From the NCBI RefSeq assembly GCF_001429605.1, contig NZ_LMSS01000004.1, positions 186,001 through 250,000 of the forward strand: DNA of 64,000 bases, in the 5' to 3' direction. A program made the position numbers and the translations under genes. The notes under the pieces were generated by a model, which made no database searches, had not been told where the DNA came from, and saw only the letters and a program-made list of their open reading frames with translations. Numbering within the stretch: position 1 is the stretch's first letter; each line of letters opens with the position of its first letter. This DNA is from Phycicoccus sp. Soil802. GTDB lineage: Bacteria > Actinomycetota > Actinomycetes > Actinomycetales > Dermatophilaceae. Positions 1 to 64,000 of the stretch are shown piece by piece.

Positions 1-20
1 TTCGAGTCCTGGTACCCCAG
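1..20 (+). tRNA. tRNA-Gln, 3' end only
   Basis: The window opens inside a tRNA: a T loop (TTCGAGT), the 3' half of the T stem (CCTGG), an acceptor strand TACCCCA and discriminator G. An acceptor strand of this kind pairs with TGGGGTA, the usual 5' end of bacterial tRNA-Gln. CCA is not encoded (CTC follows). The anticodon is outside the window, so the identity is inferred from the acceptor stem. Confidence 0.65.
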
Positions 21-128
21 CTCAGGCGCAAGCCCTTGTGGCACACGCCGATTCGGAGAAATCCACTTCCTGCCGGTATGGTTCTCTCCGCTGCCCGCGC
101 ACTGCAGAGTGCACGGGCAACCAGCTAG

Positions 129-204
129 GGCCCCGTTGTGTAGCGGCCTAGCACGCCGCCCTCTCAAGGCGGTAGCGCGGGTTCGAATCCCGTCGGGGCT
201 ACCA
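129..204 (+). tRNA. tRNA-Glu (anticodon CTC)
   Basis: A complete cloverleaf can be folded. The acceptor strand GGCCCCG pairs with CGGGGCT (first pair G-U). The anticodon stem is CCGCC/GGCGG around loop CTCTCAA, with anticodon CTC at 163-165. The T arm is GCGGG-TTCGAAT-CCCGT. The CCA end is encoded (202-204). It reads GAG, the main glutamate codon of a GC-rich genome. It lies about 110 bases after the tRNA-Gln and is followed directly by a terminator. Confidence 0.93.
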
Positions 205-206
205 GT

Positions 207-236
207 AGAAGCCTCCGTCCACGGACGGGGGCTTCT
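207..236 (+). terminator. Rho-independent-type hairpin after tRNA-Glu
   Basis: AGAAGCCTCCGTCC and GGACGGGGGCTTCT form an almost perfect stem (one T-G pair) starting three bases after the tRNA CCA. A short T-containing tail follows. Position and stability fit a terminator of the tRNA unit. Confidence 0.75.
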
Positions 237-267
237 CCCATGTCCGGGTCCGGACGGGTGAGCCAGC

Positions 268-864
268 CTAGGTGGCTCCGCTGCTGACGTGCTCCTGGGC
301 GAGTCTGCGCAGTGCCGCCAGGACCGGGTCGACCAGGACAGTGCCGGCCACCACCCGGTGCAGGGCGGCGGCGAGGTCGTCGCGCGGCACCGCGGCCACG
401 TCGACCGCGGCGATGCCCTCGGTGGCCCGCGCGTAGCCGGTCAGCGACTCCGGCTCGAGCGGCACGCCGGCGGACCTCGCCGCCGCGATCGCGCCGGTCA
501 GCGAGCGCAGGGCTGGCGAGTCGGGTGACACCTGCCAGCCGAGCCCGGCCACCAGGTCGGTCACCTCGGCGCTGACGGCGACGTCGGGGTGGCTGGCGGG
601 CAGCGCGTACTGCGCCTTGCCGAGGAGGTCGTGCCGGGAGGTCGGGGGAGAGTCGAGGGTCTCGACCACCCGCTTGCTCTGGGCGACGGAGACGCCCGCG
701 TCGATCAGCGCGCGGACCAGCCGCACCCGCTGGAGGTGCATCTCGGAGTAGTCGGCCCGGGTGGCGCCGAGGCTCTCCCCGGCGGGGACGAGCCCCTCAC
801 GCAGGTAGTACTTGAGGGTCGCCACCGTCGTGCCGCTGCGCTCCGACAGCTCCGACATCTTCAT
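268..864 (-). CDS. MerR-family transcriptional regulator
   Basis: A 198-residue DNA-binding regulator. The first 70 residues are a MerR winged helix-turn-helix: the opening MKMSELSERSGTTVATLKYY is the typical recognition region, followed by REGLVPAG and the second half RADYSEMHLQRVRLVRALIDAGVSV. The C-terminal 120 residues are alanine-rich and helical, without the cysteine pattern of metal sensors, so the ligand is unknown. ATG at 864 is used; ATG at 858 (MSELSE) is possible. It is transcribed toward the tRNA genes and stands alone, upstream of the IclR gene on the same strand. Target genes cannot be inferred. Confidence 0.85.
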   Translation of the reverse strand: MKMSELSERSGTTVATLKYYLREGLVPAGESLGATRADYSEMHLQRVRLVRALIDAGVSVAQSKRVVETLDSPPTSRHDLLGKAQYALPASHPDVAVSAEVTDLVAGLGWQVSPDSPALRSLTGAIAAARSAGVPLEPESLTGYARATEGIAAVDVAAVPRDDLAAALHRVVAGTVLVDPVLAALRRLAQEHVSSGAT

Positions 865-894
865 GGATAGTCACACTACCCACGGCCAGCAGGG

Positions 895-937
895 CGAGGT
901 ATGCCGCGTGGCCGGCTGGGCCACGCGGCATACCTCG
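895..937 (-). terminator. Perfect 19-bp palindromic hairpin downstream of the IclR gene
   Basis: The arms CGAGGTATGCCGCGTGGCC (895-913) and its exact complement (919-937) flank a 5-base loop. It starts 30 bases after the IclR stop, so it may terminate that transcript, but no T-run follows. Each arm carries one copy of the heptamer GTATGCC that is frequent throughout this window. Confidence 0.6.
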
Positions 938-966
938 TCGTCGTGGGAACGCGTGGAGCGCTCGCC

Positions 967-1710
967 TCAGGCGTGGTTCTGCTGCTGTTGCTGCGCGTGG
1001 TGGCGCGCGAGCACCTCGGTGAGCTTGTTGGCGCCGGCGATGACGGTGGCGGCGTGCAGCCGGCCGGGCTGGCGGGAGAGCCGCTCGATCGGGCCCGAGA
1101 TGGACACCGCGGCGACGACGCGACCGGACGGGCCACGCACGGGTGCCGACACGGAGGCGACGCCGGCTTCCCGCTCGCCCACGCTCTGCGCCCACCCGCG
1201 GCGGCGCACGCCGGAGAGAGTGGTCGCGGTGAACTTGGCGCCGTGCAGCCCGCGGTGGAGCCGGTCGGGCTCCTCCCAGGCGAGCAGCACCTGGGCCGCC
1301 GAGCCGGCCAGCATCGACAGCGTCGCGCCGATCGGGATCGAGTCACGCAGTCCCACGGGGCGCTCGGCCGCGGACACGCAGATGCGGTGGTCGCCCTGGC
1401 GCCGGAAGAGCTGCGCGCTCTCGTTGGTGTGGTCGCGCAGCGCGCCGAGCACCGGGCCGGCAGCGGCCAGGAGCCGGTCCTCGCCGGCGGCGGCGGCGAG
1501 CTCGGCCAGGCGTGGACCGAGCACGAAACGGCCCTGGAGATCGCGCGTGACCAAGCGGTGGTGTTCGAGGGCCACGGCCAGCCGGTGAGCCGTGGGGCGG
1601 GCCAGCCCGGTCGCGGTGACCAGCTGGGCGAGGGTCGACGGACCGGCCTCGAGGGCGCCGAGGACGATGGCTGCCTTGTCGAGAACGCCGACTCCACTGG
1701 TTGTGTCCAT
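967..1710 (-). CDS. ndgR: IclR-family regulator, NdgR/LtbR type, divergent from leuCD
   Basis: A 247-residue IclR-type regulator when started at the ATG at 1710 ([13 protein letters not shown]); an upstream in-frame ATG at 1731 would overlap the operator. Residues 5-65 are the winged HTH ([28 protein letters not shown] in part, then [17 protein letters not shown]). The rest is the IclR effector domain with [18 protein letters not shown] and the [20 protein letters not shown] core. IclR genes divergent from leuCD in actinobacteria (NdgR in Streptomyces, LtbR in Corynebacterium) control leucine and related amino acid synthesis. That role here rests on family and position. The glutamine-rich tail [11 protein letters not shown] is unusual. 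Confidence 0.87.
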
Positions 1711-1723
1711 GGCTTGATATTGA

Positions 1724-1742
1724 CGTCTCATTCGCTGAGACG
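1724..1742. promoter_or_regulatory. Inverted repeat in the regulator/leuC intergenic region, likely operator
   Basis: CGTCTCA-TTCGC-TGAGACG is a perfect 7-bp inverted repeat with a 5-base spacer. It sits between the divergent IclR gene (start 1710) and leuC (start 1863). It is the natural candidate for autoregulation and control of leuCD. Its use as a binding site is inferred. Confidence 0.6.
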
Positions 1743-1862
1743 CAAATCCGTGGGCGTGTCCCGCGTGCGAACCTCGGATTGCAGCACAGCGCCGTGCTCA
1801 CGACGGGGCACGGCCAAGCCGTGCCCGCGATGGGCCGCAACCAGGACAAGAGGGTGGAAGAC

Positions 1863-3281
1863 GTGTCAGGAACGCTGGCCGAGAAGGTCTGGGAAGCGCA
1901 TGTGGTTCGGCGCGCCGAGGGCGAGCCGGACCTGCTCTACATCGACCTCCACCTGATCCACGAAGTCACCTCACCCCAGGCCTTCGACGGGCTCCGGCTC
2001 GCGGGCCGCCAGGTCCGCCGTCCCGACCTCACCCTCGCGACCGAGGACCACAACGTCCCGACCACGCCCGGCCCGATCACCGACCTCGTGAGCAAGACCC
2101 AGGTCGACACGCTGCGCCGCAACTGCGAGGAGTTCGGGGTCCGGCTCTTTCCCATGGGCCACGCCGAGCAGGGCATCGTCCACGTCGTCGGTCCCCAGCG
2201 CGGCCTCACCCAGCCGGGCATGACGATCGTCTGCGGCGACTCGCACACGTCCACGCACGGAGCGTTCGGCGCGCTGGCGTTCGGGATCGGCACGTCCGAG
2301 GTCGAGCACGTGCTGGCGACGCAGACCCTGCCGCTCAAGCCGTTCCGCACCATGGCGGTCAACGTCGAAGGTGAGCTCCAGCCCGGGGTCACGGCCAAGG
2401 ACATCACCCTGGCGGTGATCGCGAAGATCGGCACCGGCGGTGGCCAGGGTTACGTCCTGGAGTACCGGGGGAGCGCGATCCGGGCGCTGTCCATGGAAGC
2501 CCGCATGACGGTGTGCAACATGTCGATCGAGGCCGGCGCCCGCGCGGGCATGATCGCCCCCGACCAGACCACGTTCGACTACCTCCAGGGTCGCGAGCAC
2601 GCGCCGACGGGCGCCGACTGGGATGCCGCGGTCGCCGACTGGAGCACGCTGCGCAGCGACGACGACGCGGTCTTCGACGCAGAGGTCGACCTCGACGCCA
2701 ACACGCTCACGCCGTTCGTCACGTGGGGCACCAACCCCGGCCAGGGTCTCCCGCTCAGCGAGTCGGTGCCCGACCCCGAGACGATGGGCGACGACAACGA
2801 GAAGGCGGCCGCCCAGCACGCCCTCGACTACATGGGTCTGACCGCGGGCACGCCGCTGCGCGAGATCCGGGTCGACACGGTCTTCGTCGGCTCATGCACC
2901 AACGGCCGGATCGAGGACCTGCGCGCCGCCGCCGACATCGTCAAGGGGCGCAAGGTCGCCGACGGCGTCCGCATGCTCGTCGTGCCCGGATCCGCGCGGG
3001 TGCGGCTGCAGGCCGAGGAAGAGGGCCTCGACCAGGTGTTCACCGAGGCGGGTGCCGAGTGGCGCCTCCCCGGTTGCTCGATGTGCCTGGGCATGAACCC
3101 CGACCAGCTCGCCCCCGGTGAGCGCAGCGCCTCCACGTCCAACCGCAACTTCGAGGGCCGGCAGGGCAAGGGCGGTCGCACCCACCTCGTGAGCCCGCTC
3201 GTCGCCGCCGCCACCGCCTTGCGCGGCACGCTGTCCAGCCCGGCCGACCTCGTCGACGCCACCTCCGAGGGGAGCAAGTGA
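1863..3281 (+). CDS. leuC: 3-isopropylmalate dehydratase large subunit
   Basis: LeuC (472 residues) with LeuD isomerises 2-isopropylmalate to 3-isopropylmalate in leucine synthesis, in the cytoplasm. The aconitase-family [4Fe-4S] cysteines are visible in [16 protein letters not shown] and [13 protein letters not shown]. Near the start VWEAHVV and [18 protein letters not shown] are typical of the family, as is [20 protein letters not shown]. The GTG at 1863 is chosen because it gives the standard length and follows a purine-rich stretch (GAGGGTGGAAG). It overlaps leuD by one base, so both subunits should be co-translated. Confidence 0.96.
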
Positions 3282-3874
3282 TGGATGCCTTCACCACCCA
3301 CACGGGCATCGGTGTGCCGCTGCGCCGCAGCAACGTCGACACCGACCAGATCATCCCGGCCGTCTACCTCAAGCGGGTGACCCGCACCGGCTTCGAGGAC
3401 GGCCTGTTCGCGGCGTGGCGCAAGGACGAGACGTTCATCCTCAACAACCCCTCGTATGCCGCCGGGTCGGTGCTCGTCGCGGGTTCCGACTTCGGGACGG
3501 GCTCCTCACGCGAGCACGCCGTCTGGGCGTTGCTGAACTACGGCTTCCGCGTCGTCCTGTCGTCGCGGTTCGCGGACATCTTCCGCGGCAACAGCGGCAA
3601 GCAGGGGCTGCTCACGGCGCAGCTGTCCCAGGACGACATCGAGCTGATCTGGAAGTACCTCGAGAACGAGCCGGGTGCCTCCGTGACGGTCGACCTCGTG
3701 TCGCGCACCGTCACCGCCGGTGACATCGTCGCGCCGTTCGAGGTCGACGACTACACGCGCTGGCGGCTTCTCGAGGGCCTGGACGACATCAGCCTGACCC
3801 TGCGCCACGAGCAGGACGTGACCGAGTTCGAGACTCGCCGACCGGCATACAAGCCCTCCACGACGGTGGCCTGA
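3281..3874 (+). CDS. leuD: 3-isopropylmalate dehydratase small subunit
   Basis: LeuD (197 residues from the ATG at 3281) is the swivel domain that completes isopropylmalate isomerase. Family hallmarks are [31 protein letters not shown] and [12 protein letters not shown] at 3278 is also in frame, but ATG gives the usual MDAFTTHTG start and the ribosome binding site GAGGGGAG fits it. The leuC stop and leuD start share one base (TGATG). A terminator follows the gene, so the operon is leuCD only. Confidence 0.96.
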
Positions 3875-3936
3875 CGCGCGCGGCGCGCCGACGAGCACAA
3901 ATTCCCCGAAAGTCGCCTTCCGGCGCCTGCCGGAGC

Positions 3937-3967
3937 GACCCCCGATGCGCCGCGTCGGGGGTCTTCT
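3937..3967 (+). terminator. Terminator after leuCD
   Basis: GACCCCCGA (3937-3945) pairs perfectly with TCGGGGGTC (3955-3963) around a 9-base loop, followed by TTCT. It lies 62 bases after the leuD stop. Confidence 0.7.
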
Positions 3968-4267
3968 GGCGTCCCGCACCGTTGCGGCATCGTCATGCGT
4001 CTGCGAAAACCATTGACCTGCAACGCTTTCCGGCGCTCGGGCTCATCCGGACCCGGAATGGCCAGCGCAAGGTCCACGACCTGCTGCGGCCGCGCCGGCG
4101 CCCTCGAAGCGCGCCGCAATCCGTTGCGACACAACAGATCGGGCGCCGAGATGGTGGACTCACGAGCGCAACCGCCCTAACGTCGGACCCAAGTCGGGCA
4201 CTGGCTCGGCCGCTCACCCTCGTCGGACTAAGGGGTCCGGCGTCACCAACCCTATGAAGGGGAAGAC
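3968..4267. other. Gene-free leader in front of the HU gene
   Basis: These 300 bases hold no convincing gene. A possible -35 element TTGACC is present at about 4012, but no convincing -10 could be matched. The last bases (GAAGGGGAAGAC) provide the ribosome binding site of the HU gene. The long untranslated region would suit a strongly regulated nucleoid protein; nothing more specific can be seen. Confidence 0.4.
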
Positions 4268-4972
4268 GTGAACAAGGCAGAACTGATCAAGGAGCTGGAG
4301 AGCCGCCTCGGCAGCCGGAAGGCAGCCAGCGACGCACTGACGGCCGTCGTGGACGTGATCATCCGCGAGGTGGCCAAGGGCGGCAGCGTCGCCATCACCG
4401 GCTTCGGAACGTTCGAGCAGGCCGCCCGGGCCGCGCGCACCGGCCGCAACCCGCGCACCGGTGCCAGCGTGAAGATCAAGAAGACCGTGGTGCCGAAGTT
4501 CCGCGCCGGCTCGGCCTTCAAGGATGTCGTCAAGAACCCGCGCTCGCTGCCCAAGGCAGCTGTCGCCGGTGCCCGTGCCGCTGCAGGGACGGCCACCAAG
4601 GCCGCCGCGGCCGGCGCCAAGAAGGCGGCGCCCGCGAAGAAGGCGGTCGTGAAGAAGGCGGCTCCGGCCAAGAAGGCGGCTCCCGCGAAGAAGGTGGCAC
4701 CGGCCAAGAAGGCGGCGCCTGCGAAGAAGGCGGTCGTGAAGAAGGCGGCTCCGGCCAAGAAGGCGGCTCCCGCGAAGAAGGCGGCACCGGCCAAGAAGGC
4801 GGCGCCTGCGAAGAAGGCGGTCGTGAAGAAGGCGGCTCCGGCCAAGAAGGCGGCTCCGGCCAAGAAGGCGGCTCCCGCGAAGAAGGCGGCACCGGCCAAG
4901 AAGGCCGCGCCTGCGAAGAAGGCGGCACCGGCCAAGAAGGCCGCGACGAAGCGCGCGGCCAAGAAGGCCTGA
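4268..4972 (+). CDS. hup: HU-family nucleoid protein with long Lys/Ala/Pro-rich tail (HupB type)
   Basis: A 234-residue DNA-binding architectural protein starting at GTG. Residues 1-90 are a full HU domain ([20 protein letters not shown], then the DNA-binding arm with [21 protein letters not shown] and [19 protein letters not shown]). From about residue 115 to the end it is a histone H1-like basic tail built of PAKKA and VVKKA units, as in mycobacterial HupB. Such tails bind DNA nonspecifically and are targets of lysine modification. The tail is encoded by tandem DNA repeats, so its length may vary between strains. It stands alone between two terminators. Confidence 0.96.
4628..4888 (+). repeat. 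Three 87-bp direct repeats encoding the HU tail
   Basis: The units start at 4628, 4715 and 4802 with GCGCC[CT]GCGAAGAAGGCGG and repeat every 87 bases (29 codons) with a few substitutions. Within each unit the codon block for PAKKA is itself repeated. The period is a multiple of three, so copy changes keep the reading frame. Confidence 0.85.
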
Positions 4973-4990
4973 GCCACACCAGCCCCATCA

Positions 4991-5024
4991 CGGAGGCCGG
5001 CACCCAGATGGGTGTCGGCCTCCG
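4991..5024 (+). terminator. Terminator after the HU gene
   Basis: CGGAGGCCGGCACCC and GGGTGTCGGCCTCCG form a 15-bp stem (one G-T pair) with loop AGAT, 18 bases after the HU stop and in front of murA. Confidence 0.75.
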
Positions 5025-5060
5025 TCACATGGCGGGAGGGCGGGGTGGGATGCTTGGGCC

Positions 5061-6377
5061 ATGGCAGACATCCTCACCGTGAATGGCGGCGTACCGCTGG
5101 TCGGAGACCTCGAGGTCAGGGGTGCCAAGAACCTGGTCTCCAAGGCGATGGTCGCCGCGTTGCTCGCGGAGGGGCCATGCCGGCTCCGGGGGGTCCCGGA
5201 GATCTCCGACGTCAAGATCGTGTCGGGACTGCTCGAGCTCCACGGCGTCAAGATCGACTCCACCGACCGTGACGGCGAGCTGCTGCTCGACCCGACCAAC
5301 GTCGAGCAGGCGCACGTGGCCGACATCGACGCCCACGCCGGCTCCTCCCGCGTGCCCGTGCTGCTGTGCGGCCCGCTGCTGCACCGCCTCGGTGAGGCGT
5401 TCATCCCCGACCTCGGCGGGTGCCGCATCGGTGAGCGCCCGATCAACTACCACCTCGACGTCCTGCGCCAGTTCGGTGCCGACGTGCAGAAGCGTCCCGA
5501 GGGACTGCGCCTCACTGCGCCCAACGGGCTGAAGGGCACGCGCATCAAGCTGCCGTACCCGTCCGTCGGCACGACCGAGCAGGTGCTGCTGACGGCGGTG
5601 CGCGCGCAGGGGGTCACCGAGCTGCGCAACGCCGCGGTCGAGCCGGAGATCCTCGACCTCATCGCCGTGCTGCAGAAGATGGGCGCGATCATCAGTGTGG
5701 AGACCGACCGGGTCATCAAGATCGACGGTGTCGACAGTCTCGGGGGCTACGACCACCTGTCCATCCCGGACCGCATCGAGGCCGGCTCATGGGCGTGCGC
5801 GGCGCTGGCGACCAGGGGCGACATCTACGTCCGGGGCGCCCAGCAGCAGGCGATGATGCCGTTCCTCAACGTCTTCCGGAAGATCGGTGGCGACTTCGAC
5901 ATCGACGACGAGGGCATCCGCTTCTGGCACGCCGGTGGCACCCTCAACTCGCTCGTGCTCGAGACCGACGTCCACCCCGGTTTCATGACCGACTGGCAGC
6001 AACCCCTGGTCGTGGCCCTGACCCAGACCAGTGGTCTGTCGATCGTCCACGAGACGGTCTACGAGAACCGACTGGGGTTCACGGAGGCACTGGGGGAGAT
6101 GGGCGCGGTCGTCCAGCTCTACAAGGAGTGCCTGGGTGGTTCACCGTGCCGGTTCGGCCGGGCCAACTTCCGCCACAGCGCGGTCATCTCGGGTCCGACG
6201 CCGCTCAAGGGTGCCGAGATCACCGTCCCCGACCTGCGCGGTGGCTTCAGCTACCTCATCGCCGCACTGGCCGCCGAGGGACAGTCCAAGGTGCACGGCA
6301 TCGAGCTGATCTACCGGGGCTACGAGCGGTTCTCCGACAAGCTCGACGGCCTGGGAGCCGACTACGAGGTCGGCTGA
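5061..6377 (+). CDS. murA: UDP-N-acetylglucosamine 1-carboxyvinyltransferase
   Basis: MurA (438 residues) transfers enolpyruvate from PEP to UDP-GlcNAc, the first committed step of peptidoglycan synthesis in the cytoplasm. RGAKN near residue 20 holds the conserved Lys-Asn pair. The loop GGCRIGERPINYH contains the PEP-binding cysteine (Cys121), so a fosfomycin-sensitive type is expected rather than the Asp variant. LGGYDHLSIPDRIEAGSWACAA and MTDWQQPL are further family motifs. It begins at ATG 5061 and has its own transcription unit; the next gene is convergent. Confidence 0.95.
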   Translation: MADILTVNGGVPLVGDLEVRGAKNLVSKAMVAALLAEGPCRLRGVPEISDVKIVSGLLELHGVKIDSTDRDGELLLDPTNVEQAHVADIDAHAGSSRVPVLLCGPLLHRLGEAFIPDLGGCRIGERPINYHLDVLRQFGADVQKRPEGLRLTAPNGLKGTRIKLPYPSVGTTEQVLLTAVRAQGVTELRNAAVEPEILDLIAVLQKMGAIISVETDRVIKIDGVDSLGGYDHLSIPDRIEAGSWACAALATRGDIYVRGAQQQAMMPFLNVFRKIGGDFDIDDEGIRFWHAGGTLNSLVLETDVHPGFMTDWQQPLVVALTQTSGLSIVHETVYENRLGFTEALGEMGAVVQLYKECLGGSPCRFGRANFRHSAVISGPTPLKGAEITVPDLRGGFSYLIAALAAEGQSKVHGIELIYRGYERFSDKLDGLGADYEVG

Positions 6378-6427
6378 GCCCGCCTCACGACGTCGTCCGC
6401 CCGTCCGCCCGGCCGCCTGGCCGAGAG

Positions 6428-7285
6428 TCAGCCGATGGTCTGGTCGTCGCCGATCCCGACGATCCACAGGCGGTCGACCGTCGTGCCCTCACCCAGGTCG
6501 ATGCTGAGGCGCTGGCCGACCCGCAGGTGGCGCAGCGCACTGGCCGCGAACACCGCGGAGCTGAAGCTGACCTCGCGCCCGTCGTCGAGCAGCGCGGAGC
6601 CGCCGCCGGTCGACTCGTCGAAGGTGTGCACGCTCGCCTGCATGGGCAGCAGCGTATCCGGCGTGGCGCCCAACACGCCCGCCGTGGCGGCGCCGACCCC
6701 GAGCGCGAGGGCGGCGCGCAGGGCCCGGTCGTCGTCGACATCGGTCCGCAGCCGGGGGAGGTCGAGTGGGAGCCGGTCGTGCCCCGCCGCCTCGTGCCTG
6801 GCGGCCGAGCCGTGGCCGAAGGACGAGACGAGGTCGGCCCCGTCGAGGGCGGTCAACAGGACCGTGCCGGTGCCCGAGGCGTCCGGGACCACCGCGCGGG
6901 GGTGCTGGGACGCTGCGGCCAGCGCCGCCACCAGGTCGGTGGGGCGCAGGGACGGCAGGTCGCCGAGCAACACCGCCACCGGTGCATGCGCGGACCGCGC
7001 CAGGGCGGCGTCGCGGCCCGCACGGACGGCGGCGTCGAGACCTGCGCCGGGGTCCGCCACGACCAGTGCACCCAGAGCACGCGCGACCCCGCGCACCCGC
7101 TCGTCGGAGGTCACGACGAGGACCCGGCCGGACGGCATACCGGCGCAGCAGGCGGTGAGGCAGTCGGTCGCGAGGGCGAGGGCGAGGTCCTCGCGTCCGA
7201 CCCCGGCCGGAGGGTGCAGGCGCGACTTCGCGGTCGCCCCGCCCTTGACGGGGACGACGAGGTGCCAGTCGACGGGAGAGGTCAT
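6428..7285 (-). CDS. cofC: 2-phospho-L-lactate guanylyltransferase fused to a cold-shock-like domain
   Basis: A 285-residue protein from ATG 7285 (MTSPVDWHLVVPVKGG). Residues 1 to about 205 are CofC-like, of the GT-A nucleotidyltransferase type: VPVKGGATAKSRL at the start, LLGDLPSLRPTDL as the metal/GTP site, and the acidic PLDLPRLRTDVDD near the end. CofC makes the guanylylated lactate or PEP unit of coenzyme F420. About 70 further residues (from MQASVHTFDESTGGG) resemble a cold-shock OB fold: FD near the start, GSALLDDGREVSF, and LRVGQRL. The fusion is unusual. The gene is convergent with murA and divergent from plsC. Confidence 0.82.
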   Translation of the reverse strand: MTSPVDWHLVVPVKGGATAKSRLHPPAGVGREDLALALATDCLTACCAGMPSGRVLVVTSDERVRGVARALGALVVADPGAGLDAAVRAGRDAALARSAHAPVAVLLGDLPSLRPTDLVAALAAASQHPRAVVPDASGTGTVLLTALDGADLVSSFGHGSAARHEAAGHDRLPLDLPRLRTDVDDDRALRAALALGVGAATAGVLGATPDTLLPMQASVHTFDESTGGGSALLDDGREVSFSSAVFAASALRHLRVGQRLSIDLGEGTTVDRLWIVGIGDDQTIG

Positions 7286-7381
7286 CGAGACGATCGTCGC
7301 AGTGCTGGCGCGCTTGCTCGACACCGACCCCGGGAGCCGCGAGGATGCTCACTCACACGCTCCCGTCGATATGGAGGACAC

Positions 7382-8143
7382 GTGACCGCCCGCGGTGCAC
7401 GAGCTCTGCCCTTCGCCTACCGGTTCGTGGTGGCGATCTTGCGTCCCGTGCTCATGGTGGTCACCAAGCGCGACTGGCGCGGCGCCGAGAACCTGCCAGC
7501 CACCGGTGGGTTCGTCGTGGCGCCCAACCACCTGTCCTACGTCGACCCGCTGGCTTTCGCCCACTTCCTCGTCGACCACGACCACCCGCCCTTCTTCCTC
7601 GGCAAGGAAGGCGTCTTCCGCGTCCCCGTCGTCGGCGCCATCCTCCGTGGCGCCGAGCAGATCCCGGTCTACCGCAACACCGGCCAGGCCGCGGACGCCT
7701 TCAGGGCCGCCGTCGCCGCGGTGGAGAGCGGCAAGTGCGTCGCGGTCTATCCCGAGGGCACGCTCACCCGCGACCCCGACATCTGGCCCATGGTCGGCAA
7801 GACCGGAGCCGCGCGGATCGCGTTGGCGACTCGCTGCCCCGTGATCCCGGTCGCCCAGTGGGGGCCGCAGGAGCTGCTCGCACCCTACGGGAAGCGGCTG
7901 CGGCTGTTCCCACGCAAGACGATGCGGGTCAGCGCCGGTCCGGCCGTCGACCTCAGCGACCTCTACGACAAGCCCGTGACGGGTGCCCTGCTGCGTCAGG
8001 CGACCGACCGCATCATGGCGGCGATCACGGCCGAGCTCGAGACCATCCGCGGCGCCAAGGCCCCGGCCGAGCGCTTCGACTCACGCAAGCACGGACTGCC
8101 CGAGACCGGGAACTTCCACCGCACGCAAGGAGATGGCGCATGA
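7382..8143 (+). CDS. plsC: 1-acyl-sn-glycerol-3-phosphate acyltransferase
   Basis: A 253-residue membrane-associated acyltransferase of phospholipid synthesis that makes phosphatidate from lysophosphatidate. The H-x4-D motif is NHLSYVD (His50, Asp55) and the acceptor-phosphate motif is YPEGTL (124-128). The N-terminal stretch FAYRFVVAILRPVLMVV is hydrophobic and may contact the membrane. The GTG at 7382 is chosen because it follows GGAGGAC and gives the normal length. It overlaps gpsA by four bases (ATGA); the pair thus links glycerol-3-phosphate supply with its acylation. Confidence 0.92.
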   Translation: MTARGARALPFAYRFVVAILRPVLMVVTKRDWRGAENLPATGGFVVAPNHLSYVDPLAFAHFLVDHDHPPFFLGKEGVFRVPVVGAILRGAEQIPVYRNTGQAADAFRAAVAAVESGKCVAVYPEGTLTRDPDIWPMVGKTGAARIALATRCPVIPVAQWGPQELLAPYGKRLRLFPRKTMRVSAGPAVDLSDLYDKPVTGALLRQATDRIMAAITAELETIRGAKAPAERFDSRKHGLPETGNFHRTQGDGA

Positions 8144-9138
8144 CGACAGCTGCGGTGTTCGGGACGGGCAGCTGGGGCACGGCGTATGCCGCGGTGCTGG
8201 CTGACAGCGGCACGACCGTGCGCATGTGGGGGCGCCGACAGGCGGTGGTCGACCAGATCAACGCGGGGAGCAACGAGGACTACCTGCCCGGCATCCCACT
8301 GCCTACGGGCATCTCGGCCACGACCGACCCCGCCGAGGCAGCCGAGGGCGCCGACATCATCGTCCTCGCCGTGCCCTCCCAGACCCTGCGGGCCAACCTC
8401 GCCGACTGGGGTGGGGTGCTGCCCCGCAACGCCGCGATCGTGTCGCTGATGAAGGGCGTCGAGCTCGGCACCACGAAGCGGATGAGCGAGGTGATCGCCG
8501 AGGCGGGCGGAGTCGAGCCCCGGCGGATCGTCGTCGTGTCGGGCCCCAACCTGGCCAAGGAGATCGCCCTCAAGCAGCCGGCCGCGAGCGTGGTCGCGTG
8601 CATCGACGAGGCGGTCGCGGGCATGGTCGCTGAGGCCTCGAACCCGCCCTACTTCCGGCCCTACACCACGACCGACGTCGTCGGCGCCGAGCTCAGCGGC
8701 GCCGTGAAGAACGTCATCGCGCTGGCGGTGGGCATGGCCGAAGGGCTGGGTATGGGCGACAACTCCAAGGCCTCGATCATCACCCGCGGTCTCGCCGAGA
8801 CGTCGCGCCTGGGCATGGCGCTCGGAGCCGACCCGGTGACGTTCTCGGGACTGGCCGGGGTCGGCGACCTCATCGCCACCTGCATGTCGCCGCTCTCGCG
8901 CAACCGCACCTTCGGGCTCAACCTCGGTCGCGGGATGGGGGTCGAGGAGGTGGTGGCGGTCACGAAGCAGACGGCTGAAGGCGTGAAGTCGTGCGAGTCG
9001 ATCCTGCAGCTCGCCCACGACCACGGCGTCGACGTGCCGATCATCGAGCAGGTGGCGGCGGTCGTGCACGACGGTCGGCGGGCCGAGGACGTCGTCGGCG
9101 CGCTGATGGGACGGGCACTCAAGAACGAGGCGAAGTAG
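8140..9138 (+). CDS. gpsA: NAD(P)H-dependent glycerol-3-phosphate dehydrogenase
   Basis: GpsA (332 residues) reduces dihydroxyacetone phosphate to sn-glycerol 3-phosphate for phospholipids. The dinucleotide-binding motif is GTGSWGTAYA (8-17). VSGPNLAKEIA, GAVKNVIALAVGMAEGLGMG and FSGLAGVGDLIATCMSPLSRNRTFG in part are the substrate-domain signatures. ATG 8140 overlaps the plsC stop (ATGA), which indicates translational coupling. The gene ends shortly before the peptidase E-like gene, with 18 bases between. Confidence 0.95.
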   Translation: MTTAAVFGTGSWGTAYAAVLADSGTTVRMWGRRQAVVDQINAGSNEDYLPGIPLPTGISATTDPAEAAEGADIIVLAVPSQTLRANLADWGGVLPRNAAIVSLMKGVELGTTKRMSEVIAEAGGVEPRRIVVVSGPNLAKEIALKQPAASVVACIDEAVAGMVAEASNPPYFRPYTTTDVVGAELSGAVKNVIALAVGMAEGLGMGDNSKASIITRGLAETSRLGMALGADPVTFSGLAGVGDLIATCMSPLSRNRTFGLNLGRGMGVEEVVAVTKQTAEGVKSCESILQLAHDHGVDVPIIEQVAAVVHDGRRAEDVVGALMGRALKNEAK

Positions 9139-9156
9139 AGCAGTCAGGGGTCTGTT

Positions 9157-9821
9157 GTGAAGCTGCTTCTCACGTCCGGGGGCGTCACCAACGACAGCAT
9201 CCGTGCCGCCCTGGTCGACCTGTTGGGCAAGCCGATCTCGGAGTCCAACGCGCTCTGCATCCCCACCGCCCAGTGGGGGCACCCGATGTGTGGGCCGACC
9301 TCGGTCCGTGGCTTCGTCAGCGGGCTGCCTCCGTGGGGCGGCATGTCCACGCTGGGGTGGAGGTCACTGGGTGTGCTCGAGCTCACCGCCCTGCCCAGCA
9401 TCGGCGAGGAGCGCTGGTCCCGTGGGTCAGAGACGCCGACGTCCTGCTGGTGGACGGCGGCGATGCCACCTACCTGTGTCACTGGATGCGGCAGTCCGGA
9501 CTGGCGGACCTCGTGCCGTCACTGCCCGACCTGGTCTGGGTGGGAGTGAGCGCCGGCAGCATGGTCATGACCCCCAGGATCGGCGACTACTTCGTGGAGT
9601 GGCCGTCCGCCCCGGACGACCGGACGCTAGGGGTCGTCGACTTCTCGATCTTCCCGCACCTGGACGTCTTTCCCACCAACACCCTGCCCAAGGCAGAGGC
9701 GTGGGCAGAGGGCATCCCGGGTCCCTCCTACGTCATCGACGACCAGACGGCCATCACGGTGGTCGACGGCACCGTCGAGGTCGTCAGCGAGGGCGACTGG
9801 AAGCTGCTCACCCAGGGATGA
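9157..9821 (+). pseudogene. Peptidase E-like (S51) protein, interrupted by a single-base frameshift
   Basis: Two frames together make one protein of about 221 residues, a normal length for this family of Ser-dependent peptidases with a glutamine amidotransferase fold. The first frame (9157 to about 9416) gives MKLLLTSGGVTNDSI and GVLELTALPSIGEERW. The second continues VPWVRDADVLLVDGGDATYLC, then WVGVSAGSMV with the nucleophile serine, and runs to 9821. The break is at TGGTCCC near 9413-9419, where one G seems to be missing (TGGGTCCC would restore the frame). No other damage is seen, so it is either a very recent lesion or a sequencing error. Confidence 0.75.
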
Positions 9822-9937
9822 TGACGCCCCGTTGCGTAGGGTCTCCGCGCCCCGAAAGTCAACGTTGGGGAGAGCAACCAATTCCTGTCGCAACGAGGGA
9901 GTCGGTGCGAGTCTCCGGAAACGCCTCCTTGACCCGG

Positions 9938-10288
9938 TCAGACCTGCTGGGCCAAACCGACGACATGACCCTGCGGGTCGGCGATCAGGGCGAACGACAC
10001 TCCGGGAACGCTGACCGGCTCCTGGACGACGCGTCCGCCGAGGCGAGTCGTCTCGGCGATGGCCGCGGCCATGTCATCGACGCCGACGAAGAACGTGACC
10101 AGGTCGCCGTCGCCCTGGAGCGGGCTGATCGCGGTGTACAGCGCGCCGGGCACCCCTGTCTCGACAAAGGTGTAGCCGGGGAAGGCTCCTTCGGTGGGGT
10201 AGGTCCAGCCGAACAGCTCCCCGAAGAAGGCCCTTGTTGCGTCAGGGTCGCCCGAACGGATCTCGGCGTGCATGATGGGATGGCTCAT
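9938..10288 (-). CDS. VOC-family (glyoxalase-like) protein
   Basis: A 116-residue protein with the paired beta-alpha-beta-beta-beta fold of the vicinal oxygen chelate superfamily. It starts MSHPIMHAEIRSGDPDATRAFFGELFGW and ends with VSFALIADPQGHVVGLAQQ, typical of small glyoxalase/bleomycin-resistance-like proteins. ATG 10288 follows a clear ribosome binding site (CCGGAGGTCATC). Substrate is unknown. It is transcribed on the same strand as the downstream-numbered transsulfuration gene and convergent with the peptidase E-like gene. Confidence 0.82.
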   Translation of the reverse strand: MSHPIMHAEIRSGDPDATRAFFGELFGWTYPTEGAFPGYTFVETGVPGALYTAISPLQGDGDLVTFFVGVDDMAAAIAETTRLGGRVVQEPVSVPGVSFALIADPQGHVVGLAQQV

Positions 10289-10367
10289 GATGACCTCCGG
10301 TTGGGCGAGGCCACCGGGCGTGGCCTTCACCCAGATGACGTTCGAGCCCGCCCCGAATCGACAGCCG

Positions 10368-11456
10368 TCAGGTGGCGTCCGCGCCGTCCCTGAGGGCGCG
10401 GTCGAGGTCGCGCCACAGGTCCTCCACGTCCTCGATGCCGACGGACAGGCGCAGCAAGGCGTCGGGGACGGTGGCCGGCTCCGCAGGGTGGCGGCGACGG
10501 CGTTCGATCTGCGACTCGACCCCTCCGAGGCTGGTCGAGTGGGTCCACAGCTCGGTTGCCGCAGCGACGCGCTCGGCGCCGGCTGCGCCGCCCGGCACCT
10601 CGATGGCGATGATCGCCCCGAACCCGGGGTAGCGCGTCCTCTCGACCGCCGGGTGGGCGGCCAGGCGCTCGGCGAGCTCTCGGGCGTTGGCAGTGGCGCG
10701 TTCGATGCGGACGTGCAGGGTGCGCAGGCCACGCAGGGCCAGCCAGGTCTCCATCGGCCCGGCGATGGCGCCGTGCAGCAGTCGGGCGGTGGACAGCCGG
10801 TCGGCGAGCTCGCGACCGGCGTCCGTCGAGGGGGTGACGAGCGCACCGAGGATGACGTCGGAGTGGCCGGAGAGGTACTTGGTCACGGAGTGCAGCACGA
10901 CGTCGACGCCGTCGCTGAGAGGCTGCTGCACCAGCGGTGTGGCAAAGGTGTTGTCGCACACCGTCAGGGCGCCGGCCTGACGCGCCATGGCGGCGAGCGC
11001 GCGGATGTCTGAGACCTCCAGCATGGGGTTGGTGGGGGACTCGACCCAGAGCATCGCCGCCCCCTGCAGCGCCTCGCGGACCTGCTCCTGGCCGGTGGGG
11101 TCGACGCGACGGACCGCCACCGCGCCGGTGGACGCGAGCTGGTCGAGCAGTGCGGTCGTGCCGTTGTAGGCGTGCGCCGGGACCACGACGGCCCCGCCGT
11201 GCGGCACCAAGGTGAGGGCGGCCGAGACGGCGGCCATCCCCGATGAGAAGACCTGGGCGTCGCCGCCCTCGAGGCCGCCGAGCGCCTCCTCGAACGCCGT
11301 CCAGGTGGGGTTGCCCCCGCGCGCGTAGTTGACCGGGCCGTCGGCGAGGTAGGTCGACGTGAACTCGAGGGGCGCGTTGACTCCGGCACCCGGCATACGG
11401 GGCTGGCGCCCGAGGGCGACGACGCGGGAGGCGGGGGACAGCTGCTCGTGGCTCAC
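10368..11456 (-). CDS. Cystathionine gamma-synthase/lyase-family PLP enzyme
   Basis: A 362-residue PLP-dependent transsulfuration enzyme. The cofactor lysine is in HSVTKYLSGHSD (Lys193). Also visible are NYARGGNPT, FSSGMAAVSAAL, WVESPTNPMLEVSDI and CDNTFATPL. It ends with ELWTHSTSLGGVESQIERR and VGIEDVEDL, as in cystathionine lyases and synthases. Whether it makes or breaks cystathionine, or acts on methionine, cannot be told from sequence. The GTG at 11456 (MSHEQLSPAS) is preferred over upstream starts because only from there is the sequence family-like. It is divergent from ddlA. Confidence 0.87.
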   Translation of the reverse strand: MSHEQLSPASRVVALGRQPRMPGAGVNAPLEFTSTYLADGPVNYARGGNPTWTAFEEALGGLEGGDAQVFSSGMAAVSAALTLVPHGGAVVVPAHAYNGTTALLDQLASTGAVAVRRVDPTGQEQVREALQGAAMLWVESPTNPMLEVSDIRALAAMARQAGALTVCDNTFATPLVQQPLSDGVDVVLHSVTKYLSGHSDVILGALVTPSTDAGRELADRLSTARLLHGAIAGPMETWLALRGLRTLHVRIERATANARELAERLAAHPAVERTRYPGFGAIIAIEVPGGAAGAERVAAATELWTHSTSLGGVESQIERRRRHPAEPATVPDALLRLSVGIEDVEDLWRDLDRALRDGADAT

Positions 11457-11529
11457 GTCGCCAGCGTAGGCGGGTGGCCGTGCGTGCCGTCGGGCTGCCC
11501 GACGAATGGGCGGGATACGCTCGTCCGCG

Positions 11530-12660
11530 ATGAGCACTGACCAGCCCACGCCCTCCAAGCCTCGCGTCGCCATCGTCTTCGGCGGCCGCTCCTCGGAGCA
11601 CGCCGTGTCGTGCGCTACCGCAGCGGGGGTGATGCGAGCGATCGACCGCGACGCCTACGACGTGATCCCGATCGGGATCTCGCGCGACGGTCACTGGGTG
11701 CTCGCCGACGGCGACCTGCGGTCGCTCGAGCTGACGTCGGACAGCACGCCCGAGGTCGCGCCGGACGGGGCTGCCGTCGTGGTGCCGCTCGCCACCACCG
11801 ACCGCACGCTGACGACGCTCGAGCCGCAGCAGATCCCCGAGTCGCTCGGGGAGGTGGACGTCGTCTTTCCGTTGCTGCACGGGCCTTTTGGGGAGGATGG
11901 CACCATCCAGGGCATGTTCGAGATGGCCGACATCCGCTACGTCGGGTCGGGGGTCTTCGCGTCGGCTGCTGGGATGGACAAGCACTACATGAAGGTCCTG
12001 TTTGCGGGGGCCGGACTCCCGGTCGGCCCGTATGTCGTGATCACCGACTCCCAGTGGCGGCGCGACAAGGCGGCCGCGATGGACGCGGTCGGCGCGCTCG
12101 ACTACCCGGTGTTCGTCAAGCCGTCACGAGCCGGCTCGAGCATGGGGATCTCGCGGGTGTCGACTCCCGAGGCGTTGGAGGCGGCGATCGAGTTCGCCCG
12201 CGAGCACGACCGCAAGGTCATCGTGGAGCAGGGCATCGTCGGTCGTGAGATCGAGTGCGCCGTCCTCCAGGGCCGCGGCACCGATGCACCCCGCGTCTCG
12301 CACGTCGGGGAGATCGAGGTGACGGCCGAGGGCGGTCACGAGTTCTACGACTTCGAGGCCAAGTACATCGACGACGGCGCGGTCCTGTCCTGCCCCGCCA
12401 ACGTGCCGGACTCGATCTCGGCCGAGGTTCAGCGGCTGGCGGGCGAGGCGTTCGAGGCGCTCGGTTGTGAGGGCTTGGCACGGGTCGACTGCTTCTACAC
12501 CGACACCGGCGACGTCGTCATCAACGAGATCAACACGATGCCCGGCTTCACCCCGCACTCGATGTATCCCCAGATGTGGGAGGCGACCGGGCTGCCCTAC
12601 CCGCAGCTGATCGACGAGCTGATCCAGCTCGCCCTCACCCGGCCGGTCGGGCTGCGCTGA
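11530..12660 (+). CDS. ddlA: D-alanine--D-alanine ligase
   Basis: A 376-residue ATP-grasp ligase that joins two D-alanines for the peptidoglycan stem peptide. VAIVFGGRSSEHAVSC near the start is the family signature. LLHGPFGEDGTIQGMFE, the ATP-grasp part FVKPSRAGSSMGISRV, and ARVDCFYTDTGDVVINEINTMPGFTPHSMYPQMW complete the active site. ATG 11530 (MSTDQPTPS) gives the normal length. Shared promoter space of 73 bases with the divergent transsulfuration gene. In many actinobacteria DUF3515, an Lrp-like gene and thiL lie close to ddl; here they start only at 20 kb. Confidence 0.95.
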   Translation: MSTDQPTPSKPRVAIVFGGRSSEHAVSCATAAGVMRAIDRDAYDVIPIGISRDGHWVLADGDLRSLELTSDSTPEVAPDGAAVVVPLATTDRTLTTLEPQQIPESLGEVDVVFPLLHGPFGEDGTIQGMFEMADIRYVGSGVFASAAGMDKHYMKVLFAGAGLPVGPYVVITDSQWRRDKAAAMDAVGALDYPVFVKPSRAGSSMGISRVSTPEALEAAIEFAREHDRKVIVEQGIVGREIECAVLQGRGTDAPRVSHVGEIEVTAEGGHEFYDFEAKYIDDGAVLSCPANVPDSISAEVQRLAGEAFEALGCEGLARVDCFYTDTGDVVINEINTMPGFTPHSMYPQMWEATGLPYPQLIDELIQLALTRPVGLR

Positions 12661-12765
12661 GTCGCGGGGGAGGGCGCCGCGCGGTTTGGTGTGATGCGCT
12701 CGAGTCGCCCTGACCCGGGGAGGTTCCGGACGCCGAACGTCCTGGATCCCGGGTAGTTTGCCGGC

Positions 12766-13329
12766 ATGTCCGACTTCACGATCAAGGCGCTCACGCCGGA
12801 GACGTTCGACGACTTCGCCGCTCTGGTCGAGCGGAACAAGGGCATGTTCGCCAACTGCTGGTGCACGTGGTTCCACCCCGAGGACCGCGATCCGGACAGC
12901 ACCACCGAGGACAACCGGGCGTTCAAGAAGCGCCGCGTCGACGAGGGGATCGCGCACGCTGCTCTGGTCTACGACGGCGACCTCGCCATCGCCTGGGCGG
13001 AGTACGGGACACCCGAGGAGCTGCCCGGCATCCACCACCGCAAGGAGTACCTCGCCACGGCCGAGCGGCTGCCCGACTATCGGGTCACCTGCATCCAGGT
13101 CGAGAAGGCCCATCGCGGCAAGGGACTGGCGTCGGTCGCCCTGCGCGGGGCCGTCGAGCTGATCGCGCAGGCCGGAGGCGGCGTGGTCGAGGGCTACCCG
13201 CACGACACCGGCGGGGTGCGGAAGAAGAACTCGTCGTTCCTCTACAACGGCACCCGCACGATGTACGAGCGGGAGGGCTTCACCTACGACCGGCCCAAGG
13301 GCCTGGGCAACTGCGTGATGGTGCGCTAG
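12766..13329 (+). CDS. GNAT-family N-acetyltransferase, CWC-motif type
   Basis: A 187-residue acyl-CoA-dependent acetyltransferase of the GNAT fold. The acetyl-CoA loop is QVEKAHRGKGLASVAL (around residues 110-125, R-x-x-G-x-G/A type). The N-terminal CWCTWF is a Cys-x-Cys motif shared, as CRC, with the convergent GNAT at 13386-13979. Both also carry VEGYP/LEGYP after the cofactor loop, so they look like paralogues. Substrate unknown. It starts the accessory block after ddlA. Confidence 0.82.
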   Translation: MSDFTIKALTPETFDDFAALVERNKGMFANCWCTWFHPEDRDPDSTTEDNRAFKKRRVDEGIAHAALVYDGDLAIAWAEYGTPEELPGIHHRKEYLATAERLPDYRVTCIQVEKAHRGKGLASVALRGAVELIAQAGGGVVEGYPHDTGGVRKKNSSFLYNGTRTMYEREGFTYDRPKGLGNCVMVR

Positions 13330-13385
13330 GTGGCCCCGAGCACCCCCGACTGACCGCACTCATCCGCCGCAGTCACGCGTGAGGG

Positions 13386-13979
13386 TCATCGGGCGCTCTC
13401 CAGTCGTCGACGCACCACGCGCCGACGCAGGGTGGGTGACGCCACGACCTGGTAACCCGCCTCGAGGAAGACCTGCAACAGTCCGACCGACGCCTCGTCC
13501 CAGATCACGGTCTTGCCCGGTGGCGGCTCGATCGGGTAGCCCTCCAGGACGCGGGCCCCGACCTGCTCGCCGTACTCGACCGTGGCGGTGGCCAGCTCGT
13601 AGGTCAGGCCCGACTGGCGCCAGCCCTTGCGCACCACGAAACAGGTGACCGACCAGACACCCTCGAGCTCGGGGTCCATCCGCATCCACGGCTGCTTTCG
13701 ACTCCACAGCCTGGGGTAGTTCTCCCGCGGCTCGACGGCGACCCATCCGGCCGCTTCGCCGTCGACGTACCCGATGAGCCCAGAGGTCGGTCCCGCGGTG
13801 CCGCAGGCAGTCTGTTCGATGAGGGCGTTGTCCCTCTGCTCCTGGGTCGTGTCACGCCAGATCCAGCCCGGCACCTTCATGGCCTGGCAACGGCACTTGC
13901 TGGCACCCCCAGTGGCGAACACTGCCTCGACGTCCTCGCCCGTTGCCTGGTTGGCCGGCAGCCACGTGAACTCGGGCAT
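13386..13979 (-). CDS. GNAT-family N-acetyltransferase, paralogue of the neighbouring gene
   Basis: A 197-residue GNAT protein from ATG 13979 (MPEFTWLPANQATGEDVEAV). It has KCRCQAMKVPGW (Cys-x-Cys), GWVAVEPRENYPRL, VTCFVVRKGWRQSGLTYEL as the central strand and cofactor loop, and ARVLEGYPIEPPPGK. The cofactor loop is less canonical than in the neighbour (RKGWRQSG). It faces the other GNAT tail to tail with 56 bases between. Related proteins are often of unknown specificity, and none can be assigned here. Confidence 0.8.
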   Translation of the reverse strand: MPEFTWLPANQATGEDVEAVFATGGASKCRCQAMKVPGWIWRDTTQEQRDNALIEQTACGTAGPTSGLIGYVDGEAAGWVAVEPRENYPRLWSRKQPWMRMDPELEGVWSVTCFVVRKGWRQSGLTYELATATVEYGEQVGARVLEGYPIEPPPGKTVIWDEASVGLLQVFLEAGYQVVASPTLRRRVVRRRLESAR

Positions 13980-14095
13980 GTGCTTCTCCCATCTCAAGCA
14001 GCTGTCGGTGGGTCTGCCCGCGATGGTGTCAGACGCGCACGGGTCTGCGCTGTTTGCATCTGCTCCAGGAGTGGGCCCGCTGTCATGTTGGCTGC

Positions 14096-14353
14096 ATGGA
14101 CGGACCGTCGGGAGAGGGCGTCCCAAGAGCCTGGGACGGGTCACGCGCCGAGTCGCGGATGGCACTGGGGCGGGCCCTGATCCTGGCCATGCTCACGTTG
14201 CTCGCGTGCGACGTGATCGGTGGCTTCATTGCCGTCGCGTCGGGCGTCGACACGTGGGACCACGCCTGGGGCTTTGACACCGAGTACACGGTGCCGCTCC
14301 CTGTCGGTGTGCTCGCCGTTGCCCAGGCCAAGCGGCTTCGCCGGCAGCGCTGA
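14096..14353 (+). CDS. Small predicted membrane protein
   Basis: An 85-residue protein from ATG 14096 (MDGPSGEGVPRAWDG). Residues about 26-45 (LILAMLTLLACDVIGGFIAV) form one clear membrane helix; a weaker one may follow at YTVPLPVGVLAVA. It ends with a basic tail KRLRRQR. No family is recognised. It lies in the accessory block, divergent from the second GNAT. The hydrophobic pattern supports a real gene, but coding evidence is modest. Confidence 0.55.
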   Translation: MDGPSGEGVPRAWDGSRAESRMALGRALILAMLTLLACDVIGGFIAVASGVDTWDHAWGFDTEYTVPLPVGVLAVAQAKRLRRQR

Positions 14354-14524
14354 GACCCGAAGAGCAGGTCGCCAGCCAGGAGCCGGAGGTGGTCGAGGCC
14401 TGAGAGCCGTTTGTCCGGAAGGCCGGAACTTGCCGGATATTCAATGGCCCCAACGGCGTCCGTGGCCGTTGACGCTGTTGGCGCGCGGCGGGAGACTCGG
14501 CGTGAGGGGCAATTGGGAGGTCCG

Positions 14525-15127
14525 ATGTCCTGGAACTTGGCCGGTAGCTACGTCGAGACCTGTTCGTGCGAGCTGATGTGCCCGTGCAACCTGTCTCTCG
14601 ATCACGGAGCCACCTACGACTTCTGTCGCGTGACGCTCGTGTTCAACATCCGCGAGGGTGCCGTGGAGGGCACCGACATCGCGGGGTGCAAGGTCGCCCT
14701 GATCGCCGACACGCCCAAGGTCATGACCGAGGGCAACTGGCGGGTCGGGGTGTTCGTCGACGACGGCGCGACCGACGAGCAGTTCGACCAGCTCGTGCAG
14801 GTCTTCGGCGGCCAGCTGGGTGGGCCGATGGCGGGTCTCGCGCCGCTGATCGGCGAGATGCTGGGCGTCGAACGCGCCAAGATCGACGTCGAGGACGATG
14901 GCCTGCGACACAGCGTCCGCATCGGCGACGTCATCGACTTCGAGATCGCTGACATCGTGCCGTTTGGGGTGGAGTCCGGGGAGCCGATCAAGTTCTCCGG
15001 GATGTTCCACCCGGTCGGGTCGGACCTGACGATGGCCGAAGCCAAGCGGTCGAGGATCAGTGCCTTCGGCATCGAGTACGAGGGGAAGACCGGACTGTCG
15101 AAGTCGGACTTCGCCTGGACTGCCTGA
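14525..15127 (+). CDS. DUF1326 domain protein with CxC-x3-CxC motif
   Basis: A 200-residue protein from ATG 14525, after the ribosome binding site GGGAGG. Near the N-terminus ETCSCELMCPCN holds four cysteines (13, 15, 19, 21) in a compact pattern suited to binding a metal ion. The rest (GCKVALIADTPKVMTEGNWRVGVFVDD in part) matches what I know of DUF1326, a family of unknown function. No signal peptide is seen, so it should be cytoplasmic or surface-bound through its partner. The DUF2182 gene starts four bases after its stop, so the two are almost certainly co-expressed. Confidence 0.85.
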   Translation: MSWNLAGSYVETCSCELMCPCNLSLDHGATYDFCRVTLVFNIREGAVEGTDIAGCKVALIADTPKVMTEGNWRVGVFVDDGATDEQFDQLVQVFGGQLGGPMAGLAPLIGEMLGVERAKIDVEDDGLRHSVRIGDVIDFEIADIVPFGVESGEPIKFSGMFHPVGSDLTMAEAKRSRISAFGIEYEGKTGLSKSDFAWTA

Positions 15128-15131
15128 AGGG

Positions 15132-15944
15132 ATGACCGACATCAGCTCGGCGGCCCCATCGGCCCGCGGAGGTCTACATCCTGCACTCGTCGCCAGCCGC
15201 GCGCAGTGGGGGCTGGTCGCGCTGCTCTTCCTCCTCGCAGGTGCAGCCTGGTGGTGGACCTTCGAGCTCATGCGCGGCATGGACACCGGCCCCTGGACGG
15301 CCCTCGGCTCGTTCGGATGGTTCATCAGCGTCTGGGTGGTCATGATGGCGGCGATGATGTTCCCGTCGGTCGCGCCGACGATCGCCCTCTACGCGCGGAT
15401 GAGCGGGAAGTCGCGCTTGCTGCCCTTCGTCTTCACCGGTGGCTACCTCCTGACCTGGGCTGGTGCCGGCGTCATCGCCTTCCTGGTCGGGGGAGTGGCG
15501 AGCCGCCTGGCTGGAGGGGCCCTGTCGTGGGACCGCGCCGGGCGGCCCATCGCCGGAGCCGTGTTGGTCATGGCTGCCGGCTACGAGCTGACGCCGCTCA
15601 AGAACGTCTGCCTCGGGAAGTGCCGTAGCCCGCTGGGCACGCTGCTCGGGTCCTGGCGGGGCGGGAGGTCGGGCGCCCTCCGGATGGGTGCCAAGAACGG
15701 CGCCTGGTGCGTCGGGTGCTGCTGGGCCCTGATGGCGTCACTGTTCGCGCTGGGAGTCATGAGCGTGGTCTGGATGGCAGTCGTCGCAGGCTTCATCGCG
15801 GTCGAGAAGGTCCTGCCGTGGCGGCGAACGGCGACGTACGGGACGGCGGTCATCCTGCTCGTGCTCGGCGTACTCGTCTTGGTCGCACCGGAGGCGCTCC
15901 CCGGTCTGACGGTGCCCGGGAACGACTCCATGACCATGACCTGA
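15132..15944 (+). CDS. DUF2182 predicted metal-binding integral membrane protein
   Basis: A 270-residue membrane protein with about six to seven helices (residues 27-46, 60-78, 98-122, 140-152, 195-225, 236-255). It has MMAAMMFPSVAPTIALY, a His-poor Met-rich segment, and two cysteine clusters: NVCLGKC (160, 164) and WCVGCCWALM (193, 196, 197). These are the features by which DUF2182 was named a metal-binding membrane family. The tail DSMTMT is again Met-rich. It pairs with the upstream DUF1326 protein; copper or another thiophilic metal is an inference. Confidence 0.87.
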   Translation: MTDISSAAPSARGGLHPALVASRAQWGLVALLFLLAGAAWWWTFELMRGMDTGPWTALGSFGWFISVWVVMMAAMMFPSVAPTIALYARMSGKSRLLPFVFTGGYLLTWAGAGVIAFLVGGVASRLAGGALSWDRAGRPIAGAVLVMAAGYELTPLKNVCLGKCRSPLGTLLGSWRGGRSGALRMGAKNGAWCVGCCWALMASLFALGVMSVVWMAVVAGFIAVEKVLPWRRTATYGTAVILLVLGVLVLVAPEALPGLTVPGNDSMTMT

Positions 15945-15992
15945 GGGTGGAGCTGGGGCTCGTCCTCGACGGTTGGCGAGAGGAGTGCCGCG

Positions 15993-16880
15993 ATGAAGAC
16001 GATGGCAGGTAGCGGCTCAGAGCGCGCCTGGGTGTGTTCGGCCCTCTGCGCGGTCCTGCTCGGCACCGGTTGCTCTGGTGGAGACAGTCCGACGAACCCA
16101 ACCAGCAGAACGGCCACGGCCACGAAGCCCGCGTCTGCGTACACCGGTTACCCGGACTCCGTTGCGGCGATCGGCCACTCGGCGGTGACTGGCGAAGGCA
16201 CCCAGCCGGGCGGCCAGGAGGTCAAGGCCAACTCGTGGGCGACAGGGAGCAATCCTGAGGTGAACAGCGTCTACCTGCGCCTCCTGCAGGCACACCCTGC
16301 GATCAAGGGCCACGTCGTGAACTTCGGCTCGGGGAGTGCCGACGTCGAGTCGCTTGCTGGGCAGGCCGAGGGCCTGATCGCGCAGAACCCACAGCCTGAG
16401 CTGGTCCTCATCGCGACCCTGGATGCCGACATCGCCTGTCCGGCCACCCAAGGCGACTTCGCTGCGTACGGCCAAGCCATCGGCAAGGTCCTCGGAGAGC
16501 TGTCCACGAAGATGCCCGGTAGCCGATTCTTCATCACCACCCAGATCAGCACACCCAGCCGCGATGCCGCGGTGTACTCACGATCAGAGCGGGCGAGCGT
16601 CGGCGGCACGGGTCCGTGCGCCTTCCTCGACCCGAGAGGCAACCTCGTCCCCAAGGAGCTCACCCGGCTCGAAGCCGCGATCGCCGGATTCAAGACCGAG
16701 CTGACCAAGGCCTGTTCGGAGACCGACCGGTGCAGCACCGACCAGACCGGCCAGGGCTGGACCATGCGTCGATCCGACTACAGCGACGACCTCAACCACC
16801 TGAACCTGAGTGGTCAGGCCAGGTGGGCGGAGTACGTGTGGGGCCTGCTCCAGGAGGCCAAGCTCGTCCCCGCGCCGTAG
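15993..16880 (+). CDS. SGNH-hydrolase-like lipoprotein
   Basis: A 295-residue exported lipoprotein. The signal peptide ends in LLGTGC with Cys27 as the lipidation site, followed by a Ser/Thr-rich linker. The catalytic block I equivalent is AAIGHSAVTGEG (Ser63), with H in place of the usual D of GDS. The C-terminal DLNHLNLSGQARWAEY supplies the Asp-x-x-His pair (266, 269). The family includes esterases and lipases, many acting on envelope polymers. It begins 48 bases after the DUF2182 stop, perhaps in the same unit. The natural substrate is unknown. Confidence 0.75.
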   Translation: MKTMAGSGSERAWVCSALCAVLLGTGCSGGDSPTNPTSRTATATKPASAYTGYPDSVAAIGHSAVTGEGTQPGGQEVKANSWATGSNPEVNSVYLRLLQAHPAIKGHVVNFGSGSADVESLAGQAEGLIAQNPQPELVLIATLDADIACPATQGDFAAYGQAIGKVLGELSTKMPGSRFFITTQISTPSRDAAVYSRSERASVGGTGPCAFLDPRGNLVPKELTRLEAAIAGFKTELTKACSETDRCSTDQTGQGWTMRRSDYSDDLNHLNLSGQARWAEYVWGLLQEAKLVPAP

Positions 16881-17103
16881 CCGACCTCGGGGCGTCGCAC
16901 CCGCCACAGGAATCGGGGGCGCGAGATCATCCCGATGGCAGCCGTGCGGCACTGTCCTCCACCGGGGAGCGTTGTGCTGTGTTGGTGACCGCGCTCCTGG
17001 CCCTGGTCGCCAAGCTCGCGCTCGCGGCCAGCACCGGTGGAACGTGAGTGGTCGCCGATGGGCTAAGCAGTGCGATGAGGAGCGCGCCTGAACCCGATGT
17101 GAA

Positions 17104-18132
17104 CTATGCCGGCTGCGTGATGCTCTGTGGGGCGAGGGTCGGCGACGTGACGATGCTCCGACGCTTCGGCAGGCAGCGTCGCTCAAGCAGGAACCACGAC
17201 ACCGCCCCCGCCGCCAACGACAGGGAGATGGCGGCCGCGATGAACACGAACAGGCCCAGCTCATCGAGCTCCGCAATCAAGAGCAGCTGCTGGATAGGCC
17301 AGCCGTACAGGTAGGTTCCGTAGGAGATGTCGTTGGTCGTGAACCAGCGGGACGGCAGGAGCGCACCAGCCCCGAGCACCGCGTAGGACAGGGGGAGCGC
17401 GGCCAGCACGGGGTGGATCTGCGCCGCGCCGAGCGCGAAGAGCAACGCGATCGCCGTCGTGGCCTTGGTGGCAGTCAGCTGGCGGCTCCGGGTGGAGACG
17501 ATCCAGCCAGCGGCGAAAAGAGCGACGAACCAGGCGAGCCCCTGCTGGCTGTCAGTGACGATGGCGGTCGTCCCACCGATGGCGTACGCACAGACCGCTG
17601 CGATTATGTGGTGTTTCCGAACGAGCGTGACCGTGAGTGCTGCACCGATGATGAGGTAGCACGTGATCTCAAAGGCGAGGGTCCAAGCCGAGCCGTTCCA
17701 CATGATCAGGGTGGGCGGTGCGCCAAAGGTCTCGGTGCCGATGATGACTTGCTGCATGGACGTGGTGGCGTTGAGCACCACGTAGCCGGCGCCAGTGCGG
17801 GGATCGTAGGGACTACCAGTGAGGTGCGCGGCAAGGGGTGAGAAGCAGAAGGCGATGACAGCACAACAGGTCCAGAATGCCGGGTAGATGCGGCGGCCAC
17901 GACGGAGCAGGAACGTCGCGAGGTCGGTGTGCAGGCGGGCGCGGGAGATGAGGTAGCCGGAGATGGCGAAGAACCCTGCGACTGCCCATCCGCCGAGGGG
18001 CACGCCCACGTAGCTCGGTTCGTGGCGTCCGGTCAGGGCAAACGAATGTGAAGCGATCACGAGCACGGCAAACAGGAGTCGGAGGGCGTTGAGGGCGTTG
18101 TTGCGGCCCTCGAGGCTTTCCCCCAGAGTCAT
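17104..18132 (-). CDS. Membrane acyltransferase, OafA/YrhL (acyltransferase 3) family
   Basis: A 342-residue membrane protein with about ten helices. The family start ALNALRLLFAVLVIASHSF carries the conserved R and H pair of acyltransferase 3 proteins. VAGFFAISGYLISRA and FLLRRGRRIYPAFW follow as usual. The last part SYGTYLYGWPIQQLLL and WFLLERRCLPKR is also typical. Such enzymes move acetyl or other acyl groups onto surface sugars. It is in the accessory block, divergent from the esterase gene. About 220 bases between it and the SGNH gene hold nothing recognisable. Confidence 0.88.
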   Translation of the reverse strand: MTLGESLEGRNNALNALRLLFAVLVIASHSFALTGRHEPSYVGVPLGGWAVAGFFAISGYLISRARLHTDLATFLLRRGRRIYPAFWTCCAVIAFCFSPLAAHLTGSPYDPRTGAGYVVLNATTSMQQVIIGTETFGAPPTLIMWNGSAWTLAFEITCYLIIGAALTVTLVRKHHIIAAVCAYAIGGTTAIVTDSQQGLAWFVALFAAGWIVSTRSRQLTATKATTAIALLFALGAAQIHPVLAALPLSYAVLGAGALLPSRWFTTNDISYGTYLYGWPIQQLLLIAELDELGLFVFIAAAISLSLAAGAVSWFLLERRCLPKRRSIVTSPTLAPQSITQPA

Positions 18133-18282
18133 CCTGGAAGGCTATGAGCTGCCGCAGGTGGGTGCCATCGTCCTTTTGGCCCCGACGGCATGACGAAAGG
18201 CCCCTTCCTCACGAAGAGGGCGGGGCCGTGGAGAATGCCAAGATCGGGCGCCGCGCCCGCCGACGACGCAAGAGGACCCACG

Positions 18283-19242
18283 ATGCCTTTGACCTTCGAC
18301 ATGACCCGGGACGAGCTGGCTGCCTACGAAGGGACCAACCCTCGTCCGGAGGACTTCGACCGATTCTGGGACGCCAGTCTGCGGGAGCTCGACTCGTTGG
18401 ACTCCCAACTGGAGATCGAGACGGCGGCCTTCCAGACGGAGGCGTTCGAGTGTTCGCACCTCTGGTTCAGGGGAACTGGCGGAGCCCGGGTGCACGCGAA
18501 GCTGGTTCGTCCCCGGCTCCAGACCGAACCACAGCCGGCGGTCTTGATGTTCCACGGTTACGCGCAGAGGTCCGCCGACTGGTCCGAGCTGCTGGGCTAC
18601 GCGAGCCTTGGTTATACCGTCGCAGCGATGGACTGTCGTGGTCAGGCCGGCCTGTCCGAAGACGTCGGAGGGGTCACTGGCTGGACCTTGGAGGGCCACA
18701 TCGTCCGCGGCCTGCAGGGCCCACCCAAGCAGCTCTACTACCGACAGGTTTTCTTGGACACCGCACTGCTCGCTCGGCTCGTCATGGGCATGGACCATGT
18801 GGACGAGTCGCGGGTCGGTGTCACTGGTCCCAGCCAGGGTGGTGCCCTCACCATCGCCTGTGCCGCCTTGGAACCACGGATCAAGCTGGCCGCGCCCGTC
18901 TTTCCGTTCCTCTGCGACTACCAACGAGTCTGGGGACTGGATCTCGATGCCTACAAGGAGGTGGACGACTGGTTCCGCCGCTTCGACCCGAGGCACGAAA
19001 GGGAGGGTGAGATCTTCACCCAGCTCGGGTACATCGACATCCAGTTCCTCGCCCCGCGCATCCGGGCGGATGTGCTCCTGGGCGTCGGCCTCGCTGATCG
19101 CACGTGTCCGCCATCCAGCCAATTTGCCGTCTACAACAAGATCGCGAGCCCCAAGAGCGTCATCCTCTACCCGGACTTCCGGCACGAGCTACCGCTAGCC
19201 GATCACGCAGACGCCGTGTTCGCGTTCCTGGCCCAACTCTGA
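18283..19242 (+). CDS. Acetylxylan esterase / cephalosporin-C deacetylase-like (CE7) hydrolase
   Basis: A 319-residue alpha/beta hydrolase, the normal size of carbohydrate esterase family 7. The start MPLTFDMTRDELAAYEGTNP and RPEDFDRFWDASLREL match the family. The nucleophile is in VTGPSQGGALTIA, the acid in VGLADRTCPPSSQF, and the histidine in YPDFRHELP. These enzymes remove acetyl groups from small sugars or antibiotics in the cytoplasm. ATG 18283 follows a purine-rich region. It is divergent from the membrane acyltransferase, so the pair could add and remove acyl groups, which is only inference. Confidence 0.87.
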   Translation: MPLTFDMTRDELAAYEGTNPRPEDFDRFWDASLRELDSLDSQLEIETAAFQTEAFECSHLWFRGTGGARVHAKLVRPRLQTEPQPAVLMFHGYAQRSADWSELLGYASLGYTVAAMDCRGQAGLSEDVGGVTGWTLEGHIVRGLQGPPKQLYYRQVFLDTALLARLVMGMDHVDESRVGVTGPSQGGALTIACAALEPRIKLAAPVFPFLCDYQRVWGLDLDAYKEVDDWFRRFDPRHEREGEIFTQLGYIDIQFLAPRIRADVLLGVGLADRTCPPSSQFAVYNKIASPKSVILYPDFRHELPLADHADAVFAFLAQL

Positions 19243-19380
19243 AGAAGGCGCTTGAATAACGCGCCGCGGCCGTCTTTGGGTTCGAGACGCGTGTCGAGAT
19301 CCGTCGCTGGCAGCAGCGGAAACGCACCTCCTCGGCGCGGGTCTGAGTCATTGGCACACTGCGGCACGTAGGTTGCCCCT

Positions 19381-19806
19381 GTGGAGCACGAAACGCGACT
19401 ACAACTTCTTGGCTATACGACTGCGCTAGGCCATCAGCTCGAACTTGTCACGGCCCAGATATTGGCCCGGGCAATTCAGGTGACGGAGTCGACCGCCCGC
19501 CTGATCACGGGTTCGATGGGGCTGGCTTCCACGTTCGGAGTGCTCCAGACACTGGGAGCAAGGACGGAGTGTGGCTCGCTGGACCCCGCACGCGTGGGTG
19601 CTTGGTTGCCGTTGGCCAGAAGCGCCAACGAGTCGCGCAACCGCGTCATTCATTCGCCTTGGGTCGAGGGCGAGGACGGCACGGAATCTGTCCTCGCCAA
19701 AGGCTCGATGAAGTTGGAGGGTCGGACGGAGGGCGACCTAAGGCGTGACATCGAGCTGATGAAACGGGCAGTTCGAGGAGGATACGACTTGCTGCGTCAG
19801 GAGTAG
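19381..19806 (+). CDS. Unrecognised protein with a possible HEPN-type RNase motif
   Basis: A 141-residue, mostly helical protein starting at GTG. I do not recognise the family. Residues 86-91 read RNRVIH within SANESRNRVIHSPW, an R-N-x3-H arrangement that fits the Rx4-6H active site of HEPN ribonucleases, placed near the start of the third predicted helix. No nucleotidyltransferase (MNT) or other antitoxin partner lies next to it. It is the last gene of the accessory block; sequence around it has more A and T than the housekeeping parts. A non-catalytic helical protein is equally possible. Confidence 0.5.
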   Translation: MEHETRLQLLGYTTALGHQLELVTAQILARAIQVTESTARLITGSMGLASTFGVLQTLGARTECGSLDPARVGAWLPLARSANESRNRVIHSPWVEGEDGTESVLAKGSMKLEGRTEGDLRRDIELMKRAVRGGYDLLRQE

Positions 19807-20016
19807 TGGGATTGCCAAACCTCACCGAGGTTGACCCTCCGCCCATCTGTGGGTAAACGCCGACGACCACTATCTCTGCGCGTCCCTTCGACGACATTCG
19901 GGCTGGCCGTAAGATGTTTGCCCGACCGAAGGGGAACTGACCAAGTGCTTCCATCGGCCCAGCGTTCCAGAAAGTCCAGTAGGCCCCTGCCAAGGCGTCT
20001 TGAGGCGCTTGGTGGC

Positions 20017-20505
20017 TCAGTCGCACTTGCGGCCGTTGGTGGGCAGCGCCTTCGCGGCCGGACCGAAGGCGGGGAGCAGCAGCGGCTCGGGAGCATAGGC
20101 GTGGGGGACCAGGACCTCGATCGCCGGCTCTCGTCCGTAGGTCGTGAACCGCACGCCGTCGCTCAGGGGCTCGACGACCCAGTAGATGCCGTCGACGTCG
20201 AGGCACTCCTTGTCGGTGGGGCCGAGGGCGGGCCATCCGCAGGTGGCGATGATGGCGGGGTCACCCCACGCAGCCGCGTCTGCCTTCACGCCACCGTTGG
20301 GGTCGACCCCCCGCGCGGACTGACCACCAGCCTTCGAAGGCCACTGGGCGGTCGCCGGCTCGCACTCCGCCGTGTGTCGCGGCGGATAGATCTCCACGAG
20401 GGTGGAGCAGGCCGAAAGCAGACCACCGGCCACCCCGAGGACGAGGAGGCCGGTGGTCGTGGTGCGCACTGGGCGCGCAGCCCTCAGGCGGGCAGCGCGA
20501 CGCAC
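20017..20505 (-). CDS. DUF3515 family lipoprotein
   Basis: A 162-residue exported lipoprotein. A basic start (MRRAARLRAARPVR) precedes a hydrophobic core and the lipobox LLSAC. The mature part contains CEPATAQWPSK, WGDPAIIATCGWP and VRFTTYGREPAIEV, matching DUF3515, an actinobacterial family of unknown function. Its usual place is between ddl and thiL, as here if the accessory block is removed. It starts 13 bases after the Lrp-like gene on the same strand, so they probably form one unit. Confidence 0.85.
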   Translation of the reverse strand: MRRAARLRAARPVRTTTTGLLVLGVAGGLLSACSTLVEIYPPRHTAECEPATAQWPSKAGGQSARGVDPNGGVKADAAAWGDPAIIATCGWPALGPTDKECLDVDGIYWVVEPLSDGVRFTTYGREPAIEVLVPHAYAPEPLLLPAFGPAAKALPTNGRKCD

Positions 20506-20518
20506 GTCGGTCGAACGC

Positions 20519-20755
20519 TCAGACGTGGACGACGGTGCAGGTCAGGGTGCGGGTGATGCCCGGGACGTCCTGGATCTTGGCGATGACGAGCTTGCCCAGC
20601 TCGTCAACGGTGTTGGCCTCGACGCGGGCGATCACGTCGTAGGGACCAGTGACGTCCTCGGCCAGCACCACACCGGCAATCTGGGCAATGGCCTCGGCAA
20701 CGGACGCCGCCTTGCCGACTTCGGTCTGGATCAGGATGTAGGCCTGGACCACCAC
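20519..20755 (-). CDS. Lrp/AsnC ligand-binding (RAM) domain protein, no DNA-binding domain
   Basis: A 78-residue stand-alone RAM domain starting at GTG 20755 (MVVQAYILIQTEVGKAA). GVVLAEDVTGPYDVIARVEANTVDELGKLVI in part is the ligand-binding beta-alpha-beta core of Lrp/AsnC proteins. The helix-turn-helix is absent; an open frame upstream has no HTH resemblance. Such small proteins are conserved in actinobacteria and may bind amino acids or modulate full-length Lrp partners. It is divergent from thiL with 189 bases between, which include an A/T-rich stretch (20768-20812) likely to hold promoters. Confidence 0.88.
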   Translation of the reverse strand: MVVQAYILIQTEVGKAASVAEAIAQIAGVVLAEDVTGPYDVIARVEANTVDELGKLVIAKIQDVPGITRTLTCTVVHV

Positions 20756-20944
20756 GTGGCACCTCACAGTTCTGTTAAAGGGTTCAGTCTGTTCAAGCGT
20801 TGAGCTCGTCTTGGTACTCAGAGTCCTGAGCGGGACATCGGTGTCCCGGAGAACTGCACGGCCGGGGCGCACCTCGGCCACGCCAGACGCTACCGTGCCC
20901 GTGTCCCGCCCGTCTCCCCCGACCCGTCACGAGGAGGTCAAGTC

Positions 20945-21910
20945 ATGGTCACGGCCGCTCGCACCCTGGCTGACGTCTCCGAGTCCGAACTCCTGCGCGA
21001 GATCTTCCCGTTCTTCCCGTCGTCGGCAGCGCTGTCGGTCGGGCCGGGTGACGACGCAGCGGTCCTGCGCACCGGCCCGGCCACCGTTGCCACGACTGAC
21101 TCGATGGTGCGCGGCCGGGACTGGCTCGACGAGTGGTCGACGGCGGGTGACGTGGCGACCAAGGTCCTCACCCAGAACCTCGCCGACGTCGCCGCCATGG
21201 GCGCGATCTCGACCGCGATCCTCGTGTCGCTGGTGGCCGAGCCCGCGACCCGGCTCGACTGGGCGGTGGACTTCGCCCGGGTGCTGGGGGAGCGAGCCTC
21301 CGCAGCGGGTGTCGTCGTCGCCGGCGGCGACCTGTCCTCGGCCCCGACCGGCGTCCTCATGGTGTCGGTCACCGCGCTGGGCGACCTCGGCGACCACCAG
21401 CCGGTGCTGCGCAGCGGCGCGCGCCCCGGCCACGTCGTGGCCGTCAACGGCACCCTCGGCCGCTCGGCGGCCGGCCTGGCGCTGCTGCAGGGTGGCGCCG
21501 ACCCGCTGACCGTCACGGACGGCATACCTCGCTCGTGCCTGGCCCAGCACCTGCGTCCGGTCGCGCCGTTGGCGGCCGGACCAGAGGCTGCGCGCGCTGG
21601 TGCCAGCGCGATGATCGACCTGTCCGACGGGCTGCTGCGTGACGGTCACCGCATCGCCGAGGCGAGCGGCGTGCGCCTCGCGCTGTCCCCGACCGGTCTC
21701 CTCGACGACCACGCGGCACTCGAGCCGGTCGTCGGCGACGCAGCGTGGGAGTGCGTGCTCGCCGGGGGCGAGGAGCACAGCCTGCTGGCCACCTTCCCGG
21801 GCGACGTCCCCGACGGCTGGCGCACCATCGGCCTCGTGGAGGCCGGCGCGGGCGTCACCCTCGACGGGGCCGTCCAGCAGGCGCGCGGCTGGGATCACTT
21901 CCGGGCGTAG
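20945..21910 (+). CDS. thiL: Thiamine-monophosphate kinase
   Basis: ThiL (321 residues) phosphorylates thiamine monophosphate to the active cofactor thiamine diphosphate. It belongs to the PurM/AIRS fold. GPGDDAAVLR near the N-terminus, ATTDSMVRGRDWLDEW, NLADVAAMGA, VVVAGGDLSSAP and MIDLSDGLLRDG are the metal- and ATP-binding motifs. ATG 20945 follows GAGGTC. The last codons and the stop lie inside a 27-bp tandem duplication, so the C-terminus (DHFRA) may be locally variable. An Ile codon ATA occurs in DGIPR, inside a GGCATAC heptamer. Confidence 0.95.
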   Translation: MVTAARTLADVSESELLREIFPFFPSSAALSVGPGDDAAVLRTGPATVATTDSMVRGRDWLDEWSTAGDVATKVLTQNLADVAAMGAISTAILVSLVAEPATRLDWAVDFARVLGERASAAGVVVAGGDLSSAPTGVLMVSVTALGDLGDHQPVLRSGARPGHVVAVNGTLGRSAAGLALLQGGADPLTVTDGIPRSCLAQHLRPVAPLAAGPEAARAGASAMIDLSDGLLRDGHRIAEASGVRLALSPTGLLDDHAALEPVVGDAAWECVLAGGEEHSLLATFPGDVPDGWRTIGLVEAGAGVTLDGAVQQARGWDHFRA

Positions 21911-21954
21911 CAGGAAAATCGACACTTCCGGGCGTAGCAGGAAAATCGACACTT
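21896..21954 (+). repeat. 27-bp tandem duplication across the thiL stop codon
   Basis: The unit CACTTCCGGGCGTAGCAGGA plus AAATCGA occurs twice without change (21896-21922 and 21923-21949), followed by CACTT of a third. The first copy holds the last codons and TAG stop of thiL. The sequence ACTTCCGG also occurs in the hairpin repeats at 31669 and 56796. Confidence 0.85.
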
Positions 21955-21987
21955 CGGCGGCCAGACGTGACCGGCCAGGCATGAAAG

Positions 21988-22017
21988 GAGCCGACCTCCC
22001 GGTGGGGAGATCGGCTC
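21988..22017 (-). terminator. Terminator after rpmB
   Basis: On the minus strand GAGCCGATCTCCCC and GGGAGGTCGGCTC form a stem with a short loop, followed by CTTTCAT. It lies 26 bases after the rpmB stop, between the convergent thiL and rpmB. Confidence 0.7.
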
Positions 22018-22042
22018 GTTTCGGTATGCCGCGGGGGCAGGG

Positions 22043-22237
22043 TCAGCGCTTGACCTTGCCGGCCTTGAGGCACGAGGTGCAGACATTGAGACGCTTCGGG
22101 GTCACTCCCGCGTCGCCCACCAGCGCCTTGACGCGCTGGATGTTGGGGTTCCAGCGACGCTTGGTGCGGCGGTGCGAGTGCGAAATGTTGTGACCGAAGC
22201 CCGGTCCCTTGCCGCAGACGTCGCAGTTGGCAGCCAC
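22043..22237 (-). CDS. rpmB: 50S ribosomal protein L28 (bL28), zinc-binding type
   Basis: A 64-residue ribosomal protein of the large subunit, starting at GTG 22237 ([17 protein letters not shown]). CDVC and CTSC form a Cys4 zinc site, so this is the C+ form; many actinobacteria also hold a zinc-independent copy elsewhere. [14 protein letters not shown] and PKRLNVC are family motifs. Ribosome binding site GGAGAAC precedes the start. The gene is divergent from the DAK2-domain gene; the 170-base spacer between them should hold both promoters. Confidence 0.96.
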
Positions 22238-22407
22238 GGGTGTTCTCCTGAAATCGATTGGTACAAGAATGGATGGCCCCAAGGTGTCTCCTCGCGCGGG
22301 CACAAGCCAGCGACGCAGAGGTCCACGGGAACCGGTCAAGCGTAGCCGAGGTGTGGCGCAACGGCCAAAACGGGGCTCGTGACGGCGTCTGCGGCTAGCC
22401 TGCCACC

Positions 22408-24111
22408 GTGCTCGAAGCCCTCACCGCTGTGGACGCGAGGCGATGGGCCGTGCTCACTCGCGCCGCCTTCGCCGCGCGGCGGGCCGAGATCGACGCGCTC
22501 AACGTCTACCCCGTCCCGGACGGCGACACCGGCACCAACCTCTACCTCAGTCTCGACGCCGCCCTCGACTCGGTCCGCACCGAGCACGAGAAGGCCGGCA
22601 TCCTCGGGGCGGCCACCCTGGCGCAGGAGTGCTCGGCGCTGGCCCGCTCGCTGCTGCTGACCGCGCGCGGGAACTCCGGGGTGATCCTGAGCCAGCTCGT
22701 GCGCGGGTTCGCCGAGGCGATCGCCGAGTCCGGCAAGGACGAGGCGGGTGCCGAGACCATCGCCGACGGCCTCGAGCGCGCCAGCCAGCGCGCCTACGCG
22801 AGCGTCACCCGCCCCGCGGAGGGAACGATCCTGACGGTGGCCCGGGCGGCCGCGGCGGCCGGAGCCGCCGCTGTCGACCGCGGGCTCGTGGCCGTGGCCG
22901 AGGACGCCCTCGACGCGGCGACCGAGGCCCTGCGGGCCACGACTGCCCAGCTCCCGGCGTTGGAGCGCGCCGGCGTCGTCGACGCGGGCGCGGCCGGTTA
23001 CCTGCTGCTGCTCGAGGCGCTTGCGCGAGTGGTGCACCAGGACGGCACGCACGTGGGTGAGCGCATGGAGGTGTTCGCCGACGACTCGATGCGCCGTCGC
23101 GAGGACTGGAGCCAGGTCGGTGGCGTGGTCGAGCCGATCGGCGCGGCGGGGGGAGCGCCCACCGGTGACGGCGACCTCGTCGTGGGCGGCCCGGCCTACG
23201 AGGTGATGTACCTGCTGCGGGACAGCGACGAGGAGCGGGTGGCCACCCTCACGGCGACCCTCGACGGGCTCGGCGACTCACTGCTGGTGGTCGGCGGACC
23301 GGACCTGTGGAACGTCCACGTGCACGTCGACGACGTGGGTGCGGCCGTGGAGGCGGGCATCGACGCCGGTCGCCCCTACCGGGTGCGGGTCACGCATTTT
23401 TCTGTTCAGGGTGGTGGCGCTGACCAGATCGCTCGCGCGACGCCAGCAGCCACGGTGGCCGTGGTCGCCTGCGCGGCCGGTCCCGGGCTGGCCGAGGTGT
23501 TCGAGGACGCCGGTGCGGTCGTCGTGTCCAGCGGACCGGGTCGTCGCGCCTCCGCCGGCCAGCTCCTCGACGCGGCCCGCGCGGCGCACGCCCTCGAGGT
23601 CATCGTCCTCCCCAACGACGGTGACACGGTGCTGGCGGCCGAGGCGGCCGCCAGCGCGGCCGAGCAGGAGGGCATCACCCTGCACGTCGTCCGCTCGCGG
23701 ACGGCCGTGCAGGGCCTGGCCGCGCTCGCCGTCTTCGACGCGACGGCCTCCGCCTCCCGCAACGCCGCGCAGATGTCGCACGCCGCCGCGGCCACCCGCC
23801 ACGGCGCGGTGGCGGTCGCCAGCAAGCAGGCCCTCACGAGTGCCGGCCCCTGCGAGCCCGGCGACGTGCTGGGCGCCGTGGCCGGTGACGTCGTCATCGT
23901 GGGGTCCGACCTCGAGGAGGTGGCCGTCGAGGTGGTGGCGCGGCTGCTCAGCAGCGGGGGCGAGATCGTCACCGTGATCGGGGGTGTCGACGCACCCGAG
24001 GGACTGGCCGAGGGCCTCGGGGCGCGGATCGAGCGGGGCCACCGAGACGTCGAGGTCAGCGTCATCGACGGGGGCCAGCCGCACTACCCACTGCTGCTCG
24101 GGGTCGAGTAG
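22408..24111 (+). CDS. DAK2-domain fatty acid kinase-like protein (FakA/YloV type)
   Basis: A 567-residue protein starting at GTG. The N-terminal 200 residues are the DAK2 nucleotide-binding domain ([18 protein letters not shown], then [20 protein letters not shown], and [14 protein letters not shown]). The C-terminal half has the FakA-type EDD-associated region with [14 protein letters not shown] and a final [18 protein letters not shown]. In Firmicutes FakA phosphorylates fatty acids held by FakB. The same role is likely but not proven here; no FakB is visible nearby. Two bases separate its stop from recG, so both are co-transcribed. Confidence 0.85.
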
Positions 24112-24113
24112 GC

Positions 24114-26354
24114 GTGGTCGACGAGCGCACCAAGCTGGACAAGCTGCTCGGCGTGCGGACAGCTGGCAACCTCGCCAAGCACCGTGACCTCGTGACGGTC
24201 GGCGACCTCCTGGAGTTCTGGCCGCGTCGCTACCTCGAGCACACCTCCGACCTGTCCGACCTGCACATGGGCAAGTACGTCGTGGCCGTCGCCGAGGTGA
24301 AGACCGCGGCTACGCGACGACCCAAGAGCGGTCGCGGCGAGATGCTCACGGTGACGATCACCGATGGTCGCAACGACGTCGACCTCGTGTTCTTCAAGGC
24401 ATGGGGACACAAGGACGCGCTGGTGCCCGGTGTCCGGGCAGTGTTCGCCGGCACGGTCGGGATGTACGGCAAGAAGTGGCAGCTCGCCCACCCCGCCTAC
24501 CAGCTCGTCGAGGGCGGCGACCTCGGCGTCGCCGCCACCGACCGCGGGCCGATCCCCGTCTACCTCCAGGTCAAGGGACTGCAGAACTGGACCGTCGCCG
24601 AGTGCGTGCGGATCGTGTTCGACCACCTCGAGGAGGTGCCCGAGCCGCTGCCGGCGAACCTGCGCAGGCGACACGGGCTGCCCGAGCGGCTCGAGGCCCT
24701 GCGCGGCATCCACGTCCCCAAGGCCTTCCCCGAGGTGCAGCGGGCCAGGCAGCGGCTGCGCTACGAGGAGGCACTGGTCTTCCAGACCCTCCTCGCCCAG
24801 CGGCGGGCACGGCAGGCCGCCGACCGCACCGTGGCGCGCACTCCTCGGGCGGGTGGCCTGCTCGCGGCCTTCGACGCGCGGCTGCCGTTCGAGCTCACCG
24901 ACGGGCAGAAGGCCGTTGGCGCCACGCTGGCCGAGGAGCTCGCCAGGGATGTGCCCATGAACCGCCTGCTCCAAGGCGAGGTCGGGTCAGGCAAGACGAT
25001 CATCGCGCTGCGCGCCATGCTCGCCGCGATCGACTCCGGCGGCCAGGCGGCGCTGCTCGCCCCGACGGAAGTCCTTGCGGCACAACACCATCGCTCGATC
25101 ACGACGATGCTGGGCGACCTCGCCGAGGGTGGCCTCCTCGGCGGCAGCGACATCGGCACCAGGGTGGCGCTGCTCACCGGGAGCCAGGCCACCGCGGCGC
25201 GTCGCGAGAACCTCCTGCAGGCAGCCAGCGGCGACGCCGGCATCGTCATCGGGACACACGCGCTGATCCAGGAGAAGGTGCAGTTCCAGGACCTCGCGCT
25301 GGTCGTCGTCGACGAGCAGCACCGCTTCGGCGTGGAGCAGCGAGATGCCTTGCGGGAGAAGGGATCACAGCCCCCTCACGTGCTCGTCATGACGGCGACG
25401 CCGATCCCGCGCACCGTGACCATGACGGTCTTCGGCGACATGGAGACCTCGACCCTGGCCGAGCTTCCTCGGGGCCGTTCACCCATCGTGACGCACGTCG
25501 TGCCCGCCGACCGGGGCGCGTGGGTGCAGCGCACCTGGGAGCGAGTGGCGGAGGAGGTGCGCTCGGGGCGGCAGGCCTACGTCGTCTGTCCGCGGATCGG
25601 GGACGGCGACTCCCGGGCCGCCGGCTCCGCGGCCACGGCTGACGAGGAGGAGATCTCCGGCGTCTTCGCCCCCACCGACGAGGACGGCGACGAGGGCGAG
25701 GTCGCCGCTCCGCCGCGCGAGATGGCGAGCGTGTATGCCGTGGAGGCCACCCTGCGCGCGAACCCCGCCCTCGCGGGTCTCTCGATCGCGGTCCTGCACG
25801 GCCGGATGGCCCCGGAGGACAAGGACGCGGTGATGAGCGCGTTCACGGCGGGGCGCATCGACGTCCTGGTCTCCACCACCGTCATCGAGGTCGGTGTCGA
25901 CGTCCCCAACGCCACAGTGATGGTCGTCGTGGATGCCGACCGGTTCGGGGTCTCGCAGCTGCACCAGCTGCGCGGCCGCGTCGGCCGTGGTGTCCACCCC
26001 GGACTGTGCCTGCTCATGACGTCGTCCGAGGCGGAGGCATCGGTCGAGCGACTCCAAGCGGTGGCAGCCACCAACGACGGCTTCGAGCTGGCCCGGCTCG
26101 ACCTCGAGCTGCGTGGCACCGGCGACGTCCTCAGCGGACGGCAGAGCGGGGGCGGCCGGTCCGGACGGGCGATGGGTCGGGGGAGCTTCCGGTTCCTCTC
26201 GCTCGTGCGGGACGAAGAGGTGATCCTGCAGGCGCGCGAGGACGCCGCCGAGCTGGTCGCGGCCGACCCCGAGCTCACCGAGCACCCGGAGCTGGCGAAG
26301 GCCGTGGCCGAGCGGGTCGACGCCGAGCAGGCAGCCTTCCTCGACCGAGGCTAG
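24114..26354 (+). CDS. recG: ATP-dependent DNA helicase RecG
   Basis: RecG (746 residues) remodels stalled replication forks and Holliday junctions. The N-terminal 200 residues hold the wedge/OB domain. The Walker A motif GEVGSGKT is near residue 290, DEQHRFG (motif II) near 400, and MTATPIPRT (motif III) follows. The helicase C part has ISTTVIEVGVDVPNAT-like VSTTVIEVGVDVPNATVM, QLRGRVGRG and the RecG tail region with GTGDVLSGRQSG. An acidic insert (residues about 500-545, rich in D and E) sits before the C-terminal helicase strand. It starts at GTG two bases after the DAK2 gene. Confidence 0.96.
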   Translation: MVDERTKLDKLLGVRTAGNLAKHRDLVTVGDLLEFWPRRYLEHTSDLSDLHMGKYVVAVAEVKTAATRRPKSGRGEMLTVTITDGRNDVDLVFFKAWGHKDALVPGVRAVFAGTVGMYGKKWQLAHPAYQLVEGGDLGVAATDRGPIPVYLQVKGLQNWTVAECVRIVFDHLEEVPEPLPANLRRRHGLPERLEALRGIHVPKAFPEVQRARQRLRYEEALVFQTLLAQRRARQAADRTVARTPRAGGLLAAFDARLPFELTDGQKAVGATLAEELARDVPMNRLLQGEVGSGKTIIALRAMLAAIDSGGQAALLAPTEVLAAQHHRSITTMLGDLAEGGLLGGSDIGTRVALLTGSQATAARRENLLQAASGDAGIVIGTHALIQEKVQFQDLALVVVDEQHRFGVEQRDALREKGSQPPHVLVMTATPIPRTVTMTVFGDMETSTLAELPRGRSPIVTHVVPADRGAWVQRTWERVAEEVRSGRQAYVVCPRIGDGDSRAAGSAATADEEEISGVFAPTDEDGDEGEVAAPPREMASVYAVEATLRANPALAGLSIAVLHGRMAPEDKDAVMSAFTAGRIDVLVSTTVIEVGVDVPNATVMVVVDADRFGVSQLHQLRGRVGRGVHPGLCLLMTSSEAEASVERLQAVAATNDGFELARLDLELRGTGDVLSGRQSGGGRSGRAMGRGSFRFLSLVRDEEVILQAREDAAELVAADPELTEHPELAKAVAERVDAEQAAFLDRG

Positions 26355-26356
26355 GA

Positions 26357-26393
26357 CTACGACACTGCTCGCCCGGAGCGAGCAGTGTCGTAG
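26357..26393 (+). terminator. 16-bp hairpin after recG
   Basis: CTACGACACTGCTCGC (26357-26372) pairs perfectly with GCGAGCAGTGTCGTAG (26378-26393) across a 5-base loop, three bases after the recG stop. There is no T-run. It probably ends or stabilises the DAK2-recG transcript. Confidence 0.6.
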
Positions 26394-26455
26394 CAGCGCG
26401 CCAACGTCGAGATATGGAGGGGCGCGGTTGGCCCGCGGCGCAATACGCTCGATGG

Positions 26456-27232
26456 ATGCTGCTCTCGCATGACGACGAAGGTTCCGGTCCCGCGGTCGTG
26501 CTCCTGCATGCGGGGGTGGCCGACCGCAGGATGTGGGACGCCATCACACCGGCGCTGGCGCACACGTTCCGGGTGATCAGACCGGACCTGAGGGGCTTCG
26601 GGCAGACCCCGCAGCCGCCCGGGCCCTACGCGGATGCCGACGACGTGGACGCCCTACTGGACTCGCTCGGGGTCGTCGACGCCGCGGTCGTGGGGTCGTC
26701 GTTCGGCGGGCGGGTGGCGATGGAGCTGACCACGCTTCACCCGGCGAGGGTGTCCTCGCTGGTCCTGATGTGCACCGCCTACCGCGGGCTGGAGCCGACC
26801 GACAGCGTGAAGGCGTTCGGCGCCGAGGAGGACCGGCTGCTCGAGGCCGGTGACGTCGACGGAGCGGTCGCCCTCAACGTCGACACCTTCCTGGGCCCCG
26901 AAGGCGATTCCGCGGCGCGGGCCCTGCTGACGCTCATGCAGAAGCGGGCCTTCGATGTCCAGATCGCCGCCGACCTGGCCGATCCCGGGCCCGAACCGCG
27001 CCGCGTCGAGGTGGATCCCACGGCCATCGCCGTGCCCACCGTCGTGGTGTCGGGGGCCCACGACCTCGACCACTTCGGTGAGGTGGCCGCGCTGTTGGGC
27101 GAGCAGATCCCCGGGGCGGAGACGGTCGAGCTCGACTGGGCCGGACACCTGCCCGCCCTCGAGCGCCCGGACGCCGTTCTCGCCCTGCTGCTCGACGTCC
27201 TGCGCGACGACCCGACGGTGCACGCACCCTGA
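26456..27232 (+). CDS. Alpha/beta-fold hydrolase
   Basis: A 258-residue protein of the alpha/beta hydrolase superfamily. VVLLHAGVADRRMWD is the oxyanion region, VVGSSFGGRVAME the nucleophile elbow (Ser), VVVSGAHDLDHF the acid, and DWAGHLPALERP the histidine. The usual length and lack of a signal peptide point to a cytoplasmic enzyme. Resemblance is to the 3-oxoadipate enol-lactonase and haloperoxidase type, but the substrate cannot be named. ATG 26456 is preferred; a second ATG at 26452 is out of frame. rsmD follows after 25 bases. Confidence 0.83.
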   Translation: MLLSHDDEGSGPAVVLLHAGVADRRMWDAITPALAHTFRVIRPDLRGFGQTPQPPGPYADADDVDALLDSLGVVDAAVVGSSFGGRVAMELTTLHPARVSSLVLMCTAYRGLEPTDSVKAFGAEEDRLLEAGDVDGAVALNVDTFLGPEGDSAARALLTLMQKRAFDVQIAADLADPGPEPRRVEVDPTAIAVPTVVVSGAHDLDHFGEVAALLGEQIPGAETVELDWAGHLPALERPDAVLALLLDVLRDDPTVHAP

Positions 27233-27257
27233 CCCACGCCACTGCTACCTTGCCGCC

Positions 27258-27833
27258 GTGACGCGCATCATCAGCGGCCGGGCCGGAGGCATGCGGCTCA
27301 CCACCCCGTCGGGCTCCGGCACCCGGCCCACGAGCGACCGCGTCCGTGAGGCGCTGTTCTCGCGGCTGGAGCACCTCGAGGTGCTCGTCGGGGCGAGGGT
27401 CGTTGACCTGTATGCCGGTTCAGGAGCTCTGGGCCTCGAAGCAGCCAGCCGCGGAGCGGTGACGGTCCTGCTCGTCGAGTCGGACAAGGCTGCCGCGAAG
27501 GTGACCCGACAGAACGCCGACGCCCTCGGCATACCGGGAGCAACGGTCCGGCACGCGACCGTGCAGCGGGTGCTGGCGACGCCGCCCCCCGAGCCGCAGA
27601 CCCTGGTCTTCCTCGACCCGCCGTACGAGCTCAGCGAGGAGGCGCTCACCGCCGACCTCACCGCGCTGACGACCGGTGGCTGGCTCGCCCCTGACGCGCT
27701 CGTGGTCGTCGAACGCTCGGCCCGCTCACCGGAGCCGGCCTGGCCCGAGGTCCTCGAGCGTGAGGGCGAGCGCCGCTACGGCGAGACGAAGATCTGGTTC
27801 GCGGGCCCACGCACCCCTGACGTCGTCGCCTGA
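27258..27833 (+). CDS. rsmD: 16S rRNA (guanine(966)-N2)-methyltransferase
   Basis: RsmD (191 residues) methylates G966 of 16S rRNA. The opening MTRIISGRAGGMRL, TRPTSDRVREALFSRL, VVDLYAGSGALGLEAASRGA as the SAM-binding motif, and the catalytic LDPPYEL are all present. GTG 27258 gives the conserved N-terminus. An ATA isoleucine codon occurs in LGIPG, inside the GGCATAC heptamer. The stop codon is in a 13-bp tandem repeat. In actinobacteria rsmD is usually followed by coaD; here a HesB-like and a hemerythrin gene lie between. Confidence 0.94.
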   Translation: MTRIISGRAGGMRLTTPSGSGTRPTSDRVREALFSRLEHLEVLVGARVVDLYAGSGALGLEAASRGAVTVLLVESDKAAAKVTRQNADALGIPGATVRHATVQRVLATPPPEPQTLVFLDPPYELSEEALTADLTALTTGGWLAPDALVVVERSARSPEPAWPEVLEREGERRYGETKIWFAGPRTPDVVA

Positions 27834-27870
27834 CGCAGTCGCCTGACGCAGTCGCCTGACGTGGTCGCCT
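27825..27870 (+). repeat. 13-bp tandem repeat at the rsmD stop
   Basis: GTCGCCTGACGCA occurs at 27825 and 27838 exactly, at 27851 with CGTG in place of CGCA at the end, and then GTCGCCT again. The TGA in the first unit is the rsmD stop codon. Because the period is not a multiple of three, extra units do not extend the protein. Confidence 0.85.
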
Positions 27871-27892
27871 CGCGGCGACCCGGACGCGGACG

Positions 27893-27929
27893 TGACAGAG
27901 CCCGACCGCACCGCGGTCGGGCTCTGTCA
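27893..27929. terminator. Bidirectional terminator between rsmD and the HesB-like gene
   Basis: TGACAGAGCCCGACCGC (27893-27909) pairs perfectly over 17 bases with GCGGTCGGGCTCTGTCA (27913-27929), loop ACC. It lies between two convergent genes and can serve both. Confidence 0.8.
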
Positions 27930-27943
27930 GGGTGCCGGGTCGG

Positions 27944-28240
27944 TCAGACCGTGGGGGAGGAGGACGGCAGGAGGCTGAACTGCACCCCGCCCGTCTCGTC
28001 GACCGCGGCGTCGAGCACCTGGTCGCCCAGGGCGACGGCGGCGGTCTCGTCGAGGTAGACCTTCGCGCCATCCTGCTCGACGACGGCGTCGCCGGGCAGC
28101 GCCTCCTCGGCGGTGGTGACGGTCAGGCCGCCGGAGTCGACGCCCTCCTGGCTGAACCGCAGACCAGCGTCCTCGGTGCTGAGGTTCTGGTCGACGAGGG
28201 TCTTCACGATCGTGCTGGCGTTCTCGGTCAGGGTGAGCAT
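27944..28240 (-). CDS. HesB/IscA-family protein without cysteines
   Basis: A 98-residue protein of the A-type Fe-S carrier fold: MLTLTENASTIVKTLV, GLRFSQEG, then the strand KVYLDETAAVALGDQVLDAAV and ending GVQFSLLPSSSP. True IscA proteins use three conserved cysteines to hold iron or a cluster; this protein has none. It is therefore unlikely to carry an Fe-S cluster, and its function is open. Similar cysteine-free forms occur in other actinobacteria as far as I know. It is convergent with rsmD and divergent from the hemerythrin-like gene. Confidence 0.8.
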   Translation of the reverse strand: MLTLTENASTIVKTLVDQNLSTEDAGLRFSQEGVDSGGLTVTTAEEALPGDAVVEQDGAKVYLDETAAVALGDQVLDAAVDETGGVQFSLLPSSSPTV

Positions 28241-28303
28241 GGGGCTCTCCTTCGTTGCCGATGAGTCAGGCGATTGAGGTCAGGACCCCTCCACCGTGTC
28301 GCA

Positions 28304-28343
28304 CCCACCGCGCGGACACCAAAACGGGTGTCCGCTGGGTGGG
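28304..28343. other. Inverted repeat between divergent HesB-like and hemerythrin-like genes
   Basis: CCCACC-GC-GCGGACACC and GGTGTCCGC-T-GGGTGGG form a strong stem with a small internal bulge and a 6-base loop. In a divergent promoter region it could be an operator or part of a leader; no known motif is recognised. Confidence 0.45.
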
Positions 28344-28403
28344 ACCGCCACCTCGCACTACCCCCGAGATGTGACATCAGCGCAGGTGGGAGAGGGTATG
28401 GGG

Positions 28404-28961
28404 ATGACGCACTACGAGATCCCCCGACCCATCGACGGCGATGTCGTCGAACTGATCCTCAACGACCACCGCCTCTTCGAAGCCCTCCTGCGCGACCTGC
28501 GGGACGCCACGGCCGACCGCGAGACCGCCCGCGAGGCTCTGTCCAACGTGCTCATCGCCCACGGTGAGGCCGAGGAGGAGAAGGTGTACAACCAGCTGAA
28601 GAGCAAGCGCGCCATCACCGCGCACGAGGCCGAGCACGGCGAGGAGGAGCACGCCGAGGGCAACGAAGCCCTCCTCGCCCTGCTGGAGTGCAAGGGCACC
28701 GACACGCAGAAGTTCGACGATGCGGTCGAGGCGCTCGCCAAAGCCCTCAACCACCACATCGGTGAGGAGGAGCAGACCATCCTCAACCCGGCCCGTGAGG
28801 ACGTGTCGGAGCAGGTCCGCCAGGACCTCGGCGTCGCGTGGGCGACCCGCCGCAACGAGCTGCTGGACGAGGGGGCCGGGTCGATCACCAACGTCCGCAA
28901 GATCGTGGCCCGTGCCCACAAGGAGGGCCTGCTCCCCGCCGACGAGGAGGAGGACGAGTAG
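28404..28961 (+). CDS. Hemerythrin HHE cation-binding domain protein
   Basis: A 185-residue helical protein. ILNDHRLFEALL, VLIAHGEAEEEKVYNQL, ITAHEAEHGEEEHAE and LNHHIGEEEQTIL supply the spaced histidines and glutamates that bind a di-iron centre in hemerythrin-like proteins. These sense or store oxygen, NO or iron. The second ATG (28404) is preferred over 28398 because the ribosome binding site GAGAGGG is seven bases in front of it. The tail is acidic (DEEEDE). It lies 47 bases before coaD and may be transcribed with it. Confidence 0.88.
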   Translation: MTHYEIPRPIDGDVVELILNDHRLFEALLRDLRDATADRETAREALSNVLIAHGEAEEEKVYNQLKSKRAITAHEAEHGEEEHAEGNEALLALLECKGTDTQKFDDAVEALAKALNHHIGEEEQTILNPAREDVSEQVRQDLGVAWATRRNELLDEGAGSITNVRKIVARAHKEGLLPADEEEDE

Positions 28962-29008
28962 CCGGCAACGGAGCTCGACGGGCAGGGCCGCGCTGCTAGC
29001 GTTCCCGT

Positions 29009-29536
29009 GTGAGCAGCGCTGAGACCACACAGGCCGGGCCCGTGCAGGTGGGGGCCCGGCGGTGCGTGTGCCCTGGCTCCTACGACCCGGTGACGCTCGG
29101 CCACACCGACGTCATCCGGCGGGCGGCGGCCCTCTACGACGAGGTCGTCGTCGCCGTGCTGCACAACCCGGCCAAGCGAGGCACGTTCAGCCCGCAGGAG
29201 CGCCGCGACCTCATCATCGACACGTGCGACGACCTCGGAAACGTCCGCGTCGAGCTCTTCGCCGGTCGCCTCCTCGTCGACGTCGCCCGCGAGGTCGGGG
29301 CGAGCGCGATCGTCAAGGGCCTGCGAGGTGGCACCGACTTCGCCTACGAGCTGCCGATGGCCCTGATGAACCGCCACCTCACCGGGATCGAGACCGTCTT
29401 CCTCCCGGGCGACCCGAGCCTCGAACACATCTCTAGCTCGTTGGTCAAGGAGGTCGCGGCGCACGGCGGCGACATCTCAGGGCTGGTCAGCGACCGCGTG
29501 CGGGACGCGCTGCTGGCCCGCCTGCAGGAGCGCTGA
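29009..29536 (+). CDS. coaD: Phosphopantetheine adenylyltransferase
   Basis: CoaD (175 residues) makes dephospho-CoA from 4'-phosphopantetheine and ATP. CPGSYDPVTLGHTDVI holds the nucleotidyltransferase T-x-G-H motif; YELPMALMNRHL and the C-terminal HISSSLVKEVAAHGGD are also diagnostic. Starting at GTG 29009 the protein has an N-terminal extension of about 17 residues (MSSAETTQAGPVQVGARR) not needed for the fold, so a later start is possible. Its 3' end contains the ribosome binding site for the next gene. Confidence 0.94.
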   Translation: MSSAETTQAGPVQVGARRCVCPGSYDPVTLGHTDVIRRAAALYDEVVVAVLHNPAKRGTFSPQERRDLIIDTCDDLGNVRVELFAGRLLVDVAREVGASAIVKGLRGGTDFAYELPMALMNRHLTGIETVFLPGDPSLEHISSSLVKEVAAHGGDISGLVSDRVRDALLARLQER

Positions 29537-29537
29537 C

Positions 29538-31646
29538 CTGACCTCGACGGACCCCCGGACGGCACGCTTCCGGCCCGACATCGAAGGGCTGCGCGCCGTC
29601 GCCGTCCTCCTCGTCGTGCTCTACCACGCAGGCCTGCCGCTCCCGAACGGCTTCCTCGGGGTCGACGTCTTCTTCGTCATCTCCGGCTTCCTCATCACCG
29701 GCATCCTCGTGCGCGAGCTGGTCACCACGGGCACGATCAGCTGGGCCCGGTTCGTCGGCCGACGGATCCGGCGGCTGCTCCCGGCAGCGATCCTCGTCCT
29801 CGTCGTGACCGCGCTGGTCGCCTGGTTCGTCGTGCCCGGCCTACGGCGGCGCGACATCGGCACCGACGTCGCCGGCGCGGCGCTGTACGTCGTGAACTGG
29901 GTGTTCGCCCGCCGCGCCGTCGACTACCTCGCCTCCGACAGCATCCCCTCCCCGGTCCAGCACTTCTGGTCGCTCGCCGTCGAGGAGCAGTTCTACGTGG
30001 TGTGGCCCCTCGCCCTGATCGCGCTCGCCCTGGTCCTGAAGCGGCTGGGCCGCCCACCCGGCGTGGGCGTCGTGGCCGGCCTCCTCGCCGCGATCGCCGT
30101 GCCGTCCTTCGGATATGCCGTGTGGCTGGGTCACGTCGACCCGGACCGCGCGTACTTCGTCACCACGACGAGGGCGTGGGAGCTCGGCGTGGGTGCGGCG
30201 CTCGCGGTCTGGTGCGCCGGCAGGGAGGCGAGCACCCGGCATACCGAAGCGCCCGAGGACGCCGACGGCGGGAAGGCCGCGGTGGCGTGGGCCGTGCTCG
30301 GGTGGGTCGGGCTCGCCGCCGTCATCGGGTCGGCGGTCTGGCTGCCGGCCGGTGCGACCACGCCCGGACCCTGGACCCTGGTCCCGACGGTGGGGGCGGC
30401 GGCGGTGCTGCTCGTCGGCTGGTCGGGTGCCCCGGGCGGGCCGGTGCGGGTGCTCGGCAGCGCGCCGATGGTGTGGGTCGGGGGACTGTCCTACTCGATC
30501 TACCTCTGGCACTGGCCCTCGCTGGTGCTGACCGAGTGGGCCCTCGACGGGATCACGACGACCCAGCGGGTGCTGGTGCTGGCCGTGTCGTTGCTGCCGG
30601 CGTGGGCCAGCCACCGGTTCCTCGAGAGCCCGATCCACCACAGCCGGGCGCTGGCCGCCCGCACCCGTCCGGTGCTCGCGCTCGGCGTCGCCCTGTCGGC
30701 CGTGGGGGCGTTCGCGGCCCTGCCGCTCGTCGCCGCGGCATCGCCGTTCCGCACGACGCCGGTGGCCGGCGCCCGACCCTCGGTCGACGCGCTCGGCGCC
30801 ATGACCCTCTCGTCACCGCCGAGCACCGACCCAGCGGCGTATGCCGTCGACGACTGGGGCTGGCTCACCCCTGACCCGCAGCTCGCCGGCCAGGACCGCC
30901 CCGCCGCCGACGTCGACCGCTGCCAGGTGGACCGGCTGGTCGAGGAGCCGGTGGCCTGCGAGTTCGGCGTCGCCGACGGCCAGACCACGGTGGCCCTCGT
31001 CGGCGACTCCAAGGCCATGCAGTGGCTGCCCGCGCTGGAGCGGCTGGCCTCCGACCGTGGCTGGCGGGTCGTGACCTACGGCAAGTCCTCCTGCGCGCTG
31101 GCGGCCGGTCATGCCCAGAACGAGGGCCGGCCCTACCCCGCCTGCGACGAGTGGAACCGGCGGGTCGCCGACCGGTTGCGCGCGGACCCGCCCGACCTCC
31201 TCCTCACCTCCGGGTATGCCGCGTCGGCCTGGGACGGCGCGCACGCCACCCGGACGGCACTGGTCTCGGGGCTCGCGACCCGCTGGGGGCAGCTGCGCGA
31301 CGACGGCGTGCCGGTCGTGGTGCTGGGGGACAGCCCGCTCTCGCCCGACGACCTCGACGTGTGCACCGCCCGCCACCCGCGCCAGCTGACCCGGTGCGCC
31401 TTCGACCGGGCGTCCGCCGTGGCCGGCAGCGGGCTGCCCGCCCAGCGCGCGGCGGCGGCCTCCTCGGGCACCCCGCTGGTCGACCTCACCCCGTGGATCT
31501 GCCCGGTGGAGCGGTGCCCTGTGGCGATCGGGAACGTGTCGATCCACCGCGCCGGCGACCACCTGACGGCCACCTACGTGCGGACCCTGGCCCCCGTACT
31601 GGGGGCAGCGCTGGACCGCGCCGTCCCGGCAGCTGTGACACGCTGA
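29538..31646 (+). CDS. Acyltransferase 3 / SGNH two-domain membrane protein, apparent CTG start
   Basis: A 702-residue membrane O-acyltransferase of the OafA type. Residues 1-370 carry about ten helices with the conserved start RPDIEGLRAVAVLLVVLYHAG, FLGVDVFFVISGFLITG and RRIRRLLPAA. The C-terminal 240 residues form an SGNH domain with ALVGDSKAMQW as block I and a final HRAGDHLTATYV. It adds acyl groups to cell-surface polymers. No ATG, GTG or TTG precedes the conserved N-terminus in this frame. CTG at 29538 lies seven bases after GCAGGAG and one base after the coaD stop, so it is the likely start; GTG 29616 would cut the first helix. Confidence 0.85.
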   Translation: MTSTDPRTARFRPDIEGLRAVAVLLVVLYHAGLPLPNGFLGVDVFFVISGFLITGILVRELVTTGTISWARFVGRRIRRLLPAAILVLVVTALVAWFVVPGLRRRDIGTDVAGAALYVVNWVFARRAVDYLASDSIPSPVQHFWSLAVEEQFYVVWPLALIALALVLKRLGRPPGVGVVAGLLAAIAVPSFGYAVWLGHVDPDRAYFVTTTRAWELGVGAALAVWCAGREASTRHTEAPEDADGGKAAVAWAVLGWVGLAAVIGSAVWLPAGATTPGPWTLVPTVGAAAVLLVGWSGAPGGPVRVLGSAPMVWVGGLSYSIYLWHWPSLVLTEWALDGITTTQRVLVLAVSLLPAWASHRFLESPIHHSRALAARTRPVLALGVALSAVGAFAALPLVAAASPFRTTPVAGARPSVDALGAMTLSSPPSTDPAAYAVDDWGWLTPDPQLAGQDRPAADVDRCQVDRLVEEPVACEFGVADGQTTVALVGDSKAMQWLPALERLASDRGWRVVTYGKSSCALAAGHAQNEGRPYPACDEWNRRVADRLRADPPDLLLTSGYAASAWDGAHATRTALVSGLATRWGQLRDDGVPVVVLGDSPLSPDDLDVCTARHPRQLTRCAFDRASAVAGSGLPAQRAAAASSGTPLVDLTPWICPVERCPVAIGNVSIHRAGDHLTATYVRTLAPVLGAALDRAVPAAVTR

Positions 31647-31668
31647 ACCGGGCCCACGATCAGCCCCT

Positions 31669-31716
31669 CTGTTGGAAGCGAAACTTCCGGGATTCCGGCA
31701 GTTTCGCTTCCAACAG
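31669..31716. repeat. Intergenic hairpin repeat, family 1, copy 1
   Basis: CTGTTGGAAGCGAAACT and its exact 17-base complement flank TCCGGGATTCCGGC, which itself holds CCGG-GATT-CCGG. An almost identical copy lies at 56796-56839. It follows the acyltransferase gene and may end its transcript. Confidence 0.75.
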
Positions 31717-31840
31717 GGCGGCTGCGGGTGGGACGGCCTACCCGCGCATTTGGGGGAGTGGCCCGTGCTCCGGTAATCTCGTGCGTCGGTCTTGTCCTCG
31801 CCCGAGGTGAAGTCCGAGTCACTCGACGTCTGCTGGAGCC

Positions 31841-32428
31841 ATGGAACACCTGAACCCCCGATCGCCGCTGGTCTTCGACACCACGGACCTCGGTCGGCGA
31901 CCCGGTTCCATGGAACGCCTCCAGCGCACCGTCGAGGCACCTGCCGACTTCGGCACGGACGTCATCGCGGTCCCGGAAGGGTCCCCGATCGAGCTGGAGC
32001 TCCGGCTCGAGTCCGTCGTCGAGGGCGTGCTGGTCACCGGCTCGGCCCGAGCCACGGCAACCGGCGCCTGCGTGCGGTGCCTGGATCCCGTCAGCCACGA
32101 GGTTGACGGACACTTCCAGGAGCTGTTCGCCTACGCCGATCGCGCGGCCCACCACCGTGAGGTGGGCGCGGACGACGACGAGACCGAGGAGCACGTGCTG
32201 GAGGGCGACCTGTTCGACCTCGAGCCCGTGCTCGTGGACACGGTGGTGCCAGCACTGCCGTTCCAGCCCGTGTGCCGGGAAGACTGTCCGGGCCTGTGCT
32301 CCGAGTGTGGAGCCCACCTGGCGGACGACCCCGAGCACCACCACGAAGTGCTTGACCCCCGGTGGGCCGCGCTCAGCGCGCTGTCCCCCGACACCACCCA
32401 GAGCAACACCGAAGAGAAGAGGAACTGA
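31841..32428 (+). CDS. YceD-family (DUF177) protein
   Basis: A 195-residue protein of the DUF177/YceD family, which nearly always precedes rpmF and has been linked to 23S rRNA and ribosome assembly. MEHLNPRSPLVFDTTDL starts it; TGACVRCLDPVSHEV carries a first Cys-x-x-Cys and REDCPGLCSECGAHL a second cysteine group, typical of the actinobacterial form. rpmF starts two bases after the stop. The 194 bases upstream hold the hairpin repeat and presumably the promoter of the yceD-rpmF-rnc-mutM unit. Confidence 0.9.
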   Translation: MEHLNPRSPLVFDTTDLGRRPGSMERLQRTVEAPADFGTDVIAVPEGSPIELELRLESVVEGVLVTGSARATATGACVRCLDPVSHEVDGHFQELFAYADRAAHHREVGADDDETEEHVLEGDLFDLEPVLVDTVVPALPFQPVCREDCPGLCSECGAHLADDPEHHHEVLDPRWAALSALSPDTTQSNTEEKRN

Positions 32429-32429
32429 C

Positions 32430-32624
32430 GTGGCTGTCCCGAAGCGGAAGACGTCGCGCTCCAACACCCGTTCGCGTCGTGCGAACTGGAAGGCGACGGC
32501 GACCACGCTCACCACGTGCCCGCAGTGCAAGGCTGCCATGCAGCCCCACATCGCCTGCCCGTCCTGTGGCACCTACAAGGGCCGTCACTACACGCCGGCC
32601 GAGCGCACCGAGCACCAGGGCTGA
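32430..32624 (+). CDS. rpmF: 50S ribosomal protein L32 (bL32), zinc-binding type
   Basis: A 64-residue large-subunit protein from GTG 32430. [20 protein letters not shown] is the typical basic start. CPQC and CPSC make the Cys4 zinc site, so it is the zinc-dependent form like L28 in this window. [10 protein letters not shown] closes the family match. AGAGGAAC forms the ribosome binding site inside the yceD end. Confidence 0.96.
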
Positions 32625-32641
32625 GTCGGTCTGAACCTCGC

Positions 32642-33439
32642 GTGAGTACTCCTCAGTCCCCGACCGGGGACAGCGCGATGCAGCGGCCCGTCGACGGCTT
32701 CGTCCAGCACCTCACCGAGGTGGTGGGTGGGACGATCGACGAGTCGCTGCTTCTGCGTGCCCTCACGCACCGCTCGTACGCGTACGAGAACGGCGGACTC
32801 CCCAACAACGAGCGCCTCGAGTTCCTCGGCGACTCGGTGCTGGGGCTGGTCGTCACCGACACCCTCTACGCCACCCACCCCGACCTGCCCGAGGGCCAGC
32901 TCGCCAAGCTGCGTGCCGCCGTGGTCAACATGCGTGCGCTCGCCGACGTGGCCCGCACCCTGGGTCTGGGCGACCACGTGATGCTGGGCCGGGGTGAGGA
33001 GAGCACCGGGGGTCGCGACAAGGCCTCGATCCTGGCCGACACGATGGAAGCCGTGATCGGGACGGTCTACCTGTCCTGCGGCATGCCCGCGGCGGCCCGG
33101 CTGGTGCACCACCTGCTCGACCCGCTGATGGCCGCCAGCGCCACGCTCGGCGCCGGGCTCGACTGGAAGACCAGCCTCCAGGAGCTGTCCGCCGCCACGG
33201 CCAAGGGCGTGCCCGAGTACCGCGTGGACGAAGAGGGTCCCGACCACGAGAAGACGTTCCACGCCCGCGCCGTCGTCGGCGACGAGGTCCTGGGGGCCGG
33301 CAGCGGCCGGTCCAAGAAGGAAGCCGAGCAGCGCGCCGCCGAGCTGGCCTGGCGGGCCCTGACGGCGCGCGCGGCCGACCTCCCCGGCGACCCCACCGCG
33401 TCGGTCGACGAAGAGGCCGTGGCGGGCTCGCCCTCCTAG
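32642..33439 (+). CDS. rnc: Ribonuclease III
   Basis: RNase III (265 residues from GTG 32642) cuts double-stranded RNA in rRNA and other precursors. [16 protein letters not shown] is the signature with catalytic acids, matched by [19 protein letters not shown]. The C-terminal double-stranded RNA-binding domain includes [20 protein letters not shown] and [19 protein letters not shown]. An internal ATG at 32678 (MQRPVDGF) is an alternative start. Its stop is inside a small hairpin (33426-33445), followed by the triple 12-bp repeat. Confidence 0.95.
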
Positions 33440-33448
33440 GCGAGCACG

Positions 33449-33484
33449 CGGCATACCCCACGGCATACCCCACGGCATACCCCA
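33449..33484 (+). repeat. Three exact 12-bp tandem repeats carrying the GGCATAC heptamer
   Basis: CGGCATACCCCA is repeated three times without change (33449, 33461, 33473) between rnc and mutM. Each unit contains the heptamer GGCATAC, also found about 35 more times in the window. No gene is present here. Confidence 0.9.
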
Positions 33485-33538
33485 CGTCAGACCAGGCCGG
33501 CCCGCACGGGTGTCGGGCCCGCATGCTTGAGTTGCCCC

Positions 33539-34408
33539 ATGCCCGAGCTGCCCGAGGTCGAGGTGGTCCGCCGTGGTCTGGCCGACCACGTGGTCGGGCG
33601 CACGATCGATGTCGCGGAGTTCCGCGGCGAGCGAGTGGCCCGCCGCCACCTGCCCGGCCCGCTCGACCTCGCCGACCAGCTCGCCGGCAACCACATCGAG
33701 CAGGCCCGTCGACGCGGGAAGTACCTGTGGCTGGTGCTGCGCGCCCCCGACGGCCACCGACAGGGGCTGATCGCGCACCTCGGCATGAGCGGGCAGCTGC
33801 TCGTCGAGGCGGCTGACGCGCCGGAGGAGAAGCACCTGCACGCGCGGCTCACCTTCGCCGACCGCGGACCCGAGCTGCGCTTCGTCGACCAGCGGACGTT
33901 CGGGGGGATGGCGCTGGCCGAGCTGACCGACGACCTGGTCCCCGAGACGATCGCCCACATCGCCCCCGACCCGTTCGAGGCGGGCTACGACCAGGCCGCC
34001 GTCGTGCGCCGGATGAAGTCCCGCGACTCCGCCGTGAAGCGGGCGCTGCTCGACCAGACCCTCGTCGCCGGGATCGGCAACATCTATGCCGACGAGGCCC
34101 TCTGGCGGGCGCAGGTGCACGGCGAGCGGCTCTGCTCGTCGCTCACCAAGCCGACCCTGTCGCGGGTGCTCGACCACGCCCACGACGTGATGCTCGCGGC
34201 CCTGGGTGAGGGCGGGACGAGCTTCGACGCGTTGTACGTCAACGTCAACGGGGCGTCAGGCTACTTCGACCGGTCGCTGCACGCGTACGGGCAGGAGGGT
34301 CGTCCGTGCGACCGCTGCGGCACGCTGATCCGGCGCGAGGCCTTCATGAACCGCTCGTCGTTCTCGTGCCCGAGGTGCCAGCCCCGTCCCCGACCCCGCC
34401 GCGGCTGA
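33539..34408 (+). CDS. mutM: Formamidopyrimidine-DNA glycosylase
   Basis: MutM/Fpg (289 residues) removes oxidised purines such as 8-oxoguanine and nicks the strand. [14 protein letters not shown] places the catalytic Pro2 and Glu3 right after the initiator; [12 protein letters not shown] and [21 protein letters not shown] (in part) are the helix-two-turn-helix region. The C-terminal zinc finger [13 protein letters not shown] and FSCPRCQ is intact. ATG 33539 is required because Pro2 must be N-terminal. Confidence 0.96.
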
Positions 34409-34479
34409 GCCGGCTGCAGACCCTGCTGCTGACAGCGGGGGTCGCGCGGTTGTACAACTGAACCGAGAGGGTGGTGAGC

Positions 34480-34776
34480 ATGGATCACAACGGTCCGGCC
34501 AGGGCGGTCGTCTGGGTGCACGGTCGGGTGCAGGGGGTCGGGTTCCGCTGGTGGACCCGCGCCCGGGCGCTCGAGCTCGGCCTCGTCGGTCACGCCCGCA
34601 ACGCCGGCGACGGCCGCGTCGAGGTGGTCGCCCAGGGCGACGAGGAGCGGATCCGTGAGCTGGTCGCGCTGATCGAGGAGCGTCCCTCCCAGCACCTGCG
34701 GCCCGGCGAGGTCCACCAGTGCGTGACCACCTGGGGTTCGCCCAAGGACGGGCTGGTCGGCTTTGTGGAGAAGTGA
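34480..34776 (+). CDS. acyP: Acylphosphatase
   Basis: A 98-residue enzyme that hydrolyses acyl phosphates. VHGRVQGVGFRWWTRARA holds the phosphate-binding loop and active arginine, and GHARNAGDGRVEVVAQG the conserved asparagine. The fold is otherwise minimal, so the length is normal. ATG 34480 is used; GTG 34471 is in frame but closer to the purine-rich site. It commonly lies near mutM and smc in actinobacteria. Confidence 0.92.
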   Translation: MDHNGPARAVVWVHGRVQGVGFRWWTRARALELGLVGHARNAGDGRVEVVAQGDEERIRELVALIEERPSQHLRPGEVHQCVTTWGSPKDGLVGFVEK

Positions 34777-34979
34777 CCGTGTGGAGGAGCGCGTCGCGAA
34801 ACCAGCGCGTCGAGAAGTGAGCGCGAAATGAGCGCGGTTGCGGCAGTTTGCCCGCTGCGGCATTGACCGGCTGTGGTCCGGATGTCACTCTGAGAGATGC
34901 CCGGACGAGAAGCCGGATGAGATGCCGGAATCGGGCACCCGCCGGACGCGACCCCCACGTCTGCGGAGAAGGAGTCGAC

Positions 34980-35171
34980 ATGGCCAAGGCCCTGGTGGGC
35001 TATCGCGTGGCGTCTGACCCGCGACTGATGCTCGAGACCATCGAACTGCGTCGCCGGGTGCGGGACCTCGAGTTCCTCGTCGAGCGACTGCAGCTCGAGA
35101 ACGACAAGCTGCGTGAAGATCTGAGACACCCCGACGCCGTCGCAGCCGGCGTGCCTACGATTGCCGGGTGA
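34980..35171 (+). CDS. Small coiled-coil protein, function unknown
   Basis: A 63-residue protein after a strong ribosome binding site (GGAGAAGGAG). Residues 15-48 (LMLETIELRRRVRDLEFLV and following ERLQLENDKLRED) form a heptad-like coiled coil with leucines and charged residues. No domain is recognised. The four-base overlap GTGA with the chorismate mutase start suggests coupling. The 200-base spacer before it may contain a promoter (TTGACC at 34863, CACTCT 17 bases later), which is weak. Confidence 0.7.
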   Translation: MAKALVGYRVASDPRLMLETIELRRRVRDLEFLVERLQLENDKLREDLRHPDAVAAGVPTIAG

Positions 35172-35494
35172 GCTCGACCGCAGCGACGCCCGGTTCGTCC
35201 CGTTCCACTGGTTCGACCCCTGACGATCTGCTGCGCCTGCGTGCGAGTATCGACAACATCGACGCGGCCCTGATCCACCTGCTCGCCGAGCGCTTCAAGT
35301 GCACCCAGCAGGTGGGTGAGCTCAAGGCCCGCGAGGGTATGCCGCCCGCTGACCCCGCGCGCGAAGAGGCCCAGATCGCGCGGCTGCGCGACCTCGCCGA
35401 CCAGGCCGGGCTGGACCCGACGTTCGCCGAGAAGTTCCTCAACTTCGTGATCGCCGAGGTCATCCACCACCACGAGGCCATCGCCAGCTCCTGA
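35168..35494 (+). CDS. Chorismate mutase, AroQ type
   Basis: A 108-residue enzyme that turns chorismate into prephenate for phenylalanine and tyrosine synthesis. LLRLRASIDNIDAALIHLLAERFKCTQQVGELKA has the family arginine, the R/K pair of the first long helix and the spacing to KARE. REEAQIARLRDLADQAGLDP and NFVIAEVIHHHE complete the helical bundle. Starts at GTG 35168 with a four-base overlap of the coiled-coil gene. Its N-terminal 18 residues are Ser/Thr-rich and probably disordered. Stand-alone form, no prephenate dehydratase domain. Confidence 0.92.
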   Translation: MSSTAATPGSSRSTGSTPDDLLRLRASIDNIDAALIHLLAERFKCTQQVGELKAREGMPPADPAREEAQIARLRDLADQAGLDPTFAEKFLNFVIAEVIHHHEAIASS

Positions 35495-35504
35495 CTCTGC
35501 CCCC

Positions 35505-35573
35505 ACTTCTGGCCACTGGTGTGGCAGGGAGCCGGGGTCTGGCGGGTCCGGTGCGGCACGGATGGCCAGAAGT
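35505..35573. repeat. 69-bp intergenic inverted repeat, family 2, copy 1
   Basis: ACTTCTGGCCA (35505-35515) and TGGCCAGAAGT (35563-35573) are perfect 11-base arms around 47 bases that begin CTGGTGTGGCAGGGA. A second copy with the same arms and the same 47-base spacing is at 51660-51728. It lies just after the chorismate mutase gene and before smc. Confidence 0.8.
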
Positions 35574-35743
35574 CGGAGAAGAGGGGCGCGCGGCATACCT
35601 CTGGGGCCACTCCTGTCACATGAGGCACAGGCAACGCAGGGCGACGGAAGGTGCCGGGACCACGCCGCGACCGCAGGTAAGGTGGCCCAGACCTCGACGG
35701 TCCCGTCAGACAGCCCCGCATCTCACCAGGAGCCGACCCGCTC

Positions 35744-38700
35744 GTGTACGTCAAGAGCCTCACCCTGAAGGGCTTCAAGTCCTTCGCCTCGGCGACCACG
35801 ATGCGTCTCGAGCCGGGCATCACCTGCATCGTCGGGCCGAACGGCTCGGGCAAGTCCAACGTCGTCGACGCGCTCGCCTGGGTGATGGGGGAGCAGGGCG
35901 CCAAGAGCCTGCGCGGCGGCAAGATGGAGGACGTCATCTTCGCCGGGACGTCCGGCCGTGCGCCGCTGGGTCGCGCCGAGGTCGCGCTGACCATCGACAA
36001 CTCCGACGGCGCGCTCCCGATCGACTACACCGAGGTCACGATCGCGCGGACGATGTTCCGCAACGGCGGCTCCGAGTACGCCATCAACGGCACGTCCTGC
36101 CGCCTGCTCGACGTCCAGGAGCTGCTCTCCGACTCCGGCATCGGCCGCGAGATGCACGTCATCGTCGGCCAGGGCCAGCTCGACGCCGTGCTGCGCGCCA
36201 CCCCCGAGGAGCGGCGCGGCTTCATCGAGGAGGCGGCCGGCGTCCTCAAGCACCGCAAGCGCAAGGAGAAGGCGCTCCGCAAGCTCGAGTCGATGGAGGC
36301 CAACCTCACCCGGGTCAACGACCTCACCGGTGAGATCCGCCGCCAGCTCGGCCCCCTGGGTCGCCAGGCCGAGGCCGCCCGCAAGGCCGCCGTCATCCAG
36401 GCCGACGCCCGGGACGCCCGCCTGCGCCTGCTCGCCGACGACCTCGTCCAGCTGACGTCGACCCTCGAGCAGGAGGTCGCCGACGAGACCGCCCTGGTTG
36501 CCAAGCGCACCGAGGTCGAGGAGGGGCTGGCCACGCTGCGCAGCCGGCTCGCCACCCTCGAGCAGCAGGCCCAGGACGCCGCGCCGGAGCTCGCCAGGGC
36601 GCAGGAGCGCTGGTTCAGCCTGCAGCAGCTGCGCGACAAGCTCACCTCCACCGAGTCCCTCGCCGCCGAGCGCGTGCGCCTGCTCAGCCAGGACACCCAC
36701 GACGAGCAGACCTCGGGCCGTGACCCCGAGGAGCTGCGCGCGCAGGCTGCCGAGGCGCGCAAGCAGGAAGAGGCCCTGCTCGCCGAGGTGCGCGAGGCCA
36801 AGACCGAGCTCGAGGTCGCCGTCGCGGCCCGCGAGGCCGCCGAGCAGGCGTATGCCGCGGAGCAGCAGCGGCTCCAGCGCCTCGCCCGCGCGGCCGCTGA
36901 CCGACGAGAGGGACTGGCCAAGCTGGCCGGTCAGGTGGGCGCCCGCCGGAGTCGGCTCGAGGCCGGAGAGGCGGAGATCGGCCGCCTGCGCGGTGTCATC
37001 GAGCAGTCGCTCCAGCGCGCCGCCGCGGCGGAGCAGGAGTTCCGGACCCTCGAGGCCTCGGTCGCCGTCGACGAAGAGGGCGAGGAGGGGCTCGACTCCG
37101 CCTACGAGAAGGCCGCTGCCGTCCTCGAGCAGGTCGAGGCCGAGGTCGAGCAGCACCGCGAGGCCGAGCGGCTCGCCGAGCGCGACCGCACCAGTGGCGC
37201 CGCGCGGCTCGAGGCCCTCGAGCTCAGCCTGTCCCGCAAGGACGGCGCGGCCACCCTGCTGGCCGCCGCCGACTCCCGGCACGGGATCGTCGGGTCGGTC
37301 GCCTCCCTGCTCCAGGTCAAGGGCGGCCACGAGGCCGCCATCGCGGCGGCGCTCGGCTGGGCCGGTGACGCCCTCGCCGTCGAGTCCGTCGACCACGCGG
37401 CTCGCGCCCTCACCACGCTGCGGGCCGACGACGCCGGCCGGGCTGCCTTCCTCGTCGGGCAGACCGCCCGCTCCAGCGACCCGTCCACCTGGCCCGTGCT
37501 CGAGGGTTCGGCGGTCTGGGCCCGCGAGGTCGTCGAGGCACCCGCCACTGTGCGGCCCGCGGTGGAGCAGCTGCTCGACCGCGTGGCCCTCGTCGCAGAC
37601 CCCGCCCTCGCAGCGGCCCTCGCCTCACGCGGTGAGGGGATCACCGCGGTCACCACCGACGGCGACGTGTTCGCCCCCGGCTTCGTCCGCGGCGGCAGCA
37701 GCAGCGCCCCCAGCCTCATCGAGATCCAGTCGGCCGTCGACGAGACCCGCGACCGCGTCGCCGACGCGACCCGGCGCGGCGAGCAGGCCCGCTTCGCGCT
37801 GACCGCTGCGCAGGAGCGCCAGCGGGTGGCCAACGACGACGTCGAGGCCGCCCTCGAGCGACTCCACGACTCCGACGCCAAGATGGCAGCCGTGGCCGAG
37901 CGCCTCGGCCACCTCGGGGCCACCGTGCGCTCCGCCAAGGCCGAGGCCGAGCGCACCGAGCGCACCATCGCCGACGCCACCGCGGCCCTCGAGAGCGACC
38001 GGGTCGAGCTGGCCGGGCTCACCGAGCGCCTCGACGAGGCCAGCGCGGAGCCGACCGAGTCGCAGGACCCGAGCACCGACGAGCGCGACCGGCTGGAGCT
38101 CGAGGCGAGCCGCGGCCGCACCGCGGAGACCGAGCTGCGACTCACGTTGCGCACCAAGGAGGAGCGTGCCCGCGCCCTCAAGGGTCGGGCCGACTCGCTC
38201 GAGGGCGCGGCTCGCAACGAGCTCGCTGCCCGTCAGCGGCTCGCAGCCCGCCAGGAGCGGCGCAAGCGCGAGGCGACGGTGGCCGAGGCCGTCCGGCGCG
38301 GCGCGGCATACGCGAGCACGCTCATCGCGACCGCCCTCGACACCGCCGCCCGCCAGCGCGCCGCCGCCGAGCAGGAGCGCGCCGAGCGCGACCAGGCCCT
38401 GACCCAGGTGCGACGCGAGGTCTCCGTCCTCCAGGACGACCTGCGCGAGCTGACCGACACCGTCCACCGTGACGAGGTCGCGCGCACCCAGCAGCGCCTG
38501 CGCATCGAGGCCATGCAGGCCAAGGCGGTCGAGGAGCTGGGCATCGACCCCGACGCCCTGATGGAGGAGTTCGGCCCCCACCAGCTCGTCCCCTTCGTGG
38601 CCGGTCCCGACGACGACCCCGACGCTCTCCCGGAGCCGGCGCCCTTCGTGCGCGAGGTCCAGGAGAAGCGGATGCGCAAGGCCGAGCGTGCCCTCGGTGC

Positions 38701-39316
38701 CCTCGGCCGCGTCAACCCGCTCGCACTGGAGGAGTTCGCCGCGCTGGAGGAGCGCCACAAGTTCCTCACCGAGCAGCTCGAGGACCTCAAGAAGTCCAAG
38801 CGCGACCTGCTCGACATCGTCCGCGAGGTCGACGAGCGGGTCGAGCGGGTGTTCACCGAGGCGTTCCACGACACGGCCGCGCAGTTCGAGGGCGTCTTCA
38901 GCCGACTCTTCCCCGGTGGCGAGGGCAAGCTCACCCTCACGGACCCGGCCAACATGCTCACCACCGGCATCGAGGTCGAGGCCCGCCCGCCCGGCAAGAA
39001 GATCAAGCGCCTCTCGCTGCTCTCCGGTGGCGAGCGGTCCCTCGTGGCCGTGGCCCTGCTGGTGTCGATCTTCAAGGCGCGGCCCAGCCCGTTCTACATC
39101 ATGGACGAGGTCGAGGCAGCGCTCGACGACGCCAACCTGGGCCGTCTGATCACGCTCTTCGAGGAGCTGCGCGACTCCAGCCAGCTCATCGTCATCACCC
39201 ACCAGAAGCGCACCATGGAGGTCGCCGACGCCCTCTACGGTGTGTCGATGCGTGGTGACGGCGTGACCACTGTGGTCTCGCAGCGGATCCGGGACGTGGC
39301 TGCCCAGAGCGCGTAG
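35744..39316 (+). CDS. smc: Chromosome segregation protein SMC
   Basis: SMC (1190 residues) forms the dimeric arm of bacterial condensin and acts with ScpA/ScpB in chromosome organisation. Walker A is GPNGSGKS (31-38). Long coiled coils fill residues about 170-500 and 670-1030, broken by the hinge region (around 505-640, with LLQVKGGHEAAIAAALG and VRGGSSSAPS). The C-terminal head has LLSGGERSLVAVALL (about 1090) and the Walker B FYIMDEVEAALDDAN. GTG 35744 matches the usual N-terminus MYVKSLTLKGFKSFA. The 170 bases upstream contain repeat sequence and a GGCATAC site. Confidence 0.97.
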   Translation: MYVKSLTLKGFKSFASATTMRLEPGITCIVGPNGSGKSNVVDALAWVMGEQGAKSLRGGKMEDVIFAGTSGRAPLGRAEVALTIDNSDGALPIDYTEVTIARTMFRNGGSEYAINGTSCRLLDVQELLSDSGIGREMHVIVGQGQLDAVLRATPEERRGFIEEAAGVLKHRKRKEKALRKLESMEANLTRVNDLTGEIRRQLGPLGRQAEAARKAAVIQADARDARLRLLADDLVQLTSTLEQEVADETALVAKRTEVEEGLATLRSRLATLEQQAQDAAPELARAQERWFSLQQLRDKLTSTESLAAERVRLLSQDTHDEQTSGRDPEELRAQAAEARKQEEALLAEVREAKTELEVAVAAREAAEQAYAAEQQRLQRLARAAADRREGLAKLAGQVGARRSRLEAGEAEIGRLRGVIEQSLQRAAAAEQEFRTLEASVAVDEEGEEGLDSAYEKAAAVLEQVEAEVEQHREAERLAERDRTSGAARLEALELSLSRKDGAATLLAAADSRHGIVGSVASLLQVKGGHEAAIAAALGWAGDALAVESVDHAARALTTLRADDAGRAAFLVGQTARSSDPSTWPVLEGSAVWAREVVEAPATVRPAVEQLLDRVALVADPALAAALASRGEGITAVTTDGDVFAPGFVRGGSSSAPSLIEIQSAVDETRDRVADATRRGEQARFALTAAQERQRVANDDVEAALERLHDSDAKMAAVAERLGHLGATVRSAKAEAERTERTIADATAALESDRVELAGLTERLDEASAEPTESQDPSTDERDRLELEASRGRTAETELRLTLRTKEERARALKGRADSLEGAARNELAARQRLAARQERRKREATVAEAVRRGAAYASTLIATALDTAARQRAAAEQERAERDQALTQVRREVSVLQDDLRELTDTVHRDEVARTQQRLRIEAMQAKAVEELGIDPDALMEEFGPHQLVPFVAGPDDDPDALPEPAPFVREVQEKRMRKAERALGALGRVNPLALEEFAALEERHKFLTEQLEDLKKSKRDLLDIVREVDERVERVFTEAFHDTAAQFEGVFSRLFPGGEGKLTLTDPANMLTTGIEVEARPPGKKIKRLSLLSGGERSLVAVALLVSIFKARPSPFYIMDEVEAALDDANLGRLITLFEELRDSSQLIVITHQKRTMEVADALYGVSMRGDGVTTVVSQRIRDVAAQSA

Positions 39317-39376
39317 CACCCCGGCGCTAGCGCGCCGATTTGAGCAAAGGCGCTCGGGCAGGGCACCCTTGGAGGC

Positions 39377-39637
39377 ATGGTCCCCCTCATCATCGGCATG
39401 CTCGTCTGCGTCGTCCTGGCCGTTGCCGTCGTCGCCGTGGTCGCCATCCCGGCACGACGCGAGGGTCGAGAGCTGCTCACGCCGCAGGGCGAGGAGCTCA
39501 TCGCGACCGTCAAGGACAAGACGGTGTCGACCATCGAGTCCACCGGCGACGCCATCGTCACGGCCAAGGACAAGGTCGCCGACACCATCACCCCCAACGC
39601 CACCGCCGAGGACATCGGCAAGCACCGCGCCAGCTGA
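39377..39637 (+). CDS. Small single-pass membrane protein between smc and ftsY
   Basis: An 86-residue protein with one N-terminal membrane helix (residues 3-25, LIIGMLVCVVLAVAVVAVVA) followed by a soluble alpha-helical tail rich in Lys, Thr and Asp (KDKTVSTIESTGDAIVTAKDK). The tail has a regular repeat of VKDK/AKDK that may form an amphipathic helix. No known family is recognised. ATG 39377 is the only reasonable start. It is a short unit bounded by a terminator. Confidence 0.75.
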   Translation: MVPLIIGMLVCVVLAVAVVAVVAIPARREGRELLTPQGEELIATVKDKTVSTIESTGDAIVTAKDKVADTITPNATAEDIGKHRAS

Positions 39638-39676
39638 CCGCCGGGTCACCCGCGCGTCGGACGCGCAAGGTTTTCG

Positions 39677-39706
39677 GAGCCGCTTCCATCACGAGGGGAG
39701 CGGCTC
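39677..39706 (+). terminator. Terminator after the small membrane protein gene
   Basis: GAGCCGCTTCC and GGAGCGGCTC form a stem with one bulged base. It lies 40 bases after the gene stop. Confidence 0.55.
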
Positions 39707-39753
39707 TCGTCGTCGGGTGTCTGCGCAGGTCAGGTACGTCGCGCATGGCCCCA

Positions 39754-39773
39754 CCCATGACATTTGTCATGGG
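39754..39773. promoter_or_regulatory. Inverted repeat upstream of the large propeller gene
   Basis: CCCATGAC-ATTT-GTCATGGG is a perfect 8-bp inverted repeat with a 4-base spacer, 77 bases before the start of the secreted propeller gene. The size and symmetry are typical of a dimeric regulator site. The regulator is not identified. Confidence 0.5.
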
Positions 39774-39850
39774 CCGCTGACTGTCCGCACGAGGATGCTG
39801 GGGCGCGGTCCCAGACCCCGGGGCCACCCCGCCCTGGAGGAGACCCACCG

Positions 39851-42538
39851 ATGGCATCTCTCACGTCCCGCACCCGCCGCACCATCGCCGCCGGCTGCGG
39901 CCTGGCCCTGGTCGTCGGCGGTGCCGCCGGCTTCCTCGGCCGGCACGAGCTGAACGAAGCCTGGCTGAAGTACCAGTGGCGGGACCGTCACTACAACGCC
40001 GCCGTCATGGAGAAGGCCCTGATGATCGCCGGGGGCAACCCGACGGAGGCCCAGAACGAGTCCAAGGAGGCGGTGACGATCGCCGAGCAGTTCGCCCAGG
40101 CGCGCACTGCCCCCGGCGTCGTCGCACCCGGCGCCTACGGGAACGCCTTCACCCAGATCCAGGGCCTGACCCACTCGGCCGGCACCTGGAAGGAGGTCAC
40201 CGGGGTCCCCTACAACGCCGACGACCCGCGCTACCGCGACTACTACTCCAACTCCTCCGGCGGGGCCGGCCACGTGACCGGCCGGATCACCGGCCTGGCG
40301 GCCGACAACGCCAACCACGTGTATGCCGCGGGAGCCGACGGCGGCGTCTGGCGCTCCTCCCAGGGTGGTGGCGCGTGGACGTCGATCGCCGACACCCTGC
40401 CCTCGCTGAGCGGTGGCGACCTCCAGCTGGCCGGCGACGGCTCGCTGTGGTTCGCGACCGGGGAGTCCAACACCGGAGCCACCTCGTTCGTGGGGGCCGG
40501 GGTCTACCGGCTCGGTAGCCCGACGTCCGCCGCGTTCGCCCCGACCGACCGGGTCGGCGGCAAGGAGCTGGAGTCGACCACCATCGGCCGGATCCGGTTC
40601 GGTGGCGGCTCGACCGTGTTCGCCGCGACCAACCGCGGCATCTGGTACCACGCGGCCGGGAGCAAGGCCGGCGCGTGGACGTTCGGCTTCGCGCCCAACC
40701 CCAGCTGGATGCCCGAGATCAAGGACGACGCCGGCAACGTCCTCGTCCCGGCGGGGTCGAACTGGGGAGGCAACACCGCCTCGGGACCCACCGACGCGGC
40801 ATACAAGAACATCGTCAACGACATCGCGGTCGACCCGAAGAACCCCAAGCACGTCGTGGCAGCCATCGGCTGGCGGTCCGGCGACGCCTACAACGGGTTC
40901 TACGAGACCAACGACTTCACCACCGGGCCGTCCGGCTGGCACAAGCTGTCGGTGACCCTCGGCAGCATCACCAACACCTCCGACGTGGGGTACACGACGT
41001 TCGCGTTCAGCAAGACCGGTGACCGGCTGTACGCCTTGGTGCAGCAGCCCAGCAAGATCAGCGGCTCCTCGTCGCTGGCGGGGATCTTCGTGTCGAAGAC
41101 CGGCTCGCCCAAGGGACCGTGGAACAAGATCGCCGACGCCGCGCAGCTGCACAACAGCGGCTCGGCGCTGGACCGCAAGGGCTACGGCGTCGGCGTGCAG
41201 GCCTGGTACAACCAGTTCCTCACCGTCGACCCCGCCAACCGCGACCACGTGTGGGCCGGTCTGGAGGAGGTCTTCGAGACCAAGGACGCCGGCAGCCACT
41301 GGTCCGCGGTGTCGCCGTACTGGAACTTCTACTTCCCTTGCTGGAACATCGCGGACTCCAAGAACACCTGCCCGCTGGCCGGTCACCCCGACCAGCACTC
41401 GGTGGCCGTCGGCACCCGCAACGGCACTCCAGTGGTGTTCTTCGGCAACGACGGCGGCGTCTACCGTCGTCCGGTCAACGGCCAGGTGAACGCCAACGGG
41501 AACGCCACCGACCTCGAGTCGACCTCGACCGACGGCACCCTCGACGCGCTGCAGTACTACTCGGTCTCCGTCGGCACGGAGACCGCCGGCAGCGGGGTCG
41601 TCGTCTCCGGCGGTCTGCAGGACAACGGCACGTCGAACCTGCGGAAGGTCGCGCCGAACGGCACGAACGGCGACACGGAGATGGGATCGGGCTTCGGCGG
41701 CGACGGTGGCGACAGTGCCGCCGACCCGCGCCAGGGCTGCAACCAGCTGCAGGAGTACGTCTACCTCGCCGTGAAGGTCACCAACAACTGCGCCACGAAC
41801 CCCGGCGCGCTGAGCGAGGCCACGGCGACCAGCTGGTCGCTGGACCCCGGTGACCCCAACCCACGGTTCATCGCCCCGGTCGGGCTCGACGGTGCCGACC
41901 CGGACACCGCGATCTTCGGCGGCCAGTTCGTCTACACGGTCCCGAAGGTGTGGGCCGCCCGCGACGCCTCGGCGGTGAAGAAGGTCTTCGACCTCGGCGC
42001 CGGGCACTCGGCCACGGCGGTCTCGATGCAGGACGGCACCGCATACGTGTCCTGGTGCGGACCCTGCAACAACACCGGATTCACCCGTGGTATCGCCACC
42101 AACGCCGGCGGGACGTGGCACCAGCTCACGCTGGCGTCCACCTTCCCCAACCGGTTCGTCCAGGGCCTGACCATCGACCCGGCCAACACCCAGCACGCGT
42201 ATGCCGCCATCAACGGCTTCTCGCGCAGGTTCACCGAGGGCCCGGGGGCCGGCGTCGGTCACCTCTACGAGACGACCGACGGTGGAGCCACCTGGACCGA
42301 CACGAGCGGCAACCTGCCGGACGTGCCCGCGAGCACGGTGAAGCAGCTGGCCAACGGTGGGGTCGTCCTCGGCACCGACCTGGCCACCTTCTACCGGGCC
42401 AAGGGTGCGACCACGTGGCAGGTGCTCGGCACCGGCCTGCCGCTCACGGTGGTGATGGACCTCGAGTCCGCGCCGGACGGCAACCTCTACGCGGCGACAC
42501 ACGGTCGGGGCATCTGGAGCATCCCGGCGCCGCAGTAG
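39851..42538 (+). CDS. Large secreted sialidase/BNR-type beta-propeller protein
   Basis: An 895-residue protein. A basic start ([10 protein letters not shown]) and hydrophobic stretch (residues 12-32) form a signal peptide or anchor. The body is built of propeller blades marked by Asp-box-like turns: [29 protein letters not shown]-type [19 protein letters not shown] and [15 protein letters not shown]. Such VPS10/BNR-repeat proteins include glycoside hydrolases and binding proteins; the catalytic residues of sialidase are not evident, so activity is uncertain. ATG 39851 follows GGAGGAGACC. It is probably the sole gene of its unit, under the inverted repeat at 39754. Confidence 0.8.
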
Positions 42539-42621
42539 CGCTGCCGCACGAGGCGGGGTGGGCGTGCCGGGTCGCTGGGGCGCCCACCTCGAATCGTGTC
42601 GCGGGGCGGTGATGGGGGAGG

Positions 42622-43845
42622 ATGGCGCGCGTGATCGATCAGCTGTGGGAATGGATTGCCGTCGCCGTCGGGCTCCTCGTCATCCTCGGAGGGGTGCTGC
42701 TCGGACTCGTTCGGGGCCGCGGAGGCCGCCCGAAGTCCGCGCCGTCACCGACGACACCGACGCGCGACCGCGACGTCCTGCCCGGTGTGGGCGACGACGC
42801 GGAACCGCCCCGGGACGCCCCGAAGCGGTCCATCGAGGACGCCGGCTCGGTCGACACCCTCCCCACCCCGGTCGACGAGGCACTGCCCTCGCCCGCGCCG
42901 ACCCCGACGCTGGACCGCCCCGACGCGCCGGCTGGTCGCCTGCAGCGGCTCCGGGCCCGCCTGGCGCGGTCGAACACCGCCCTCGGGCAGGGCCTGCTCG
43001 CCCTGCTGTCGCGGGGCCGGCTCGACGAGGAGGCCTGGGAGGAGGTCGAGGACACCCTCATCGCGTCCGACCTCGGCGTCGAGGCCAGCACCGAGCTCGT
43101 CGAGTCGCTGCGCGCCCGCGTGAAGGTCGAGGGCACGACCGACGAGGCGACCGTCCGCGGCTGGCTCCGGGAGGACCTGCTGCGACTCGTCGACCCCACC
43201 CTCGACCGCACCGTCGTCAGCTCCCGCGTCGACGGGCGCCCGGCGGTGGTCATGGTCGTCGGCGTCAACGGCACCGGCAAGACCACGACCGTCGGCAAGC
43301 TGGCCCGCGTGCTCGTCGCCGAGGAGAAGGACGTCGTGCTCGGCGCTGCCGACACCTTCCGGGCCGCTGCCGCCGACCAGCTGGAGACCTGGGGTGCCCG
43401 CGTCGGCGTGCCCACCGTGCGCTCCGACCGGGACGGCGCCGACCCGGCAGCCGTCGCGTTCGACGCCGTCAAGGCGGCTGCCGAGCTCGAGGCCGATGTC
43501 GTGCTCATCGACACCGCGGGCCGGCTGCACAACAAGGTCGGCCTGATGGACGAGCTGCGCAAGGTCAAGCGCGTCATCGAGAAGCAGAGCCCGATCGACG
43601 AGGTGCTGCTGGTCCTCGACGCCACGACCGGCCAGAACGGCCTGCGGCAGGCGGAGGTCTTCGCCGAGGTCGTCGACGTCACCGGCATCGTGCTCACGAA
43701 GCTCGACGGCACGGCCAAGGGCGGCATCGTGGTCTCCGTCCAGCGCAAGCTCGGGGTGCCGGTCAAGCTGGTGGGCCTGGGCGAGGGGCCGGACGACCTC
43801 GCGCCGTTCGACCCCGAGGCCTTCGTCGACGCGCTCCTTGCCTGA
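42622..43845 (+). CDS. ftsY: Signal recognition particle receptor FtsY
   Basis: FtsY (407 residues) docks the SRP-ribosome complex at the membrane. Unlike many bacterial FtsY proteins it starts with a true membrane helix ([21 protein letters not shown]), as is common in actinobacteria, then an acidic-proline linker (residues 35-100). The NG domain follows: Walker [11 protein letters not shown] near 214, [25 protein letters not shown], and [11 protein letters not shown] with [15 protein letters not shown]. Its partner Ffh is at 54343 in this window. The next gene starts inside its last codons. Confidence 0.95.
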
Positions 43846-44896
43846 GCTTCGCCTGCTCGTGACCGCCGTGCTCGCCGCTGCGGCGGTGGGTATGCCGTGT
43901 GCCGCCGCCCCGGCGGTCGCGGCCGAGCAGCCGCGCGTGGACTTCCGGTTCGAGGACGCCCGGATCAGCGAGTCGTCCGGGCTGGCCCTGAGCGTGCGCC
44001 ACGCTCACACGGTCTGGACCGTCAACGACTCCGGCGACTCCGCGAGGGTCTTCGCCGTCGACACCCGCACCGGCGCGACGGTCGGGGCGCACACCTTCGA
44101 CGCCCCGGTCCGGGACGTCGAGGCCCTTGCGGTCACGCCGCAAGCTCGGATGCTGGTCGCCGACATCGGTGACAACAGCGCATCCCGCACGGTCGTGCGG
44201 ATCTACTGGTTCGACGAGCCGGAGCTGGGGAAGACGTCCGGCTCACGTGGTGGACCGGCATCGTGGGAGCTGAGCTACCCGGACGGGCCGCACGACGCCG
44301 AGGCCCTCGCCGTCGACCCTCGGACCGGTCGCGTGCTCGTCGTCACCAAGGGTCGGCCGGGCGGCGTCTACGCCCTCCCGACCGCACCGAGCCGTCAGGG
44401 GGTGAACCGGCTGACCCGCGTGGGGCCGGCACCCTCGACCGCGACCGACGCCGTCTTCCTGCCCGATGGCTCCGCGCTGGCCGTCCGGACCTACACCTCG
44501 CTCCACCTGCTCGACCCCCGTACGTGGACCGAGCAGCTCACCACCCTGCTCCCGCTCCAGCCGCAAGGGGAGACCCTGGCCATCGCCCCGGGAGGGGCCG
44601 GCCTGCTGGTGGGCAGCGAGGGCAAGGACTCCCGCGTCCAGGAGATCGCCCTGCCGCAGCTGCCGAGCACCTCGACCGCCACCGCCACCCCGACGACCCC
44701 GTCGTCCGACCCGGCGGCCATTCCGTCGACGGTCCCGACCGGGCCAGCGGCCACTCGCCACTCCGGCACGGCCGGCGACGACGGCCTGCCGCTGATGGTG
44801 AACCGTGGGGAGCTGGTCGCCGGTCTGGCTGCGCTGGCCGGCCTGGTGCTGATCGCCTTCCTCGTCACCCGCGTCCCGAGGCGGCGCCGGCGATGA
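43838..44896 (+). CDS. Secreted, C-terminally anchored beta-propeller-like protein
   Basis: A 352-residue protein, starting at TTG 43838 ([15 protein letters not shown]), eight bases into the end of ftsY. It has a signal peptide (residues 1-29, ends AVAAEQ), a propeller-like body ([25 protein letters not shown] in part, then [20 protein letters not shown]), a Thr/Pro/Ser-rich linker and a C-terminal membrane helix ([19 protein letters not shown]) with basic tail RRRRR. This is a cell-surface layout. Related proteins are called esterase-like or SdiA-regulated-like; function is unknown. Confidence 0.78.
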
Positions 44897-45723
44897 CCAG
44901 CGGTCGCCGGGACCCCGCGTCCCAGGAGGAGATCCTCGGCGGCGGCAACACCGGCGTGGTCGTCCGGGTGGGTGACACCGTCCGCAGGCAGGCCGGGCAC
45001 TGGACGCCGGCCGTGCACGCCCTGCTCGACCACCTCGAGTCGGTCGGCTTCGACGCCGCACCGCGAGCGCTCGGCACCGATGCGCAGGGACGCGAGGTCG
45101 CGGCATACCTGGAGGGGCAGGCGGGGACGCTGGGCCCGGAGGCGCTGGCACCGCCGTTCCGGACCGTGGCGGCCTGCCGCGCCATCGGCGCCTGGCTGCG
45201 GGCGTTCCACGAGGCGCAGGCGGGGTTCGAGCCCGACCCGGCCCTGCCGTGGCGTGTCGTGCCCGGTCGCGCCCTGGCCGCGGGTGAGGTGGTGGTGCAC
45301 CACGACGTGGGCACCTACAACACCGTGCTGCGACCCGACGACTCGTTCGCGGTCATCGACTTCGACTTCGCCTCCCCGGGTCGGCCGGTCGAGGACCTCG
45401 CCTACGTGCTCTGGTCCTGGACACCGCTGTGGCACGACGACGCAGCGGTGCGTCGCGAGATGGGCGGGGTGCCGTTGTCCGAGCGGCTGCACAAGTTCGC
45501 GGCGGTGCTCGACGGGTATGCCGCGGACGCGTCCCTGCGGGCGGAGGTGCCCGACGCGGTGCTGCGCCGCATGACAGAGCAGTCGCGCACACTGGAAGAC
45601 CTTGCGGCGCAAGGGGACCCGGCCTTCGTGCGGATGGTCGCCGAGGGGCACGCCGAGCGACCCCTGCTCGATGCCGAGTGGTTCGGGCAGCGGCGCGAGC
45701 TGTTCGCGGCGGCGATCTCGTAG
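44893..45723 (+). CDS. Aminoglycoside phosphotransferase-family kinase-like protein
   Basis: A 276-residue protein with the APH fold. GGGNTGVVVRVGDTVRR is the nucleotide loop, VVHHDVGTYNTVL the catalytic loop (His-His-Asp with the base Asp; typical is H-x-D-x4-N), and VIDFDFASPGRPVEDLAY the metal-binding D. It should phosphorylate a small molecule; resistance activity cannot be claimed. ATG 44893 overlaps the previous stop by four bases (ATGA). It meets the Ser-triplet gene tail to tail with one base between. Confidence 0.85.
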   Translation: MTSGRRDPASQEEILGGGNTGVVVRVGDTVRRQAGHWTPAVHALLDHLESVGFDAAPRALGTDAQGREVAAYLEGQAGTLGPEALAPPFRTVAACRAIGAWLRAFHEAQAGFEPDPALPWRVVPGRALAAGEVVVHHDVGTYNTVLRPDDSFAVIDFDFASPGRPVEDLAYVLWSWTPLWHDDAAVRREMGGVPLSERLHKFAAVLDGYAADASLRAEVPDAVLRRMTEQSRTLEDLAAQGDPAFVRMVAEGHAERPLLDAEWFGQRRELFAAAIS

Positions 45724-45724
45724 G

Positions 45725-46096
45725 TCAACGGGTCGCGCGGGCGCCTCGGATCGCGAGGTAGGCGACCCCGGCGAGGACCGTGGCGCCGGCGGCCACGAGC
45801 GGCATGCGCATCGCCGGCAGCTCACCACGGGACTGTGCGGAGCGCACGCTCCGCCCCGACTGCCACGAGAGGAGCGAAGAGCTCGACTGGCCCGACAGGA
45901 CCGACCCCGTGCTCTGGAACGACAGCGCCGAACCCATCGACATCGCCGACCCGACCGAGCCCAGCGAGGCGAACGAGCCGATGCTGGCGATGGACGCGAC
46001 CGAACCGATGCTGCCGACCGAGAGGATCGACCCCTCGGAGCCGATCGACAGGATCGAGCCGGGCGAGCGGATGGACCACAGCGAGCCGTCGGACAT
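45725..46096 (-). CDS. Ser-x-x triplet-repeat protein with C-terminal membrane anchor
   Basis: A 123-residue protein of a type I do not recognise by function. From residue 2 to residue 89 every third residue is serine: 30 triplets without one exception, for example SIGSEGSILSVGSIGSVA. The other positions favour Ile, Val, Leu, Gly and Ala. The serines are coded by TCG, TCC, AGC and TCT in mixture, so the pattern is held at protein level rather than by DNA slippage. Residues about 98-116 (LVAAGATVLAGVAYLAIRG) form one membrane helix with basic end. No signal peptide is present. It is divergent from a VOC gene. ATG 46096 is used. Confidence 0.8.
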   Translation of the reverse strand: MSDGSLWSIRSPGSILSIGSEGSILSVGSIGSVASIASIGSFASLGSVGSAMSMGSALSFQSTGSVLSGQSSSSLLSWQSGRSVRSAQSRGELPAMRMPLVAAGATVLAGVAYLAIRGARATR

Positions 46097-46168
46097 GCCG
46101 CCATCGTGCCACCGTCGGTCGCGGCTGTCGGGGTCGTGGCTGTCGGGGGTCGTGGCTAGCGTGGCGGG

Positions 46169-46525
46169 ATGGCCCAGACACACCACACCATCGACTACAT
46201 CGAGCTCGCGGCCCCCGACCTCGGCGCCGCGCGTGACTTCTACTCCGCCGCCTTCGGCTGGGAGTTCAACGACTACGGCGGCGAGTACGCCGGCATCCGC
46301 GCCCCGGCTGGGGAGGGGGAGGTCGGCGGGCTCAACCCCGAGGGACAGCCCGGCCCCGGCGGCGCCCTCGTGCTGCTCTACTCCGACGACCTCGACTCGA
46401 CCGTGACCCGGGTCCGCGAGGCCGGCGGCACGATCGCTCGCGAGCCCTACGAGTTCCCCGGTGGGCGGCGGTTCTACTTCCGTGACCCCGCCGGCAACGA
46501 GCTCGGGGTGTGGTCGACCGCCTGA
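46169..46525 (+). CDS. VOC-family (glyoxalase-like) protein
   Basis: A 118-residue protein. TIDYIELAAPDLGAARDFYSAAFGWEF at the start (in part) and FYFRDPAGNELGVWS at the end are typical of single-subunit VOC proteins that dimerise. The metal-ligand positions (His/Glu) are E12 and E112 or so, but not certain. Substrate is unknown. The 72 bases in front, shared with the divergent Ser-triplet gene, hold a short direct repeat (GTCGTGGCTGTCGGGG-like, 46118-46160). Confidence 0.83.
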   Translation: MAQTHHTIDYIELAAPDLGAARDFYSAAFGWEFNDYGGEYAGIRAPAGEGEVGGLNPEGQPGPGGALVLLYSDDLDSTVTRVREAGGTIAREPYEFPGGRRFYFRDPAGNELGVWSTA

Positions 46526-46604
46526 CCCGGCCTCGGTCGTCGGGCCGTCGCGGGTCGGCCCGCAGGTCGGCCGGACGGCCAGCCCAATGGCCTAGCCTGA
46601 GCGC

Positions 46605-47066
46605 GTGCAGACGGGGGTGGATCGACTCGGTCGGGTGGCGAAGGCGTGGCGCGCAGCTGTCGTCCTCGCCCTCGCCGTCCTGTTCTGTGCGGGGTCGCTC
46701 GTGGGCGACGACCACTGGTGGCCGTTCGGCCCGTGGCGGATGTTCTCGACCTCGCAGGCTGCCACCGGATCGGTCTGGTCGACCGGAATCGAGGTGCAGA
46801 CCGCCGACGCCCCGGGGCAGTGGGTGCGGGCGCCGCTGACCCCCGAGAACGTCGGGCTCAACCGGGCCGAGGTCGAGGGGCGGATCCCGCAGATCGAGGC
46901 CGACCCGTCGCGCCTCGGCACCCTCGCCCGCAGCCACGCCCAGCTCCGGCCCACCTCCGCGGAGTGGACCGCCCTGCGCGTCGTGCGTCGGCTCATCGTC
47001 GTGGTCGACCGCAAGCCGACCGGCGAGGTGCGCACCGAGGTGCTCGCGCAGTGGGAGGCGCCGTGA
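46605..47066 (+). CDS. Membrane-anchored protein paired with an HTTM protein
   Basis: A 153-residue protein from GTG 46605. One membrane helix (residues 17-34) is followed by DDHWWPFGPWRMFSTSQ, a Trp-rich motif, then a soluble domain (VEGRIPQIEADPSRLGTLAR) and RRLIVVVDRKPTGEVRTEVLAQW at the end. No named family is recognised. It overlaps the HTTM gene by four bases (GTGA), so the two are co-translated and probably interact. Confidence 0.75.
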   Translation: MQTGVDRLGRVAKAWRAAVVLALAVLFCAGSLVGDDHWWPFGPWRMFSTSQAATGSVWSTGIEVQTADAPGQWVRAPLTPENVGLNRAEVEGRIPQIEADPSRLGTLARSHAQLRPTSAEWTALRVVRRLIVVVDRKPTGEVRTEVLAQWEAP

Positions 47067-48046
47067 GCACGGGGACTGCCGGGTCGGCCGTGACCGCCCT
47101 GACCCGGCTGGGGCGGGGCGTGGGTCGGCGGTTCTCCGGCTGGCTGTTCGCGCCGATGCCGCTGTCGCGGGTCGCGGCGCTGCGGGTGCTCGTCTTCGCG
47201 TTCGTCATCGTCGACGTGGTCCTCCTGCACACCTCCGGCTGGTACCACGGCTACGCCGACCCGGTCTGGTACGAGCCACTCGTGATGGGGAAGGTGCTGC
47301 ACCTGCCTGCGGCCTCAGTGCTGCTCGTGCAGGTCCTCAAGTGGGGCTGTGTCGTCGCCGCCCTGGCTGCGATGACCGGTCGCGCGCCCCGGGTGCTCGG
47401 CTGGGCCGTGGCCGTCGGGTGGGTCTGGTACCAGTACGTCGCGTTCTCCTACGGCAAGGTCGACCACGACCGGGCCGACTTCGTGGTCGCCCTCGCCCTG
47501 CTGCCGACGGTCGGGTTGGCGCACCTGTCCGACCAGCGACGCAGCGAGGCGGCCGGCTTCGCCCTGCGCGCGGTGCAGCTGGCCGCGGTGGCGACCTACT
47601 TCCTCTCCTCGTGGGCCAAGGTCCGCTTCGGCGGCTGGGACTGGGTCAACTCGGCGACCATGGTCCGGGCGGTCGTCCGACGCGGCACGCCGATGGCGCA
47701 GTGGCTGCTCGAGGTGCCCTGGACCCTGCACTGGTTCCAGTGGGTGCTGATGGGGGCCGAGCTCACCTCGCCGGTGATCTTCCTGCTGTCCGAGAAGTGG
47801 CGACGCCGTGCCGTGGGTGGCTGGTTCGTCTTCCACGCCATGACCTACGGCGCCATCACCATCGCGTTCTGGCCTCACCTCGTGATGATGCTCGCCTTCC
47901 TCCCCCTCGAGCGGTATGCCGCGTGGCTCGGCGAGCGGTTCGCGCGCCTTCGTGGCGGACCTGCGCCCACGCCACCTGAAGGGGACTCGTCGCCCCCTCG
48001 CGACGCCGACCGCTCGAGCCGTGCCCCCGTCGGTGCCGCCGGTTAG
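47063..48046 (+). CDS. HTTM-domain membrane protein (gamma-carboxylase-like)
   Basis: A 327-residue membrane protein from GTG 47063. It has about seven helices including MPLSRVAALRVLVFAFVIVD, WYQYVAFSYGKVDHDRADF and WAKVRFGGWDWV, the marks of HTTM proteins, related to vitamin K-dependent gamma-glutamyl carboxylase. Bacterial members have unknown function and often come with a small partner such as the gene just upstream. The C-terminal 40 residues are a disordered Pro/Ser/Asp-rich tail. Confidence 0.85.
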   Translation: MSTGTAGSAVTALTRLGRGVGRRFSGWLFAPMPLSRVAALRVLVFAFVIVDVVLLHTSGWYHGYADPVWYEPLVMGKVLHLPAASVLLVQVLKWGCVVAALAAMTGRAPRVLGWAVAVGWVWYQYVAFSYGKVDHDRADFVVALALLPTVGLAHLSDQRRSEAAGFALRAVQLAAVATYFLSSWAKVRFGGWDWVNSATMVRAVVRRGTPMAQWLLEVPWTLHWFQWVLMGAELTSPVIFLLSEKWRRRAVGGWFVFHAMTYGAITIAFWPHLVMMLAFLPLERYAAWLGERFARLRGGPAPTPPEGDSSPPRDADRSSRAPVGAAG

Positions 48047-48055
48047 GGTCGTCCC

Positions 48056-48712
48056 GTGAGCCGAGCCGAGCGCGTCGCCGCCTTCCTGTCCGCCGTCGAC
48101 CTGAGCATCGACCTCGCTGCTCGCCCGGAGGTGCGCGACGCTTGGGGCCGCGAGAGCGCCTGCGCCGGGATGACCGTGGGGGGGCTCGCGCACCACCTGC
48201 TCAAGCAGGCCGGCAACACCGTGACGGGGTTGCGGACGGCGCCGGACGCGGCCCCTGCGGATGCCCCGGTGATCCGGCTGCAGGAGCACTACGCGCGGGC
48301 CGCCTGGGTGGAGGCAGCCCCGGACGACGACGTCAACGTGTCGATCCGCGAGGGCGACAACGAAGCAGCTGGGGTCGGTCCCGACGTGGTGCTCGAGCTC
48401 GGCCGCGAGTGGGCCACGGACCTCCCGGCCCTCCTCGCTGCCCCGCGCCGACCCGACACGATCTTCATCCCGTGGCAGGGCTGGGCGCTGTCCACCGAGG
48501 ACTTCCTCACGACCCGGATGATGGAGATGGTGGTGCACGGCGACGACCTCGCAGCGAGCGTCGGGGTCGACACCCCGACCTACCCCGACGACGTGGTCGG
48601 CCCGGTGCTGGCCCTGCTCACCGGGGTCGCCGTGCGTCGACACGGGCAGACCGCCGTGGTCCGCGGCCTGAGCCGCCCGCAGCGGGCCCCCGGCACGATC
48701 TCGGCGTTCTGA
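48056..48712 (+). CDS. Maleylpyruvate isomerase N-terminal (MDMPI/DinB-like) family protein
   Basis: A 218-residue protein from GTG 48056. VGGLAHHLLKQAGNTV and TRMMEMVVHGDDLAAS are the two histidine-bearing helices of the DinB-like four-helix bundle that binds a metal and often mycothiol, the main thiol of actinobacteria. The C-terminal part is short, without a large SCP2-like domain. The exact reaction is unknown. It follows the HTTM gene after nine bases, so it may share its transcript. Confidence 0.8.
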   Translation: MSRAERVAAFLSAVDLSIDLAARPEVRDAWGRESACAGMTVGGLAHHLLKQAGNTVTGLRTAPDAAPADAPVIRLQEHYARAAWVEAAPDDDVNVSIREGDNEAAGVGPDVVLELGREWATDLPALLAAPRRPDTIFIPWQGWALSTEDFLTTRMMEMVVHGDDLAASVGVDTPTYPDDVVGPVLALLTGVAVRRHGQTAVVRGLSRPQRAPGTISAF

Positions 48713-48765
48713 CGCGAGGGCACCACGCGGCATACCCCGGCGGTCCGCGCGCTATCGTCGACGCC

Positions 48766-49716
48766 GTGCAGCCAGACCAAGAGCGCCTGCCCGCGGCCGT
48801 GCTGGCAGAGGCCGCGGCGTCCCTCCCGGACGATGTCACGGGCTACCACGACGCCCTCCTCGCGGCGGCCGACGCGCACGACCCGATCCGGATGGACCAC
48901 CTCGTGCACGGCTGGGCGCAGGCCCGCGCCGAGCTGCTGCCGCTGACCGACCCGGCCGAGCTGACCATGCAGGCCGTGCTCGACCGGCGCCTCGGCCAGA
49001 TCCTGTTCGGGGCCGGCCACCCCGCTGCGGCGCAGGTGCTGAGCGACGCCCTGGGCGCGGCGGTGCTGGCCGACGACGAGATCGAGACCCTGCGCTGCCA
49101 CGTCGCGCTGGTGCCGGTGGAGGTGCTGCTCGGCGACCCGGACGCACTGGCAGCCGGGCGCGGCTACGTCGAGCAGCTGCAGGCCCTGGGGGAGCCTGGC
49201 CATGCCGCTGGCGGACTGATGGGACTGGCCCAGGTCGCGCCGCCCGAGGAGGGGCCGGTGCTCGTGTTGCGGGCCTCGCACCTCTACGAGCAGGCTGGCG
49301 ACCCGGGCTGGGCGGCCGAGGCGGCAGTCCTGGCCGCACGGGCACTGTCAGCGGCCGGAGACCCTCGGGCCCCGGACGCCCTCGACCGGGCTCGCCGACT
49401 CGTCCATGCCCACGCGACCGTCGAGCTGCGCGTCGCGCTGGCCGAGGTCGAGGCGATCGTGCTGTGGCAGGGCGGCGACTCGACGACGGCGGCGGCCCTG
49501 CTCGGGGAGGCCATCAGCGCGTCCGAGCGCACCGGCCGGCCCGTCGCGCCCGACCTGCAGATCATGTTGTGCGACATCCTCGTGGACAGCGAGCAGTGGG
49601 AGGCGCTGCGGGCCCCGGCCACTGCCCTGGTGCGGTTCGGCGAGCTGGTGGAGGACGACGAGCTGACCTCCCTGGGTCAGCGGTACCTCGCGCGTGCCGC
49701 CGCTCCCACGATGTGA
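48766..49716 (+). CDS. Helical repeat protein, function unknown
   Basis: A 316-residue protein from GTG 48766 (MQPDQERLPAAVLAEA). It is almost entirely alanine- and leucine-rich helix pairs (AAAQVLSDALGAAVLADDEIETLR, HLYEQAGDPGWAAEAAVLAARAL in part), consistent with TPR-like repeats. No catalytic motif or membrane helix is seen. Such proteins usually serve as scaffolds. It is isolated, upstream of the amtB regulatory region. Confidence 0.68.
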   Translation: MQPDQERLPAAVLAEAAASLPDDVTGYHDALLAAADAHDPIRMDHLVHGWAQARAELLPLTDPAELTMQAVLDRRLGQILFGAGHPAAAQVLSDALGAAVLADDEIETLRCHVALVPVEVLLGDPDALAAGRGYVEQLQALGEPGHAAGGLMGLAQVAPPEEGPVLVLRASHLYEQAGDPGWAAEAAVLAARALSAAGDPRAPDALDRARRLVHAHATVELRVALAEVEAIVLWQGGDSTTAAALLGEAISASERTGRPVAPDLQIMLCDILVDSEQWEALRAPATALVRFGELVEDDELTSLGQRYLARAAAPTM

Positions 49717-49762
49717 GACCGGCTGCGGTCCGAAACCTGATCCTTACGGATGTGAGGATCCG

Positions 49763-49800
49763 CTAACACGGCTGTAACAAACTCGGGCACGCCCTGAAAC
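49763..49800 (+). promoter_or_regulatory. GlnR-type box upstream of amtB
   Basis: CTAAC-n6-GTAAC-n6-GGGCA-n6-GAAAC spans 38 bases, as in the GlnR consensus from Streptomyces (GTnAC-n6-GAAAC, twice). Three of four half-sites match well; the third is poor. It ends 23 bases before amtB. A box with the same layout is at 51795. GlnR control is inferred. Confidence 0.68.
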
Positions 49801-49823
49801 GCCCGCCGGTCAGAGTTCTGGCC

Positions 49824-51577
<1,754 letters not shown>

Positions 51578-51595
51578 CCGACCAGCCGCACCGTC

Positions 51596-51627
51596 GGTGC
51601 CCGGGACCGCGCGCGGTCCCGGGCACC
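51596..51627 (+). terminator. Terminator after amtB-glnK
   Basis: GGTGCCCGGGACCGC and GCGGTCCCGGGCACC are perfect 15-base arms around GC, 18 bases after the glnK stop. It separates amtB-glnK from glnD. Confidence 0.75.
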
Positions 51628-51659
51628 GTCGCGTCCACGCGGCATACCCACCACCCCCG

Positions 51660-51728
51660 ACTTCTGGCCACGGGTGTGGCAGCGGAACCAGGAAACGGGG
51701 TTCTGGTGAGGCACCCATGGCCAGAAGT
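51660..51728. repeat. 69-bp intergenic inverted repeat, family 2, copy 2
   Basis: The arms ACTTCTGGCCA (51660-51670) and TGGCCAGAAGT (51718-51728) are those of the copy at 35505, with the same 47-base spacing and a similar opening CGGGTGTGGCAGCGGA. It is in the glnK-glnD spacer, next to a GGCATAC site at 51641. Confidence 0.8.
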
Positions 51729-51794
51729 GGGCCGCGTCGAGCACAGGTGGCCGGACGTGAAACGCGGCGACCCAATGCAAATGACCTCAGACGT

Positions 51795-51832
51795 CTAACA
51801 CAGGCGTAACACGGAGGCGCACGTTCGGAAAC
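51795..51832 (+). promoter_or_regulatory. GlnR-type box upstream of glnD
   Basis: CTAAC-n6-GTAAC-n6-GCGCA-n6-GAAAC, 38 bases, in the same layout as the box before amtB and ending 22 bases before the glnD start. Identical half-sites 1, 2 and 4 in both boxes support a shared regulator, by inference GlnR. Confidence 0.68.
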
Positions 51833-51854
51833 GTCGAGAGGGCACGGTGGTGAT

Positions 51855-54230
51855 GTGACGATCGAGGAGACCGACCTGGCGGCCCGCCGCCTGGACCTGG
51901 CGGGGGCCAGGGGCTTCGATGCCCCGGGAGCGGGCCCTGTGCGCCGTGACGCCATCGCCAGCCTGACCCGCGACTGGCTCTCCCAAGTGTGGACCCAGGC
52001 CCTCGACGGCAAACCCACCGAAGGCATCGCGCTGGCCTCGGTCGGCAGCCTGGCCCGCGGTGACGCCGGTCCCCTCAGCGACGTGGACCTGGTGCTCCTG
52101 CACTACGGCCGCTCCCTGAGCGGCGACGACCTGCGGGGCCTGGCCGACCGCGTCTGGTACCCCGTGTGGGACGCAGGCGTGAAGCTCGACCACGCCGTCC
52201 GCACGGTCAACCAGTGCCGCACGGTGGCTTCGGGCGACCTGACCGCGGCCGTCGGGCTGCTCGACCTGCAGTGCGTGGCGGGCGACCCCGAGGTCGTGGC
52301 CGCCGCACGCTCGACGGTCTCGCACGACTGGCGCGCGAACGCCCGCCGCCGGCTCCCGCAGCTGGTCGACATCCTCAAGGCGAGGCACGCCCGCCACGGC
52401 GAGCTGGCCCAGAGCCTCGAACCCGACCTCAAGGACGCCCACGGCGGCCTGCGCGACATGACGGTGCTCAGCGCCCTCGTGGCCGCGTGGCTGACCGACC
52501 GGCCGCACGTCGGGGTGGACGAGGCGCACCAGACCCTCCTCGACGTGCGCGACGCCGTGCACGTGGTGACCGGCCGGGGTCGCGACCGGCTCACCCGGGA
52601 GGACCACGACGCCGTCTCCGCGCTCCTGGGCCACACGGACTCCGACGAGCTGATGACGTCGGTGGCCGATGCCGGTCGCACGATCGCCTACGCGCTCGAC
52701 GGCACGGTCCGCCGCGCCGGGCAGTCCCAGCGGGCTCGTACCCTGCGGGTGGGACCGCGCCGACCGCAGCTGAACCCCTTGGGGTTCGGCATGTTCGAGC
52801 ACGACGGGGAGGTCGTCCTCGGCCCGCGCAGCACCCTCTCCACCGACGCCCTGCTGCCCCTGCGTGCCGCCGTGGTTGCCGCACGGGCCAACCTGCCGAT
52901 CGCGCCCACCACGCTGGCCAACCTGGCCGGACAGGCCCCCACCCTCAGCGAGCCGTGGCCCGAGATCGCCCGTGACCTCTTCGCCGACCTGCTCGCGACC
53001 GGCCCTGGGCTGATCGGGGTCTGGGAGGGCCTCGACCAGGCCGGCATCATCGACCGCTGGCTGCCGGAGTGGGCGGCGGTGCGGTCCCGGCCGCAGCGCA
53101 GCGCGGTTCACCGCCACACCGTCGACCGGCACCTCATCGAGACCGTCGTCCTCGCCGGCGGACTGGTACGCAGCGTCACCCGCGCCGACCTGCTGCTGCT
53201 CGCCGCACTGCTGCACGACATCGGCAAGATCCGCGGGGCGCACGACCACTCCGCCACGGGCGCGCCGCTGGCCAAGGCGATCGCCACGCGTCTGGGTTAC
53301 CCCGCCGCGGACGTCGAGGTCGTCACGACCCTGGTCCGTGAGCACCTCACGCTCATCGACCTCGCCACCCGCCGCGACCACCAGGACGCCGGCACCGTCA
53401 CCGCCGCGCGGGCCGCCGTGGGCGGGTCGCGCGAGGTCTTCGACCTCCTCGTCGCCCTCACCGAGGCCGACGCCAGTGCCGCCGGGCCGGCGGCCTGGAC
53501 CGACTGGCGGGCGACCTTGTTGAGCCAGCTCGCCGAGGGGGCCCGCAAGGGCTGGGAGGAAGGTGCCGTGCCACCGCCGGCCGAGACCGCGACTGTCGAC
53601 GAGGACGACCTGCGCTCCGTGGCCTCGGGCGACCCTCGGGTCATCATCCGGCCGCAGGGTGGGTCCTACCGCATCGACGTCTTCGACCGCGACCGGCTGG
53701 GACTGTTCGCCGACACCGCAGGGCTGCTCGCGGCATACGGGCTGGTGGTCCGCACCGCGATCCTGCGCACGATCGACGGCGTCGCTGCCAACGAGTGGCA
53801 CGTCGAGAGCCCGAGCGGTGAGCCACCGCACGAGGAGCGGATCGTCCGCGGCCTCGAGCGGCTGGCGCAGGGCGACCGGGCCCCGCTCGGCCTGCTCGAA
53901 CGGCGCCGCCAGTTCGCCGCCCGCCCGAGCGCCGAGTCCGGCACCGGGTCGCCCGGCCAGGCTCGCGCCCTCGTGGTGCCGCACGCGTCCGAGGAGGCCA
54001 CCGTCATCGAGGTGCGCGCACAGGACCGCCCCGGCCTGCTGCACGAGCTCGGCATGGGGTTCGCCAAGGCCGGCCTCTCGGTGCGCTCCGCGCACATCGC
54101 CACGTATGCCGGTCAGACGCTGGACACCTTCTACGTCACCGAGTTCGGTGGTCGCCTCCTGTCGCCGGCCAAGGTCGCGCAGACGGTGGCCATGGTCATC
54201 GACACCTGCGACGGCGCCACTCCCGGCTAG
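51855..54230 (+). CDS. glnD: PII nucleotidyltransferase/HD-domain protein GlnD
   Basis: GlnD (791 residues) modifies and demodifies PII according to nitrogen state. The nucleotidyltransferase site is ASVGSLARGDAGPLSDVDLVLLH near residues 55-77 (G-S-x-A-R-G, D-V-D). The HD domain has LLLAALLHDIGKIRGAHDHS near 450. Two ACT domains end the protein: RIDVFDRDRLGLFADTAGLL (about 600) and VIEVRAQDRPGLLHELGMGF (about 715). GTG 51855 is used. It has its own GlnR-type box and is thus a separate unit from amtB-glnK, unlike the contiguous operon of many relatives. Confidence 0.95.
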   Translation: MTIEETDLAARRLDLAGARGFDAPGAGPVRRDAIASLTRDWLSQVWTQALDGKPTEGIALASVGSLARGDAGPLSDVDLVLLHYGRSLSGDDLRGLADRVWYPVWDAGVKLDHAVRTVNQCRTVASGDLTAAVGLLDLQCVAGDPEVVAAARSTVSHDWRANARRRLPQLVDILKARHARHGELAQSLEPDLKDAHGGLRDMTVLSALVAAWLTDRPHVGVDEAHQTLLDVRDAVHVVTGRGRDRLTREDHDAVSALLGHTDSDELMTSVADAGRTIAYALDGTVRRAGQSQRARTLRVGPRRPQLNPLGFGMFEHDGEVVLGPRSTLSTDALLPLRAAVVAARANLPIAPTTLANLAGQAPTLSEPWPEIARDLFADLLATGPGLIGVWEGLDQAGIIDRWLPEWAAVRSRPQRSAVHRHTVDRHLIETVVLAGGLVRSVTRADLLLLAALLHDIGKIRGAHDHSATGAPLAKAIATRLGYPAADVEVVTTLVREHLTLIDLATRRDHQDAGTVTAARAAVGGSREVFDLLVALTEADASAAGPAAWTDWRATLLSQLAEGARKGWEEGAVPPPAETATVDEDDLRSVASGDPRVIIRPQGGSYRIDVFDRDRLGLFADTAGLLAAYGLVVRTAILRTIDGVAANEWHVESPSGEPPHEERIVRGLERLAQGDRAPLGLLERRRQFAARPSAESGTGSPGQARALVVPHASEEATVIEVRAQDRPGLLHELGMGFAKAGLSVRSAHIATYAGQTLDTFYVTEFGGRLLSPAKVAQTVAMVIDTCDGATPG

Positions 54231-54244
54231 GAGCCGCCGTCCCC

Positions 54245-54284
54245 GCGTGCAGGTATCCGTCCAATTGGAGGGATACCTGCACGC
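54245..54284. terminator. 14-bp hairpin after glnD
   Basis: GCGTGCAGGTATCC and GGATACCTGCACGC pair perfectly; the loop contains TCC-AATT-GGA. It starts 14 bases after the glnD stop and may end that transcript. Confidence 0.6.
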
Positions 54285-54342
54285 CGACCACCTTCTGGCG
54301 CCGTGTCCGGCACGCGACCTGGGGTCGATTAACCTTGGGCGC

Positions 54343-55953
54343 GTGTTCACCTCACTCTCCGACCGCCTGACAGCCACCTTCAAGAACCTTCGGGGCAAGG
54401 GGCGGCTGTCCGAGTCCGACGTCAACGCGACGGTCCGCGACATCCGGCTCGCGCTGCTCGACGCCGACGTCTCGCTGCCGGTGGTGAAGAAGTTCACCTC
54501 CGCGGTGCGCGAGCGCGCCCTCGGGGCCGAGGTGTCCGGCGCCCTGAACCCGGCTCAGCAGGTCGTGAAGATCGTCAACGAGGAGCTCGTCGACATCCTC
54601 GGCGGTGCGACCCGGACGATCCAGTTCGCCAAGAACCCGCCCACGGTGATCATGCTGGCGGGTCTGCAGGGTGCCGGTAAGACGACCCTGGCGGGCAAGC
54701 TCGCCCGGTGGCTCAAGGAGCAGGGCCACACCCCGATCCTCGTGGCGGCCGACCTCCAGCGTCCCAACGCGGTGACCCAGCTCGAGGTCGTCGGTGAGCG
54801 GGCCGGCGTGCCGGTGTTCGCCCCCGAGCGCGGCAACGTCGGCGGGCACGACGCCGTCGGCCCGACGGGGGAGGGGACGCGCTCGTTCGGCGACCCGGTC
54901 TCCGTCTCCCGAGCCGGCATCGAGCAGGCTCGTCGCGCCCAACACGACGTCGTCATCGTCGACACCGCCGGCCGCCTGGCCGTCGACGAGAACCTCATGC
55001 AGCAGGCCGCCGACATCCGCGCTGCCATCTCGCCCGACGAGGTCCTCTTCGTCATCGACGCGATGATCGGCCAGGCCGCGGTCGACACTGCCCTAGCGTT
55101 CCAGGCGGGCGTCGACTTCACGGGTGTCGTGCTGTCCAAGCTCGACGGCGACGCCCGCGGTGGCGCAGCGCTCTCGGTCGCCTCGGTCACCGGGCGCCCG
55201 ATCATGTTCGCCAGCACCGGCGAGGGTGTGAAGGACTTCGAGGTCTTCCACCCCGACCGGATGGCCTCCCGCATCCTCGACATGGGCGACGTGCTCACCC
55301 TCATCGAGCAGGCCGAGAAGGCCTTCGACGCCAGCCAGGCGCAGGAGATGCAGCGCAAGTTCCTCGCCGAGGAGGACTTCACCTTCGACGACTTCCTGCA
55401 GCAGATGTCGGCGCTCAAGAAGATGGGCGGCATGAAGGCGATGCTCGGCATGATGCCGGGCATGGGCCAGATGAAGGCCCAGCTCGACAACCTCGACCCG
55501 CGCGAGTTCGACCGCATCGAGGCGATGGTGCGGTCGATGACGCCGTTCGAGCGCACCCACTCCAAGCAGATCAACGGCTCGCGGCGGCTGCGCATCGCCA
55601 AGGGTTCGGGGGTCGAGGTGTCCGAGGTGAACGCCCTGCTCGAGCGGTTCACCGAGGCCCAGAAGATGATGAAGCAGCTCGCCCGCGGCGGTGGCATCCC
55701 GGGGATGCCCGGGATGCCCGGCATGGGCGGTGGCAAGAGGGGCCGCCAGCAGCAGCCCCAGCGCAAGAAGTCCAAGTCCGGCAACCCCGCCAAGCGCGCG
55801 GCCGAGGAGCGGGCGGCCGCCCAGAAGGCGTCGTCAGCCCGGACCGGGGGCGGTGGCTCAGCGTTCGGCGCACCGGCCGGGGACGGCGGCCTACCGGCTG
55901 ACCTCGACCCCAACCAGCTGCCCGCGGGCTTCGAGAAGTTCCTCGGCAGGTGA
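54343..55953 (+). CDS. ffh: Signal recognition particle protein Ffh
   Basis: Ffh (536 residues) binds signal peptides and, with 4.5S RNA, targets ribosomes to FtsY. The N domain starts MFTSLSDRLTATFKNLRGKG from GTG 54343. Walker A is GLQGAGKTTL near 107; AADLQRPNAVTQL, VDTAGRLAVDENLM and LSKLDGDARGG follow. The M domain has the Met-rich finger KKMGGMKAMLGMMPGMGQM and RSMTPFERTHSKQINGSRRLRIAKGSG (in part). An insert of about 20 residues (GHDAVGPTGEGTRSF) lies in the G domain after VFAPERGN. The tail is long, basic and low in complexity. The next gene overlaps its stop. Confidence 0.95.
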   Translation: MFTSLSDRLTATFKNLRGKGRLSESDVNATVRDIRLALLDADVSLPVVKKFTSAVRERALGAEVSGALNPAQQVVKIVNEELVDILGGATRTIQFAKNPPTVIMLAGLQGAGKTTLAGKLARWLKEQGHTPILVAADLQRPNAVTQLEVVGERAGVPVFAPERGNVGGHDAVGPTGEGTRSFGDPVSVSRAGIEQARRAQHDVVIVDTAGRLAVDENLMQQAADIRAAISPDEVLFVIDAMIGQAAVDTALAFQAGVDFTGVVLSKLDGDARGGAALSVASVTGRPIMFASTGEGVKDFEVFHPDRMASRILDMGDVLTLIEQAEKAFDASQAQEMQRKFLAEEDFTFDDFLQQMSALKKMGGMKAMLGMMPGMGQMKAQLDNLDPREFDRIEAMVRSMTPFERTHSKQINGSRRLRIAKGSGVEVSEVNALLERFTEAQKMMKQLARGGGIPGMPGMPGMGGGKRGRQQQPQRKKSKSGNPAKRAAEERAAAQKASSARTGGGGSAFGAPAGDGGLPADLDPNQLPAGFEKFLGR

Positions 55954-56774
55954 GCCAGGCAGCGCCGCTGCACACCCTGTCGATCGGCACGGCCGGACCG
56001 CGAATCGCCTTCCTGCACGGGCTTTTCGGACAGGGCCGCAACTGGTCACAGATCGCCAAGGCGCTCGCGGGACCCGACGGCACCGGTGCGCGCAGCACCC
56101 TGGTCGACCTCCCGGACCACGGCCGGTCCCCGTGGTCGCAGGAGTTCTCCTTCGAGGGCTATGCCGCGGCTGTCGCCGACACCCTGCGCGGCATCGACGC
56201 CGAGACACCCTGGGTCGTCGTGGGTCACTCGCTGGGTGGCAAGACCGCGATGCTGCTCGCCCTCCAGCACCCGGAGCTGGTGTCGCGCCTGGTCGTCGTG
56301 GACATCGCGCCGAAGAGCTACGGCAGCCTGGAGCGGTTCAGCGGCTACATCGAGGAGATGCAGCGGCTCCCGTTGGGCGAGCTGGCCAACCGCGCCGATG
56401 CCGAGGTGCGGTTCGAGGAGCCGAACCCCGGCGTGAAGGCGTTCCTGCTCCAGAACCTGCGCCGCGACGGCGACTCGTGGCGGTGGCAGGCCAACCTCGA
56501 GCTGTTCGCTGCCGACGCGGCGAAGGGGACCGGCTCGGTGATCGCGGCGTGGCCCGACCTCGCGGCCGGGCTCCGGCCCTACCCGGGTCCGGTGCTGTGG
56601 GTCTCGGGGTCGGAGTCGACCTACATCATCGACGAGGACCTCCCCGCCATGCGCGCGCTGTTCCCGAAGGTGCGGCAGCTGACGGTCAAGGGGGCCACGC
56701 ACTGGGTGCACACGGACGCCCCGGAGATCATCGTCGAGGCGTTGCGCCGCTTCGCCCACACCGGCCCCACGTAG
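55950..56774 (+). CDS. Alpha/beta-fold hydrolase (YbfF/esterase-like)
   Basis: A 274-residue alpha/beta hydrolase. IAFLHGLFGQGRNWSQIA, VDLPDHGRSPWS, VVVGHSLGGKTAMLLAL with the nucleophile, and GATHWVHTDAPE with the histidine make a complete active site. It resembles the acyl-thioester/esterase group of E. coli YbfF. GTG 55950 overlaps the ffh stop by four bases, so it is translated with ffh, a common arrangement with no known functional reason. Hairpin repeat family 1 follows. Confidence 0.85.
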   Translation: MSQAAPLHTLSIGTAGPRIAFLHGLFGQGRNWSQIAKALAGPDGTGARSTLVDLPDHGRSPWSQEFSFEGYAAAVADTLRGIDAETPWVVVGHSLGGKTAMLLALQHPELVSRLVVVDIAPKSYGSLERFSGYIEEMQRLPLGELANRADAEVRFEEPNPGVKAFLLQNLRRDGDSWRWQANLELFAADAAKGTGSVIAAWPDLAAGLRPYPGPVLWVSGSESTYIIDEDLPAMRALFPKVRQLTVKGATHWVHTDAPEIIVEALRRFAHTGPT

Positions 56775-56795
56775 GCCGTCTTGTTGCTTGGCCCT

Positions 56796-56839
56796 GTTGG
56801 AAGCGAAACTTCCGGGTATCCGGCAGCTTCGCTTCCAAC
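56796..56839. repeat. Intergenic hairpin repeat, family 1, copy 2
   Basis: GTTGGAAGCGAA (56796-56807) pairs with TTCGCTTCCAAC (56828-56839), with further pairs inside. The loop TCCGGGTATCCGGC differs in two bases from copy 1 at 31669. Like copy 1 it follows the stop of a gene on the plus strand. Confidence 0.75.
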
Positions 56840-56913
56840 CGGGCGAAGCGCCGGTCGTGAGGTGGGGGGCGAACCGGATCGCGCGGCATACCCGGTCGCG
56901 CCACAGTCGAGTC

Positions 56914-57051
56914 ATGACCGGACCTGGTGGGGGAGCTGTCTCGAGCCCGGTGGGTGCCCTCTTCGACGCGCGGGACGAGGACGGGAACGTCGTCGTGTGG
57001 CAGGACATCCGCTACACCCCGGGGGTCGCTCGCCAGCCTCGGCGCCTCTAG
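56914..57051 (+). CDS. Possible 45-residue protein, unrecognised
   Basis: ATG 56914 opens a 45-codon frame (MTGPGGGAVSSPVGALFDAR, then DEDGNVVVWQDIRYTPGVARQ) that ends nine bases before the amidohydrolase gene. The acidic, Gly-rich sequence looks protein-like (DEDGNVVVWQDIRY could be a beta hairpin) and a purine-rich segment is absent before it. No family is recognised. It may be a real small gene of the amidohydrolase unit or chance. Confidence 0.4.
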   Translation: MTGPGGGAVSSPVGALFDARDEDGNVVVWQDIRYTPGVARQPRRL

Positions 57052-57060
57052 GGTCGGCGC

Positions 57061-58146
57061 ATGGCATCGGTGCTGCACCTGCAGGGGGAGGTCCTGGTCG
57101 GGCCCGAGGACGTGCGACCCGAGGCGTGGGTGGTCGGCGGTCGGCTGACCTTCGAGCGCCCGACCGCGCCGGACGGCGACGTGGAGACGCTGCGCGGCTT
57201 CGTCCTCCCGGGCCTGGTCGACGCCCACTGCCACGTCGGGCTGGACGCGCACGGTCCGGTCGACGACGCGACCGCGGAGGCGCAGGCGCTCGCCGACCGC
57301 GAGGCCGGCACCCTGCTGATCCGGGACGCGGGGTCGCCGGCCGACACCCGGTGGATCGACCAGCGCGACGACCTGCCGAAGGTGATCCGGGCCGGTCGAC
57401 ACATCGCTCGCACCCGGCGCTACATCCGCAACTTCGCCCACGAGATCGAGCCGGACCAGCTGGTCGAGCGGGTCCGGCTCGAGGCCCGCGCCGGCGACGG
57501 CTGGGTCAAGCTCGTGGGGGACTGGATCGACCGGGATGCCGGCGACCTCACGCCGTGCTGGCCGGTCGACGTCCTGACCGACGCCATCGAGGCGGCCCAC
57601 GAGGAGGGTGCCCGGGTCACCGCGCACTGCTTCGGGGAGGCGTCCCTCTACGACTTCGCCGCGGCCGGCACCGACTGCATCGAGCACGCGACCGGCCTCG
57701 AGGCGGAGACGATCGCGCAGTTCGCCGAGCAGCAGATCGCCATCGTGCCGACGCTGGTCAACATCGCCACCTTCCCCGCCCTCGCCGAGCCGGCCAAGGA
57801 GAAGTTCCCCGAGTACCACCGCCGGATGGTCGCCCTGCACGACCGCCGCTACGCCACCATCGGCGCGGCCCGCGACGCCGGCATCCCGATCTACCTCGGC
57901 ACCGATGCTGGCGGCTCGCTGCGACACGGCCTGGTCGCCGACGAGGCGCTGGAGCTGACCAGGGCCGGGCTGTCCACCGACGAGGCGCTGCACGCCGCGA
58001 CCTGGGGAGCCCGGGCCTGGCTCGGTCGGCCGGGGCTGGAGGAGGGCGCCGACGCCGACCTCGTCGTCTACGGCGCAGACCCCCGGCGTGAGATCCGCGC
58101 CCTGGCCGCCCCTGAGCACATCGTGCTGCGCGGCGTCACCCTCTGA
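57061..58146 (+). CDS. Amidohydrolase-family metalloenzyme
   Basis: A 361-residue TIM-barrel hydrolase. The metal ligands start with VLPGLVDAHCHVGLDAHG, followed by the strand-4 to -6 residues VKLVGDWID (Lys), VTAHCFGEAS (His), DCIEHATGL (His) and IYLGTDAGGS (Asp). The C-terminal ADLVVYGADP closes the beta-sandwich. It is of the imidazolonepropionase/prolidase-like type and acts on an unknown amide or lactam. ATG 57061 is clear. Confidence 0.87.
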   Translation: MASVLHLQGEVLVGPEDVRPEAWVVGGRLTFERPTAPDGDVETLRGFVLPGLVDAHCHVGLDAHGPVDDATAEAQALADREAGTLLIRDAGSPADTRWIDQRDDLPKVIRAGRHIARTRRYIRNFAHEIEPDQLVERVRLEARAGDGWVKLVGDWIDRDAGDLTPCWPVDVLTDAIEAAHEEGARVTAHCFGEASLYDFAAAGTDCIEHATGLEAETIAQFAEQQIAIVPTLVNIATFPALAEPAKEKFPEYHRRMVALHDRRYATIGAARDAGIPIYLGTDAGGSLRHGLVADEALELTRAGLSTDEALHAATWGARAWLGRPGLEEGADADLVVYGADPRREIRALAAPEHIVLRGVTL

Positions 58147-58155
58147 CCCGAGTCA

Positions 58156-58246
58156 CACCTTTATCGGGTCTAGGGAGAACCGTCAGCTTCACCCCGGAAC
58201 CGTTTCGGGGTGAAGCCGCCCTTTGTCCCATGACCCGATAAAGGTG
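58156..58246. other. Nested inverted repeats between the amidohydrolase gene and the sulfate operon
   Basis: Outer arms CACCTTTATCGGGTC (58156-58170) and GACCCGATAAAGGTG (58232-58246) are perfect over 15 bases. Inside lie a second perfect pair, GCTTCACCCCG (58186-58196) and CGGGGTGAAGC (58206-58216). The whole could fold as a large forked structure in RNA or DNA, ending the amidohydrolase transcript; no known RNA class is recognised. Confidence 0.65.
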
Positions 58247-58324
58247 AGGTCTGGGCGAGGGGGCGGCGTGTCGGGTGTCGGGTGTCCCAGGGCTTCCACG
58301 ATCTGAGACATAAGGTCGTGTTAT

Positions 58325-58372
58325 TTGACCGATAACCAAACGCTATCCAAACTCCTAGTTGTCACATAGGAG
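58325..58372 (+). promoter_or_regulatory. Probable promoter/operator region of the sulfate transport operon
   Basis: An A/T-rich stretch in an otherwise GC-rich spacer holds TTGACC (58325-58330, -35-like), GATA-n9-TATC (58331-58347) and the inverted repeat CTCCTA-n9-TAGGAG (58352-58372). The last lies about 50 bases before the binding-protein gene. Control by the Rrf2 regulator at 62292 is an inference; no -10 match is convincing. Confidence 0.4.
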
Positions 58373-58420
58373 ATGCGCACCCCGCGCCACCACGCCGTCC
58401 CGGCGAAGAAGGAGCCCTCG

Positions 58421-59455
58421 ATGAGCCGTCACACCCGCCTTGCTCTGGCCGCAGCCGCGACCGTCGGAGCACTGGTGATGACCGCCTGTGGAGGCGGCGG
58501 AGCCAGTGACACGGTTGGCGGCGACGCCCAGAACGCCGGCGCCAAGACCGGCACCATCAACCTCTACGCGTATGCCGTGCCGAAGGTCGGCTACGACAAG
58601 GTCATCCCCGCGTTCAACAAGACCGAGGCCGGCAAGGGCGTGCAGTTCCAGCAGTCCTACGGCGCCTCCGGAGACCAGTCGCGCAAGGTCGAGGCCGGCG
58701 CCACCGCGGACTTCGTGAACTTCTCGGTCGAGCCCGACATCACCCGCTTGGTCGACGCCGGCCTGGTCGCCAAGGACTGGAACGCCAACCAGTACAAGGG
58801 CATCCCGTTCGGCTCGGTCGTCACCATCGTGGTGCGCAAGGGCAACCCCAAGGGCATCAAGGACTGGGACGACCTGCTCAAGCCCGGGGTCGAGATCGTT
58901 ACCCCGAACCCGTTCAGCTCGGGCAGCGCCAAGTGGAACCTGCTCGCCCCGTATGCCGCGAAGAGCGACGGCGGCAAGAACCCGCAGGCGGGCCTCGACT
59001 ACATCGAGAAGCTGGTGACCGGTCACGTCAAGGTGCAGCCGAAGTCCGGCCGCGAGGCGACCGAGACCTTCCTGCAGGGCACCGGCGACGTGCTGCTGAG
59101 CTACGAGAACGAGGCGCTGTTCGCCGAGCGCAGCGGCGACCCGGTCGAGCACGTCACGCCACCGACCACGTTCAAGATCGAGAACCCCACCGCGGTCCTG
59201 ACCAAGAGCAAGAACTACGCCAAGGCCAAGGCGTTCAACGACTTCCTCTTCACGCCGGAGGCCCAGAAGCTGTGGGCCCAGGCCGGGTTCCGCCCGGTGG
59301 ACCCGACCGTGGCCAAGGAGTTCGCGGCCGACTTCCCGCAGCCGACCAAGCTCTGGACGATCGACGACCTCGGCGGCTGGAAGACGGTCGACGGGACGCT
59401 CTTCAAGAAGGAGACCGGCGCGATCGCGCTCATCTACGACAAGGCCACGTCGTAG
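58421..59455 (+). CDS. Sulfate/thiosulfate ABC transporter substrate-binding lipoprotein
   Basis: A 344-residue lipoprotein from ATG 58421 with lipobox MTACGGGG. NLYAYAVPKVGYDKVIPAFNKT, VQFQQSYGASGDQSRKVEAGATADF (in part) and FVNFSVEPDITRLVDAGLV match the sulfate-binding Sbp/CysP group; PNPFSSGSAKWN and DVLLSYENEAL are conserved ligand-site segments. It captures sulfate or thiosulfate outside the membrane and hands it to CysT/CysW. Seven bases separate its stop from cysT. Confidence 0.92.
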   Translation: MSRHTRLALAAAATVGALVMTACGGGGASDTVGGDAQNAGAKTGTINLYAYAVPKVGYDKVIPAFNKTEAGKGVQFQQSYGASGDQSRKVEAGATADFVNFSVEPDITRLVDAGLVAKDWNANQYKGIPFGSVVTIVVRKGNPKGIKDWDDLLKPGVEIVTPNPFSSGSAKWNLLAPYAAKSDGGKNPQAGLDYIEKLVTGHVKVQPKSGREATETFLQGTGDVLLSYENEALFAERSGDPVEHVTPPTTFKIENPTAVLTKSKNYAKAKAFNDFLFTPEAQKLWAQAGFRPVDPTVAKEFAADFPQPTKLWTIDDLGGWKTVDGTLFKKETGAIALIYDKATS

Positions 59456-59462
59456 GACGGCG

Positions 59463-60386
59463 ATGACGACGACAACCAACCACGCGCGCAGGGGCGACAC
59501 CTCCACCGAGGGGTCGTCCCTGCCGCCGCGCCCACACCTGCCCCTCGGCGACGGCGCGGACTCCCTGCCGGCCGCCCCGCCGTCCAGTCGCCGCACCGGC
59601 GTGGCCCGTCCGCTCGGCGTCGGCCTCGTCGGTCTGTGGCTCAGCGTGCTCGTGCTCCTCCCGCTGGCCGCCTTGACCGTGACCTCGCTCGGAGAGGGGA
59701 TCGGCGGCTTCTGGCACGCCGTCTCCGCCCCCGTCGCGCTCGCCTCCCTGCGGGTCACCGTGCTGGTGGCCGCCATCGTCGCGGTCGTCAACGCCGTGAT
59801 GGGCACCCTCATCGCCTGGGTCCTGGTGCGCGACGACTTCCCCGGCAAGCGCATCGTCAACGCCCTCATCGACCTGCCGTTCGCGCTGCCCACGATCGTG
59901 GCGAGCATCGTGCTCCTGTCGCTCTACGGCCCCAACAGCCCGATCCACATCCACCTCAACGCCACCCAGCCGGGCCTGCTGGTCGCCCTCGCGTTCGTCA
60001 CCCTGCCGTTCGTCGTCCGCTCCGTGCAGCCCGTCCTGATCGAGGTGGACCGCGAGGTGGAGGAGGCCGCGGCGTCGCTGGGTGCCTCGAACTGGACCAC
60101 CTTCCGCCGCGTCGTGCTGCCGACCCTGGCCCCGGCCGTCATCAGCGGCACCGGCCTGGCCTTCGCCCGCGCGATCGGCGAGTACGGCTCCGTGGTCCTC
60201 ATCGGGGGCAACATCCCGCGCAAGACCCAGGTCGCCTCGCAGTACATCCAGCAGCAGATCGAGATCGACCGGCCGCTCAACGCCGCCGCGGTCTCGGTGG
60301 TGCTGCTGGCGATCGCCTTCGTCACGCTGTTCGTCCTGCGGCTGTTCGCCGGTCGCAGCCTGCGCCGCGAGGAGGACGCCCAGTGA
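59463..60386 (+). CDS. cysT: Sulfate ABC transporter permease CysT
   Basis: A 307-residue permease with six membrane helices after a 50-residue Pro/Ser-rich N-terminal extension. FALPTIVASIVLLSLYGPNSPI and the EAA-loop region VEEAAASLGASNWTTFRRVVLPTLAPAV (in part) are typical for CysT, as is GEYGSVVLIGGNIPRKTQVAS. It forms the channel with CysW. The last four bases overlap cysW (GTGA). Confidence 0.94.
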   Translation: MTTTTNHARRGDTSTEGSSLPPRPHLPLGDGADSLPAAPPSSRRTGVARPLGVGLVGLWLSVLVLLPLAALTVTSLGEGIGGFWHAVSAPVALASLRVTVLVAAIVAVVNAVMGTLIAWVLVRDDFPGKRIVNALIDLPFALPTIVASIVLLSLYGPNSPIHIHLNATQPGLLVALAFVTLPFVVRSVQPVLIEVDREVEEAAASLGASNWTTFRRVVLPTLAPAVISGTGLAFARAIGEYGSVVLIGGNIPRKTQVASQYIQQQIEIDRPLNAAAVSVVLLAIAFVTLFVLRLFAGRSLRREEDAQ

Positions 60387-61189
60387 AGACCTCCACCACG
60401 GCCCGGATCGGTCTGCGGACCGTCGCCCTCGGCTACCTCGTGCTGCTGATCGCAGTGCCAATCGTGCTCATCCTCTGGCGCACCTTCGGGGAGGGGGTCG
60501 GCGCGTTCGTCGACTCCATCCGCACCCCGGCGGCGATCTCCGCCCTGAACCTGTCGCTGCTCATCGTGGCGATCGTCGTCCCCCTCAACGTGGTGTTCGG
60601 GGTCGGCACGGCGCTGGCCCTGGTGCGTGGCCGGTTCCGCGGGCGCGGGCTCGTGCAGGCCGTGGTCGACCTGCCGTTTGCGGTGTCGCCCATCGTGGTC
60701 GGTGTCTCGCTGATCCTGCTGTGGGGCGTCGACGGCTGGTTCGGAGGCCTCGAGCGACTCGGCATCAAGGTGATCTTCGGCCTGCCCGGCATGGTGATCG
60801 CCACGCTGTTCGTGACGCTCCCCTTCGTGGTGCGCGAGGTGGAGCCGGTCCTCCACGAGATCGGCACGGAGCAGGAGCAGGCCGCATCGACCCTCGGGGC
60901 CAGCACCTGGCAGACGTTCTGGCGGATCACGCTGCCGGCCATCCGCTGGGGCCTGACCTACGGCGTCGTGCTCACGATCGCCCGGGCACTCGGTGAGTTC
61001 GGTGCGGTGATCATGGTCAGCTCCGGCTTCCCCGGTGTCTCCCAGACGCTCACCCTGCTCGTCCACTCGCGCTACATCGACGACCACAACACCTACGGCG
61101 CGTACGCCGCGGCCACCCTGCTCATGGGGCTGGCCGTGCTCACGCTGCTCGGCATGACAGCACTCGACCGCAAGAGGAGCAAGACATGA
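60383..61189 (+). CDS. cysW: Sulfate ABC transporter permease CysW
   Basis: A 268-residue permease from GTG 60383. [46 protein letters not shown] (in part) as EAA loop, and [25 protein letters not shown] match CysW. It starts inside the last codon of cysT and ends overlapping cysA. Confidence 0.94.
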
Positions 61190-62196
61190 TCAGCGTCATC
61201 GGAGCCCGCAGGAGCTATGGCGACTTCGCCGCGCTCGACGACGTCACCCTCGACATCCCGGCCGGCTCGCTCACCGCCCTGCTGGGCCCGAGCGGCTCGG
61301 GCAAGTCGACCCTGCTGCGCTCCATCGCCGGGCTCGAGCAGCTCGACGGCGGCCGCATCGTCATCGCCGGCCGCGACGTGACCGGGGTGGCGCCCCAGAA
61401 GCGGGGGATCGGGTTCGTCTTCCAGCACTACGCGGCGTTCAAGCACATGACGGTGCGCGACAACGTGGCGTTCGGGCTCACCATCCGCAAGCGGCCCAAG
61501 GCCGAGATCTCCCGCAAGGTCGACGACCTGCTCGAGATCGTGGGCCTCGACGGGTTCCAGCACCGCTACCCGGCGCAGCTGTCGGGTGGGCAGCGCCAGC
61601 GGATGGCGCTGGCCCGGGCGCTCGCGGTCGACCCCGAGGTGCTGCTCCTGGACGAGCCGTTCGGCGCCCTCGACGCCAAGGTGCGGGCCGACCTCCGGCA
61701 GTGGCTGAGGCGGTTGCACGACGAGGTCCACGTGACCACCGTCCTGGTCACGCACGACCAGGAGGAGGCCCTCGACGTGGCCGACCGGATCGCCGTGCTC
61801 AACAAGGGGCGGATCGAGCAGGTCGGCGACCCGGTGACCCTCTACGACCGCCCGGCCAACGACTTCGTCATGTCGTTCCTCGGCTCGGTGGCCCGGCTCG
61901 GCGGCGCCCTCGTGCGCCCGCACGACATCGCCCTCGACCGCGACCTCGAGCGAGCCCGAGCCGCCGACGCGCGGGTCGGCGGGTCGCCCGGGGTCATCGA
62001 GGCGGTGGTCGAACGCGTCGTCCGCCTGGGCTTCGAGGTGCGGATCGACCTGCGCGCCGACTCGGGCACCCGGTTCGCCGCCCAGGTCACCCGCGCGGAG
62101 GCCGACGCCCTCGGGCTCGTGGAGGGTGAGACGGTGTACGCGCGGGCCACGACCGGACCCGACGCGGCCGAGATCCACCCCGCCCTCGCCATCTGA
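61186..62196 (+). CDS. cysA: Sulfate/thiosulfate ABC transporter ATP-binding protein CysA
   Basis: A 336-residue ATPase. Walker [10 protein letters not shown] (34-42), [17 protein letters not shown] signature, [15 protein letters not shown] Walker B, and a C-terminal TOBE-like domain ([16 protein letters not shown] and so on). It drives sulfate uptake through CysT/CysW. ATGA overlap with cysW. It lacks the long C-terminal regulatory part seen in some CysA. Confidence 0.94.
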
Positions 62197-62291
62197 GTCG
62201 CGGCCCACCCGGGGCCGCTGGAGCGGCGCCCGCCCACAGCCATGGGTATGCCGCGTGCCCCGGCTCCGCGGCGGTGCGACAGAATGCGCTC

Positions 62292-62756
62292 GTGGACATC
62301 TCGGCACGCACGGAGTACGCGGTCCGGGCCATGCTCATCCTCGCGGAGGCGGCGACGACATCGGCGGGCCCGGTGAGTGTCGAGACGCTCTCCTTCCGCC
62401 AGACCCTCCCGCGCAAGTTCCTCGAGGCGATCGTGGCCGACCTGCGCACCGCCGAGCTGGTCAAGAGCACCCGCGGCGCCCGGGGTGGCTACTCGCTGGC
62501 CCGCGAGCCCCGAGACATCTCGCTGGGCGAGGTGTTCCGGGCCGTGGACGGGCCGCTCGCGGAGGTGCGGGGCCTGCGGCCGCACGAGACGGCATACGAG
62601 GGCGTGGCCACGCACCTGCCCACCGTGTGGGTGGCGCTGCGCGCCAGCCTCCGCTCGGTGCTCGACGAGACCAGCCTCGCGGACGTGCTGTCGGGGGAGC
62701 TGCCCGACCGGGTGGTGACGCTGGCTGCGGACCCGGACGCGTGGCGCAGCCGATGA
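62292..62756 (+). CDS. Rrf2-family transcriptional regulator without cysteines
   Basis: A 154-residue regulator from GTG 62292 (MDISARTEYAVRAMLILAE). The winged HTH region includes SFRQTLPRKFLEAIVADLRTAELV and STRGARGGYSLAREPRDISLGEVFRAVDG in part. It has no cysteine, so it cannot hold the Fe-S cluster of IscR or NsrR; this puts it with the CymR/CysR type that follows sulfur status. It lies 95 bases after cysA and overlaps the next gene by four bases, which supports a role in sulfur transport. Confidence 0.85.
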   Translation: MDISARTEYAVRAMLILAEAATTSAGPVSVETLSFRQTLPRKFLEAIVADLRTAELVKSTRGARGGYSLAREPRDISLGEVFRAVDGPLAEVRGLRPHETAYEGVATHLPTVWVALRASLRSVLDETSLADVLSGELPDRVVTLAADPDAWRSR

Positions 62757-64000
62757 GCGAAGGCGCCCCGATCGACGAGACCCCGGCCGAGGTGGGCCCG
62801 GGCATCGACCCCGAGGACCTCGCCATCGCCCTGCGCGTCCTCGAACAGCTCGCCGAGATCGACGGCGACCACCCCGACATCCAGACGGTCAAGCGGGCGA
62901 CGGGGCGGATGTACAAGCGGGTCCGCAAGGCTCGCCGCCGCGAGGCCAAGCAGCCCCAGGTCGACCACGACGAGGCGATCCTCGCGCAGACCGCCACCGG
63001 CTCACCGATGCGGATCGACGACGAGACCAAGGGCATCCCGCTCGTCTCGACGACCCGGGGAGCCCACGCGGGGGAGCTGATCAAGCCGCGGGGCTGCTAC
63101 ATCTGCAAGAGCGAGTACACCCTGGTCGACGCGTTCTACCACTGGCTCTGCCCCGACTGCGCGGCCCTGAGCCACACGAAGCGTGAGCAACGGACTGACC
63201 TCACCGGCAAGCGGGCCCTGCTCACGGGTGGCCGCGCCAAGATCGGGATGTACATCGCGCTGCTCCTCCTGCGCGACGGCGCGCACGTCACCATCACCAC
63301 GCGCTTCCCGCATGACGCAGCGAGACGCTTTGCGGCACAAGAGGATTCGGCTGACTGGATCCACCGGCTCAAGGTCGTCGGCATCGACCTGCGCGACCCC
63401 ACCCAGGTCGTCGCGCTGGCCGACGAGGTCGCCGCCGCAGGTCCGCTCGACATCCTGGTCAACAACGCGGCCCAGACCGTGCGCCGCTCGCCGGGCGCCT
63501 ACTCCCACCTGGTCGAGGGTGAGTCGGTGCCGCTCGAGGGCGACGTCGTCTACCCCGAGCTCGTCACCTTCGACCGGATCAGCGAGGCCCACCCGGCCAA
63601 CCTCCTCGGCACGTTGCAGGAGCAGAAGGTCGCGCACCACGAGGGTGAGTCCGAGCAGGAGGCGGCGCGCGCGCTCGCGCAGCGCTCGGCCGCGTCGATG
63701 ACGTCGCTCGCACTGACGGCGGGCCAGGCGAGCCTCGAGGCGCACCTGGCCGGCACGGCGGTGGACGCCGGCGGACTGCTGCCGGACACCCAGCTCAACA
63801 ACTCGTGGACGCAGAAGGTCGAGGAGGTCGACCCGCTCGAGCTGCTCGAGGTGCAGCTCTGCAACTCGACCGCGCCGTTCATCCTCGTGTCGCGGCTGCG
63901 ACCGTCGATGCGCGCCGCCGTCGCGGCCGGCGCCCGACGCGCGTACGTCGTCAACGTCTCGGCGATGGAGGGCCAGTTCTCCAGGCGCTACAAGGGAGCC
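62753..64000 (+). CDS. Zinc-ribbon/short-chain dehydrogenase fusion protein, 3' end outside window
   Basis: At least 415 residues from ATG 62753, running off the window. Residues 1-110 are acidic and helical, with a basic run GRMYKRVRKARRREAK. GCYICKSEYTLVDAFYHWLC with PDC gives a Cys4 zinc ribbon (115, 118, 133, 136). Directly after it RALLTGGRAKIGMYIALLLL begins a Rossmann SDR domain (T-G-x3-G-x-G-like at 158-165), with VTITTRFPHDAARRF and LDILVNNAAQTVRR. The usual SDR Tyr-x3-Lys is not reached with certainty. The function is unknown. It overlaps the Rrf2 gene by four bases (ATGA) and may be part of the same unit. Confidence 0.8.
   Translation, partial: MSEGAPIDETPAEVGPGIDPEDLAIALRVLEQLAEIDGDHPDIQTVKRATGRMYKRVRKARRREAKQPQVDHDEAILAQTATGSPMRIDDETKGIPLVSTTRGAHAGELIKPRGCYICKSEYTLVDAFYHWLCPDCAALSHTKREQRTDLTGKRALLTGGRAKIGMYIALLLLRDGAHVTITTRFPHDAARRFAAQEDSADWIHRLKVVGIDLRDPTQVVALADEVAAAGPLDILVNNAAQTVRRSPGAYSHLVEGESVPLEGDVVYPELVTFDRISEAHPANLLGTLQEQKVAHHEGESEQEAARALAQRSAASMTSLALTAGQASLEAHLAGTAVDAGGLLPDTQLNNSWTQKVEEVDPLELLEVQLCNSTAPFILVSRLRPSMRAAVAAGARRAYVVNVSAMEGQFSRRYKGA

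Follow-up and report, generated by a model that had tools for sequence, protein, structure and literature searches.

The locus

The window, by which we mean the whole 64-kb stretch of DNA that was analysed, carries on its minus strand a gene flanked by APH and VOC genes. Serine occupies residues 2, 5, 8 and so on to 89 of the encoded protein, which amounts to 30/30 triplets with zero exceptions, and the remaining triplet places are filled mostly by I/V/L/F/A and G/L/A/Q. A single hydrophobic helix lies C-terminal to the array at about residues 101-120. The original prediction of a strict S-x-x protein with one membrane-type helix is thereby confirmed, with the ORF assigned to the minus strand. 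The features of the gene are as follows.

45725..46096, minus strand: coding sequence of the Ser-x-x repeat protein, 123 aa (ATG 46096-46094, stop codon 45727-45725; supported by relatives and by sense-frame purifying selection in those relatives)
45824..46093, minus strand: S-x-x array, residues 2-91, 30 triplets in nine-residue units (sequence and repeat analysis)
45737..45796, minus strand: C-terminal hydrophobic helix, residues 101-120, candidate tail anchor (AlphaFold2, block pLDDT 61 and 71; hydropathy)
46103..46108, minus strand: CACGAT, a -10-like box of the leaderless type, last base at -7 from the start codon (YANNNT comparison across members)
46013..46076, minus strand: degenerate 27-nt (nine-codon) tandem repeat within the gene, 2.4 copies, 75% match (repeat scan)

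Across all six frames of the 64 kb, the second-longest S-x-x run spans 7 triplets; for residues other than serine, period-3 runs reach 13 at most (alanine). The array serines are encoded by TCG (20), TCC (6) and AGC (4; n=30). The mixture of serine codons originally described therefore holds for these three, whereas TCT, which had been listed with them, occurs once in the gene, at an extra serine outside the array phase. Two large neighbouring ORFs on the plus strand of the window (43838-44896 and 39854-42538) have no Pfam match at E ≤ 1e-5, and an FtsY-like (SRP54) gene and an ammonium transporter gene are also found near the repeat gene.

An unnamed family in the Actinomycetota

Searching with the single window protein gave matches at E ≤ 0.001 in 7/58 related genomes, a count that includes the window's own. 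Beyond its own genome, four of the 7 matched genomes contain clear relatives that are 48 to 57% identical across the matched part, and the rest contain low-complexity look-alikes. With a profile built from six relatives (A1), 115/394 genomes of the class matched at E ≤ 0.001 and 68/394, as counted from the rows and including the window's own, at E ≤ 1e-13. The weaker class matches (E > 1e-13) include simple repeats, and part of the weak profile matches is due to low-complexity proteins such as those at L006-L009 of one genome (G016), which are unrelated and carry SVASAASAG, SVGSLASVG or RSARSA triplets. Since the profile search reads through stop codons, the one or two stops found in the matched stretch of 13/68 strong class genomes may reflect either broken genes or a match that overruns the true end. 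Within the taxonomic family the same profile matched 49/186 genomes at E ≤ 0.001 and 30 at E ≤ 1e-15, 6 of the latter with an internal stop. A search of the phylum matched 13/296 genomes at E ≤ 1e-9, of which four lie outside the class; we read these four as three members and one gene that is probably broken or frameshifted.

At E ≤ 1e-10, a larger profile of 36 rows (A3) matched 37 of the 121 genomes searched in one genus. We infer that this genus is Streptomyces because one of its members matches two plasmids of Streptomyces, with 92 and 87% identity across 77-78% of the query; the annotation of one plasmid match is 'hypothetical protein' (WP_164369710.1). All 8 plasmid records with a match are from Streptomyces, although 6/8 cover only 23% of the query, and one named chromosomal match is Rhodococcus sp. 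SMB37. As the genome searches scored part of the candidates, the true prevalence may be higher. No relatives were found in four scans of viral contigs or in phage records.

The original prediction could name no family for this protein, and our database scans bear this out, with every result below cut-off. Among 36 members, Pfam gave nothing better than E 0.06 (the weakest lead being one member to LytB_SH3, E 0.061), NCBIfam gave HxsA4 alone, and 0/36 matched the anti-phage defence models of PADLOC at E ≤ 0.01; a PHROGs scan gave no match over cut-off. By title and opening of the abstract, none of the papers listed from the open-access collection that was searched deals with the family. The Ser-x-x proteins are a real, unnamed family of the Actinomycetota, scattered in soil bacteria such as Streptomyces.

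Within the genus of the window's genome the gene gives no match in 10/10 genus mates (11 genomes of the genus searched). One of these mates (G003) has the same APH-VOC order as the window and, between those two genes (locus L172, minus strand, about 1394-1438), a 14-codon stub that begins like the window gene and then stops. Judging from this stub sequence, the gene predates the split and decayed in G003, and is no fresh insertion in the window genome. The lack of a match in the genus mates, together with the stub in one of them, indicates that the gene is dispensable.

For comparative analysis we used a sample of 62 loci, comprising 60 loci from 59/96 other strong genomes, the Rhodococcus locus and the window, with the 59 genomes drawn mostly from the better matches of the class and family searches. 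Nine or more consecutive triplets were present at every one of the 62 loci, and all 62 were kept. The relatives thus retain the period-3 serine, the loss of which in homologues had been named as grounds for rejecting the original prediction.

Selection maintains the serine lattice at the protein level

In the in-phase core of 21 columns aligned across the 62 members, serine occupies 1274/1302 cells, the remainder being Cys (13), Ala (12), Gly (2) and Thr (1). Codons of both the TCN and the AGY type occur in 19/21 core serine columns, and in 15 chosen pairs of relatives the pooled pN/pS is 0.39 for the sense frame compared with 1.43, 0.57 and 1.88 for the antisense frames. This shows that selection acts on the protein in this family, as originally proposed. 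A DNA-level artefact, either a 9-nt periodic sequence or a misread antisense ORF, could draw on the degenerate 27-nt tandem repeat within the gene and on the antisense frames, which are likewise open across it. The frame and codon comparisons go against such a cause, which the original prediction had likewise listed as grounds for rejection, as does a -10-like box kept at a constant spacing from the start codon (see below), and we regard its probability as negligible.

Threonine can be reached from TCN by a single base change, the same as alanine, yet it appears in one core cell. This scarcity favours a tight steric site over a pure hydroxyl role at the serine positions. It also weighs against a platform for serial serine modification, in which an enzyme reading S-x-x would add a phosphate, sugar or acyl group. 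The 30 evenly spaced serines and their retention across TCN/AGY switches would suit such a platform, whereas the context of the serines is hydrophobic and uncharged and a crude neighbour comparison finds no common linked enzyme gene. We therefore consider this option, which the original prediction had offered, improbable, although it keeps a small share of our confidence.

The repeat unit is nine residues long

The triplets are not equivalent to one another. Leucine in the third place recurs at a lag of three triplets at 2.54 times expectation, while lags 1 and 2 are depleted (0.22 and 0.34). We counted residues at each position over the first three units of the 62 members, which gives 186 cells per position. 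The first serine position (S1) is Ser in 173 cells and Cys in 13, and within these three units Cys is confined to S1; S4 is Ser in 186/186 and S7 in 185/186. Position 2 is I/V/L/W in 186/186, position 3 is mainly Gly (125) or Ala (33), position 5 has the highest entropy, position 8 is mainly V/F/I/A, and position 9 is Leu in 174/186 and hydrophobic in 186/186. Position 6 is G/D/N in 174/186, of which D/N account for 42, whereas D/N occur in 1/186 cells at position 3. Because Gly is exchanged for Asp or Asn at position 6 and hardly ever at position 3, position 6 is likely to be a turn. The repeat unit is nine residues, S1-I2-G3-S4-x5-[GDN]6-S7-[VFI]8-L9, a superperiod that was absent from the original prediction, which also did not say on which DNA strand the ORF lies. 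The degenerate 27-nt tandem repeat within the window gene agrees with a unit of this length.

The nine-residue phase is also kept over the length of the array. Of 90 proteins examined, 89 have both an N-terminal and a C-terminal landmark, and in 82/89 the distance from the N landmark to the last C landmark is 19, 22 or 25 triplets (1 mod 3), with 7/89 off this spacing. Given that the C landmark comes back with every nine residues, and that the sequences share ancestry, the spacing shows a kept phase rather than the number of units or a set of independent events. A count by eye in about 15 members gives a core length of 21 or 24 triplets; the C-terminal half of the core is less regular and contains one phase shift. 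We count about 7-8 units per protein.

These observations bear on the original suggestion of a uniform three-fold helix that presents every serine on the same side. In such a bundle, polyproline-II-like or 3-10 helices would pack their serine faces on neighbours as glycine does in polyglycine-II proteins, and the strict period of three and the exclusively small main substitutes in the serine columns (Cys, Ala, Gly) would fit a tightly packed face. A superperiod of nine with G/D/N turn residues in one triplet in three is, on the other hand, unexpected for a uniform helix, and Pro makes up only ~0.3% of the second and third triplet places. The family also lacks the composition of polyglycine-II and collagen-like triplet proteins, as Gly makes up only 33% of the third place, 1.0% of the first and 1.2% of the second. 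We consider the helix bundle distinctly unlikely. The other geometry that had been put forward, serines at the corners of a solenoid, lies closer to the data, except that the unit is nine residues.

A C-terminal hydrophobic segment in about half of the members

A simple hydropathy threshold assigns a C-terminal hydrophobic segment to 33/62 members; one of these segments lies inside the repeat, leaving 32, and two more members are borderline. The 30/62 members that have no segment by this threshold retain the core. The claim that the protein is membrane-anchored is thus upheld as a prediction for the window protein and for 32/62 members in all, and does not extend to the segment-less members, which have the same core. 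In four of the loci (L010, L073, L079 and L096, from Rhodococcus and relatives) the proteins have no C-terminal segment, their ends share a short motif (CHCQT, HSQT or GHCQS), and the loci have neighbour genes in common with each other.

A single C-terminal segment and, by eye, the absence of a signal peptide are features of a tail anchor, and we predict that the segment serves as one. The mean charge of the flanks is +1.7 before and +2.5 after the segment (32 members), and the charge after the segment is higher than that before it in 19/32 and lower in 6/32. By the positive-inside rule, the higher charge after the segment would place the repeat outside the cytoplasm, which counts against the cytoplasmic reading given below. 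Basic tails are known also in tail-anchored proteins with a cytoplasmic N-terminus.

Promoter and gene neighbourhood

A YANNNT box ends at -7 or -8 from the start codon in 43/62 members, compared with a background mean of 2.3 over 21 upstream bins; 19/62 members have no such box at these positions. Start codons were picked independently of promoters, as the nearest upstream ATG or else GTG/TTG. The leaderless signal of actinobacteria is given in PMC3160421 as TANNNT ~12 nt upstream of the start codon, and the consensus and spacing seen here agree with that description. By its sequence the repeat gene carries this predicted signal, and it is probably transcribed as a leaderless mRNA. Other sigma-factor motifs were found in at most 1/62 members, and in the window region a generic scan for sigma-70 promoters and terminators gave no match.

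Regarding gene neighbourhood, we made a crude all-against-all comparison at the 62 loci using crude gene calls and found no common operon partner, as no neighbour cluster beyond the family itself exceeds 6/62 loci. The larger clusters come from relatives within one taxonomic family or contain generic proteins, which by eye are of the ABC type (6 loci) and the SDR type (5 loci). A DnaK-type gene lies near the repeat gene in two related loci and a DnaJ-type gene in a third (L110, L127 and L094, by eye). These chaperone-type neighbours at 3/62 loci may be due to chance, and a chaperone link would suit an aggregation-prone protein.

The lack of a common neighbour gene also bears on whether the protein is a precursor peptide processed by a maturase system, for example His-Xaa-Ser (Hxs). 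Weak matches to the NCBIfam model HxsA4 in 18/36 members (best E 1.6e-4) raise this reading, which we hold to be very improbable and largely refuted. Specifically, the window protein scores 18 bits against the HxsA4 cut-off of 55 and contains no His-Xaa-Ser, and the radical-SAM maturase HxsB is over cut-off in 0/16 member genomes, weak HxsB matches below cut-off being present in 11/16 member genomes and in 14/14 control genomes.

Structural models and the proposed fold

An AlphaFold2 run with two sequences gave a mean pLDDT of 41.6 and modelled just the C-terminal helix with zero strands. When residues 1-93 were modelled alone, the mean pLDDT was 43.9 and strands appeared at residues 7-11, 14-18 and 24-29, within the first 30 residues, each covering unit positions 9-1-2 with a block pLDDT of 51-54. 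Both models are poor and leave most of the array unmodelled. A PDB sequence search with the single protein returned adenovirus fibre (E 0.0038) and Tse5 (0.16), and a PDB profile search returned kinesin light chain fusions, PI3K regulatory subunit 5 and CDC27 (0.0019 to 0.081); none is a convincing relative. We rejected these matches, as two of the alignments are to GSTGST linkers and the remainder are presumed to be low-complexity.

The poor models are what would be expected if the protein had no fixed fold and acted as a membrane-active or sticky low-complexity polypeptide, its serine-rich segments inserting in or coating a membrane, or condensing. This would agree with the hydrophobic character of positions 2, 8 and 9 in nearly every cell and with the C-terminal segment in 32/62 members. 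Yet near-invariant S4 and S7 and a nine-residue phase that is kept point to a defined structure, and 30/62 members do without the segment by the threshold used, so that we rate this alternative as unlikely.

Our tentative preference, which we put somewhat short of an even chance, is a beta-solenoid or cross-beta stack that forms a self-assembling scaffold, anchored to the membrane in roughly half of the family. The turn and strand pattern in the alignment suggests the fold; matching strands are present in one model (pLDDT ~50) and none in the other. The near absence of Thr, which is frequent in beta-strands, counts against a beta fold. In the proposed structure residues 8-9-1-2 would form a short beta-strand with L9 and I2 facing one way, and S4-x5-[GDN]6-S7 would form a tight turn joining the [VFI]-L-S-I strands. 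Stacking of the units would then give a beta-solenoid or cross-beta array in which the serines align as ladders. Regarding function we can offer a guess, namely that the protein may self-assemble into a small scaffold or filament on the cytoplasmic side, with the C-terminal anchor tying roughly half of the members to the membrane and leaving the rest free. More specifically, the family could represent a new repeat fold with serine at every third residue, in which nine-residue units build three stacked serine ladders and a minimal, near charge-free filament exists either free or on the membrane; this we regard as possible, if doubtful.

The family is common (37/121 genomes of the genus inferred to be Streptomyces), strongly constrained and without a named family. 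If the serine lattice is a fold, its repeat grammar would be very simple and could aid both the understanding and the design of beta-solenoids or functional amyloids; with so many natural variants, a direct structural test is easy.

Comparison with known systems

Bactofilins are small beta-solenoid scaffolds that occur free or tied to the membrane. Their likeness to the Ser-x-x family is one of function by analogy alone; the 36 members have no bactofilin Pfam match and, to our knowledge, no serine lattice is known in bactofilins. HxsA4 (NF038313) shares serine at every third residue, but the triplets of the window protein contain no His and the protein is far below the curated cut-off.

ElaB and YqjD are tail-anchored bacterial proteins with a single C-terminal hydrophobic helix and a short basic tail. 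The segment-bearing members resemble them in both respects, while the remainder of the Ser-x-x protein is repeat and the segment-less members lack the helix by the threshold used.

The RTX beta-roll is built from a nonapeptide, GGxGxDxUx, which forms a calcium motif with one large aliphatic residue and a glycine/aspartate turn. The window protein contains no GGxGxDxUx and the 36 members have no RTX Pfam match at E ≤ 0.1; the family differs in having no GGxGxD and in carrying Ser at every third residue. The two nonetheless share a nine-residue unit that has one conserved large aliphatic position and turns at glycine/aspartate.

In the AlphaFold model of the bacterial ice nucleation protein presented in PMC9418140, inward serines at two positions form ladders that brace the sheets of a beta-solenoid. 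The 36 members have no such Pfam match and a superperiod of nine rather than 16 residues. The ice nucleation protein has a 16-residue unit, Thr and Tyr arrays and a very long repeat, whereas the Ser-x-x family has nine-residue units, about 7-8 of them, and almost no Thr. What the two would have in common is a repeat beta-solenoid with serine ladders, the arrangement that we propose for the Ser-x-x family.
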